36,215 bases of DNA. It comes from an uncultured Bacteroidota bacterium. GTDB taxonomy: Bacteria > Bacteroidota > Bacteroidia > Bacteroidales > P3. The notes below the pieces were generated by a model. It made no database searches. It was not told where the DNA came from and saw nothing but the letters and a program-made list of their open reading frames with translations. The stretch spans positions 1 through 36,215 of the forward strand of contig CADCEC010000017.1 of assembly GCA_902800395.1 (NCBI GenBank). The letters are read 5' to 3'. This document shows, in pieces, positions 1-36,215 of the stretch (positions are counted from its first letter, which is position 1; every line of letters starts with the position of its first letter). A program made the translations under genes and the position numbers.

Positions 1-1015
1 TGCTGCCATCGGTTGTATAATATATGGTGCTGTTCGGAGTAGTACAACTGATGGAGACTTTCGAGGTGGTATAGTCGTAGGTTATCACAGGTTTAGCACA
101 TCCTGCAGGTGCAAGTTCCTTGGGACCTGCTACAGGGGTGACAAATGATTCAAACACGCCCACTGCTTGTACAGACCAGTTTCCGGTTATGGTGATTGGA
201 CTGCCACTGGTAGCACTTGTGCCAGTACTTGCGTCAGGTGTGGTGGTGCCGTTGGTGGTATAGCGGATGGTGGAAAACGCCGCTGCCGGCGAGGTGATGG
301 TGAAGGTGTTGGTCATCTCATCCACATCGCTGATGACAGGGGTCAGGCTTGTTGCCGAGGAGGCATCCTCGAAATACCATTGGGATTTATCGCCAGCGGC
401 ATTCCAAAGTCCAATCATACCCTCGTGAAAGTATTGGCCTGTACCGTAGTATTGAGCACGGTTTCCCACACCTACGGCAGGGTTGAAGAACCGATTGTCT
501 GAGGTGATGCTCGCAGGGCGGATATTGATAGCACCGGACAGGCTACCGGTGATGTCGAACTTGGCGTTGTCTCCAGGGGTGCTTGTGCTTTCGAGGTGCA
601 TCGACTTACGGTGTGTTGCATCTTTGTAAGGCGGTTCATAGACAACGTATTTGCCTGTCTTTGCATGGATGATATTATAATAGCCGTCGGAGGTAGAAAC
701 AACAATCCAGATGGAATTCAAATCCCGATTGGTTTGATAGGTGGTGAGGAATGGCTTTTCGGGGTCACCGTAGTTGGATCCTGTATAATCGCCGCTGCCG
801 GAGGTGTTATAATACTGGTTGTGGAAATAAGCATCAGCATAGTGGGGTTGTTGAGGATCCGCCCCGGGCACCAGGTACCAGTGCGTGGAGGTAGAGGCAT
901 TCCCATGGTTGGTTTCGTTGGCGATATACCAAACACCGTCGAAGGTTCCTTGTGCCAGCATTACTCCCGGCAGCAGCAGGGCTGCCAGCATGATTAATTT
1001 ACTTATATGCTTCAT
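1..1015 (-). CDS. Secreted multidomain surface protein, N-terminal part (cut by the window edge)
   Basis: Reading the minus strand from the ATG at 1015 gives an uninterrupted frame of 338 codons to the left edge, so the gene continues outside the window. Residues 1-22 are a signal peptide (basic start, Leu/Ala-rich core, cleavage near LAQG). Residues about 25-225 are rich in Trp, Tyr and Asn (e.g. HWYLVPG, IWIVVSTSDGYYNI, GKYVVYEP) and resemble the beta-trefoil/ricin-like or lectin-like modules of Bacteroidales surface proteins. From about residue 235 there are chitobiase C-terminal-like repeats ending in IRYTTNG and IYYTTDGS. The product is probably exported and may bind glycans; that function is inferred. 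It starts 15 bp after the transposase gene's stop, on the same strand, so it may be co-transcribed with it. Confidence 0.8.
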   Translation of the reverse strand, partial: MKHISKLIMLAALLLPGVMLAQGTFDGVWYIANETNHGNASTSTHWYLVPGADPQQPHYADAYFHNQYYNTSGSGDYTGSNYGDPEKPFLTTYQTNRDLNSIWIVVSTSDGYYNIIHAKTGKYVVYEPPYKDATHRKSMHLESTSTPGDNAKFDITGSLSGAINIRPASITSDNRFFNPAVGVGNRAQYYGTGQYFHEGMIGLWNAAGDKSQWYFEDASSATSLTPVISDVDEMTNTFTITSPAAAFSTIRYTTNGTTTPDASTGTSATSGSPITITGNWSVQAVGVFESFVTPVAGPKELAPAGCAKPVITYDYTTSKVSISCTTPNSTIYYTTDGS

Positions 1016-1030
1016 TGTTCTCACTATTTT

Positions 1031-2224
1031 TCATTTGTTATTCTTCCACCAGCCGTCATCCTGGCGGCAGAGGGCCTGAGCCACACAGTTCAGCGTCTTG
1101 CACTCCGCCACGGTGATGGCCTCGCCCTTGGGGCGGTAGCGGTAGCGCCAGGGGCTCACCAAGAGCAGCCGCCCCGCGGCACAGCGGTCGAGCCGCTCGG
1201 CCGACGGGTGGTAGCGCTCGGGGAAGCCGTTGTCATGGAGGATGACCACGGGGAAGCCCTCGGCGACGGCCTCGTCGACGATCTCCTGCTCGCCCTTGGC
1301 GATACGCGGCGAGACGAGGACGACGCCGTCCTGCGCCTCGTCAAGGCAGCGCCGCTTCTGCTCCGCGAAGCGTGCCTTGTCCCTCCGGTGGCACACCACC
1401 GGCAGCAGGCGCCGCTCCATGAGGCTGCGGTCGCCATAGCTGTCGCAGACGATCTCCTGCCCCGCCGGGCGGGTCGGCCGTGTCAGCAGCTGGGCCGCTA
1501 GGGCCTCCAGCGCCTCGGGTGTGGCCTGTGAGGCGGCGCATTCGCGCCGCAGGTAGCCTGTCAGGGCGGCAGGCGTGAGGGCCGTCGCGATGGCGCCGCG
1601 CTGCGTCGTCAGCAGGTCGCGCCGCGACAGGCGCAGCAGGCGGCTGCGCGGGTTGCCCTGTATATAGGCGCGCTGGGTCTCCAGCTGCGCCGCGTCGACG
1701 GGCATCACGTCGCAGTAACCGAGGGCGAAGAGCGATGGGCGGCCGCTGGAGGCGTTGGAGGGCACTTTGTAGGTGCCGACGGGGGAACCGTCGGTCACAG
1801 TGTAGGAGGTGGTTTCCCCGTCTCCATTACCTATTATCTCCCAATAACGCTTGTTGCATCCTTTTTTGAACCCCGCTATCACCTGCCCCAGGTGGGTGCT
1901 CTTGCCGCTGGCGCTCACCAGGGGCTCCGTGACCCTTACCAGGGCGTGCAGGTGGTCGGGCATGACGATATGGTCCTGCACGTAGACCATGGGGTAGCGT
2001 GTGTGGATGGCGGTGAGCAGTTCGTGCTCCACCATCTGCCCCACGGGCGAGAGCCCGACACGCGGCGCTTCGGGGGTTCCATCGGCAGCCATCGGGTCGC
2101 CCACCACGGTACCCAGGATGCTATCCCATCCCTCTGCCACATGCAGTGTGATGTGGTAGGTGCCGGGGCGGCTGTAGTCGTGAGCCGTGGCGCGTCGGGT
2201 CATGCTATGGTGGGTGGTCTCCAA
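1031..2224 (-). CDS. REP-associated tyrosine transposase (RAYT) with a DprA/LOG-like C-terminal domain
   Basis: 397 aa. The N-terminal half is a Y1 (HUH) transposase of the RAYT type. It has PGTYHITLHV at residues 20-29, the metal-binding HLH in MPDHLHAL (His91, His93), and a tyrosine helix AYIQGNP whose Tyr187 is the likely nucleophile. RAYTs cut and rejoin single-stranded REP hairpins. Residues about 250-385 look like a Rossmann-type DprA/LOG fold: VVLVSPRIAKGEQEIVDEA, then a VVILHDNGFPERYHPSAERL stretch and GRLLLVSPW. The middle (about 130-165) is low-complexity and unlike typical RAYTs. The gene lies between two secreted-protein genes, 19 bp downstream of one, and appears more GC-rich than they are, which suggests acquisition. 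No flanking REP pair was seen, but REP-like hairpins occur at 17613 and 33205. Family call confident; the C-terminal fold is inferred from motifs. Confidence 0.85.
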   Translation of the reverse strand: METTHHSMTRRATAHDYSRPGTYHITLHVAEGWDSILGTVVGDPMAADGTPEAPRVGLSPVGQMVEHELLTAIHTRYPMVYVQDHIVMPDHLHALVRVTEPLVSASGKSTHLGQVIAGFKKGCNKRYWEIIGNGDGETTSYTVTDGSPVGTYKVPSNASSGRPSLFALGYCDVMPVDAAQLETQRAYIQGNPRSRLLRLSRRDLLTTQRGAIATALTPAALTGYLRRECAASQATPEALEALAAQLLTRPTRPAGQEIVCDSYGDRSLMERRLLPVVCHRRDKARFAEQKRRCLDEAQDGVVLVSPRIAKGEQEIVDEAVAEGFPVVILHDNGFPERYHPSAERLDRCAAGRLLLVSPWRYRYRPKGEAITVAECKTLNCVAQALCRQDDGWWKNNK

Positions 2225-2243
2225 ATTGTCGGTCTAAGTTTTT

Positions 2244-5200
2244 TTATGGCTCCGGTGTGGTTGTAGCGTCCTGTATCTTCACCTCGGAGCTGCCGCCGAC
2301 GGCACCTTTGTTGCCACCGCCGTAGACGTTGCCGAGGACCTTAGCGTCACCCTTGAGGATGACGGTGGTGTTGCCGTTAACGGAGCTTTCATCACCGCCA
2401 CCGTAGACGTTGCCGGTACCAGCTTTCAAAATTCCACCTTCGAGCGTACCGACGGTGGTGTTGCCCTTGAGGGTGAGGGTGGCATTACCGCTAACGGCAC
2501 CGAGACCCTCAAGAGAGACGGTGGTCAATACATACCATTTTCCATTGTACTCAAATGTGGGATTATTTGTATTTGCCGTACTGGGAATGACTACCCCAGT
2601 AGGAAACATCTGACCTGAGGCGTTTTTGTAGCACCATGTGTAGTAACGGTCGCTGTTGTCGCTGTTTTTCACATACTCGAATTTGCCGTTGGGATTCTGC
2701 ATGACACCAGCCTTGTCGATATAGGGGAATTGCGTTTGGCTTTTGTCGTGAATGCGGAAGGGTTCGATGGTACCAGAGAAACCTCCTCCACAGGCATATC
2801 CTTTGACAGTGCAGTCAGTGAGGGTAGATTCGACTTTGCCATTGACATTGCCGAGATTACCACCACCATAGAAGTTCTGCTCAATAATACAGTCGGTGAG
2901 GTCATTGGTAATATCACCTGTCGAAGTTGAACCAAACTGGGCCCAGTGGGTATAGGTACGTAAGGTGGGTTTGCCGCCAAGACCGTTTGATTCAACAAAG
3001 CATTCAAATTCATAAAGCGCATGGAAACCCTTGGCATCATCGTATGCCACGGGGACATTTGTTCCCGTCCGGGTATTGAGTGGATTAAATTGTTTGAATT
3101 TTGCCTCGTTTTGGTTGTTCGCTGTACCGATTACTGCCCATCCAGCCGAGTCCGCAGGGGCATTATAATCGTTACCATCATATCCCTGCTCTCGGTAGTA
3201 ACTAGTGCCTCCGTTGCCACCGCCATAATAGCGTCCGAAATGAGTGCCGGTAGCATGGGTGGTAACGGTCTTCCCAGCGGTCATCGTGCCAACCTTGGGG
3301 CCTCCACAGTACTTGCCCACGAGACTGTGGTCAATAGTGACTTCGATACTGCCCTTCACAGGATTTGAGCCATTGATGCCACCACCATAGAACTCATTTA
3401 TAATGGAGTGGTCAATCTTAAAGGTGATGTCACCGAGGATTTTGTCGTATCCAGAACCCGCTATTAGACCAAAAAAGCCACCATTGGTGTAGCAATGAGG
3501 GTTACCTTGTTTATCGACACTTTCGGGGGTGATGTCTGGACGATAGATACCCGAGAGGTAGAACTCAGGATATTCTCCGCCGACGGCATTGACAGCGCAA
3601 AGCCGAACCTTGGCAGACTGTTTGCGATTGGTATGCGCACCTAACGCAAACCGAAGCATGCGGAAATTACCTCCCATAAGGAAATACAGGGTGTTATTCT
3701 TTGGACCATAGCGCACTACTATTTGCTCGAAGTGGCCACCATTAAGTATCACCGGCGCAGCCACTTTATCAGTAGATCCTTCGTATTCGAACTGGGTAGT
3801 ATGCATGTACGAGGTCTCTGTGATTTCGAAGTGACCCTGAGGAACAAAGATGCCTATAGTGTTCATCTGCGTATTATGGCGTACAGCTATACCCAATTCG
3901 GGCACTGGTAAAAAATCGAAACGAATCGGCTGTATGGTTGGACGATCGAAATTGGAACGAAACTGAAACTCGAAACAGTAGTCAGGTTCGTTATCCAAAT
4001 CTTGATCAATACTCATAATAGTATACGGATGCCACTTATTGTCAACATTGTAACCCGCTGCACTATTCCCATTTCGTATTTGGGAATTGCTTAATAGAAC
4101 AATAGCTTGATCATAAACGGTTTTATTGAGCACACCATTTGAAAGTGTAGCTTGTGGCAGTGCTTTTACCGCATTACTCCATACATCGTATACTGTTTGA
4201 CCCTGAAAAGAACTAGGCAAATTTCCTGTAAGCGTAAATGCAGATCCACTACCACCTCCGTTTGTAACATTCACCCTATCGAGATAATGACCTGCGTTGT
4301 GCAAATAAATAGCCTTCCCCCAATAGGCCTCGATGGTGATGGAGGTTACTCCTTCAGGGACATAGAAATAGCCTCCCTGAGCGAAGACTCGTCCACTAGT
4401 GTCGTATAAATCCTTGCCTGTACAATCTCGATCCGCAAAATTATATCCACTCTCCCAATTTGGGACAAAGGGATGCCTACCCGTATGATCCATACTGATG
4501 ACCTTCCATCCTGTCACCACATAGTCCTTGTAGTTTCCTCCATAACGGGTATCATGATCTGTGCTGGCGCGATTCCCGAATAACTCATTGTAATAGGGGA
4601 GTTGCACCTTGTAGTAACCGTAATCGTAGTTCAACGTATCCATTTCGGTGATGGTAAGGTTGACGGTGGTACTGGTGACACCGCTAGCGGCATGGCTGCC
4701 GGGATTGACGGTGACACTCAGTGTACCGTGACTCCTGCCACGATAAGGCTCTGCCGAAGAACGTGTTTGCCAACCACCGGCACCATTATTGGCTTCAGGA
4801 TCCCAAGTTCGAGCAGGGTCGGGATTGATGATGGAGGGGTATTTCCCCCATTTTTTCAATATGGGGTATTTGGCAATGCTCGGATCGAGAACCCACTTGG
4901 CGATGAGGGCGGTGTCAGCGATATTGCCCGATACCCACCATGCCATCAACTGGCGGTTGCTGTTGAGGATGCTGCGATAGTATTCGAAACGAGTCAGGTA
5001 TTCCTCCTCAGCAGGCCATGAACGCTTGTAGTTATCAATCTCGGTAAAACTATTTTGGAAAGAGGATGTTCCGAGGAAATAGCAGTAGGGGTTAATGCCA
5101 ATGCCAACAGTTACGTTATTTACTTTTTTAGTTTTATTATTTTCTATAGCCTTGTTACCATAAACAGGAGCATAGTTTGAACATGTGGTGGTGTTGATTT

Positions 5201-5807
5201 CCCCGTAGAACATACAGTTGACGATGATGGTCTTGATGTCATCTTGTGTGGAGGTTTGACTGTTGTTTCCCACCAATCCTCCCACGTATTTTTGGGGGTT
5301 AGCAGTACTTCCCCCACTTGTAATATTTGCATAGCTGTAGCAGTTGACGACGCGGGCGGTGCCGTCGAGCAGGCCCACGAGGCCGCCGACATTGCCGGTG
5401 CCGCCGACGGAGCCACTGAGGATACCCACGTTATAGATACGGGCCGCACCATTGGCAGTGCCAGCGATGGCGCCCACATCTGTTCCGCTCGTGATGTTGA
5501 CATCCTCCAGCACCAAGTTCTTCACCGTGCCGGTGAGGGTGGTGAAGAGGGGGGCACTGAGGTTCTTGATGCGGTAGGGCATGTGGGTAGTGGGGTTGAT
5601 ATTGGCTTCCAGCGTGCCGTTGAAGGTGCTGACACCAGAGGTGCCGCCATCGATGTCTTGCGTGATGACATAATGTCCGTCGGCATCGGTAATCTGACTC
5701 AGCGATGTGATGTTCGTCTGCCCCCACGCCACCGGGCAAAACAAGAGGCCTGCCAGGAGGGTCAGGGTGCGGAACAGGGTCCGATGTATGTTGAGGTATT
5801 TATTCAT
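2244..5807 (-). CDS. Large secreted GLUG/glycine-rich surface protein
   Basis: 1187 aa. It begins with a signal peptide (LLAGLLFCPVAWGQ, cleavage near residue 29). Residues about 30-170 form a beta-helix-like GLUG module (GAIAGTANGAARIYNVGILS, GGLVGLLDGTARVVNCYSYAN). The middle has beta-rich segments with many Tyr and Asn. The C-terminal 450 residues carry repeated Gly-rich turns such as FYGGGINGS, YGGGNGGTS, FYGGGNLGNVNGKVEST and VYGGGDESSVNGNTTVIL. This looks like a surface-exposed repetitive adhesin or matrix protein, a common Bacteroidales class with no defined biochemical role. No type IX secretion C-terminal domain is obvious; the protein ends ATTTPEP. Codon use is more AT-rich than in the housekeeping genes. 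A promoter-like TATCTTTG sits about 110 bp upstream. Function unknown. Confidence 0.85.
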   Translation of the reverse strand: MNKYLNIHRTLFRTLTLLAGLLFCPVAWGQTNITSLSQITDADGHYVITQDIDGGTSGVSTFNGTLEANINPTTHMPYRIKNLSAPLFTTLTGTVKNLVLEDVNITSGTDVGAIAGTANGAARIYNVGILSGSVGGTGNVGGLVGLLDGTARVVNCYSYANITSGGSTANPQKYVGGLVGNNSQTSTQDDIKTIIVNCMFYGEINTTTCSNYAPVYGNKAIENNKTKKVNNVTVGIGINPYCYFLGTSSFQNSFTEIDNYKRSWPAEEEYLTRFEYYRSILNSNRQLMAWWVSGNIADTALIAKWVLDPSIAKYPILKKWGKYPSIINPDPARTWDPEANNGAGGWQTRSSAEPYRGRSHGTLSVTVNPGSHAASGVTSTTVNLTITEMDTLNYDYGYYKVQLPYYNELFGNRASTDHDTRYGGNYKDYVVTGWKVISMDHTGRHPFVPNWESGYNFADRDCTGKDLYDTSGRVFAQGGYFYVPEGVTSITIEAYWGKAIYLHNAGHYLDRVNVTNGGGSGSAFTLTGNLPSSFQGQTVYDVWSNAVKALPQATLSNGVLNKTVYDQAIVLLSNSQIRNGNSAAGYNVDNKWHPYTIMSIDQDLDNEPDYCFEFQFRSNFDRPTIQPIRFDFLPVPELGIAVRHNTQMNTIGIFVPQGHFEITETSYMHTTQFEYEGSTDKVAAPVILNGGHFEQIVVRYGPKNNTLYFLMGGNFRMLRFALGAHTNRKQSAKVRLCAVNAVGGEYPEFYLSGIYRPDITPESVDKQGNPHCYTNGGFFGLIAGSGYDKILGDITFKIDHSIINEFYGGGINGSNPVKGSIEVTIDHSLVGKYCGGPKVGTMTAGKTVTTHATGTHFGRYYGGGNGGTSYYREQGYDGNDYNAPADSAGWAVIGTANNQNEAKFKQFNPLNTRTGTNVPVAYDDAKGFHALYEFECFVESNGLGGKPTLRTYTHWAQFGSTSTGDITNDLTDCIIEQNFYGGGNLGNVNGKVESTLTDCTVKGYACGGGFSGTIEPFRIHDKSQTQFPYIDKAGVMQNPNGKFEYVKNSDNSDRYYTWCYKNASGQMFPTGVVIPSTANTNNPTFEYNGKWYVLTTVSLEGLGAVSGNATLTLKGNTTVGTLEGGILKAGTGNVYGGGDESSVNGNTTVILKGDAKVLGNVYGGGNKGAVGGSSEVKIQDATTTPEP

Positions 5808-5916
5808 ATCGTGTGTTGTTCTTTTTCGTTTTTCTATTGTCTTTTTCTGTCCAATATCGTAGCACCATGCAGACTATCAAACCGTTGGGCTTAACGGTCG
5901 CCATGCTATTAAAAAG

Positions 5917-5924
5917 CAAAGATA
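5917..5924 (-). promoter_or_regulatory. Promoter -7 element for the large surface-protein gene
   Basis: The minus strand reads TATCTTTG followed by C, matching the Bacteroidota housekeeping -7 consensus TAnnTTTG. It would give a leader of about 100 nt before the ATG at 5807. No clear -33 TTTG is seen at the usual distance. Confidence 0.55.
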
Positions 5925-5997
5925 CAACTTTTTTTTATAATGTATACGGACACGCGATAAATAAAAAGGAAATTTTTTTCAGTTTTAAAAAAATTTG

Positions 5998-6005
5998 TAT
6001 ATTTG
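5998..6005 (+). promoter_or_regulatory. Promoter -7 element upstream of the leader ORF
   Basis: TATATTTG followed by CAGC fits TAnnTTTG well. A T-run (5973-5979) lies where the -33 box would be. Transcription would start near 6011, only about 5 nt before the ATG of the small ORF at 6016. Confidence 0.5.
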
Positions 6006-6015
6006 CAGCCGTGAT

Positions 6016-6093
6016 ATGACTACATCCAATCCTCATATGACCCTTCATAAGCTCTTCTTAAATATCAAGAAGAGAGACGTTTATTTTAGTTGA
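6016..6093 (+). CDS. Candidate small leader ORF, 25 codons
   Basis: ATG at 6016 opens a 25-codon frame rich in Lys, Leu and Phe, with FLNIKKRDVYFS at its C terminus. Its TGA (6091-6093) falls inside the first unit of the heptad repeat that follows. A good -7 box lies 11-18 bp upstream. It contains Tyr at position 23 but no Trp, so it is not an obvious TnaC-type tryptophan sensor, although tnaA begins 142 bp downstream. It could be a leader peptide, an independent small protein or chance. Support is positional only. Confidence 0.3.
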   Translation: MTTSNPHMTLHKLFLNIKKRDVYFS

Positions 6094-6120
6094 AAGTTGA
6101 AAGTTGAAAGTTGAAAGTTG
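6089..6120 (+). repeat. Perfect heptad tandem repeat (GTTGAAA x4.5)
   Basis: Four perfect GTTGAAA copies followed by GTTG. The tract starts at the end of the small ORF and belongs to the same 7-bp-period family seen at other gene junctions in this window. Confidence 0.95.
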
Positions 6121-6178
6121 CTACGCAATTCTTTCTTTTTTCACTCCCGGAAGAGCCAGTTTTGGCTTCGTTTTCGCA

Positions 6179-6186
6179 TATATTTG
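6179..6186 (+). promoter_or_regulatory. Promoter -7 element for tnaA
   Basis: TATATTTG followed by CAG, 48 bp before the tnaA ATG, matches TAnnTTTG. The nearest TTTG (6161-6164) is closer than the usual 19-21 bp. A short hairpin (AGCCA, loop GTTT, TGGCT) at about 6154-6167 precedes it, followed by T-rich sequence, and might act as a weak attenuator of upstream transcription. Confidence 0.5.
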
Positions 6187-6234
6187 CAGATTTATGAATT
6201 TTTAACATATTAACAATTAAAAACATAAAAAATT

Positions 6235-7611
6235 ATGGAACTTCCCTTTGCAGAAGCTTGGAAAATCAAAATGGTGGAACCCATCAAGAAGAGCACCCGC
6301 GAGCAGCGCGAGAAGTGGCTCAACGAGGCCCACCAGAACGTCTTCATGCTGAAGAGCGACTACGTCTACATCGACCTGCTCACCGACTCCGGCACCGGCG
6401 CCATGAGCGACCGCCAGTGGGCCGCTATGATGATGGGCGACGAGAGCTACGGCGGCGCCCGCTCGTTCTTCCACATGAAGGACACCATCACCGAAATCAC
6501 CGGTTTTGAGTATGTTATCCCCACCCACCAGGGTCGTGCCGCCGAGAACGTGCTGTTCAGCTACCTGGTGAAGCCCGGCATGATTATCCCCGGCAACGCC
6601 CACTTCGACACCACCAAGGGCCATATCGAGAGCCGCAAAGCCTTCGCCATCGACGTGACCGTCAAGGAGGCTTACGACACCCAGCTCGAGGTGCCTTTCA
6701 AAGGCAATGTCGACCTCGCCAAGTTGGAGAAGATTCTGCAGGAGAACAAGGGCAATGTGCCCTTCATGGTGCTCACCGTGACCAATAACACCGTGGGCGG
6801 ACAGCCCGTCTCGATGCAGAATATCCGCGAGACCTGCGAGCTCTGCCACAAATACGGTGTGCCCGTCAACATCGACAGCGCCCGCTTCATCGAGAACGCC
6901 TACTTCATCAAGACCCGCGAGAAAGGCTACGAGAACAAGACCCTCGCCGAAATTTGCAAGGAGATGTTCGGCTATGCCGACAGCATGACCATGAGCGCCA
7001 AGAAGGACGGCCTCGTGAACATGGGCGGCTTCATCGCCACCAACAAGCAGGACTGGTACGAGGGTGCCAAGATGTTCTGCATCCCCTTCGAGGGCTTCCT
7101 CACCTATGGCGGTATGAACGGCCGCGATATGGACGCTCTGGCCGTCGGTCTGAAAGAGAACCTTGAGTTCGAGATGGTCGAGACCCGCATCAAACAGGTC
7201 CACTACCTCGCCGCCAAGCTCGACGAATACGGCATCCCCTACCAGCGTCCCGCCGGTGGCCACGCCATCTTCGTCGACGCCGACAAGGTGCTCACCAACA
7301 TCCCGAAGGAGGAGTTCCCCGCCCAGACCCTCACCTGCGAGCTGTACCTCGAGGCCGGTATCCGCGCCTGCGAGATTGGCTACGTGCTGGCTGACCGCGA
7401 CCCCGTGACCCGCCAGAACCGCTTCGGTGGCAACGACTTCGTGCGCCTCTGCATCCCGCGCCGCGTGTACACCAACAACCATATGGACGTCATCGCCGCC
7501 GCCCTCAAGAACGTCTACGACCGTCGCGACACCATCAAGCGCGGTCTGGAGATTACCTGGGAGGCCGAGCTGATGCGTCACTTCACCTGCCAGTTCAAGC
7601 GCCTCGGTTGA
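6235..7611 (+). CDS. tnaA: Tryptophanase (tryptophan indole-lyase)
   Basis: 458 aa, the normal length for the beta-eliminating lyase family. It converts L-tryptophan to indole, pyruvate and ammonia with pyridoxal phosphate, in the cytoplasm. Conserved stretches are YIDLLTDSGTGAMSD, PTHQGRAAEN, NIDSARFIENAYFIK and the PLP-lysine site MSAKKDG (Lys257 by family alignment). The close relative tyrosine phenol-lyase is argued against by three diagnostic residues: Asp in HFDTTKGH (Thr in the phenol-lyase), Ile in ACEIG (Arg in the phenol-lyase) and His in MRHFT (Phe in the phenol-lyase). All three match tryptophanase. Codon use is strongly biased to C-ending codons, suggesting high expression. Its TGA overlaps the TTG start of the recombinase gene by 4 bp (TTGA), so the two are probably translationally coupled. 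Upstream are a promoter-like site and a candidate leader ORF. Confidence 0.93.
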   Translation: MELPFAEAWKIKMVEPIKKSTREQREKWLNEAHQNVFMLKSDYVYIDLLTDSGTGAMSDRQWAAMMMGDESYGGARSFFHMKDTITEITGFEYVIPTHQGRAAENVLFSYLVKPGMIIPGNAHFDTTKGHIESRKAFAIDVTVKEAYDTQLEVPFKGNVDLAKLEKILQENKGNVPFMVLTVTNNTVGGQPVSMQNIRETCELCHKYGVPVNIDSARFIENAYFIKTREKGYENKTLAEICKEMFGYADSMTMSAKKDGLVNMGGFIATNKQDWYEGAKMFCIPFEGFLTYGGMNGRDMDALAVGLKENLEFEMVETRIKQVHYLAAKLDEYGIPYQRPAGGHAIFVDADKVLTNIPKEEFPAQTLTCELYLEAGIRACEIGYVLADRDPVTRQNRFGGNDFVRLCIPRRVYTNNHMDVIAAALKNVYDRRDTIKRGLEITWEAELMRHFTCQFKRLG

Positions 7612-8507
7612 AAACCACAGAGGCCATAGAACGGTTTCACACCTATATCGCCACCGAACGCCGCATGGCGGCCGGTACGGTGCGCAACTATATCGACGAT
7701 CTCGAGGACTTCGACGCCTGGCTCCGCAGTCAGGACATCGAGGTCCTCGATGACGTTACCGCCCGTGAGGTACGGGGGTGGCAGATGGAGCACATGGAGC
7801 GCGGCGAGAAGGCCGGCACCGTGAAGCGGCGCCTGTCGTCGCTGAGCAGCTTCTTCCGCTACCTGCGACGCCACGGCCTCTTCGAGGCCGACATCATGGC
7901 CAAAGTCTCAGCCCCCAAACAGCCCAAGCGACTGCCCGTCTTCTTCAAGGAGAAAGAGACCGAACACCTCTATGACGAGGGACTCTTCCCCGACACCTTC
8001 ATGGGGCAGCGTGACAAGCTCATGCTGCGCATGCTCTATGAGACCGGTATGCGGCGAAGCGAGCTCGCGGGACTCAAGACCGCCTCGGTGGACTTTTCTT
8101 CTTTAACCATCAAAGTACTGGGTAAGAGAAACAAAGAACGCCTCATCCCAATAGAAAATGAATTGGCACACAATATTAAAGAATATCTTGCGTTAAAGGA
8201 GCAGGAAAAGGGACCCAGCGAGTGGCTTTTCGTAGGGGCTCGGGGTCGTCAAATTACGCCACAGGACGTGTACCTGACAGTGAAGAAATACATGACGGCG
8301 CTCTCCGACGCCGACCGCATCAGCCCCCACGTCTTCCGCCACAGCTTCGCCACCCATATCCTGAACGAAGGGGGCAACATCGAGGCCATCAAAGAGCTGC
8401 TCGGCCACGCCGACCTCGCCACCACGGAGGTCTACACCCACGTGACCCGCGAGCACCTCAAAGAGGTCTACAAGCACGCCCACCCCCGTGGAAAAGTTAA
8501 GAGTTAA
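7608..8507 (+). CDS. xerC: Tyrosine recombinase, XerC/XerD family
   Basis: 299 aa, the usual Xer length. It resolves chromosome dimers by site-specific recombination at dif. The N-terminal SAM-like domain covers residues 1-90. The catalytic domain shows Arg149 (ETGMRRSEL), the beta-hairpin Lys in LGKRNKERLIP, HVFRHSF, LLGHADLATT and nucleophile Tyr276 in TEVYTHV. The only suitable start is TTG at 7608, overlapping the tnaA stop. The last codons (VKS and stop) are written by the heptad repeat that begins at 8496. A Xer gene followed by a hibernation factor is a common Bacteroidales arrangement and supports a core gene rather than an integrase. XerC and XerD cannot be separated from one copy, so the symbol is tentative. 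Confidence 0.9.
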   Translation: MKTTEAIERFHTYIATERRMAAGTVRNYIDDLEDFDAWLRSQDIEVLDDVTAREVRGWQMEHMERGEKAGTVKRRLSSLSSFFRYLRRHGLFEADIMAKVSAPKQPKRLPVFFKEKETEHLYDEGLFPDTFMGQRDKLMLRMLYETGMRRSELAGLKTASVDFSSLTIKVLGKRNKERLIPIENELAHNIKEYLALKEQEKGPSEWLFVGARGRQITPQDVYLTVKKYMTALSDADRISPHVFRHSFATHILNEGGNIEAIKELLGHADLATTEVYTHVTREHLKEVYKHAHPRGKVKS

Positions 8508-8530
8508 GAGTTAATAGATAATAGTTAATA
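8496..8530 (+). repeat. Degenerate heptad repeat (GTTAAGA/GTTAATA x5)
   Basis: Five 7-bp units in register: GTTAAGA, GTTAAGA, GTTAATA, GATAATA, GTTAATA. The TAA stop of the recombinase gene (8505-8507) lies inside the second unit, so the repeat encodes the end of the protein. Confidence 0.9.
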
Positions 8531-8569
8531 CCTAAAACCCACAAAAACCATTAGACCTATTAAAAAGCA

Positions 8570-8600
8570 TTAACCTTTAACCGTTAACCTTTAACCGTTA
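8570..8600 (-). repeat. Heptad repeat in opposite orientation (TTAACCT/TTAACCG x4.4)
   Basis: Plus strand reads TTAACCT, TTAACCG, TTAACCT, TTAACCG, TTA. Its complement is the GTTAAAG/GTTAACG-type unit seen at 11690. It lies 39 bp from the forward array at 8496, so the two could pair in the transcript between the recombinase gene and hpf. Confidence 0.9.
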
Positions 8601-8625
8601 CAAACAACTAACCCTATATATAAAG

Positions 8626-8632
8626 AAAGGAG
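8626..8632 (+). promoter_or_regulatory. Shine-Dalgarno sequence of hpf
   Basis: AAAGGAG, 6 nt before the ATG at 8639. This is notable because most genes here lack any such sequence. Confidence 0.6.
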
Positions 8633-8638
8633 TATATT

Positions 8639-8926
8639 ATGAACACAACCATCAATTCGGTGAAATTCCGCGCCGACGAGAAACTCGAGAAATTCATCCA
8701 GGACAAAGTGGCCAAACTTGACCGCATGATTGACAACGCCGTCCGCTGCGAGGTGACCCTGAAGGTCGACAAGCCTGAGAGCGACAACAATAAGATAGCC
8801 GAACTCCGCATCATTGTGCCCGGCAAGGACCTCTTCGTGACCAAACAGGCCGACACTTTCGAGCAGGCCGTCGCCGACGGCGTCGACACCCTCAAGGTGC
8901 AAATCGAGAAATACAAGAACGCCTAA
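8639..8926 (+). CDS. hpf: Ribosome hibernation-promoting factor (HPF/RaiA family, short form)
   Basis: 95 aa. This is the short S30AE-type protein that binds the decoding centre of the 30S subunit and inactivates ribosomes in starvation. The sequence has the family's beta-alpha-beta-beta-beta-alpha pattern: a first strand and helix FRADEKLEKFIQDKVAKLDRM, strands RCEVTLKVDKPESDNNKIAELRIIV, then a C-terminal helix FEQAVADGVDTLKVQIEKYK. The long form's C-terminal dimerisation domain is absent, as in other Bacteroidales. It follows the Xer gene after a 131-bp spacer filled with two opposed heptad arrays, has a clear Shine-Dalgarno sequence, and is followed by a strong hairpin terminator. Confidence 0.9.
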   Translation: MNTTINSVKFRADEKLEKFIQDKVAKLDRMIDNAVRCEVTLKVDKPESDNNKIAELRIIVPGKDLFVTKQADTFEQAVADGVDTLKVQIEKYKNA

Positions 8927-8950
8927 ACAACAGATTTTTGCGCGTACGAA

Positions 8951-8976
8951 AGAAGCCCTCCGGATGGAGGGCTTCT
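8951..8976 (+). terminator. Hairpin terminator between convergent hpf and lipoprotein genes
   Basis: 11-bp perfect stem (AGAAGCCCTCC / GGAGGGCTTCT) with a GGAT loop, followed by a T-rich stretch. It lies just after hpf and 9 bp from the end of the convergent gene, so it may act in both directions. Confidence 0.8.
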
Positions 8977-8984
8977 TCGTTTCT

Positions 8985-9242
8985 CTATTCTACGCAGGTG
9001 AGATGGCTCTCGAAGGCTTCCACAAACTCCTTCAGCGCCTCCTCATCACCGAGGTACTGCCGGTGGTAGTCGTTGTACATCCGGTGATACTCTTCGGAAC
9101 ACCTGTTCTTCTCGTTGATATCCTTCATTTCGCTGCATTCGCAGTATTTCTTCGCCACCTTTTTACCGTCGGCTGCGGGACCGCAACTGCTGACCGTGGC
9201 GAACAGCGCCATGAGGAATATGGGGAAAAGTATCTTTTTCAT
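8985..9242 (-). CDS. Small lipoprotein with CxC motif (twin of the 9450-9725 gene)
   Basis: 85 aa. It has a lipoprotein signal peptide with lipobox VSSC (mature Cys near residue 20), so it is probably anchored to a membrane facing the periplasm or surface. The mature part is short and charged, with a KKYCECSEM motif, one further Cys in the middle (KNRCSEE) and one at the very end (LTCVE). The next minus-strand gene has the same spacing pattern (CEC, middle Cys, C-terminal Cys), so the two are probable paralogues. The paired cysteines might form disulfides or bind a metal; nothing in the sequence decides this. It has its own promoter-like box at 9280-9287. Function unknown. Confidence 0.8.
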   Translation of the reverse strand: MKKILFPIFLMALFATVSSCGPAADGKKVAKKYCECSEMKDINEKNRCSEEYHRMYNDYHRQYLGDEEALKEFVEAFESHLTCVE

Positions 9243-9279
9243 GTCCGAAAGAGTCCGTTAACGTTTAACAAAATTTTTG

Positions 9280-9287
9280 CAAAATTA
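9280..9287 (-). promoter_or_regulatory. Promoter -7 element of the first small lipoprotein gene
   Basis: Minus strand TAATTTTG fits TAnnTTTG and lies 38 bp upstream of the start codon. It is part of a 19-bp sequence (9270-9288) repeated exactly at 9777-9795 upstream of the paralogous gene. Confidence 0.6.
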
Positions 9288-9392
9288 CAGGTTTTTTTGC
9301 GTTCGAAAAAAATTATTTTGTCCCCTCCTCGGCTACAGAAAACCGAGTCGTTGATTCTCAGACCATTCGTGAAGAAAAAAAATTATTTTTAA

Positions 9393-9419
9393 CAAAAAAA
9401 CGCTGTCCGAAGACAGCGT
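9393..9419 (-). terminator. Intrinsic terminator of the second small lipoprotein gene
   Basis: On the minus strand, ACGCTGTC, loop TTCG, GACAGCGT (8-bp stem at 9400-9419) is followed by a run of T (plus-strand A-run 9394-9400). It lies 31 bp after the stop of the 9450-9725 gene. Confidence 0.85.
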
Positions 9420-9449
9420 CCTTTGCTTTGTAATGCTTTGCTGTGCGAC

Positions 9450-9725
9450 TTATTTGTTGCAAGCTTCGTAAGCGGCCTTGAAAGCTTCCTCGTACTGCTT
9501 GGTAGCAGCGGTGTCTTTCTCGTACTTGGCCTGGTCCTTCTGAGCCATTTCCATGAGCTCGGTGGCGCACTTCAGAGCCTCTTCCTGTTTGCCGTCCTTG
9601 CCGAGGGTCTCGCACTCGCAGCTCTTCTTGGCAAGAGCTTCAGCATCGGCTTTAGCGCTGCCGCCGCAAGCGGCCATCATGGCGACCAGTGCGAAAGCAC
9701 TGACAGTAAGCATAACTTTCTTCAT
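9450..9725 (-). CDS. Small lipoprotein with CxC motif (twin of the 8985-9242 gene)
   Basis: 91 aa. The lipoprotein signal peptide ends in lipobox MAAC (mature Cys at residue 20), followed by GGS, an envelope-anchor signature. The mature part is helical and charged, rich in Ala, Lys and Glu, with KKSCECETLGK, a middle Cys (ALKCATE) and a final Cys (YEACNK). It has the same Cys framework as its neighbour, so tandem duplication is likely; the sequences have otherwise diverged strongly. It has its own promoter-like box (9787-9794) and terminator (9393-9419), so it is a single-gene unit. No function can be assigned. Confidence 0.8.
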   Translation of the reverse strand: MKKVMLTVSAFALVAMMAACGGSAKADAEALAKKSCECETLGKDGKQEEALKCATELMEMAQKDQAKYEKDTAATKQYEEAFKAAYEACNK

Positions 9726-9786
9726 GTTTCTGATTTTTTAAATTATTAATAATGTTAATTAAACGATGAAATCCCTAAAATTTTTG

Positions 9787-9794
9787 CAAAATTA
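9787..9794 (-). promoter_or_regulatory. Promoter -7 element of the second small lipoprotein gene
   Basis: Minus strand TAATTTTG, 62 bp upstream of the start, inside the 19-bp sequence (9777-9795) shared exactly with the paralogue's promoter. Confidence 0.6.
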
Positions 9795-9928
9795 CGAATA
9801 AATTCAGACATGGGGGAAAAATAAATCTAAAAAATTCTTAAAAACAAATCTCGGCGACGACACAATAAAATCATTATTTTTCAGTTATCATTTTACTCTT
9901 TTATTGAAAACAATAATAAAAACATACT

Positions 9929-11680
9929 ATGGAAATCAATACCCTTAACATCGACGAGAGTGCCAAGCTGAATGCCCAGAGCTGGCTTGACGGCGCCTAT
10001 GACGAGGCCACCAAACAGGCCATCCGCGACATGGCCGAGAACAACCCCAACGAGCTCAATGAGAGCTTCTACCGTCATCTGGAGTTCGGCACCGGCGGTC
10101 TGCGCGGCATCATGGGCGTAGGCACCAACCGCATGAATAAATACACGGTGGCCATGGCCACCCAAGGGCTGGCCAACTACGTGAAGGGCCAGTTCGCCGG
10201 CGAGAAGGAGCTGCGCGCCGCCGTCAGCCACGACAGCCGCAACCACAGCCGCGAGTTCGCCGAAATTACGGCCAATGTACTGGCCGCCAACGGCTTCAAG
10301 GTATACCTCTTCGACGGCATGCGTCCTACCCCCGAGCTGAGCTTTGCCGTGCGCCATTTCCACTGCCACACCGGCGTGATGGTCACCGCCAGCCACAACC
10401 CCAAAGAGTACAACGGATACAAAGCCTACTGGAGCGACGGCTGCCAGCTGACGGCTCCCCACGACACCGCCGTCATTGACGAAGTACTGAAAATCAAGAG
10501 TGTCACCGACGTAAAGATGAGTGGTGGCGAGCAGAATATCACCATCATCGGGGAAGAGGTGGACCAGGTCTACCTCCGCAGGGTGGAGGCCAACAGCCTG
10601 AATCCCGAGCTCATCAAGAAGCACCACGATGTGAAGATTGTCTACACGCCGCTGCACGGCACCGGCATCACGCTCATCCCGCGCATGCTCAAGCAATTGG
10701 GATTCACCAACGTGAACATCGTGGAGGCCCAGGCGGTGCCCGACGGCAACTTCCCCACCACCCCCAGCCCCAACCCCGAGGAGAAAGCCGCCATGAAAAT
10801 GGCCGTGGAACTGGCACAGCAGATTGATGCCGACATCGTCTTCGCCAGCGACCCCGATGCCGACCGCGTGGGCGTGGCCGTGAAGCGTCCCGACGGCGAG
10901 TGGATGCTGCTCAACGGCAATCAGACCATGAGCGTCCTCATATATTATATTGTCAAGCAGTGGCAGGAGAAGAAGATGCTCACCGGCAACGAATTCATGG
11001 TGAAGACCATCGTTACCAGTGAGTTGCCTGCCGACATCGCCACTCGCGCTGGCATCAAGATTTACGATGTGCTGACAGGCTTCAAGTTCATCGGCGCCAA
11101 GATTCTGGAGCTCGAAGGCGTGGAACAATTCATTGCCGGTGGCGAGGAGAGCTACGGCTACATGATTGGCGACTTCGTGCGCGATAAGGACGCCGTGGCC
11201 GCTTGCTCGATGATTGCCGAAATTGCCGCATGGGCCCGCGAGAACGGCAAGACCTTCTTCGACGTGCTGGTGGACATCTACAAGGAGTACGGATTCTACA
11301 AGGAAGGCCTCGTCAGCGTGGTTCGCAAAGGCAAGAGCGGTGCCGAGGAGATACAGCAGATGATGAGGGACTACCGCAGCAACCCTCCCACCGAAATCGA
11401 TGGCGAGAAGGTGGTATGCATCAAGGACTACCAGACGCATGAGAGCAAGGACCTCATGAGCGGCAAGGTGACCCCCATCGACCTGCCGAAGAGCAACGTG
11501 CTGCAGTTCTTCACCGACAAGGGCAACAAAGTCACCGTGCGCCCCAGCGGCACCGAACCGAAAATCAAGTTCTACTTCGGTGTGAAGGGTGAACTCTGCT
11601 GCAAGGAGAACTTCGACAAGACCAACACCGCCCTCGACAGCAAGATTGAGAGCATCAAACACAGCATGAAGCTGGTGTAA
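9929..11680 (+). CDS. pgm: Phosphoglucomutase/phosphomannomutase (alpha-D-phosphohexomutase)
   Basis: 583 aa. It interconverts glucose-1-phosphate and glucose-6-phosphate (or the mannose equivalents), feeding glycolysis and envelope sugar synthesis. All family signatures are present: the phosphoserine loop TASHNPKEYNG (Ser155), metal-binding DPDADRVG, sugar-binding GGEESYGY and the phosphate-binding RPSGTEPKIKFYF near the C terminus. The length fits the long PgcA-like group found in Bacteroidota and Firmicutes. The ATG at 9929 is preceded by an A-rich leader; no clear -7 box was seen in the 200-bp spacer. The stop codon lies at the edge of the heptad repeat that leads into recR, 49 bp away, so the two are probably in one operon. 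Confidence 0.93.
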   Translation: MEINTLNIDESAKLNAQSWLDGAYDEATKQAIRDMAENNPNELNESFYRHLEFGTGGLRGIMGVGTNRMNKYTVAMATQGLANYVKGQFAGEKELRAAVSHDSRNHSREFAEITANVLAANGFKVYLFDGMRPTPELSFAVRHFHCHTGVMVTASHNPKEYNGYKAYWSDGCQLTAPHDTAVIDEVLKIKSVTDVKMSGGEQNITIIGEEVDQVYLRRVEANSLNPELIKKHHDVKIVYTPLHGTGITLIPRMLKQLGFTNVNIVEAQAVPDGNFPTTPSPNPEEKAAMKMAVELAQQIDADIVFASDPDADRVGVAVKRPDGEWMLLNGNQTMSVLIYYIVKQWQEKKMLTGNEFMVKTIVTSELPADIATRAGIKIYDVLTGFKFIGAKILELEGVEQFIAGGEESYGYMIGDFVRDKDAVAACSMIAEIAAWARENGKTFFDVLVDIYKEYGFYKEGLVSVVRKGKSGAEEIQQMMRDYRSNPPTEIDGEKVVCIKDYQTHESKDLMSGKVTPIDLPKSNVLQFFTDKGNKVTVRPSGTEPKIKFYFGVKGELCCKENFDKTNTALDSKIESIKHSMKLV

Positions 11681-11732
11681 CGGCGTAACGTTAAAGGTTA
11701 ATGGTTAAAGGTTAACGGTGTAAAGGTTAATG
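11675..11732 (+). repeat. Heptad repeat bridging the pgm stop and recR start
   Basis: Core units from 11690: GTTAAAG, GTTAATG, GTTAAAG, GTTAACG, GTGTAAAG (8 bp), GTTAATG. The last unit contains the recR ATG (11730-11732). The pgm stop lies in GTGTAACG at 11675, which resembles the 8-bp unit. Confidence 0.9.
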
Positions 11733-12344
11733 AACCTACCGAGTAGGATACTGGAGGAGGCCGTAGAGCAGTTGGCGAGCCTGCCTGGCGTGGGCAAGCG
11801 GTCGGCACTGCGCTACGCCCTCTTCCTTATGAATGAGGAGGAGAACAAGGTGCGCGACTTCAGCGAGGCTCTGCTGCGCCTGAAGACCCATCTGCACCAC
11901 TGCCGCTACTGCCACAACGTCAGCGATACCGAGGTATGCCCCATCTGTGCCAGCGAGAAGCGGCAGAAGGGAATTGTCTGCGTAGTGGAGAACATACAGG
12001 ACGTGATGGCCGTGGAGAACACCCAACAGTACCGCGGTCTCTACCATGTGCTTGGCGGTGTCATCTCTCCCATCGACGGCATCGGCGTCCACGACCTGGA
12101 GATAGCATCGCTCATCCGCCGTGTGGAGAGCGGTGACCCCGCACCCGTCGAGGAGGTCATCCTGGCACTCCCCACCACCATGGAGGGCGACACCACCAAC
12201 TACTATATCCATAAGCAGTTGCTACCTTACGGGGTGAAAGTCACCACCCTGGCCCGCGGTGTTGCCGTGGGCGACAGCTTAGAGTACGCCGACGAGATTA
12301 CCCTCGGCCGCAGCATCATGAACAGAATACCGTTTGAGAGTTAA
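11730..12344 (+). CDS. recR: Recombination protein RecR
   Basis: 204 aa, close to the usual 200. RecR works with RecO (and RecF) to load RecA on gapped DNA during recombinational repair. It has an N-terminal helix-hairpin-helix (LASLPGVGKRSALRYA), a four-Cys zinc finger (CRYCHN then CPICAS, residues about 58-75), a Toprim domain (GIVCVVENIQDVMAVE, YHVLGGVISPIDGIG) and the C-terminal Walker-B-like segment VTTLARGVAVG. The ATG is supplied by the last unit of the preceding heptad repeat and the TAA lies in the first unit of the next one. recA lies two genes downstream, a repair-flavoured neighbourhood. Confidence 0.95.
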   Translation: MNLPSRILEEAVEQLASLPGVGKRSALRYALFLMNEEENKVRDFSEALLRLKTHLHHCRYCHNVSDTEVCPICASEKRQKGIVCVVENIQDVMAVENTQQYRGLYHVLGGVISPIDGIGVHDLEIASLIRRVESGDPAPVEEVILALPTTMEGDTTNYYIHKQLLPYGVKVTTLARGVAVGDSLEYADEITLGRSIMNRIPFES

Positions 12345-12374
12345 TGGTTAATAGATAATAGTTAAGAGTTGAAG
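12340..12374 (+). repeat. Heptad repeat bridging the recR stop and the GH3 lipoprotein start
   Basis: Units GTTAATG, GTTAATA, GATAATA, GTTAAGA, GTTGAAG. The recR TAA (12342-12344) is in the first unit and the TTG start of the next gene (12369-12371) is in the last. Confidence 0.9.
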
Positions 12375-13514
12375 ACATTACTTTTTTTCGCAACACTGAT
12401 GGGGCTGCTGGCCTGTAACAATCGGAGCAACCAGAATATTCAGAGTACTCAGAACAATCAGAGTATTCAGAATAACCAGATTTCCCTCGACGAGGCCATC
12501 GGCGAGATGCTGCTGGTGGGCTTCCGCGGCACCGAGATTGACAACACCCACCACATTTGGCGCGACATCCGCGACTATCATGTGGGCAGCGTCATCCTCT
12601 TCGACTTCGATGCCCCCACGGGCACCCGTGGCCGCAATATCAAGAGTGCCGAGCAGGTAAAGTCCCTCTGCTCCCAGCTACACGAGCTCTCCCCCACCCT
12701 CCTTATCGGCATCGACCAGGAGGGCGGACGGGTGTCGAGGCTCAGCACCAAATACGGATTCCCCACCATCCTGTCGGCACAGAAGAGTGCCGAGAAAGGC
12801 CTCGACACTGTGCGCCATTATGCGCGCCTCACAGCCGAGATGCTCCATGAACTGGGCATCAACCTTAACTTCGCCCCCGTGGCCGATGTCAACGTCAATC
12901 CAGCCTGTCCCGTCATCGGCGGTATCCAGCGTTCTTTCTCGACCGACACCGACAGGGTGACCCAATGCTGCAAGATTTGGATTGACGAACAGCGGAAAGC
13001 GAGTGTGGCAAGTTGTCTGAAGCATTTCCCCGGCCACGGCAGTGCCAAAGGCGACACCCACAAGGGGCTCGTCGACGTCACCCAGACGTGGCAGCGTCGC
13101 GAACTAGCCCCTTACCGCGTCCTCTCCGACTGCGACATGGTGATGACAGCCCATGTCATCAACCGCCGCCTCGATCCCTCAGGCCTGCCGGCCTCCCTCT
13201 CGCCACGCATCACCTCGCTGCTGCGCGACAGCCTGCACTTCTCCGGAGTGATAGTCACCGACGACCTCGCCATGGGTGCCATTATCAACGAGTACTCCCT
13301 TGAGCAGACCCTCCGCATGGCTCTCGAGGCCGGAGCCGACCTCCTCTGTCTCAGCAACAACGGAAGCAACGGCTACGACCCCGACATCGTCCCCAAGGTG
13401 GTGAAAATTATCAAGAAACTTGTCGCCGATGGCACCGTCGACCCCAACCGCATCATCCTGTCTGCCCAACGCATTCGCAAACTGAAAGAAAGGCTCTCTA
13501 CCACAGTACGTTGA
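12369..13514 (+). CDS. Glycoside hydrolase family 3 lipoprotein, beta-N-acetylhexosaminidase-like
   Basis: 381 aa. A short lipoprotein signal (LLFFATLMGLLAC, lipobox Cys about residue 16) is followed by a 21-residue low-complexity linker of N/Q/S/I triplets, encoded by a 9-bp tandem repeat. The GH3 catalytic domain follows: IGEMLLVGFRG, LIGIDQEGGRVSRL, NLNFAPVADVN, the family signature CLKHFPGHGSAKGDTH with the catalytic Asp-His region, and the nucleophile segment VIVTDDLAMGAI. KHFPGHG with the following His is typical of NagZ-like N-acetylglucosaminidases that cut GlcNAc from peptidoglycan fragments. This version is membrane-anchored rather than cytosolic. It is a single-domain form, without the beta-lactamase domain some Bacteroidota homologues carry. 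The start is a TTG within the heptad repeat; no better start gives a signal peptide. Confidence 0.88.
   Translation: MKTLLFFATLMGLLACNNRSNQNIQSTQNNQSIQNNQISLDEAIGEMLLVGFRGTEIDNTHHIWRDIRDYHVGSVILFDFDAPTGTRGRNIKSAEQVKSLCSQLHELSPTLLIGIDQEGGRVSRLSTKYGFPTILSAQKSAEKGLDTVRHYARLTAEMLHELGINLNFAPVADVNVNPACPVIGGIQRSFSTDTDRVTQCCKIWIDEQRKASVASCLKHFPGHGSAKGDTHKGLVDVTQTWQRRELAPYRVLSDCDMVMTAHVINRRLDPSGLPASLSPRITSLLRDSLHFSGVIVTDDLAMGAIINEYSLEQTLRMALEAGADLLCLSNNGSNGYDPDIVPKVVKIIKKLVADGTVDPNRIILSAQRIRKLKERLSTTVR
12420..12482 (+). repeat. 9-bp tandem repeat encoding the lipoprotein linker (7 units)
   Basis: Seven in-register 9-bp units with consensus A-W-T-C-A-G-A-R-T (e.g. ATTCAGAGT, AATCAGAGT, ATTCAGAAT). They encode triplets NRS, NQN, IQS, TQN, NQS, IQN, NQI just after the lipobox. 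Confidence 0.9.
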
Positions 13515-13523
13515 CAAAAAAAC

Positions 13524-13554
13524 TTGGCGGTTTGAAAATAAATATGTATATTTG
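13524..13554 (+). promoter_or_regulatory. recA promoter
   Basis: TTG (13524-13526), a 20-bp spacer, then TATATTTG (13547-13554), which is the Bacteroidota housekeeping promoter layout. The start codon is 46 bp further on. No obvious LexA-type palindrome was seen between promoter and gene. Confidence 0.75.
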
Positions 13555-13600
13555 CATCTATTGAATAAAAATAATAAATTAAACTAAATATTTGATAATT

Positions 13601-14635
13601 ATGGCAAAAGAAGTGAACGAAGCCGATGCCCAGAAGTTGGAAAAACTGAAAATCCTACAGAGCACCCTCGACAAGATAGAGAAGAACTACGGCAAGGGCT
13701 CCATCATGAAACTGGGCGACCGACCCGACGAACAACTCGATGTCATCTCCACCGGCTCCATCAGCCTCGACATGGCGCTGGGTGTCGGCGGCTTCCCCCG
13801 CGGCCGCGTCATCGAAATCTATGGTCCCGAAAGCTCCGGTAAGACCACTCTGGCCATCCATGCCATCGCCGAATGCCAGAAAGCCGGCGGCATTGCCGCC
13901 TTCATCGATGCTGAGCATGCCTTCGACAGCTTCTACGCCAAGAAACTAGGTGTCGACATCAACAACCTCCTCGTCTCCCAACCCGACAACGGTGAGCAGG
14001 CCCTCGAGATTGCCGACAACCTCATCCGTTCCGGTGCCATCGACATCATCGTCATCGACTCCGTGGCGGCCCTGACCCCCAAAGCCGAAATTGACGGCGA
14101 CATGGGCGACAGCAAGGTAGGCCTCCAGGCGCGCCTGATGAGCCAGGCCATGCGCAAGCTCACCGCCACCATCAGCAAGACCAACTGCTGCTGCATCTTC
14201 ATCAACCAGCTGCGTGAGAAGATTGGCGTCCTCTTCGGAAACCCCGAGACCACCACCGGCGGCAACGCCCTGAAGTTCTACGCCTCCGTCCGTATCGACA
14301 TCCGCCGCACCCAAGCCATCAAAGATGGCGACCAGAACATCGGCAACCGCGTGAAAGTCCGCGTGGTAAAGAACAAAGTGGCACCTCCCTTCCGCCAGTG
14401 CGAGTTCGACCTGATGTTCGGCGAGGGTATCAGCAAGCTGGGCGAAATCATCGACCTCGGTGTCGACCTCGACATTATCCACAAGAGCGGCTCGTGGTTC
14501 AGCTACGGCGAGAGCAAGCTGGCTCAAGGTCGCGAAGCCCTCAAACAGCTGCTGCGCGACAACCCTGAACTCTGCGACGAGCTGGAACAGAAAATCCGCA
14601 CCGCTCTGAAAGAAAAACAAGCTTCGGAGGACTAA
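13601..14635 (+). CDS. recA: Recombinase RecA
   Basis: 344 aa from the ATG at 13601; a TTG three codons upstream is ignored because MAKE is the typical start. RecA forms filaments on single-stranded DNA, drives strand exchange and triggers LexA cleavage. Visible are Walker [10 protein letters not shown] (about residues 75-83), Walker [11 protein letters not shown], loop L1 [24 protein letters not shown] in shortened recognition form, [10 protein letters not shown], loop L2 [13 protein letters not shown], and the acidic C-terminal tail. It has its own promoter. The C-rich codon bias is typical of well-expressed genes here. A secreted protein gene follows 19 bp downstream. Confidence 0.97.
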
Positions 14636-14654
14636 ACATAAAATATTTTTGCGT

Positions 14655-15389
14655 ATGAAACGATTTCTCCTCCTAGCCGCACTCACCCTCGCCTGGGGCT
14701 CCCTCTGGGCACAGGATGTGGTACGCCATGTCAACCAGACCACACCCGATAGCATTCCGGCCACTGCCATCCCTGCCGACAGCATTGCCATCGACGACGA
14801 TGACGACGGCCCCAATGTCATCGGTGCCAAATCCTCACCCCGTCATGTAAAGGGCGAAGCCAACATCCTTGGTGCCCCCATCTACTATGACGCCGACGGT
14901 AACGCCATCGGCACGGGCGAACCTGCCACCAGATCCGTTCTGCTGCCCCATGGAGACGCTGTGCTGATGCCTGTGACTCCCCCTGAACGCAACCACTTCA
15001 ACCATTTCTTCTTCGAGTGCGAGATACTCTCCTCCCACCATAACGCGGCTGCGGGATTCAACATCACCTACCTGCCCAAACGCGTAGGTGTCTACGGGTC
15101 TTTACTCTTCAGCGCGCCGCGCAGACCCTACTTCTCGCTGGGTGCCGCTCTGCGTCTGTCGGGGAACACCTCCCCGCTCGACATCCACATCTACGGCGGC
15201 ATCACGTGGAACCGCTCCCTCGGAGCTGAAGCAGGCCTCCGCTTCGCCGAACCCGCCCGCAACAACCTCTTTGCTTGGCGCTCCGGCTCTATTGGATGGG
15301 CTAACTTTAACGGATACAACTATCTAACCATAGGCCTCAGCCTCGAACTCGCCGCCCTCGCCGGAATCCTCTTCTTCTGGTGGTGGTAA
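14655..15389 (+). CDS. Secreted or outer-membrane protein of unknown function
   Basis: 244 aa from ATG 14655 (a TTG two codons earlier is less likely). The signal peptide is MKRFLLLAALTLAWGSLWAQ, with cleavage after AQ. A low-complexity acidic stretch follows (IAIDDDDDGPN, residues about 45-55). The C-terminal half alternates aromatic and small residues (VGVYGSLLFS, YFSLGAALRLSG, DIHIYGGITWNRSLGAEAGLRF, YNYLTIGLSLELAALAGILFFWWW), a pattern of outer-membrane beta strands with a strongly hydrophobic, Trp-rich end. It may be a small beta-barrel. Family not recognised. It sits 19 bp after recA and 35 bp before rel. Confidence 0.75.
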   Translation: MKRFLLLAALTLAWGSLWAQDVVRHVNQTTPDSIPATAIPADSIAIDDDDDGPNVIGAKSSPRHVKGEANILGAPIYYDADGNAIGTGEPATRSVLLPHGDAVLMPVTPPERNHFNHFFFECEILSSHHNAAAGFNITYLPKRVGVYGSLLFSAPRRPYFSLGAALRLSGNTSPLDIHIYGGITWNRSLGAEAGLRFAEPARNNLFAWRSGSIGWANFNGYNYLTIGLSLELAALAGILFFWWW

Positions 15390-15390
15390 T

Positions 15391-15417
15391 CCCCTTTTGA
15401 CCTTTTAGACCCTTTTG
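15391..15417 (+). repeat. 9-bp-period repeat in the spacer before rel
   Basis: Units CCCCTTTTG, ACCTTTTAG, ACCCTTTTG fill most of the 35-bp spacer between the secreted-protein gene and rel. The same 9-bp style occurs inside mazG (17798 onward). Confidence 0.7.
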
Positions 15418-15424
15418 ACTCCAC

Positions 15425-17614
15425 ATGTACACCATCGACGAAAAACGAGAAGAACGCGAGATACAAGCCAAATACGACGAACTCATTGAAGCTTGTCGCG
15501 CCCTAAAAAGCCTCACCCCCAACGAGGAGGCTGACATCTTCCGTGCTTTCCAGATGGCCAAGAAAGCCCATGCCGGCACCCGACGCAAAAGTGGTGAACC
15601 CTATATCTTTCACCCCTTAGCGGTAGCGCTCATCGCCGTCAAAGAGGTGGGACTCGGCCCTATCGCCGTCATTTCGGCACTGTTGCACGATGTGGTGGAG
15701 GACACCGACATCACCCTCGATGAGATACGCATGGTCTTCGGAGACCGTGTGGCTATCATTGTCGACGGCGTCACCAAGATTGAGGACGTCATGCTCCTCC
15801 AGCAGTCGGAGAGCAAGCAGGCCGAGAACTACCGAAAGATACTGCTTTCGATGTGCCACGACGCCTATGTCATCTTCCTCAAGCTCTGCGACCGGCTGCA
15901 CAATATGCGTACCCTCGGCTCGATGAAGGACACCAAGAAACTCATCATCGCCTCCGAAACCTCCTATCTCTACATCCCACTAGCGCACCGTCTGGGACTC
16001 TATTCCATCAAGACCGAACTTGAAGAACTGGTGATGCGCTACACCAACCCAGAAAAATATGCTGAGATAGCAGCCAAGATTGCCGCCACCTCCGATAAAG
16101 GTCAACAGCTGGAAGAGGCTCTCTACGTCCCTCTGCGCCGAATGCTCGACGAAGGCGGTTACCAATACACCCTCAAGGCCCGCACCAAATCCGTCTACAG
16201 CTGCTGGAAGAAGATGGAAAACAAGAACGTGGACTTCGACGAGATATTCGACCTTTTCGCCGTGCGCATCATCCTCCACGGCATCCCACGTGAGAAAGAG
16301 AAAGAAGAGTGTTTCAAGGTTTTCGGCATGATTACCGGCAAATTCGAACCTAACCCCACACGCTTTCGCGACTGGATTACTCATCCCAAAACCAATGGAT
16401 ACGAGAGCCTGCAGACGACGGTCATGATTCCTAAACCCGTGAGTTGCTGGGTGGAGGTGCAGATACGCACCGAACGCATGGACACCATTGCCGAGAAAGG
16501 TATGGCAGCCCACTTCCTCTACAAGGAGGCACACCCCGAAGAACATGTGGAAAACAACCCCATGGAGGAGTGGCTGCAACAGATACGCACCTCGCTGGAG
16601 CAGAGCGACAAGAGTGCCCTCGACCTCGTCGAGGAGTTCAAGGAAGCCCTCTATACCAAAGAGATTTACATCTTCACCCCGCGTGGCAGCACTATCACAC
16701 TGCCCTCTCGCAGCACTGTGCTCGATTTCGCCTATGCCATCCATACCGACCTCGGACACCACTGCATCGGAGCTAAAGTCAACGCCCGTGTGGTGAGCCG
16801 CAACGAACGTCTCCACACTGGTGACCAGGTGCAGGTGCTTACCACCGCCAACACGCTGCCCACCGAAGAGTGGCTCTCCGAATGCCAGACCTCGCACGCC
16901 AAAGATGCCATCAAGGACTACCTCCGCGCCCATAAGAAAGAACATTCCGCTGAAGGACGACGGAAATTGAAAGAATACTATAAGAAGTTACGCATCAAAG
17001 ACAACTCTCAGAACTGGGGCCAACTGAAGCGCTTCCTCAGCAATCCATCGGACATCGATGTCCTCTACGATATCGCCACGGGCACCGTCACTGAACATCA
17101 GGTGGCCGAATGCTTCGGAAAGGCACGCCCCGAGCCCAACCTTATCTTCCTCGACAAATACAAGCAGCTCTCCACCCCCTTCCTTCTCGACAAGGAATAC
17201 GAGAATCTACCCACCGAGACAGCCTCCTGCTGCAAGCCCGTGCAGGGCGACCAAGTGGTGGGCATCGTGCAGAACGACCGCATCATGGTACACCGCACCA
17301 ACTGTCGCGAAGCCATGAAAGAGATGGCCAACCATGAGAACCACATCGTCCGCGCCAAGTGGCGCCCCGGCGAACAACTCTCGCTGCTGACGGGTATCTC
17401 CCTCACCGCCATCGACCGAAAAGGGCTCCTGCAGGAAATCACGCACCCCATCTCCGAGGAGCTGGATCTCAATATGCGAGCCATTACACTGGAGACCTCC
17501 GAAGGGGTTGTACGTGGTATCATCATGCTATATGTCAACGACTTGGAGAAACTCAACAGTCTTATCGAAAAACTCAAAGCCATCGATGGAATCGAAGACG
17601 TCCGCCGTATCTAA
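15425..17614 (+). CDS. rel: Bifunctional (p)ppGpp synthetase/hydrolase (Rel/SpoT family)
   Basis: 729 aa, the full RSH length. It makes and degrades (p)ppGpp, the stringent-response alarmone. Domains in order: HD hydrolase (about 30-200) with intact ALLHDVVEDTD (His88, Asp89, Glu92, Asp93); synthetase (about 230-370) with KARTKSVYSCWKKM, DEIFDLFAVRI and HPKTNGYESLQTTV; TGS (about 405-465, IYIFTPRGSTITLPSRSTVLDFAYAIH); a Cys pair (ASCCKPVQGDQVVG) in the zinc-finger-like region; and ACT at the end (GISLTAIDRKGLLQEIT). Both active sites look intact, so it is classed as bifunctional. Its last 29 bp overlap the probable mazG start, and the stop codon abuts a REP-like hairpin. Co-transcription with mazG, a nucleotide pyrophosphatase, fits a shared nucleotide-stress role. 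Confidence 0.93.
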   Translation: MYTIDEKREEREIQAKYDELIEACRALKSLTPNEEADIFRAFQMAKKAHAGTRRKSGEPYIFHPLAVALIAVKEVGLGPIAVISALLHDVVEDTDITLDEIRMVFGDRVAIIVDGVTKIEDVMLLQQSESKQAENYRKILLSMCHDAYVIFLKLCDRLHNMRTLGSMKDTKKLIIASETSYLYIPLAHRLGLYSIKTELEELVMRYTNPEKYAEIAAKIAATSDKGQQLEEALYVPLRRMLDEGGYQYTLKARTKSVYSCWKKMENKNVDFDEIFDLFAVRIILHGIPREKEKEECFKVFGMITGKFEPNPTRFRDWITHPKTNGYESLQTTVMIPKPVSCWVEVQIRTERMDTIAEKGMAAHFLYKEAHPEEHVENNPMEEWLQQIRTSLEQSDKSALDLVEEFKEALYTKEIYIFTPRGSTITLPSRSTVLDFAYAIHTDLGHHCIGAKVNARVVSRNERLHTGDQVQVLTTANTLPTEEWLSECQTSHAKDAIKDYLRAHKKEHSAEGRRKLKEYYKKLRIKDNSQNWGQLKRFLSNPSDIDVLYDIATGTVTEHQVAECFGKARPEPNLIFLDKYKQLSTPFLLDKEYENLPTETASCCKPVQGDQVVGIVQNDRIMVHRTNCREAMKEMANHENHIVRAKWRPGEQLSLLTGISLTAIDRKGLLQEITHPISEELDLNMRAITLETSEGVVRGIIMLYVNDLEKLNSLIEKLKAIDGIEDVRRI

Positions 17615-18254
17615 TGGTACGCAGGCACCCCCGCCTGCGCAATCCCCCCAAGCCGCCTTCCAGCGTCTTTCCAATATCCTGGACACCCTGCGAAAAGAAT
17701 GCCCGTGGGACCGCCGGCAGACCATGAAAAGTCTCCGCTACCTCACCATCGAAGAGGTACACGAACTGAGTGAAGCAGTCGTCGCCTTTAACGACCCTAA
17801 GGATCCTAAAGCCCTTAACGACCTTAAAAAGGAACTCGGCGACCTCGCCATGCATATCCTCTTCTACTGCAAAATTGCCGAAGAGCAGGGTCTATTCACC
17901 ACCGCCGACGTCTACAACACCATCTGCGACAAGCTCATCGCTCGCCACCCCTTCATTTACGACCGCGAAAACTACCACGGCGAGAATTGGGAACAACTGA
18001 AAATGCGCGAAGGCCGCAAGAACGTCCTCGAGGGTGTCCCCGACAGCCTTCCCTCGCTCGTAAAAGCCGTCCGCATGCAGGAGAAAGTGTCCGGAAAATC
18101 CGGTTTTTCTGAAAATACCGAAGACCCTGGGATGTCCGAGGAGGAATTCGGACAAAAACTCTTCGACCTTGTCGACTGGGGCCGAAGACATGGCATCAAC
18201 GCCGACGACGCCCTCTGTCTGGCCAACCGCCGCTTCAAAGAGCAGCACTCATAA
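17586..18254 (+). CDS. mazG: Nucleoside triphosphate pyrophosphohydrolase MazG
   Basis: 222 aa from the ATG at 17586, the last start codon in frame before the conserved domain. It hydrolyses NTPs and dNTPs to monophosphates. Visible are LRKECPWDRRQTMKSLRYLTIEEVHEL, KKELGDLAMHILFYCKIAEE (the metal-binding E-x-x-E and E-x-x-D helices), ARHPFIY, the linker WEQLKMREGR and a second, weaker MazG domain ending LANRRFKEQH. Three parts look inserted: residues about 10-20 (NGTQAPPPAQS) come from a REP-like hairpin just after the rel stop; FNDPKDPKALNDLKKE comes from a 9-bp tandem; and SGKSGFSENTEDPG is a low-complexity linker. The start overlaps rel by 29 bp. A non-standard start further on cannot be excluded. 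Confidence 0.85.
   Translation: MESKTSAVSNGTQAPPPAQSPQAAFQRLSNILDTLRKECPWDRRQTMKSLRYLTIEEVHELSEAVVAFNDPKDPKALNDLKKELGDLAMHILFYCKIAEEQGLFTTADVYNTICDKLIARHPFIYDRENYHGENWEQLKMREGRKNVLEGVPDSLPSLVKAVRMQEKVSGKSGFSENTEDPGMSEEEFGQKLFDLVDWGRRHGINADDALCLANRRFKEQHS
17613..17643 (+). repeat. REP-like GC hairpin within the mazG 5' end
   Basis: AATGG, then CGCAGGC (17620-17626), a 6-nt loop and GCCTGCG (17633-17639). It begins on the rel stop codon. It shares AATGGNNCGCNGGCANCC with the hairpin at 33205-33235. Confidence 0.6.
17798..17837 (+). repeat. 9-bp tandem inside mazG
   Basis: GACCCTAAG, GATCCTAAA, GCCCTTAAC, GACCTTAAA: four degenerate 9-bp units encoding DPK, DPK, ALN, DLK. They lie just before the conserved KELGDL helix. 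Confidence 0.65.
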
Positions 18255-18255
18255 C

Positions 18256-18286
18256 AGAAAGCACCGCCCAACAGACGGTGCTTTCT
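18256..18286 (+). terminator. Hairpin terminator after mazG
   Basis: 11-bp perfect stem AGAAAGCACCG / CGGTGCTTTCT with a 9-nt loop, directly after the mazG stop and facing the convergent kal gene. No strong T-run follows on the plus strand, so efficiency is uncertain. The 18287-18316 remainder is AT-rich. Confidence 0.65.
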
Positions 18287-18316
18287 AGATATCTACTGTC
18301 TATTAACTACTGCTAA

Positions 18317-18919
18317 TTATTTTTTCTTAGCAGCCACTTTCTTGGCGACAGCGACTTTCTTCGAGGCAACTTTCGTAGCCACAGCAGCTTTCTTAACGGC
18401 GGCAACTTTCTTCACAGCAGCAACCTTCGTGGCGACGGCTTTCTTCACAGCCTTCACCTTGGTGGGAGCAGCTTTCTTGGCCGGGGCTTTCTTTGCGGGG
18501 ACCTTCTTGGCTGCGGGTTTGGCGGCCGCTTTGTTGTAGCGCTGGCAATCCATGGGAGTCACACAGGTGCCGGTGGCACGGGCCACAAGAATACGCTCCT
18601 CGAGGACCTCGGCGGCACTGGCGCTAATCTCCGGCAGAGTGCGGATGACCTTGTAGGCCTCGAATTTCATCTTGCGGCTGGTGTTGCCCACGTGGGTAAT
18701 CTCACCGTAGGCCTCGATATAATCTCCAGCATAGACGGGAGCCTTGAACTCCACCATGTCGTAGGCACAGAAAAGACCTTCGTCGCCGTCCTGTTTGATT
18801 AAAAGTTCGGTAGCCACGTCACCGAAAAGGTGAACCATGTGAGCTCCATCAACGAGATTTCCGCCGTAGTGGGCGTCTTTAGCGCTCATGCGAACGCGAA
18901 GCATAGAGGTAACTGCCAT
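18317..18919 (-). CDS. kal: 3-aminobutyryl-CoA ammonia-lyase-like protein with a Lys/Ala-rich tail
   Basis: 200 aa from ATG 18919 (a TTG two codons upstream is less likely). Residues 1-129 form a hotdog-fold enzyme: [75 protein letters not shown]. These match the Kal family, which removes ammonia from L-3-aminobutyryl-CoA to give crotonyl-CoA in lysine fermentation. The adjacent atoD gene, also a step of that pathway, supports the call. Residues 130-200 are a tail of almost only Ala, Lys, Val and Pro (25 Lys in 71 residues), like histone H1 or AKP-rich bacterial tails. It is in frame, ends at a normal stop and is not part of the usual Kal. It could bind nucleic acid or acidic partners; that is a guess. 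Confidence 0.82.
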
Positions 18920-18925
18920 AATCAA

Positions 18926-18953
18926 TTGATAATTGAAAGATGAAAAATGAAAA
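18926..18953 (+). repeat. Heptad repeat between atoD and kal
   Basis: Plus strand units TTGATAA, TTGAAAG, ATGAAAA, ATGAAAA fill exactly the 28 bp before the atoD stop codon (TTA at 18954-18956). The genes run on the minus strand, so the purine-rich strand is antisense here. Confidence 0.85.
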
Positions 18954-19601
18954 TTATTTCTTGATGATAAAGTCCACGAAGATACCGGGAGTCTTCACGT
19001 TCTCAGGGGAGATAGAACCTGTTTTGACAATCTCCTGAGGCTCGACGATGACGGTGTCGGCGGCGGTGGCCATCATGGGACTGAAATTCTGCGAGGTGCC
19101 TTTGTAGACCAGGTTACCTTCCTCGTCGCTGATATTGGCACCAATGATGGCGACATCAGCGTGAACAGGCTTCTCCAGAAGGTACTCCTTGCCGTCGATG
19201 GTCACTTTCTGCTTGCCGTTTTCCACAACGGTACCGAGGCCCGTCTGAGTCAACACACCACCGAGGCCGGCACCAGCGGCACGAATCTGCTCAGCCAACG
19301 TGCCCTGCGGCTGCAGCGTCACCTTCAGCTCGCCAGCATTCATTTGGTCGATAGTATTGTTGTTGGTGCCAATATGAGTGGCGATGAGAGCTTTCACCTG
19401 ATGGTTGGTGATGAGCTTGCCAACACCTACCTCGGGATAGGCGGTATCATTGCAGATGATAGTCAAATCCTTGACACCACGGGCAACGAGTTCGTCGATG
19501 AGGGCGATGGGGTTACCCACACCCAAAAAACCTCCGACCATAACGGTCATGCCGTCGTGAATCTTGTCGGCGGCCTCTTTTACAGTGACAAATTTGTTCA
19601 T
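18954..19601 (-). CDS. atoD: Acetoacetate/butyrate CoA-transferase, subunit A
   Basis: 215 aa, the normal length of the alpha subunit of 3-oxoacid CoA-transferases. It transfers CoA between butyryl-CoA and acetoacetate, the closing step of lysine fermentation, together with a beta subunit (AtoA). Visible: [17 protein letters not shown], a glycine-rich CoA-binding turn, [35 protein letters not shown], and the C-terminal segment [13 protein letters not shown]. The catalytic Glu sits in the beta subunit, for which no gene is present in this window; the genes on either side are kal and a divergent unknown gene. A -7-like box (19647-19654) lies upstream. It is co-transcribed with kal across a 34-bp spacer made of heptads. 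Confidence 0.9.
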
Positions 19602-19646
19602 AATTTATACTATTTTGATACTTTTTGCGTTAATGATTTGAAAATG

Positions 19647-19654
19647 CAAAAATA
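19647..19654 (-). promoter_or_regulatory. Promoter -7 element for atoD-kal
   Basis: Minus strand TATTTTTG followed by C fits TAnnTTTG, 46 bp upstream of the atoD start. No TTTG is found at the -33 distance. Confidence 0.5.
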
Positions 19655-19682
19655 CTACTTTTTTCTCATTCTGAAAAAAAAA

Positions 19683-19714
19683 TTTGTACATGTGGCGAAA
19701 TATGAGTACTTTTG
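19683..19714 (+). promoter_or_regulatory. Promoter of the unknown secreted protein gene
   Basis: TTTG (19683-19686), exactly 20 bp, then TACTTTTG (19707-19714), a near-ideal Bacteroidota promoter. It faces away from the atoD promoter. Confidence 0.8.
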
Positions 19715-19741
19715 CAGTTTGAAAACTAATAGGATATGTAT

Positions 19742-20377
19742 ATGAAAAAGATCCTTTTCGCACTTGGTTTTGTGATGTTTGCATCGTTGGCAAGCGCGCA
19801 GGAATATATCGAACCCGTCGAAAAATGGAAAGCCGCTGAGGTCTGGGGTAACAACTACCACGGCTGGTCGTTCCATCAGGATGTCTCCGTCGACTTCACC
19901 GTCGAAGGTCAGGACGGACGCTTCACCCCCACCGACGAAGAGATTGCTGAAACAGAAAACCTCCTGCAGAAACGTATCGCCTACGTCAATCGTGACCACT
20001 ACAATCAGGAGGGCATGTGCCCCATCATCGACGAGCACATGCGCATGTACCGTCGCCAGTATGTAGGCTTCACCAACGACCGCGGCGACCATATAGTATG
20101 GGTCAATGGCCTCTGGGATGACAATATGAGCGACGAACTCCTCGCCTCCGATGTCATTCTCACCCGCGGCGGTTGCGGCCATTTCTGGCACCTCAAGGTC
20201 AACCTAGCCACCCGCAAAGTCTACGGCCTCGAGGTCAACGAGAGCGGCGACACCAAGATAGTGCCACGTGTCAAGAAGCCACAACCTCGCATCAGCAAAT
20301 CGAAAGGCCGCAACAAGAAAGGCAGAATCCGCAAGACCGGCATCATCCACAGTCCGGAGGAGAAAGTGTTTAATTAA
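19742..20377 (+). CDS. Secreted protein of unknown function with a basic C-terminal tail
   Basis: 211 aa from the ATG at 19742, chosen because MKKILFALGFVMFASLASAQ is then a clean signal peptide (an ATG two codons upstream is possible). The mature part is rich in Trp and His (AAEVWGNNYHGWSFHQDVSVDF), then has a helical region, HMRMYRRQYVGFTNDRGDHIVWVNGLW, and GGCGHFWHLKVNLATRKVYGLEVNE, which looks like a small beta-sheet unit. The last 45 residues are very basic (VKKPQPRISKSKGRNKKGRIRKTG). It is exported but I do not recognise the family. It has its own strong promoter. The gtrA-like gene starts 7 bp after its stop, so the two are probably co-transcribed. Confidence 0.8.
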   Translation: MKKILFALGFVMFASLASAQEYIEPVEKWKAAEVWGNNYHGWSFHQDVSVDFTVEGQDGRFTPTDEEIAETENLLQKRIAYVNRDHYNQEGMCPIIDEHMRMYRRQYVGFTNDRGDHIVWVNGLWDDNMSDELLASDVILTRGGCGHFWHLKVNLATRKVYGLEVNESGDTKIVPRVKKPQPRISKSKGRNKKGRIRKTGIIHSPEEKVFN

Positions 20378-20383
20378 TTCGGA

Positions 20384-20809
20384 GTGAGAGGGTCGCTCAT
20401 AACAAAATTCGCGAAATTCGGCATTGTAGGTGCCAGCGGTGCCGTTATCGATTTCGGCCTGACAGCTCTCTGCAAAGGCATCCTTGGCGTACCGGAATTG
20501 CTGGCTAATGCCATTGGATTCACTGTCGCTGCCACAAGCAATTACTTCCTCAACCGGGTATGGACGTGGAAAAGTACATCCAAAGATGTCGGCATTGAGT
20601 ATGCCAAGTTCTTCTTCGTTTCCCTCATCGGCCTGGGGCTCAACTCACTCATTGTATTCCTGCTGAAAGACATTAGCATCGTCCCACGCTTTTTCGACAC
20701 CACGCTCGACTGGGACTTCTGGGTGGCAAAAGTTATCGCCACAGCCATCGTGATGGTGTGGAACTTCTTGGCAAACAATTTCTTCACCTTCCGCAAAAAA
20801 CAATCCTGA
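20384..20809 (+). CDS. GtrA family membrane protein
   Basis: 141 aa. GtrA-like proteins are small four-helix membrane proteins linked to moving lipid-carried sugars (such as bactoprenol-glucose) across the membrane. Four hydrophobic segments are visible: KFGIVGASGAVIDFGLTALC, ANAIGFTVAATSNYFLNRVW, FFFVSLIGLGLNSLIVFLL and VAKVIATAIVMVWNFLANNF, with the family motifs SNYFLNRVWTW and NFLANNFFTF. The GTG at 20384 is the best start (no ATG before the first helix). It lies 7 bp after the secreted-protein gene and 26 bp before aspC. Which sugar, if any, is moved cannot be said. Confidence 0.88.
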   Translation: MRGSLITKFAKFGIVGASGAVIDFGLTALCKGILGVPELLANAIGFTVAATSNYFLNRVWTWKSTSKDVGIEYAKFFFVSLIGLGLNSLIVFLLKDISIVPRFFDTTLDWDFWVAKVIATAIVMVWNFLANNFFTFRKKQS

Positions 20810-20835
20810 AGACCTTAACAATAAAATAATAACCC

Positions 20836-22038
20836 ATGGAAATCTTATCAAACCGCATCCTCAATATGGCCGAGAGCGAGACTCTCGCCATGACCGCCAA
20901 AGCCCGCGAGCTCAAGACTCAAGGCAAAGACGTCATCAGCCTCAGCATCGGCGAGCCCGACTTTAACACCCCCGAGGTGGTAAAAGAAGCTGCCAAGAAG
21001 GCCATCGACGACAATTTCACGCATTATCCCCCTGTGCCTGGCTACGCTGACCTCAAGGAAGCCATCTGCACCAAGCTGATGCGTGACAACGGCCTCGAAT
21101 ACAAACCCGAGCAGATTGTCGTCTCCACTGGTGCCAAACAGAGCCTCTTCCAGGTCGTCCAGTGCCTCATCAACCCCGGCGACGAGGTCATCATCCCCAC
21201 TCCTTTCTGGGTCTCCTATAAGGAGTTCGTCCGCCTCGCTGAGGGCAAGTGCGTCTTCGTGAAAACCAAACTCGAGAACGACTTCAAGGTCACCCCCGAG
21301 CAGCTCGAGGCCGCCATCACCCCCCGCACCAAACTCATCATGTTCTCCTCGCCCAGCAACCCCACCGGCATGCTCTATACCAAAGAGGAACTGAAGGGCA
21401 TCGCCGAGGTGGTAGCCAAGCATGAGAATCTCTTCGTCATGGCCGACGAAATTTATGAGCACATCAACTTTGTGGGTAAGCACGAGTCCATCGCCCAGTT
21501 CCCCGAGGTCAAGGAGCGCGTCATCACCGTCAATGGTGTCGCTAAGGGCTTTGCTATGACCGGCTGGCGTATCGGTTTCATCGCTGCCCCTACCGTCATC
21601 GCAAAGGCTGCCAACAAACTGCAGGGCCAGGTGACCTCCGCCACCTGCTCCATCGCCCAGAAAGCCACCGTCTGCGCCATGCTCATGGACCCCAAAACCT
21701 CGAAGGACATCATCGACATGCGCAACATCTTCCAGATGCGCCGCGATATGGTTTACAAACTGCTGTGCGACATCCCCGGCCTCAAGGTGCGTCTGCCGCA
21801 GGGTGCTTTCTATTTCTTCCCCGACGTCAGTTCCTACTATGGCAAGTCGTTCAACGGCAAAAAGATCGAGAACTCCACCGATATGGCTTTCTACCTCCTC
21901 AACGAGGCCAACGTGGCCACGGTGATGGGTAGCGCTTTCGGCGACGATAGCTGCATTCGTCTTTCCTATGCCACCTCCGAGGACCTCCTCCGCGAAGCCC
22001 TCCGTCGCATCAAAGAGGCGCTGGCAAAACTTCAGTAG
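20836..22038 (+). CDS. aspC: Pyridoxal-phosphate aminotransferase, aspartate aminotransferase class Ib
   Basis: 400 aa, normal for fold-type I aminotransferases. It moves the amino group between aspartate and 2-oxoglutarate (oxaloacetate/glutamate), in the cytoplasm. Visible are ISLSIGEPDFNTPEVV, HYPPVPGYADLKEAI, the PLP-binding STGAKQSLFQ, SSPSNPTGMLYTKEEL, VMADEIYEHI, the Schiff-base lysine in NGVAKGFAMTGWRIGF (Lys237), and the carboxylate-binding Arg in CIRLSYATSED. This is the short, thermophile-like Ib group common in Bacteroidota. Substrate range (Asp, aromatic, prephenate) cannot be fixed from sequence alone. The gene ends before a clear terminator and was probably transcribed with gtrA. 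Confidence 0.88.
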   Translation: MEILSNRILNMAESETLAMTAKARELKTQGKDVISLSIGEPDFNTPEVVKEAAKKAIDDNFTHYPPVPGYADLKEAICTKLMRDNGLEYKPEQIVVSTGAKQSLFQVVQCLINPGDEVIIPTPFWVSYKEFVRLAEGKCVFVKTKLENDFKVTPEQLEAAITPRTKLIMFSSPSNPTGMLYTKEELKGIAEVVAKHENLFVMADEIYEHINFVGKHESIAQFPEVKERVITVNGVAKGFAMTGWRIGFIAAPTVIAKAANKLQGQVTSATCSIAQKATVCAMLMDPKTSKDIIDMRNIFQMRRDMVYKLLCDIPGLKVRLPQGAFYFFPDVSSYYGKSFNGKKIENSTDMAFYLLNEANVATVMGSAFGDDSCIRLSYATSEDLLREALRRIKEALAKLQ

Positions 22039-22072
22039 TCTAATAGACAAAAGAAGGTAAGTAATCAAGCAT

Positions 22073-22099
22073 GAGGGTGTCCAAAAGGCACCCTCTTTT
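22073..22099 (+). terminator. Intrinsic terminator after aspC
   Basis: GAGGGTG-T-CC, loop AAAA, GGCACCCTC (one bulged T), then TTTT. It separates aspC from the convergent lptG/F gene, which ends 3 bp away. Confidence 0.85.
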
Positions 22100-22101
22100 C
22101 A

Positions 22102-23517
22102 TTAGTGGCTACGGCAGAAGAGACGGCCAAAGAACTTGCGCCAAGAAGAGCCGTCGAAGAAGGAGGAGTCGGTAGTGGCCTGAAGGGTGAGGACAATGCC
22201 GATAGGCAACATCACCAACGAGGAAATCCACATTCCTTCGGGGCCAAGAGCTGACTCTCGGACAGCTTTCTCGGCAATCATGCCAACAACATAATAGAGC
22301 ACAAAGAAACCCACAGAGGCCACCAAAGGGAGCCCCAGTCCACCTTTGCGGACGATGGAGCCAAAGGGGGCGCCTATGAGGAAGAGCAGCAAGCAGGCCA
22401 CCGAGAGGGTGAACTTGCGGTGCCACTCGATATGGTGGCGGTTGATGTACTCGCGTTCACCAGCGAAGGTGTCGGCATACATCTGGGCCTCGTTCAAGGC
22501 GCCTTGAGCCAGATTGCGGGCGTGATTGATGGCGCGGGAGCGGTCGGCAGCGGAGAGTTTCTGGAGAAGTGTATGAGGCAGGTGGGGAGTGCCTGAGTGA
22601 GAACTTACATTAGCACCGTATTGCTGCCAGGCATGCAAGGGAGCCACCATCGTCTGGCGGTAGTTACTGTACTTCTCCTGAAGAATGCTATCAAGTCGCG
22701 CCACAGAAGTGTCGAGCTGGTATATATTCATCATCTGGTAGCTGCCCTTGAATTCGCCTTCCATAGTGCGGTTGAAGGCGAAGGAGGAAATATCAATGTT
22801 GATGTACATCTCCGAGAATCCCAGAGTGGTGAAAGGTCGGCGAAGGAAGTTCTTGCCGTCGGAGAGCTCGGAGTAGGAATAACCGTCGTAGAGTGTGAAG
22901 CGAAGAAAGCGGTTGTCGGAGGAAGCCTGCATGTTGCCGCGTTGGGCCACGATGACGTTCATCTGGCTGGAACCCTTGGTGTGGTCGTAGATGACAACGT
23001 CACGGAGCTCACGGCCGTCCTTGCTTTTTTCGCCAACGCGGATAACATAGCCCTCAAGCTCTTTATAGTATTCGCCGGGGCGAATGTTGATGGCGGGTTT
23101 CTTGCGTGTGATGTCGTAGAGAGTGACACGGTATTTCAGCATAGCTGTAGGCATCACGTTGTTGGCAAAATAGAAAGCCACACCTGTGAGGAGCAGCACC
23201 ACAAGGGCCATGGGCATCATGGCGCGTCGCACGGAGATGCCGCCGGCTTTCATGGCCACGAGCTCGTATTTCTCGCCGAAGTTTCCCATGGTCATGATGG
23301 AGGCGAAGAGTACAGCGATAGGCAGCGCCATAGGCACGAAGGTAGCGGAAGCATAGAGCAGAAGCTCGGCGATGACACTGAACTCAAGCCCTTTACCTAC
23401 CAGATCGTCGACATACTTCCAGACGAACTGCATCAGCAACACCAGCACCGAAAGGGAGAAGGTGAGGAGCAGGGGCCCGACGAAGGAGCGGAGGATGAGA
23501 CGATCGATTTTCTTCAC
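22102..23517 (-). CDS. LPS export permease, LptF/LptG (YjgP/YjgQ) family
   Basis: 471 aa. With LptB this permease extracts lipopolysaccharide from the inner membrane and passes it to the periplasmic bridge. It begins with a hydrophobic helix (LLLTFSLSVLVLLMQFVW), then ATFVPMALPIAVLFASIMTMGNFGEKYELVAMKAGGIS, the family's amphipathic signature, and a third helix VVLLLTGVAFYFAN. A large periplasmic beta-jellyroll region follows (about residues 125-345), then three helices (FTLSVACLLLFLIGAPFGSI, LVASVGFFVLYYVVGMI, SSLVMLPIGIVLTL). F and G cannot be told apart here, and in Bacteroidota one gene is often fused or duplicated. It lies downstream of rseP by 36 bp in the same direction. Confidence 0.9.
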   Translation of the reverse strand: MKKIDRLILRSFVGPLLLTFSLSVLVLLMQFVWKYVDDLVGKGLEFSVIAELLLYASATFVPMALPIAVLFASIMTMGNFGEKYELVAMKAGGISVRRAMMPMALVVLLLTGVAFYFANNVMPTAMLKYRVTLYDITRKKPAINIRPGEYYKELEGYVIRVGEKSKDGRELRDVVIYDHTKGSSQMNVIVAQRGNMQASSDNRFLRFTLYDGYSYSELSDGKNFLRRPFTTLGFSEMYINIDISSFAFNRTMEGEFKGSYQMMNIYQLDTSVARLDSILQEKYSNYRQTMVAPLHAWQQYGANVSSHSGTPHLPHTLLQKLSAADRSRAINHARNLAQGALNEAQMYADTFAGEREYINRHHIEWHRKFTLSVACLLLFLIGAPFGSIVRKGGLGLPLVASVGFFVLYYVVGMIAEKAVRESALGPEGMWISSLVMLPIGIVLTLQATTDSSFFDGSSWRKFFGRLFCRSH

Positions 23518-23553
23518 TGCGTATCGGCTTTATCTGTCAGCGAACTAGGCGAA

Positions 23554-24951
23554 TTAGAAGTACTGTGAGAGCCAGCGCCAGAGGTCGTTGCCGTTGGCCA
23601 ATATCATCAGAGCCAGAAGGAGGAACATGCCGACATTCTGGGCATAGGAGAGGAACTTATCGGAGGGTTTCTTGCGGGTGATGATTTCCCAAAGGGTGAA
23701 GATGATATGACCGCCATCGAGTCCCGGAATGGGGATGATGTTCATGAAAGCGAGGATAAGCGCCAGAAGGGCTGTGAGGTTCCAGAAGGCGTGCCAGTTC
23801 CAGTGGTCGGGGAAGAGGCTGGCCATGGCACCGAAGCCTCCGAGGTTCTGTACACCGCCGGGCTGGAAGAGCATCTTGAGCGACGAGACATAGGTGACGA
23901 GGGTCTCCCAGCCTTCACTAATGCCTGCGGGGAAAGCTTCAAAGAATCCATAGTCGAGGTGGTTGACATCAAAGAAGTGGGAGAGTTCTTGGTCAAAATG
24001 CACTCCCAAGGTGCCATTGTCAGAGACAGTGAGTCGGACGCTCTGCAGTTGTCCATCACGGTAGAAGCCCACGGTGGCCTCCTTGCCCTTGTTTTTCTCA
24101 AGAGCTTCCTTGAAGTCCTGATAAAGCATCTCTTGACCGTTGAAACTGACAAGGCTGTCGCCTTCTCGGAGACCTGCCCTTTCGGCTGGGGACCCCGCAA
24201 CAGTGGAGGTGACGACGAAGGGGATACGCGGTGTCAGGACATATTTGGCTTGCTTCCTGGAGAGGTTACTGAGAATGTTACCACTGAGATGGATGTCGAC
24301 GGTGGTGTCGCCACGAAGGACGGTAACGGTCTTGGGATTGTCGAGGCCGAGAGATTTTACGGTACTGTCGATACGCGTGAACTCCCTGCCGTCGATGGCC
24401 AAGGGAATATCACCGTTCCGGAAGCCTTCGTTGAGCATCACCTCATGGTACTGGTAACCATAGGTGGCGTTGTGCAGAGGCAACTCGTCTTTGCCCCAGG
24501 AGAAGAGGATGATGCCGTAAAGTAGCAGAGCGGAGACGAAGTTGACCAGCACACCACCGCTGATGATGAGGAGTCGCTGCCAGGCAGGCTTGGTGCGGTA
24601 TTCCCAAGGCTGGGGTATCTTCTCGAGGTCTTCCTCTTTCTTGGTCTCGTCAATCATGCCGGCGATGTCGCAATAGCCGCCTAGCGGTATCCAGCCAAGA
24701 CCCCAGAGGGTGTTGTCCTGGTCTTCGGGTCGCAGATTCTTCTCGTCCCACGAGTCGGGGGTTTGGGCATTGAACCAAAGGAAGTGCCATTTGCCATCAA
24801 ACTTCTTGGCCTTTAGGATGGAGAACTTCCAATTGAAAAAGATATAGTACCTACGCACGCGCGTATGGAAGAGCTTGGCGAAGGCAAGGTGACCCAGTTC
24901 ATGGGTGGCCACCAGAAGGGTGAGGCTGAGGAGTAGGGCTATCCAGTTCAT
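23554..24951 (-). CDS. rseP: Site-2 intramembrane metalloprotease RseP
   Basis: 465 aa. It cleaves membrane-anchored regulators such as anti-sigma factors and also processes signal peptide remnants, in the inner membrane. The zinc motif HELGH is at residues 17-21 in the first helix, and the third ligand is in PIPGLDGGHIIF near the C terminus. A PDZ domain (about 210-290; VVTSTVAGSPAERAGLREGDSLVSFNG) lies between them, with a large insert after the first helix (about 40-115) that contains WFNAQTPDSWDEK. ATG overlaps the dxr stop by 4 bp (ATGA), so the two are translationally coupled, as is common in bacteria. An ECF sigma operon is present at 34454-35735, but no link between them can be shown. 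Confidence 0.93.
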   Translation of the reverse strand: MNWIALLLSLTLLVATHELGHLAFAKLFHTRVRRYYIFFNWKFSILKAKKFDGKWHFLWFNAQTPDSWDEKNLRPEDQDNTLWGLGWIPLGGYCDIAGMIDETKKEEDLEKIPQPWEYRTKPAWQRLLIISGGVLVNFVSALLLYGIILFSWGKDELPLHNATYGYQYHEVMLNEGFRNGDIPLAIDGREFTRIDSTVKSLGLDNPKTVTVLRGDTTVDIHLSGNILSNLSRKQAKYVLTPRIPFVVTSTVAGSPAERAGLREGDSLVSFNGQEMLYQDFKEALEKNKGKEATVGFYRDGQLQSVRLTVSDNGTLGVHFDQELSHFFDVNHLDYGFFEAFPAGISEGWETLVTYVSSLKMLFQPGGVQNLGGFGAMASLFPDHWNWHAFWNLTALLALILAFMNIIPIPGLDGGHIIFTLWEIITRKKPSDKFLSYAQNVGMFLLLALMILANGNDLWRWLSQYF

Positions 24952-26084
24952 TTATTTCTTATTTCTTTATCCGTTTCAAAAAGGTCGTCGAGGGTGGGGT
25001 TGGGAATGAAGGGGGCTTGTTGCATGGCGCTCTCGACAAAGTCGGCGATATCGAGGAAGCCTATCTGTCCGTCGATGAAGCGCTGCACCGCCACCTCATT
25101 GGCGGCGTTCATTACGCAGGGAATATTGCCGCCGCGGCGAATGGCGCTATAGGCCAGGTCGAGGCAACGGAAGGTCTCACGGTCGGGCCGCTCAAAGGTG
25201 AGGCTGGGGTAGTTGGCGAAATCGAGGCGCGGAAGGTGGCTCTCGATGCGGTCGGGGAAGGAGAAGGCATACTGGATGGGGGTCTCCATAGTGGGGACGC
25301 CGAGTTGTGCTTTAATGCTGCCATCGCGGAACTGCACCATGGAGTGCACCACCGACTGGGGATGCACCAGCACCTCGATGTCGTCGGCTTCGACACCGAA
25401 GAGCCACTTGGCTTCAATGACCTCGAGGCCTTTGTTCATCAGCGAGGCGCTGTCGATGGTCACCTTGCGTCCCATGCTCCAGTTGGGGTGCTTGAGGGCC
25501 TGCTCGAGGGTGACAGTGGCGAGGTCAGCACGTGTGCGGCCCCGGAAGGGGCCGCCACTGGCGGTAAGGAGGATTTTATCCACCTCACTGCCCTCGCCCA
25601 CCAGACACTGGAAGATGGCGGAATGCTCACTGTCGACGGGCAGAATGGGCACATGATGACGCAGGGCGGCGGCGGTGACGATGCTACCGGCCACCACCAT
25701 GGTCTCCTTGTTGGCGAGAGCTACAGGTTTCCCCTGCTCGATGGCACGCAACGTGGGCCGCAGACCAGCGAAACCCACGATGGCCGCCAGCACCATGTCG
25801 ATGCTCTCCATCTCCATAAGGTCAACCATCGACGACACGCCAGCGAAAACCTTTATTCCCTGGGGCTCGAGGGCTTCCTTCACCGTTGGGTATTTCTTCT
25901 CGTCAGCGATGACCACGGCGTTGGGTTCAAACGCCAAAGCCTGCTGCACCAAAAGGTCGGCATTGCTGCCGGCACAGAGCACCTCGACAGCGAAGAGGTC
26001 ACGGTGACGGCGTATCACGTTCAGTGCCTGCGTCCCTATTGACCCCGTCGACCCTAATATGGCTATTTTTTTTGTATGATTCAA
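24948..26084 (-). CDS. dxr: 1-deoxy-D-xylulose 5-phosphate reductoisomerase
   Basis: 378 aa. It makes 2-C-methyl-D-erythritol 4-phosphate with NADPH, the first committed step of the MEP route to isoprenoids and the undecaprenyl carrier. Visible: NADPH-binding ILGSTGSIGTQALNVI, ALANKETMVVAG, the metal/substrate motif PVDSEHSAIFQCL, LTASGGPFRG, HPNWSMGRKVTIDSASLMNKGLEVIEAKWLF, QSVVHSMVQF, and MNAANEVAVQRFI. All key acidic residues are in place. It is preceded by a 16-bp direct repeat and followed by rseP with overlapping stop and start. Confidence 0.96.
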   Translation of the reverse strand: MNHTKKIAILGSTGSIGTQALNVIRRHRDLFAVEVLCAGSNADLLVQQALAFEPNAVVIADEKKYPTVKEALEPQGIKVFAGVSSMVDLMEMESIDMVLAAIVGFAGLRPTLRAIEQGKPVALANKETMVVAGSIVTAAALRHHVPILPVDSEHSAIFQCLVGEGSEVDKILLTASGGPFRGRTRADLATVTLEQALKHPNWSMGRKVTIDSASLMNKGLEVIEAKWLFGVEADDIEVLVHPQSVVHSMVQFRDGSIKAQLGVPTMETPIQYAFSFPDRIESHLPRLDFANYPSLTFERPDRETFRCLDLAYSAIRRGGNIPCVMNAANEVAVQRFIDGQIGFLDIADFVESAMQQAPFIPNPTLDDLFETDKEIRNK

Positions 26085-26089
26085 TTCTA

Positions 26090-26121
26090 CTTAACTTACT
26101 GTCTGCTTAACTTACTGTCTG
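26090..26121 (-). repeat. 16-bp direct repeat between the M23-type gene and dxr
   Basis: CTTAACTTACTGTCTG occurs twice head to tail (26090-26105, 26106-26121), with a partial third copy (CTCAACTACCG) that runs into the stop of the upstream gene. The repeat fills the 42-bp spacer. Confidence 0.9.
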
Positions 26122-26126
26122 CTCAA

Positions 26127-26609
26127 CTACCGTCCCTCTTCGCGCTCCACTTCTGCGCGCAGGAGGCTGTCCTCCCTGGTGTGACGGTAGACTTTAGACA
26201 ACTGCGTGAGGGTGGTTGTGGAATCCTGGCTCATGGCTACGAAGTCGTCACCAAGTGGCTCATCCCGTAACACCGCCTGCAGCGTGCCAATCATCCACTC
26301 CTGCTCGGCCAGACGGATCTCCAAAGAGTCAACACGTCGCATATTATCATAGCTCTGTTCCAGCATCTGCGTGTTGGTGTAGCCGGGAATCCACTCCCGC
26401 AGGGGTGTAAAAGCAATGAGGACGGTGGTGAGGATTACCAAGACGATGATGGAGATGCCTACGGTGACAAAAATATTGATGCCTGACAACTGGAAGGAGA
26501 ACTTCTCCTTGAAGGTGTCAGTGTCCATCACCACAAAGCGGTGCTTGTGCTTGATGACCTCCTTTACCGGTTTACTCCGAAGCCTATTCCACCAGTCCCG
26601 TATTTTCAT
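26127..26609 (-). CDS. Membrane-anchored M23-peptidase-type protein lacking its peptidase domain
   Basis: 160 aa. The N terminus (KHRFVVMDTDTFKEKFSFQLSG), the single transmembrane helix (residues about 44-68, INIFVTVGISIIVLVILTTVL) followed by AFTPLREWIPGY, and the coiled coil MLEQSYDNMRRVDSLEIRLAEQEWMIGTLQAVL match the membrane-proximal part of a Bacteroidota M23 peptidoglycan endopeptidase family, as I recall it. Such homologues run to about 300 residues with a C-terminal LytM domain carrying HxH motifs. This one stops after a charged helix (REDSLLRAEVEREEGR), 42 bp before dxr, with the 16-bp repeat in between. No peptidase remnant was found. It may be a degenerate or regulatory form. Confidence 0.65.
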   Translation of the reverse strand: MKIRDWWNRLRSKPVKEVIKHKHRFVVMDTDTFKEKFSFQLSGINIFVTVGISIIVLVILTTVLIAFTPLREWIPGYTNTQMLEQSYDNMRRVDSLEIRLAEQEWMIGTLQAVLRDEPLGDDFVAMSQDSTTTLTQLSKVYRHTREDSLLRAEVEREEGR

Positions 26610-26650
26610 AACCTATAATATAGGAGAGTGAAAGGGAGTGAAAAAGAAGT

Positions 26651-26686
26651 GAGAGGGAGTGAAAAGACAAATGCTCACTCCCTCTC
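26651..26686 (-). terminator. Intrinsic terminator after ppiD
   Basis: 12-bp perfect stem (GAGAGGGAGTGA / TCACTCCCTCTC) with a 12-nt loop. On the minus strand it is followed by ACTTCTTTTT. It lies 15 bp beyond the ppiD stop. The plus-strand flank 26624-26665 is a run of degenerate GGGAGTGAAAA-like repeats. Confidence 0.8.
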
Positions 26687-26701
26687 ATTCCATTATTCTG
26701 A

Positions 26702-28948
26702 TTAGTACATCAGGTCGCGGTGGTCATTCACGTTGGCGTTGGACCTGAGCCACCAGAAGATTCTGCGGTCCATGGAGAGGTAACGTCCTCTCTGCACCAT
26801 GCCAATCGAGCGACGGGAGTTGAATTCCTGTCCCAGACGGAGCTGCTCGGGGTCAATCTGCTGCATGTCGAAACGGTTGGAGACCTGCACGAAGTAGACT
26901 CCACGGGCACCCTTGATGGGGCCGATGAGGCCGTCGGTCTTCGAGACAGAAGCCACAGCCTGTACCTTGGGCTCCATGCCGAAGGCACCGAAACGGTCGC
27001 CGAAGAGACTGACACTGTCGATGACAACGATGCTGTCGTTCAAAGCAGCGGCGACATCCTGGATGTTCTTGCACTGCTTGGCCATTTTCTCGGCTTTGGC
27101 CATCTGTATTTCAATGCGCTTCTCGGTACGGACAGCCTGGTCGATATTGAAGCTCGGGTTGGCGCGAACCTGGGCAAGGGTGTAGTAACCTTTCTGGTAG
27201 ATTTCCTTCAGCATCACCACGGCATAGAGGTTGTCGAGAGCAGCCATGTCGCCGTTCACATCACCAACCTTGGTGTTGGCGTTAAAGGCCCATTTCACAA
27301 CATCGCGAGCATTGTCGAGGTTGTTCACGCGGTCGTCCATACGGTGCACGTAGGCCGTCATCACCTGCATGTTCTGCTTGCGGGCCGACTCCTCGAAGGC
27401 TTTGGCGCTGCGGTTGTCGGAGAGGAACTTGTAGGCGGCATTCTGGATTTCGTTGACAGTCTCGTTGGAGGCACGGATTTCCTGAGCAATCACAGCCATG
27501 CGGTATTTCTTCACCGGGGCGGTCTTCTCAGTCACCTTCACGATGGCGTAACCCAGCTCGTCGGGGAGGGGGAAGCGGAACTGGCCACCGGCAGGGGTGT
27601 TCACAATCTGCTCGTTGACACCCTTGAAGAAGTTGACCTGGGCCTTGAAGACCTGCTCGAAGATGCTGTTGTAGACAAGGTCGAGGGTGCCGTCCAACTG
27701 CCAGTTGAGGTCACCGGGGGTCTCACCCCTGAGCTTGAGGTCGCAGAAGTTCTCCACGGCAGTGCCGAACTCCAGACGGCCGGCATTGAGCTCGGAAAGG
27801 ATGCTGTCGGACAGGACATCGGCCTGAGCACTGTCGCGCTGGAAGCTGGAGCTGAGCTTGTTGCTGAAGACGAACAACACGCTGGTGCGGATGCTGTCGG
27901 GACGGTGCTGGATGTTCATCACACGACCCATGAACCACTTGTCACCAATCTGCATGGGCTCAATCTCGGTGCCCACCGCAGCGGCTTCCACTTTCTCGCC
28001 GAAGGCGGCAGGGTAGAACGAAGCACGGTGATAAGTGCTGTCATAGGTGTATTCCCTGATGGATTCGGCTTTGACCAAGCGGGGAAGCTCACGCGAGTTG
28101 TCGGGGGTGTTGCGCAAGTTGTTCCAAGCTGACATAGCGCTGTCCTGGGCAGCGGCGAAGTCCTTCGCACTGGGGTTGATGACGAAGGTGACATACTCGA
28201 GCATGCGCATCTCCTCGTTCCAGTTGCGGTAGTCTTCCTTGTGCTCGTCGTAGTACTTCTGGTAGTCGGCATCGGTGACGTTCACCTCGGCATCGTTCAC
28301 CTGGGCATAGGGCATCGACACCACGCTGACATTGACACCCTTGGAGCCGTATTCGGCAATCTTCTTGGCAATGGGTTGCGGCATGTAGAAACCCGAATAG
28401 ACCAAGGTGGCGTACTTCTGACGGAGACGGTCTTTGCAAATCATCTTCTTCGTCTCATTCCAGTAGAGGCGGTTCACAGTATCCATCTTGTTGTAAGCCT
28501 TCATCTGGCTGGCCATAAGGGCACGGTTATACTGGCCGGCGGAATCGCGCAACTGCGGGTTCTGCAGGAACAGCGGATGGACAAACTCGCCCGTGTACAT
28601 GTCTTTCTCTTCGGCATCCGACACCATGAGTCCCAATTTCTTCGTCTGCTCGTCAATGACGGTCTCGTCAACGAAGTTGGCCCACAAGGAGTCACGAAGA
28701 ACCTTCTCCATCTCCGAGTTGAACGACAGGCTGGGATCCTGTGCATAGAGACGGATTTTGGCCTCCTCACGGTTGATCATGTTCTCGAACTGGATACGGT
28801 TGAGGGAAACTCCGTTGACCTCTGCCATGTCGACATCGGCGCCGCCGCTCCTCTTCGTCAAGTCTCCGATAATGAAGGCAATGATAGCGATACCCACGAT
28901 AGCCACAGCTATCCACGAATGTTTTCTGATACTACCAATAATTCCCAT
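26702..28948 (-). CDS. ppiD: Membrane-anchored periplasmic peptidyl-prolyl isomerase/chaperone, PpiD type
   Basis: 748 aa. It is anchored by one N-terminal helix (SWIAVAIVGIAIIAFIIGDL, residues about 11-30) with the rest in the periplasm, where it helps outer-membrane and secreted proteins fold. The SurA-like N-terminal domain follows (VNGVSLNRIQFENMINREEAK, LRDSLWANFVDETVIDEQTKKLG). A parvulin-like rotamase region lies about 340-480 (GETPGDLNWQLDGTLD, LPDELGYAIVKVTEKTAPVKKYRMAVIAQEI), and the C-terminal third is a chaperone-like helical domain. The length exceeds that of E. coli PpiD (about 620), as is usual in Bacteroidota. A -7-like box (29027-29034) lies upstream and a strong terminator downstream. 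Confidence 0.88.
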   Translation of the reverse strand: MGIIGSIRKHSWIAVAIVGIAIIAFIIGDLTKRSGGADVDMAEVNGVSLNRIQFENMINREEAKIRLYAQDPSLSFNSEMEKVLRDSLWANFVDETVIDEQTKKLGLMVSDAEEKDMYTGEFVHPLFLQNPQLRDSAGQYNRALMASQMKAYNKMDTVNRLYWNETKKMICKDRLRQKYATLVYSGFYMPQPIAKKIAEYGSKGVNVSVVSMPYAQVNDAEVNVTDADYQKYYDEHKEDYRNWNEEMRMLEYVTFVINPSAKDFAAAQDSAMSAWNNLRNTPDNSRELPRLVKAESIREYTYDSTYHRASFYPAAFGEKVEAAAVGTEIEPMQIGDKWFMGRVMNIQHRPDSIRTSVLFVFSNKLSSSFQRDSAQADVLSDSILSELNAGRLEFGTAVENFCDLKLRGETPGDLNWQLDGTLDLVYNSIFEQVFKAQVNFFKGVNEQIVNTPAGGQFRFPLPDELGYAIVKVTEKTAPVKKYRMAVIAQEIRASNETVNEIQNAAYKFLSDNRSAKAFEESARKQNMQVMTAYVHRMDDRVNNLDNARDVVKWAFNANTKVGDVNGDMAALDNLYAVVMLKEIYQKGYYTLAQVRANPSFNIDQAVRTEKRIEIQMAKAEKMAKQCKNIQDVAAALNDSIVVIDSVSLFGDRFGAFGMEPKVQAVASVSKTDGLIGPIKGARGVYFVQVSNRFDMQQIDPEQLRLGQEFNSRRSIGMVQRGRYLSMDRRIFWWLRSNANVNDHRDLMY

Positions 28949-29222
28949 TTTTGTTTAGTTTGTTTTTAGTGCACTAAGTGCTTTTTGTTATTAATTATTT
29001 ATTATTATTTTCTTAAATTAAGGGTGCAAAAGTACGAAGAAAAACGCGTGTGGAAAAATTTTTTTTATCCACAGGTTTCCTTTTTTTATATAAAAAACAC
29101 ATAATCAGATAAATGCAATTCAATTTTTTTCAATCCTTCCTTCGAGTTTTTTGCCATAAAATAGACTGCGAAGCTTCGTTTATTTCGCCAAATTAGTCAA
29201 CCTCAAAAAGGCAGTTTCGTCA
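28949..29222. other. Intergenic region between ppiD and cdd
   Basis: 274 bp, very AT-rich, with no gene seen. It holds the ppiD -7 box (29027-29034, minus) and a 10-bp palindrome CGAAGCTTCG near 29168. The stretch after the cdd stop has no convincing terminator. Confidence 0.6.
29027..29034 (-). promoter_or_regulatory. Promoter -7 element of ppiD
   Basis: Minus strand TACTTTTG followed by C matches TAnnTTTG, giving a leader of about 75 nt. A T-run replaces the -33 TTTG. Confidence 0.55.
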
Positions 29223-29693
29223 TTAAAAGGAGAATGAAAATGGCAACAGGTCCGCCACCGCCGGAAACACCCTCACACGCCCTCCGTCGAGGAAGCAGAT
29301 GACCCGCAACGGATGCCCCTGCACATGCTCGTATTCTGCCAGCACCTGACGGCAGGCGCCGCAAGGCGATGCCTCACACAGCCGCCCCTCAGCATCTCTT
29401 CCCACAATAGCAAGCGCCACATAGTCACGACAGTCTGGACGTTGCGCCGAGGCTGCGAAGAGGGCCGTCCGCTCGGCACACAGACCCGACGGATAGGCCA
29501 CGTTCTCCTGGTTGCTGCCGACGACGACACTGCCGTCCTTCAGTCGCAGCGCCGCTCCTACATGAAAGCTCGAATAGGGGGCGTATGCCCCTTCGGTGGC
29601 TTCCACGGCACGCTGCAGCAACTCTCGCTCCGCAACAGCAAGTTCCATCTGCGACTCATATTCCTGATACCTAATAGTCAATTCTTTGTCCAT
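29223..29693 (-). CDS. cdd: Cytidine deaminase
   Basis: 156 aa from ATG 29693 (MDKELTI). A longer reading upstream is rejected because it would run over the promoter. It deaminates cytidine and deoxycytidine to uridine and deoxyuridine in pyrimidine salvage. The zinc ligands and catalytic Glu are in LCAERTA (Cys72, Glu74) and PCGACRQ (Cys111, Cys114). APYSSFHVGAALR and NQENVAYPSG bind the nucleoside. This is the homotetrameric three-Cys type. It diverges from dinB, with both promoters in the 83-bp gap. Confidence 0.93.
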   Translation of the reverse strand: MDKELTIRYQEYESQMELAVAERELLQRAVEATEGAYAPYSSFHVGAALRLKDGSVVVGSNQENVAYPSGLCAERTALFAASAQRPDCRDYVALAIVGRDAEGRLCEASPCGACRQVLAEYEHVQGHPLRVICFLDGGRVRVFPAVADLLPFSFSF

Positions 29694-29716
29694 AATTCTC
29701 GTTTCTTTTCCGAATG

Positions 29717-29724
29717 CAAATATA
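29717..29724 (-). promoter_or_regulatory. Promoter -7 element of cdd
   Basis: Minus strand TATATTTG followed by CA, 23 bp upstream of the cdd ATG. It fits TAnnTTTG. Confidence 0.6.
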
Positions 29725-29747
29725 AACAAAAAATCACAATATTTCGA

Positions 29748-29755
29748 TATCTTTG
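29748..29755 (+). promoter_or_regulatory. Promoter -7 element of the Y-family polymerase gene
   Basis: TATCTTTG followed by GC, 21 bp before the ATG at 29777. It is back to back with the cdd promoter. Confidence 0.55.
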
Positions 29756-29776
29756 GCGTTCTCTTTTTGTAGCATC

Positions 29777-31270
29777 ATGGAAAAGGAGCGCACATATATC
29801 GCCATCGACCTCAAGTCGTTCTACGCCTCGGTGGAGTGCGTCGAGCGGGGTCTCGACCCCCTGACCACCAACTTGGTAGTGGCCGACAAGAGCCGCACGG
29901 AGAAGACCATCTGTCTGGCGGTGACACCCTCGCTGAAACAATACGGCATCGGGGGACGCGCCCGTCTGTTCGAGGTGGTGCAACGTGTGCGACAGGTGAA
30001 CAACGAACGACGGAAAAAAGCCCCCTACTGGCAACTCACCGGCGAGTCGGCCGACGACAACGAACTGAAAGCCCACCCCGAACTGGCCGTCACCTACCAT
30101 GTGGCACCACCCCGCATGGCCTATTACATCGACTATAGCGCCCGCATTTTCAGCATCTACATGAAGTACATCGCCCCCGAGGACATCCACGTCTATTCGG
30201 TCGACGAAGTCTTCATGGATGTCACCAACTACCTGGGTACTTACAAGATAACCGCCCATGAGCTGGCGCGCCGCATGATTGGCCACGTGCTGCGCGAGAC
30301 GGGCATCACCGCCACCGCCGGCATCGGCCCCAACCTCTACCTCTGCAAGGTGGCTATGGATATCGTCGCCAAGCACATCCCTGCCGACAAGGACGGCGTG
30401 CGCATTGCTGAGCTTGACGAGATGTCGTACCGCCGGCAGCTGTGGAACCACCGCCCGCTCACCGATTTCTGGCGCGTGGGACGCGGTATCGCCCGCAAGC
30501 TCGAAGCCTGCGGCATGAGGACCATGGGCGACGTGGCACGCTGCTCGCTGACCCAAGAGGGTCTGCTCTACAAACTCTTCGGCGTCAACGCCGAACTGCT
30601 TATCGACCACGCCTGGGGCTGGGAACCCTGCACCATGAAAGCCATCAAGGCCTATCGCCCCAAGAGCAACTCCTTCAGCTCCGGACAGGTGCTCTCCGAG
30701 GCCTACCCCTTCGAAAAGGCACGCATCGTGATGCGCGAGATGGCCGACGCGATGGCCCTCAAGTTGGTGAGCCTCCGCATGGTGGCCCATCAGGTGGGCA
30801 TCTTCGTCAACTACGACACAAAAAGCTTGGAACAAGGACGTTACGGCGGCGAAATAGTGAGCGACTACTACGGCCGGCCGGCACCCAAGCCCGCCCACGG
30901 CGGAGCACTCCTCCCCCACCCCACCTCGTCGGCACGCCTCATCACCGAGGCGGCAATGGCGCTCTTCGACCAGAAAGTCGACCCTCGGTTGCTGGTCCGC
31001 CGACTCACCCTCACCGTAAACCAAGTGGTCGACGAGGAGAAGGTCTCCACCACTCCCTCCGAGCAACTCGACATGTTCACCGACTACGAGGCTGTGGCGC
31101 GTCAGCGCGAGGTCGAACAGTCGGCACTCGACAAAGAACGCCGCATGCAGGAGGCCGTACTCTCCATCAAGCGGAAATACAACAAAAACGCCATCCTCAA
31201 AGGCATGAACCTCGAAGAGGGCGCCACCGCCCGCGAACGCAACGCACAGATAGGAGGACACAAGGCGTAG
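29777..31270 (+). CDS. dinB: Y-family translesion DNA polymerase (UmuC/DinB-like)
   Basis: 497 aa from ATG 29777 (MEKERTYIAIDLKSFYASVE). A longer reading from 29753 covers the promoter and is rejected. It copies past DNA lesions with low fidelity. The catalytic residues are Asp11 in AIDLKSFYASVE and the DE pair in IHVYSVDEVFMDV. The thumb helix-hairpin-helix is near WRVGRGIARKLEACGMRTMGDVA, and the little-finger domain follows SNSFSSGQVL. A C-terminal extension holds QLDMFTDYEA, a beta-clamp-binding-like motif (about residues 432-441). This long form, paired with a small YolD-like gene, resembles the UvrX-type polymerases often found on mobile elements of Firmicutes and in gut Bacteroidota. 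The stop TAG ends on the first base of a heptad repeat leading to the partner gene. The symbol is given for the family. Confidence 0.88.
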   Translation: MEKERTYIAIDLKSFYASVECVERGLDPLTTNLVVADKSRTEKTICLAVTPSLKQYGIGGRARLFEVVQRVRQVNNERRKKAPYWQLTGESADDNELKAHPELAVTYHVAPPRMAYYIDYSARIFSIYMKYIAPEDIHVYSVDEVFMDVTNYLGTYKITAHELARRMIGHVLRETGITATAGIGPNLYLCKVAMDIVAKHIPADKDGVRIAELDEMSYRRQLWNHRPLTDFWRVGRGIARKLEACGMRTMGDVARCSLTQEGLLYKLFGVNAELLIDHAWGWEPCTMKAIKAYRPKSNSFSSGQVLSEAYPFEKARIVMREMADAMALKLVSLRMVAHQVGIFVNYDTKSLEQGRYGGEIVSDYYGRPAPKPAHGGALLPHPTSSARLITEAAMALFDQKVDPRLLVRRLTLTVNQVVDEEKVSTTPSEQLDMFTDYEAVARQREVEQSALDKERRMQEAVLSIKRKYNKNAILKGMNLEEGATARERNAQIGGHKA

Positions 31271-31304
31271 TTAAGAGTTTAGAGTTTAGAGATAAAAGTT
31301 ATGA
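31270..31304 (+). repeat. Heptad repeat bridging the polymerase stop and the YolD-like start
   Basis: Units GTTAAGA, GTTTAGA, GTTTAGA, GATAAAA, GTTATGA. The first G is the last base of the polymerase TAG stop. The last unit contains the next gene's ATG (31301-31303). Confidence 0.9.
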
Positions 31305-31525
31305 GTGACTATGAGGATATAATCAATCTGCCGCACCATGTGTCGACGCACTATCCCCGCATGAGCATGGAGGGACGCGCCGGCCAGTTCTCCCCTTTCG
31401 CCGCCCTCACTGGCCTCGGAGCCGCCATCCGCCGCGCCGCCGACCACCCCGACGAGCAGGTCTACTTCGACGACGAAATGATGCAATCTCTTTACAACGA
31501 ACCTCTTGACGATGATGAAGATTAA
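31301..31525 (+). CDS. YolD-like small protein paired with the Y-family polymerase
   Basis: 74 aa, acidic, cytoplasmic. The core NLPHHVSTHYPRMSMEGRAG, QFSPFAALTGLGAAI is the signature of YolD-like partners that follow UvrX/DinB-type polymerase genes. They are thought to be accessory factors of the polymerase, analogous in position to UmuD, although the exact role is not settled. The C terminus is acidic (EPLDDDED). The start codon is embedded in a heptad repeat and the gene is certainly co-transcribed with the polymerase. dus follows 9 bp later. Confidence 0.85.
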   Translation: MSDYEDIINLPHHVSTHYPRMSMEGRAGQFSPFAALTGLGAAIRRAADHPDEQVYFDDEMMQSLYNEPLDDDED

Positions 31526-31534
31526 AAGAAAACC

Positions 31535-32512
31535 ATGAACCTTTCCACTTTCCACTTTCCACTTTCCACTTTCGCCATCGGCCTCTCCCCCATGGACGAC
31601 ATCACCGACCTCCCCTTCCGCCAGCTCTGCAAGGAGTTCGGCGCCGATCTGCTCATCACCGAGTTCATCGCCTCCGAAGCCCTCAACCGCGACGCCGAGA
31701 AGAGTTTCCGCAAGATGCGCTTCTCCCCCGAACAGCGCCCCATTGGCATACAGATATTTGGGGCTGACGAGGATGAACTCCTGCGCTGCCTCGAGGTAGT
31801 GGAGCAGGCGGAGCCCGACTTCATCGACATCAACTGGGGCTGCCCCGTGCGCAAGGTGGCTGGGAAAGGTGCCGGCTCGGGAATCCTGCAGGACATCCCT
31901 AAGATGCTTAGAATCACCGCCGCGCTGGTCAAACGGGCCCACCTGCCGGTAACCGTGAAAACCCGCCTCGGCTACAGCCATGATTCCATGATGATTACCG
32001 ACTTCTGCGAAGCCCTCCAGGACACCGGCATCGCCGCCCTCAGCATCCACGGACGTACGAAGACCCAAATGTATAGCGGCACCGCCGACTGGACGATGAT
32101 TGGGGCCGTGAAGAACAACCCCCGTATGCACATCCCTATCTTCGGCAACGGCGACATCACCACGGCGGCGCAAGCCGTCGAGGCCCACCGCCGTTACGCC
32201 GTCGATGGCATCCTCATCGGCCGCGGAGCCATCGGCAACCCTTGGATATTTGAGCAGTGCCAACGGGCTTTCCGCGGCGAGTCCGAACGGGAAATCACCG
32301 TCGCTGAACGCGTGGAGGTCTGCCGCCGTCACCTCCTCGCCGCCGCCACCTTTAAAGGCGAGCGTACCGCTGTCTTCGAGATGCGCAAACACTATGGCGC
32401 TTATTTCAAGGGACTTTTCAACTTCAAGCCCTTCCGCCTCGCCCTCGTCAGCACCCCCACCCTCGACGAAACCCTCGCCGTCCTCGACCGCATCGAAGAA
32501 CACTACCGGTAG
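31535..32512 (+). CDS. dus: tRNA-dihydrouridine synthase
   Basis: 325 aa. It reduces uridines in tRNA D-loops with FMN. Visible are SPMDDITDLPFRQLCKEFGADLLITEF, PIGIQIFGADED, the catalytic Cys103 in DINWGCPVRKV, GAGSGI, VTVKTRLGYS, IHGRTKTQMYSG, PIFGNGDI and GILIGRGAIGNPWIF, and the C-terminal helical domain MRKHYGAYFKG. Which uridine it modifies (DusB-like or other) is not decided. Residues 3-13 (LSTFHFPLSTF) are written by a 7-bp tandem repeat and take the place of the usual short start before the first beta strand. The only ATG that keeps the strand SPMDDITD is the one at 31535. Confidence 0.9.
   Translation: MNLSTFHFPLSTFAIGLSPMDDITDLPFRQLCKEFGADLLITEFIASEALNRDAEKSFRKMRFSPEQRPIGIQIFGADEDELLRCLEVVEQAEPDFIDINWGCPVRKVAGKGAGSGILQDIPKMLRITAALVKRAHLPVTVKTRLGYSHDSMMITDFCEALQDTGIAALSIHGRTKTQMYSGTADWTMIGAVKNNPRMHIPIFGNGDITTAAQAVEAHRRYAVDGILIGRGAIGNPWIFEQCQRAFRGESEREITVAERVEVCRRHLLAAATFKGERTAVFEMRKHYGAYFKGLFNFKPFRLALVSTPTLDETLAVLDRIEEHYR
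31541..31573 (-). repeat. Heptad repeat inside the start of dus (CTTTCCA x4.7)
   Basis: Four CTTTCCA units and a partial CTTTC. The complement is the GTGGAAA-type unit. Read in frame it gives LSTFHFPLSTF. Confidence 0.95.
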
Positions 32513-32554
32513 ATAATACAATAAATCACTCCTTCCTCCGTTAACACATTGTAT

Positions 32555-33007
32555 ATGGAAGAAAAGAACATCATAGAAATCAAGAATAAGCGTGCGGCAT
32601 ACGAGTACTTCCTGATGGACGAGTACCAGGCGGGCCTCGTGCTGATGGGCAGCGAGATAAAAAGTATCCGCGAGGGGAAGGCCAACCTCAGCGATGCCTG
32701 GTGTACTTTCGTTGGCAACGAACTGTTTGTCCGCGACATGCATATCTCGGAATATAAGTTTGGCAGCTACTGGGGACATCAGGCCAAGCGCGACCGCAAA
32801 CTTCTCCTCACCCGCCGCGAACTACGCAAACTGCAGAACAAAATCAAGGAACGCGGATATACTATCGTGCCCGAACTGCTCTATGTCGACCCCCGTGGCT
32901 ATGCCAAGATGACCATCGCCCTCGCCAAAGGTAAACACCACTACGACAAGCGCGAGACCATCAAAGCCAAAGACTCGCGACGCGACATGGAACGGGAATT
33001 GGCATAA
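32555..33007 (+). CDS. smpB: tmRNA-binding protein SmpB
   Basis: 150 aa from the ATG at 32555 (a TTG two codons upstream is less likely). It binds tmRNA (ssrA) and delivers it to stalled ribosomes. Visible are the oligonucleotide-binding core NKRAAYEYFLMDEYQAGLVLMGSEIKSIREGKANLSDAWC, RDRKLLLTRRELRKLQNKIKERGYTIVPELLYV, GYAKMTIALAKGKHHYDKRETIKAKDSRRDMER and a short basic tail. The length is typical (about 150-160). It lies 42 bp after dus. No tmRNA gene was seen in this window. Confidence 0.95.
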   Translation: MEEKNIIEIKNKRAAYEYFLMDEYQAGLVLMGSEIKSIREGKANLSDAWCTFVGNELFVRDMHISEYKFGSYWGHQAKRDRKLLLTRRELRKLQNKIKERGYTIVPELLYVDPRGYAKMTIALAKGKHHYDKRETIKAKDSRRDMERELA

Positions 33008-33042
33008 ATGTGTTAATGTCTGATTGCTTGAATGTTTGAGTT
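33008..33042 (+). repeat. Degenerate heptad-like spacer before lysC
   Basis: Between the smpB stop and the lysC ATG the spacer reads roughly TAATGTC, TGATTGC, TTGAATG, TTTGAGT, TATGAAA in 7-bp steps. It is weaker than the other tracts. Confidence 0.45.
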
Positions 33043-34341
33043 ATGAAAGTATTTAAATTTGGAGGGGCCTCTGTCAATAGCGCCGATGCCGTGCGCAACA
33101 TGGCGCAGATAGTGAAAAATCATTTGGAATCAGAGACCCTGGTGGTCGTCGTCTCCGCCATGGGCAAAACCACCAACCTTCTCGAAAAGTTAGTCCCCTG
33201 CGACAATGGAGCGCCGGCATCCTGCCGGCAGGAGCTGCGCCAGCAACTCGAAGACTACCACCTCGACATCGCCAAGTCGCTGATTCCAAACGACGAAACC
33301 CTTGTCACCAAAGTCCTCGACCTCCTCCACCAACTCGACACCACCATCCATTCACTTTCCTCTTTCCACTTTCCTCTTTCCACTCAATACAACTACTGTT
33401 ACGACCAAGTGGTCTCTTTCGGCGAACTCATCTCCACCACCATCATCGCCCACTACCTCAACCACCTTGGTATCAATACCCTGTGGCTGGACGCCCGTCA
33501 ACTTATCCGCACCGATGACCACTTCCGCGAAGGCCGCGTCGACTGGCAAGCCACCCAAGAGGCAATTGATAAGTGGAGAGCAGAAAGCGGAAAGTGGAAA
33601 GACAATAATATTATCCTGACTCAGGGTTTTATCGGCGGCACTAACTCTACACTTTCCACTACCACCCTCGGCCGAGAGGGTTCCGACTATTCTGCCGCCA
33701 TCCTCGCCTACTGCCTCGACGCCGAGAGCGTCACCATCTGGAAAGATGTGCCGGGCTTCCTCAATGCCGACCCCAAATTCTTCGCAGACACAGTCAAAAT
33801 CTCCCAGATACCCTACAACGAAGCCATCGAGCTGGCCTACTACGGCGCCTCCGTCATCCATCCCAAGACGGTGAAACCCATTCAGAACAAAGGCATTCCG
33901 CTCTATATCCGCTCCTTCATCACCCCCGAAGCCGAAGGCTCCTCCGTCGGCGACTATAAGACTATCGTCCCCGAGACCCCTCTCTACATCTTCGCCAACA
34001 ACCAGATACTCCTCTCCATCCTGCCGCGCGACTACTCCTTCATCGCCGAGGACAACCTGCAGGTCATCTTCGGCATCCTCAACGAGCTTGGAATCAGGGT
34101 CAACCTCATGCAGAACTCCGCCCTGAGCTTCTCCATCTGCATCAACAACAACCCACAGCTGGTGAAGCCCCTCGTCGAGCGTCTACAGCACATGTTCCGT
34201 GTGCGTTACAACGAGAACCTGCAGCTCATCACCATCCGCTACTACACCCAGGAGGTCATCGACAGCATCGTCGCCGGCCGGCCCATCCTCCTCGAGCAGC
34301 GCTCCCGTACCACCGAGCAACTCATCGTCCCCTGCCAGTAG
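33043..34341 (+). CDS. lysC: Aspartokinase (monofunctional, lysine-sensitive type)
   Basis: 432 aa. It phosphorylates aspartate, the entry to lysine, threonine and methionine synthesis. The kinase domain has KFGGASVNSADAVRNM (residues 4-19), VVVVSAMGKTTNLLEKL, SFGELIS, TQGFIGG, TLGREGSDYSAAILAYCLDAESVTIWKDVPG, NADPKF and YYGASVIHPKTVKPIQN. The C terminus holds two ACT-like domains (FGILNELGIRVNLMQNSALSFSICI), implying feedback control. Three segments look repeat-derived: NGAPASCRQE (about 55-64) from a REP-like hairpin, HSLSSFHFPLSTQ (about 103-115) from an antisense heptad array, and KWRAESGKWK (about 176-185) from a sense heptad array. All keep frame. The length is within the normal range, so they replaced loops rather than simply adding sequence. 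No kinase motif is interrupted. Confidence 0.9.
   Translation: MKVFKFGGASVNSADAVRNMAQIVKNHLESETLVVVVSAMGKTTNLLEKLVPCDNGAPASCRQELRQQLEDYHLDIAKSLIPNDETLVTKVLDLLHQLDTTIHSLSSFHFPLSTQYNYCYDQVVSFGELISTTIIAHYLNHLGINTLWLDARQLIRTDDHFREGRVDWQATQEAIDKWRAESGKWKDNNIILTQGFIGGTNSTLSTTTLGREGSDYSAAILAYCLDAESVTIWKDVPGFLNADPKFFADTVKISQIPYNEAIELAYYGASVIHPKTVKPIQNKGIPLYIRSFITPEAEGSSVGDYKTIVPETPLYIFANNQILLSILPRDYSFIAEDNLQVIFGILNELGIRVNLMQNSALSFSICINNNPQLVKPLVERLQHMFRVRYNENLQLITIRYYTQEVIDSIVAGRPILLEQRSRTTEQLIVPCQ
33205..33235 (+). repeat. REP-like GC hairpin inside lysC
   Basis: AATGG, then GCCGGCA (33213-33219), loop TCC and TGCCGGC (33223-33229). It shares AATGGNNCGCNGGCANCC with 17613-17643. It encodes NGAPASCRQ in frame. 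Confidence 0.6.
33353..33385 (-). repeat. Heptad repeat inside lysC (antisense array)
   Basis: CACTTTC, CTCTTTC, CACTTTC, CTCTTTC, CACTC. The complement is GTGGAAA/GAGGAAA. Encodes SLSSFHFPLST. Confidence 0.9.
33573..33601 (+). repeat. Heptad repeat inside lysC (sense array)
   Basis: GTGGAGA, GCAGAAA, GCGGAAA, GTGGAAA, G. Encodes KWRAESGKWK. A single further unit-like CTTTCCA occurs at about 33652-33658. Confidence 0.85.
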
Positions 34342-34365
34342 CGCCCCAACACACAGGTTTTTAAA

Positions 34366-34381
34366 GTTAAACTCTGTTAAA
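34366..34381 (+). promoter_or_regulatory. Direct-repeat operator/promoter element of the sigma-factor operon
   Basis: GTTAAACTCTGTTAAA: two GTTAAA half-sites with 4 bp between them (10-bp period). A TACATTTG box (34398-34405) follows, 16 bp after the element. The same element, with T for C at position 9, recurs at 35870-35885. Confidence 0.6.
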
Positions 34382-34453
34382 AATCACCCCCGTTGTATAC
34401 ATTTGTCCACTTGGGGGGCTATATTATATATAGAAAAATTTTTCTCACCCGCT

Positions 34454-34945
34454 GTGGCCGATGACATAGAACAACAGTATGGCTCCCTCGTGCGAGCACA
34501 CTTGGACACCATCCGCAACCTTTGCTGGAAGGCGGCGGATGGCGATGCCTTTTTGTGTGCCGAACTGGTACAGGCCGTATTCATCGACCTGTGGAAAAGC
34601 ATGCCGTTGTTCGACCCCTCCTACGCCCCTCGCCAGCAAAGGCAATGGGTCAAGTGCCGCTGCCGCGGAGTCTTCTCCCATTACCGACGCCTGCGCAAGA
34701 GAACCTACCTCCCGCTCGACGACAACATCCCCGCCGACGACTACGAGGCCGACCTCCGGGAGACCTTCGAGGAATTGACCGAAGGCCTCTCCCCGCGCGA
34801 ACGCGAGGTCCTCGACCTGATTCGCAAAGGCTACAAAGTCTCCGAGATTGCCACCCGTCTGGGCATCAAACCCCGCAGCGTCAGCCAGACGCAGCAGCGC
34901 ATCATACAACGAATGAAATCGAACTATAGACGTTTATACCTATGA
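34454..34945 (+). CDS. ECF-type RNA polymerase sigma factor
   Basis: 163 aa from GTG 34454 (MADDIEQQYG). Longer readings enter lysC or the promoter, and a TTG at 34403 lies inside the -7 box. Sigma-2: LVRAHLDTIRNLCWKAADGDAFLCAELVQAVFIDLWKSMPLFDP. A linker holds the odd cluster VKCRCRGVFSHYRRLRKRTYLPLDDN. Sigma-4 helix-turn-helix: LSPREREVLDLIRKGYKVSEIATRLGIKPRSVSQTQQRIIQRMK. Such factors switch on envelope or stress genes when an anti-sigma protein releases them. Its TGA overlaps the next ATG (ATGA), so it is coupled to a small membrane protein that fits the anti-sigma position. The upstream direct repeat suggests autoregulation; that is an inference. Confidence 0.85.
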   Translation: MADDIEQQYGSLVRAHLDTIRNLCWKAADGDAFLCAELVQAVFIDLWKSMPLFDPSYAPRQQRQWVKCRCRGVFSHYRRLRKRTYLPLDDNIPADDYEADLRETFEELTEGLSPREREVLDLIRKGYKVSEIATRLGIKPRSVSQTQQRIIQRMKSNYRRLYL

Positions 34946-35247
34946 AAAACAAAGAAATAGAAACCCTCCTGCGAACCTCGGCGATGGCCCGCGCAGAGAA
35001 GAACACTCCCGCCGGACAGCTCTATGCCGACCTGTGCGGCGACCTCGACGGCTGGTGCCGGCAGCGGCGGCAGGCACGCCGCCATAGGCGCACCCTCTTG
35101 TCTGGCGGCCTGATGGCGCTGGCGGTACTCTTGCCCCTGTGGACGATTCCCGCATTCCCCTATCGCCACATCATCGCCACCGTCGATGCCAACCAGGCCT
35201 GCGACGCCACACGCTCTTTCGTCGAACCTCAAACCCCGATGGCATGA
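34942..35247 (+). CDS. Small single-pass membrane protein, candidate anti-sigma factor
   Basis: 101 aa. Residues 1-45 are charged and helical (EIETLLRTSAMARAEKN), then a very basic stretch (CRQRRQARRHRRT) precedes one transmembrane helix (LLSGGLMALAVLLPLWTIPAF, about 51-71). About 30 residues follow outside. The basic flank predicts the N terminus inside. This layout and overlap with the sigma gene fit an anti-sigma factor, but no known zinc or FecR-type motif is seen, so the role rests on position. Its stop overlaps the next start by 4 bp (ATGA). Confidence 0.7.
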   Translation: MKNKEIETLLRTSAMARAEKNTPAGQLYADLCGDLDGWCRQRRQARRHRRTLLSGGLMALAVLLPLWTIPAFPYRHIIATVDANQACDATRSFVEPQTPMA

Positions 35248-35735
35248 AAGCACGTACTTTTTGGCCACTCCTCTTGCTTGCCTGCCTGCTTACGGCGACG
35301 ACCGTAGCCGGCATCAAACTGTGGCCGCGCATTGCCCCTCCCTCCGAGGTCAGCGACCTCTACCTCCACTATGAATCCAACCCCCATCTCAATGTGGCCT
35401 TCATCAACGACTTCCAGGTCAACGACAGCATCTCCGTCGACGTCACCACCCTCCAAGCCCTCGACTCCTCCGGCTGGGAAACACTGAAAAAAGACTTCCA
35501 CGCATTTTCTCCCTCGGAAATAGTACAACAAAAAATAGATAATGGAATAGATGTAATTAGCATGCACCTTGCACCCAAGACAAACCCCACGCTCCCCATG
35601 GACACCTCCGACCTGCTCAACAATAACGTCATCGCCATCTCTCGCCTCCATAAAACAATAAGTATTTTCAATATCACCTCGGAAGCAGAAAAAAATGCAG
35701 TACAAATCAATCAATTCGAAATAAGTATCCCTTAA
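35244..35735 (+). CDS. Membrane-anchored or secreted protein of the sigma-factor operon
   Basis: 163 aa from ATG 35244 (MKARTFWPLLLLACLLTATTVAG), a signal peptide or signal anchor. A longer reading from 35139 overlaps the upstream gene. The mature part has no Cys after the signal and looks like a mixed alpha-beta domain (LNVAFINDFQVNDSISVDVTTLQALDS, MHLAPKTNPTLPMDTSDLL, AVQINQFEISIP). Codon use turns AT-rich in the second half (from about 35510), unlike its neighbours. Third gene of the operon; family not recognised. It could be the envelope partner of the anti-sigma factor or the regulated product. Confidence 0.75.
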   Translation: MKARTFWPLLLLACLLTATTVAGIKLWPRIAPPSEVSDLYLHYESNPHLNVAFINDFQVNDSISVDVTTLQALDSSGWETLKKDFHAFSPSEIVQQKIDNGIDVISMHLAPKTNPTLPMDTSDLLNNNVIAISRLHKTISIFNITSEAEKNAVQINQFEISIP

Positions 35736-36053
35736 AATAAAAAAAGAAAAGGCCTTCCGCCGACCGAAATGTTAAAAAATTACCCGTTTTTTCACATTTT
35801 GCCAAAAAAAGTACTATTATATATTGTAGAAGGGTGGTAAAATCGAAACCATTTGAGTTTGAAAAAAACGTTAAACTTTGTTAAATTCGCCTCTTTATGT
35901 CAGATTTGGGATAAAAAATGACAATTATAATAATAAAAGAACTTTTTTTAGTTGATGGCACCACTATGCACTACGATGAACAATATACACAGAAACCCGC
36001 TTATCGTTCAGGAATCAAAGCCAGAAAGAATATTAACTCAAAAAAATAATTCT
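35736..36053. other. Intergenic region before the last gene
   Basis: 318 bp, AT-rich. It holds the second GTTAAACTTTGTTAAA element (35870-35885) and, 18 bp later, ATTTG (35904-35908), as in the sigma promoter. No terminator is clear after the sigma operon. An in-frame ATG at 35955 could extend the next gene, but the signal peptide argues against it. Confidence 0.6.
35870..35885 (+). promoter_or_regulatory. Second copy of the GTTAAA direct-repeat element
   Basis: GTTAAACTTTGTTAAA, one base different from 34366-34381. It lies 168 bp before the last gene, which makes that gene a likely co-regulated target. Confidence 0.6.
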
Positions 36054-36215
36054 ATGAAAAAGATGATTGTTTTCTTCGTCCTTGCAGCCTCGCTGGGAAG
36101 CTGCACCACGTACGCCCAGGACACCGTCCATATTCGCGACTTCCGCACCGTTGACAAATACTATGTCCCCGTGTGGCCTTATGCTTTCCCCAAACGTACT
36201 TATGGTGATAATACC
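36054..36215 (+). CDS. Envelope protein with lipoprotein-like signal, N-terminal part (cut by the window edge)
   Basis: 54 codons are visible from ATG 36054. The signal KKMIVFFVLAASLGSC has a lipobox (LGSC, Cys about residue 17), though cleavage by signal peptidase I after TYAQ is also possible. The mature start DTVHIRDFRTVDKYYVPVWPYAFPKRTYG is rich in Tyr and Pro; the family is not recognised from so little sequence. It lies downstream of the second direct-repeat element and so may be controlled by the sigma factor. Confidence 0.7.
   Translation, partial: MKKMIVFFVLAASLGSCTTYAQDTVHIRDFRTVDKYYVPVWPYAFPKRTYGDNT

Follow-up and report, generated by a model that had tools for sequence, protein, structure and literature searches.

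Filamentous cyanobacteria carry heptanucleotide STRR, tandem arrays of degenerate 7-bp units dispersed through their spacers, to which the arrays studied here can be likened by description only. Period 7 is also said to be favoured among the long simple sequence repeats of prokaryotes, for which Mrazek reportedly proposed polymerase slippage in 2007; the present arrays differ from those long heptanucleotide repeats in their degenerate units, their genome-specific preference and their occupancy of coding sequence. The TAACTGA repeats of Beggiatoaceae, cyanobacteria and Bacteroidetes, as set out in part of MacGregor 2015 (PMC4679880), resemble them in being 7-bp repeats with lineage-specific positions that lie mostly in spacers, some over upstream stops, and supply stops in three frames; indels in these repeats between Cyanothece PCC 8801 and 8802 are mostly 7-nt steps. 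The same text places heptamer arrays both close to start codons and across stop codons and counts five Bacteroidetes among the hosts, including a few arrays in the phylum that extend to Paludibacter; a counterpart unknown to the initial annotation of this locus has therefore been described. The TAACTGA repeats of that account keep to a single unit and in most cases directly precede a start, whereas the present arrays have many degenerate units, favour stops over starts and often lie inside reading frames. The exact TAACTGA dimer, TAACTGATAACTGA, occurs 0 times in a 436-kb sample of the genome and in 2.09 Mb of congener loci (L101–L260), and allowing 2 mismatches gives one match in the window with 0.16 expected. 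The GGGNATC/GGGGAYT heptamers of Xanthomonas and Nostoc (Rehm 2015, PMC4692102, in part) are also degenerate, lie in many cases within 50 bp of a stop and vary extensively in length and sequence among relatives; in two Xanthomonas, 89–93% of them fall in spacers. They are, however, G-rich and quadruplex-forming, with ∼90% of positions common to two compared species, whereas the present units are AT-rich or purine-rich with high turnover in the comparisons made, and among the common units listed we found no G-run type of this sort (GGGNATC or GGGGAYT). BrickBuilt, a minisatellite MITE of Porphyromonas gingivalis, shares with the present arrays its host order, Bacteroidales, and the combination of a tandem array with inverted ends; in the part of Klein 2015 (PMC4596501) that describes it, it has a 23-nt unit, a fixed leader and tail and an always intergenic location, in contrast to the 7–10 nt units found here and a core that is present in a small minority only.

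The window is a stretch of 36,215 nucleotides from an uncultured Bacteroidota bacterium. For a wider view we ran a 7-bp autocorrelation scan on the 436-kb sample of this rumen Bacteroidales genome, with spacers taken with 15-bp margins and genes called with a simple codon-usage caller made for the analysis, because of which start positions are approximate and near-start counts carry error. Spacers held 56 lag-7 tracts, whereas 10 dinucleotide shuffles averaged 0.0; the next most frequent lags were 11 (14 tracts), 8 (7) and 22 (7), and another 30 lag-7 tracts of equal score lay inside called genes. This overwhelming, genome-wide excess identifies the arrays as heptameric simple sequence repeats, tandem units beyond chance, and bears out the earlier view that they are more than random AT-rich spacer. 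A whole-genome pattern count gave 121 matches compared with 50 for the reversed pattern, a weak control given that the reversed pattern is also a heptamer motif.

On our best reading, the seven-letter repeats are the visible edge of a genome-wide repeat process, one that remodels the ends of genes and the loops of housekeeping proteins as well, and not a purpose-built gene-junction signal. We lean towards an explanation by 7–8 bp slippage arrays that are born in place, turn over fast and are kept where tolerated. Degenerate short tandem arrays of period 7 (also 8, 10 and 11) would come from continuing tandem duplication, most likely caused by replication slippage in a register of ∼7 nucleotides, followed by loss, gain and replacement of units. 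Arrays would arise anywhere, with their persistence set by selection, and at most sites they may be nearly neutral. A unit that contains TAA, TGA or TAG closes all three frames within 21 bp, which would confine such arrays to noncoding sequence and the extreme ends of reading frames; at a gene end, an array of this kind would capture the stop codon. Units without a stop (GTGGAAA, CTTTCCA and ATTTTCA) would be tolerated in frame where a protein has a loop, linker, N-terminus or signal peptide, provided that its length changes overall by a multiple of three.

All seven period-7 tracts that the initial annotation had called clear were found on rescanning the window, and a weaker one that it placed at 33008 was recovered by neither of two repeat scans. 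The AGTTGAA array at 6088–6120 (plus strand, 4.7 copies) lies between divergent genes and touches neither, the called genes on its two sides being 280 and 114 bp away. An array of AGTTAAG, AGTTAAT and AGATAAT units at 8495–8530 (plus strand) forms the 3′ end of a tyrosine-recombinase gene, encoding its final three residues and stop (8507); it is one arm of a weak inverted pair, the other being a TTAACCT/TTAACCG array in the opposite orientation at 8570–8600 (minus strand). The TAANGGT array at 11678–11732 (plus strand) runs from the stop of a phosphoglucomutase/phosphomannomutase gene (11678–11680) to the ATG of recR (11730), with a period-7 core at 11690–11719 that extends to 11732 if indels are allowed. 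Its register is less strict than had been thought: the TAA spacing in 11678–11730 slips by one base several times, with such slips near both ends of the array, and TRF reports 3–5% indels for this interval. The array at 12340–12370 (plus strand) links recR to the gene of a GH3-domain lipoprotein and is as originally described: the recR stop (12342–12344) is within the first unit and the TTG of the lipoprotein gene (12369) within the last, this TTG being a putative start, deduced from the signal sequences of sister lipoproteins. For the AGTTTAG array at 31269–31291 (plus strand), which runs from the stop TAG of a Y-family DNA polymerase gene (31268–31270) towards an ATG at 31301, these two codons do flank the tract. 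The AATTGAT/AATTGAA array at 18924–18953 (minus strand) separates a CoA-transferase stop (18954) from a thioesterase-domain gene and was said to fill a spacer of 28 bp, a figure that depends on a TTG at 18925. That start is probably wrong, and as an ATG at 18904 is conserved in 7 of 7 comparable sisters, the spacer would measure 49 bp.

Three features were absent from the initial annotation. A stop-free CTTTCCA array at 31541–31573 (plus strand) codes for residues 3–13 (LSTFHFPLSTF) of a tRNA-dihydrouridine synthase (Dus) ORF, and a stop-free CTTTCCT/CTTTCCA array at 33355–33381 (plus strand) codes for LSSFHFPLS inside an amino-acid-kinase-family gene (33043–34341). At about 26626–26690 lies a hairpin that consists of a 10-bp array of GAGTGAAAGG, then GACAAATG as its core, then an inverted array.

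Co-directional spacers of the genome itself and of six congeners contain 185 tracts, of which 81 are in contact with the upstream stop, 28 with the start and 15 with both; the majority placement just upstream of starts seen in the TAACTGA class was thus not found. The first tenth of the free spacer holds 58 of 153 tracts, where even placing predicts about 15, and the last tenth 19. Stop contact is therefore over-represented among co-directional spacer tracts, whereas start contact is near even placing. Called genes contain 33 of 101 tracts, 32 of these 33 being stop-free in every phase, and 61 of the 68 outside called genes contain a stop triplet on one strand or both. Given this coding share and the near-even start contact, a repeat built to join stop and start is rejected as a general account, although one result speaks for it: in a set of 46 genomes, mostly of Prevotella type, both codons are touched by 5 of 18 co-directional spacer tracts. 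Housekeeping proteins are among the hosts, namely MurB, MnmE, a RadA-like protein and Dus; C4:31480–32877, which we had considered as a glycogen synthase, is a Mur-ligase-type protein according to Pfam.

We also considered whether arrays before starts might act as a translational or post-transcriptional signal, binding a protein or keeping the leader unstructured in place of a Shine-Dalgarno sequence, much as part of MacGregor 2015 (PMC4679880) proposes for the TAACTGA repeats of Beggiatoaceae. Besides this published parallel, the little-structured leader at 11675–11735 (z −0.29), the three-frame stops and the spanning tracts of the Prevotella-type set agree with such a role. It is nonetheless highly doubtful, for only those 28 of 185 tracts of the genus touch a start, arrays also lie within coding frames, the array at the recR-lipoprotein junction is absent in 15 of 19 sisters, and nine short array-less sister forms exist before recR. 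The start codon also differs at the recR-lipoprotein junction when read by eye, array-bearing genomes using TTG whereas array-less sisters start with an ATG that overlaps the stop.

At the window junctions compared, the majority of sisters are array-less or have a different unit or period. Array-less junctions are shorter, roughly by the length of the array, and several are ATGA overlaps, as is the 31269 junction in G022 (read by eye). Anchor-to-anchor lengths at three junctions are 159, 75 and 54 bp in the window, compared with 56–78, 27–35 and 27–37 bp in array-less sisters; the first of these, the 8495/8570 spacer, was compared with nine array-less sisters, and in sister L021 it measures 188 bp and contains a 10-bp array. 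These arrays were probably gained in the window lineage rather than lost from the sisters. A control array-free spacer at 19601–19736 measures 149–155 bp in 7 sisters; another at 13514–13592 is inconstant (99–101 bp in 4 sisters and 82, 252 and 647 bp in three others), which counts against the slippage reading. At several junctions the sequences of close strains are unrelated, an outcome that the initial annotation had itself named as contrary to its proposal. The exact stop-to-start fit at 12340, 11690 and 31270 is accounted for by the array-less forms, in which the genes overlap or sit a few bases apart, as an array born there would have to extend from stop to start. One born on an ATGA overlap would span the two codons automatically, push the genes apart and perhaps swap ATG for TTG, with possible effects on translation.

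In coding sequence, 75 of 82 comparisons, not all of them independent, give a length difference divisible by three. Different congeners have different arrays in the RadA-like linker, two MurB loops, the Dus N-terminus and probable signal peptides, and in some congeners the Dus N-terminus is plain and short or has a 10-bp array. A unit-number change in steps of 7 between close relatives was seen in one clean case, C4:230743, where the flanks are 99–100% identical and a single 7-bp unit is the whole difference in length between G036 and G000. At several coding sites the sequence has been replaced but its length is conserved among congeners; plain slippage does not predict such rewriting, and these sites count against it. 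At C4:314018, a GTGGAAA and a GTTCGGA-type unit occupy the same loop in sisters at 42 bp each. That the arrays are an assembly or sequencing artefact of metagenome-assembled genomes is barely credible: the closest named relatives are indeed MAGs, but the arrays keep reading frames, recur in separate assemblies with near-identical flanks, and number three in the record of Prevotella bivia DSM 20514 (L084). Bacterial heptamer arrays are usually regarded as spacer curiosities or regulatory sites; here the same MurB, RadA-like or Dus loop can be compared site by site across species that carry unrelated arrays. The birth rate of short tandem arrays, the reason why period 7 wins and the share of repeat mutation in the evolution of loops, signal peptides and operon junctions of gut Bacteroidales thereby become testable, and start codons and spacer motifs beside such arrays, being easily misread, call for caution.

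Unit choice is moderately genome-specific. As our initial dialect test had no composition control, we adopted a test on pairs of equal composition, in which period-7 units were identical in 328 of 665 pairs within a genome and 782 of 2767 between congeners (0 of 1000 label shuffles), and period-8 units in 55 of 85 and 60 of 159 (8 of 1000); the same test revealed no significant within-genome excess for period-10 units (218 of 1000). A strong dialect claim was abandoned, letter-shuffled units alone giving 0.63% within and 0.36% between genomes, as was the idea of one freely variable position per unit, which is only mildly above random (0.57 versus 0.43). Plain slippage does not predict that a unit recurs at unrelated loci, so this identity also weighs against it. 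The arrays might instead be copied in trans, whether by ectopic conversion or by microhomology-based template switching, or be the arms of a small dispersed hairpin element, with a genome-specific unit spreading and replacing others in place, an alternative that we think unlikely. In its fuller form, likewise unlikely, trans-acting copying would write the preferred unit of a genome into tolerant sites, including housekeeping loops, linkers, N-termini and signal peptides, to give species dialects that are partly hairpin-seeded. The period-7 and period-8 identities and the equal-length replacement at C4:314018 favour trans copying, and the period-10 result does not. Nor do candidate enzymes follow the arrays. 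Y1_Tnp is present in 28 of 37 genomes, including two, G003 and G005, in which 40 kb showed no array, and on this ground a REP-type transposase is an unlikely cause. RVT_1 occurs in 14 of 37 and in none of the array-rich G002, G023 and G028, each 93–98% complete, which speaks against telomerase-like repeats templated by a reverse transcriptase of this family. A Y-family polymerase was rejected as well, with matches in 33 of 37 genomes, among them G016 (no array seen in 60 kb), and none in the array-rich G007 (79% complete). Loss of mismatch repair as the cause was dismissed with MutS found in 37 of 37 genomes; slipped loops too long for mismatch repair would be compatible with its presence.

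Returning to slippage arrays born in place, local birth predicts that units resemble their own orthologous array-less site, and we therefore compared the two. Units matched their own site better than other such sites, both in spacers (5.63 versus 5.26 of 7 letters; 0 of 200) and in coding sequence (5.51 versus 5.27; 2 of 200). This seed signal is small, and decayed arrays could be its source.

Neighbouring tracts tend to be inverted, with 18 inverted and 8 direct pairs under strict matching, 7 of the 8 direct ones falling in three clusters of one 20-kb stretch. Pairs inverted around a hairpin core are not predicted by plain slippage and count against it; they speak for trans copying or a hairpin element, as does a GCTGMCGC/GCGTCAGC/GACAAATG-type core. 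Of 596 tracts, 39 have this core 3′ and 16 have it 5′ of their purine-rich side (random 30-mers, 1.0%), although the pattern was picked after examples had been seen and both arms of one element may count twice. Set against this, looser matching weakens the preference to 51 inverted and 39 direct pairs, >90% of tracts have no core, and the strict core pattern has 3 sites in G000; the core or inverted ends shared by most copies of a MITE- or REP-like element were not seen. The inverted pairs might also be terminator-like RNA hairpins, acting with the purine arm first as bidirectional terminators or protectors of mRNA 3′ ends, and such a role would also explain the anchoring at stop codons. The purine-rich arm leads in 42 of 51 inverted pairs, and strong folds are predicted at C4:270840–270930 (−42.6 kcal/mol, z −7.75) and, as minus-strand RNA, for the window hairpin at 26626–26690 (−25.9 kcal/mol, z −4.6, fold of 26620–26695); by eye, the G036 ortholog of the C4:270847 spacer again has an inverted-array stretch, of different sequence. 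We regard this explanation as improbable, given that inverted pairs are a minority of tracts and one sits within a called gene (C4:175511), that the arrays at 11690 and 12340 are single, each with co-directional genes on either side and a few dozen bases between them, and that convergent spacers are not enriched (2 of 29 bear tracts, versus 34 of 248 co-directional and 3 of 26 divergent). Similar flanks were shared by 181 pairs of tracts, and in the 20 inspected they were largely neighbouring or other arrays.

The 7-bp tracts are real and genome-wide. All seven clear tracts that the initial annotation had proposed in the window (starting at 6089, 8496, 8570, 11690, 12340, 18926 and 31270) were recovered by Tandem Repeats Finder and a lag-7 autocorrelation scan, and the weak one at 33008 was absent from the results of both. 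The strict 7-bp register claimed for them breaks down at 11678-11730, where reading of the sequence shows the TAA spacing shifting by one base. Period 7 is in large excess: in a 436-kb sample of the own genome, G000 (contig C4 1-360000, 20 kb each from C9 and C2, and the window), 72.6 kb of spacers with 15-bp margins contained 56 lag-7 tracts, whereas ten dinucleotide shuffles averaged 0.0. The same spacers gave 7 tracts at lag 8, 14 at lag 11 and 7 at lag 22, and 30 more lag-7 tracts lay within called genes. Across the 2.41-Mb genome the pattern GTTAANNGTTAANNGTTAA matched 121 times, overlaps counted, and its reversed form 50 times, a weak control because the reversed pattern is a heptamer motif too. 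The 11-bp repeats, 14 in the own spacers, form a separate class (for example C4:134603, C4:240063, C4:293788 and C4:334533), some seemingly in inverted pairs.

The proposal that the tracts are an element built to fit stop-to-start junctions is not supported. A third of them (33/101 with a score of at least 11 in the own sample) lie within called genes, and those that the own genome and six congeners have in co-directional spacers contacted (overlapped or lay ≤6 nt from) a stop codon in 81/185 cases, a start codon in 28/185 and both in 15/185; for the 41 such tracts of the own genome alone these counts were 22, 7 and 5. Where spacers had at least 30 bp free, the first tenth held 58/153 tracts, overlaps included, and the last tenth 19/153, with ∼15 expected from even placing. 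At least 0.8 sense-strand stop triplets per unit were present in 75/91 tracts ≤12 nt from a stop versus 46/94 elsewhere. A stop-bearing array landing on a gene end would supply a new stop, which would yield an excess of tracts at stops over starts, and constraint near starts may add to the pattern. Among 18 tracts from 46 mostly Prevotella-type genomes (L055-L100), 11 touched a stop, 5 a start and 5 both, so spanning of both codons is commoner in that set. Tracts occupied 34/248 co-directional, 3/26 divergent and 2/29 convergent spacers of the own sample.

Comparison with 19 sister loci around recR suggests that arrays were gained rather than lost at the junctions, because the array-less form is that of the majority. 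The recR-lipoprotein junction carries an array, with units of two kinds (GTTAATA/GATAATA and ATTGAAA), in the window and 4/19 sisters (L021, L022, L024 and L025) and none in 15/19; by eye, the lipoprotein starts with an ATG overlapping or touching the recR stop in the 15 array-less sisters and with TTG in the five array-bearing genomes. Upstream of recR, the window and L023 share a 7-bp period, while L021 has a 10-bp array and L022 an 8-bp array (seen by eye, unflagged by the scan); nine other sisters have merely a few bases there, and in the last seven the junction is rearranged or was not found. Between anchors, the spacer at 8507 measures 159 bp in the window, 56-78 in nine sisters and 188 in L021, and that at 18926 measures 54 bp versus 27-37 in seven sisters. 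One array-free control spacer (19601-19736) spans 150 bp in the window and 149-155 bp in seven sisters; another (13514-13592) spans 99-101 bp in four sisters and 82, 252 and 647 bp in three. The polymerase junction at 31270 is, by eye, an ATGA overlap in the congener G022. The gene at 31301-31525, downstream of the Y-family polymerase gene and called YolD-like in the initial annotation, had no Pfam match at 1e-3.

Within coding sequence, stop triplets are missing from every sense-strand phase in 32/33 tracts (the exception is C4:140378), and of the 68 tracts outside called genes 61 carry a stop triplet on one or both strands. Pfam matches of the host genes include MurB and a Mur-ligase-type protein, with two tracts each, an MnmE protein, a glycosyltransferase and a PPIase; Dus and an amino-acid kinase are hosts in the window. 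The units translate as, for instance, VESGKWK (GTGGAAA) and LSTFHFP (CTTTCCA). Such coding sites are rewritten between congeners. In a protein with zinc ribbon, KaiC/AAA and ChlI domains, which we take to be RadA-like, a linker of 32-37 residues in 21 of the 22 loci listed (the match of the remaining one, L192, was clipped by the search pattern) is encoded in G000 by (GTGGAAA)n; reading by eye gives CACTCAGA-type 8-mers for G002 and CAAGCAAT 8-mers for G014. MurB loop 2 has CTTTCAC-type units in G000, G002 and G022, and G015 has ATTCTCA-type units there at equal length. By eye, the Dus N-terminus has CTTTCCA (7) in G000, CACTCCCTCT (10) in G036 and G002, and a plain MELKLPEKEC in G015, and the N-terminus of the PPIase at C4:344884 has MKKILLATAIFSIFNFQFTISHAQ in the own protein and LLSPFTFHLSPCHAQ at the equivalent place in G002, each from a separate array; we label this N-terminus a putative signal peptide. 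Among G000, G036 and G002, coding length differences were divisible by three in 75 of 82 directed comparisons, which are not all independent because they share sites. At residues 137-147 of the RadA-like query the match is split with the frame open in G007, G012, G019 and G023, which seem to carry in-frame insertions at this second site. Two other coding repeats were seen in the window: a 9/18-bp repeat at 12417-12480, encoding an N/Q-rich stretch just past the GH3 lipoprotein lipobox and differing in sisters, and tandem repeats with units of 15, 18 and 33 bp that cover 18336-18533, at the C-terminal end of a thioesterase-fold gene (4HBT; 18317-18904, minus strand).

Turnover is visible between close genomes. 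An orthologous site in G036 was found for 35/64 period-7 tracts of G000, with the same unit in 10, another unit in 8 and no tract in 17; at C4:230743 the two differ by one 7-bp unit, with flanking identity of 99-100%. Most likely, arrays are produced continually by tandem duplication of the slippage type, with a register close to 7, and selection purges those disrupting frames or starts, leaving stop-bearing arrays to persist past gene ends and stop-free ones in loops. The main rival is copying between arrays, which would explain why units recur. In 22 sampled genomes of the genus, tracts at different loci had exactly the same unit in 5.8% of within-genome and 2.2% of between-genome comparisons (0.63 and 0.36% for letter-shuffled units). 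In pairs of equal composition, identity was 328/665 within versus 782/2767 between genomes for 7-mers (reached in 0 of 1000 shuffles), 55/85 versus 60/159 for 8-mers (8 of 1000) and 12/18 versus 11/22 for 10-mers (218 of 1000). Certain units, most of them purine-rich, are thus preferred throughout the genus, and a moderate genome-specific preference is added to this. Units were also slightly more like the orthologous empty site than other sites.

Tract density reached 31.5 per 100 kb in G002 and was 0 in G003, G005, G013, G016 and G020 (7-60 kb scanned each). Around recR it was 5.7 per 100 kb in the 19 sisters, 2.1 in the loci L040-L054 and 5.2 in L055-L100; the process is therefore patchy and extends beyond this genus. 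At least one array occurs in 18/46 of the loci L055-L100, and 7-bp arrays with other units occur in L084 (Prevotella bivia DSM 20514), L063, L071 and L098. Heptamer repeats are already a known kind, the nearest described systems among the matches listed being those of PMC4679880, PMC4692102 and PMC4596501; according to the first two, the favoured 7-bp length has been attributed to polymerase contact length (Mrazek 2007). Among the matches listed for heptamer or 7-bp repeats in Bacteroides, Prevotella, Bacteroidales and Bacteroidetes this system is undescribed, and the excerpted text of PMC4060949 does not mention heptamers in Bacteroidetes.

A subset of arrays is paired in inverted orientation, with a short core between the two arms. 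Strict matching gave 18 inverted and 8 direct pairs, 7/8 of the direct ones within three clusters of one 20-kb stretch; loose matching gave 51 and 39, and the purine-rich arm came first in 42 of the 51 inverted pairs. Cores of the GCTGMCGC, GCGTCAGC or GACAAATG type, a pattern picked post hoc after examples had been seen, lay 3' of the purine-rich side in 39/596 tracts and 5' in 16/596, and in 1.0% of random 30-mers. Folding was strong at C4:270840-270930 and at 26620-26695 in the window, where a 10-bp array GAGTGAAAGG, a GACAAATG core and an inverted array form a hairpin (26626-26690); it was weak at two further places in the window, 8490-8605 (z -2.13) and 12335-12375 (z -2.55, -3.4 kcal/mol), while 11675-11735 folded no better than shuffles. 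Such hairpins may act as terminators or be left over from small elements. Similar 10-mers like GAGTGAAAGG with a GACAAATG core recur in G000, G036 and G002. Genome G025 has five copies of a 35-38-bp hairpin (C6:2026, C11:12887, C11:13069, C127:4738 and C172:11493) with perfect ends GGCTGACGCA...TGCGTCAGCC, perhaps a separate small dispersed element.
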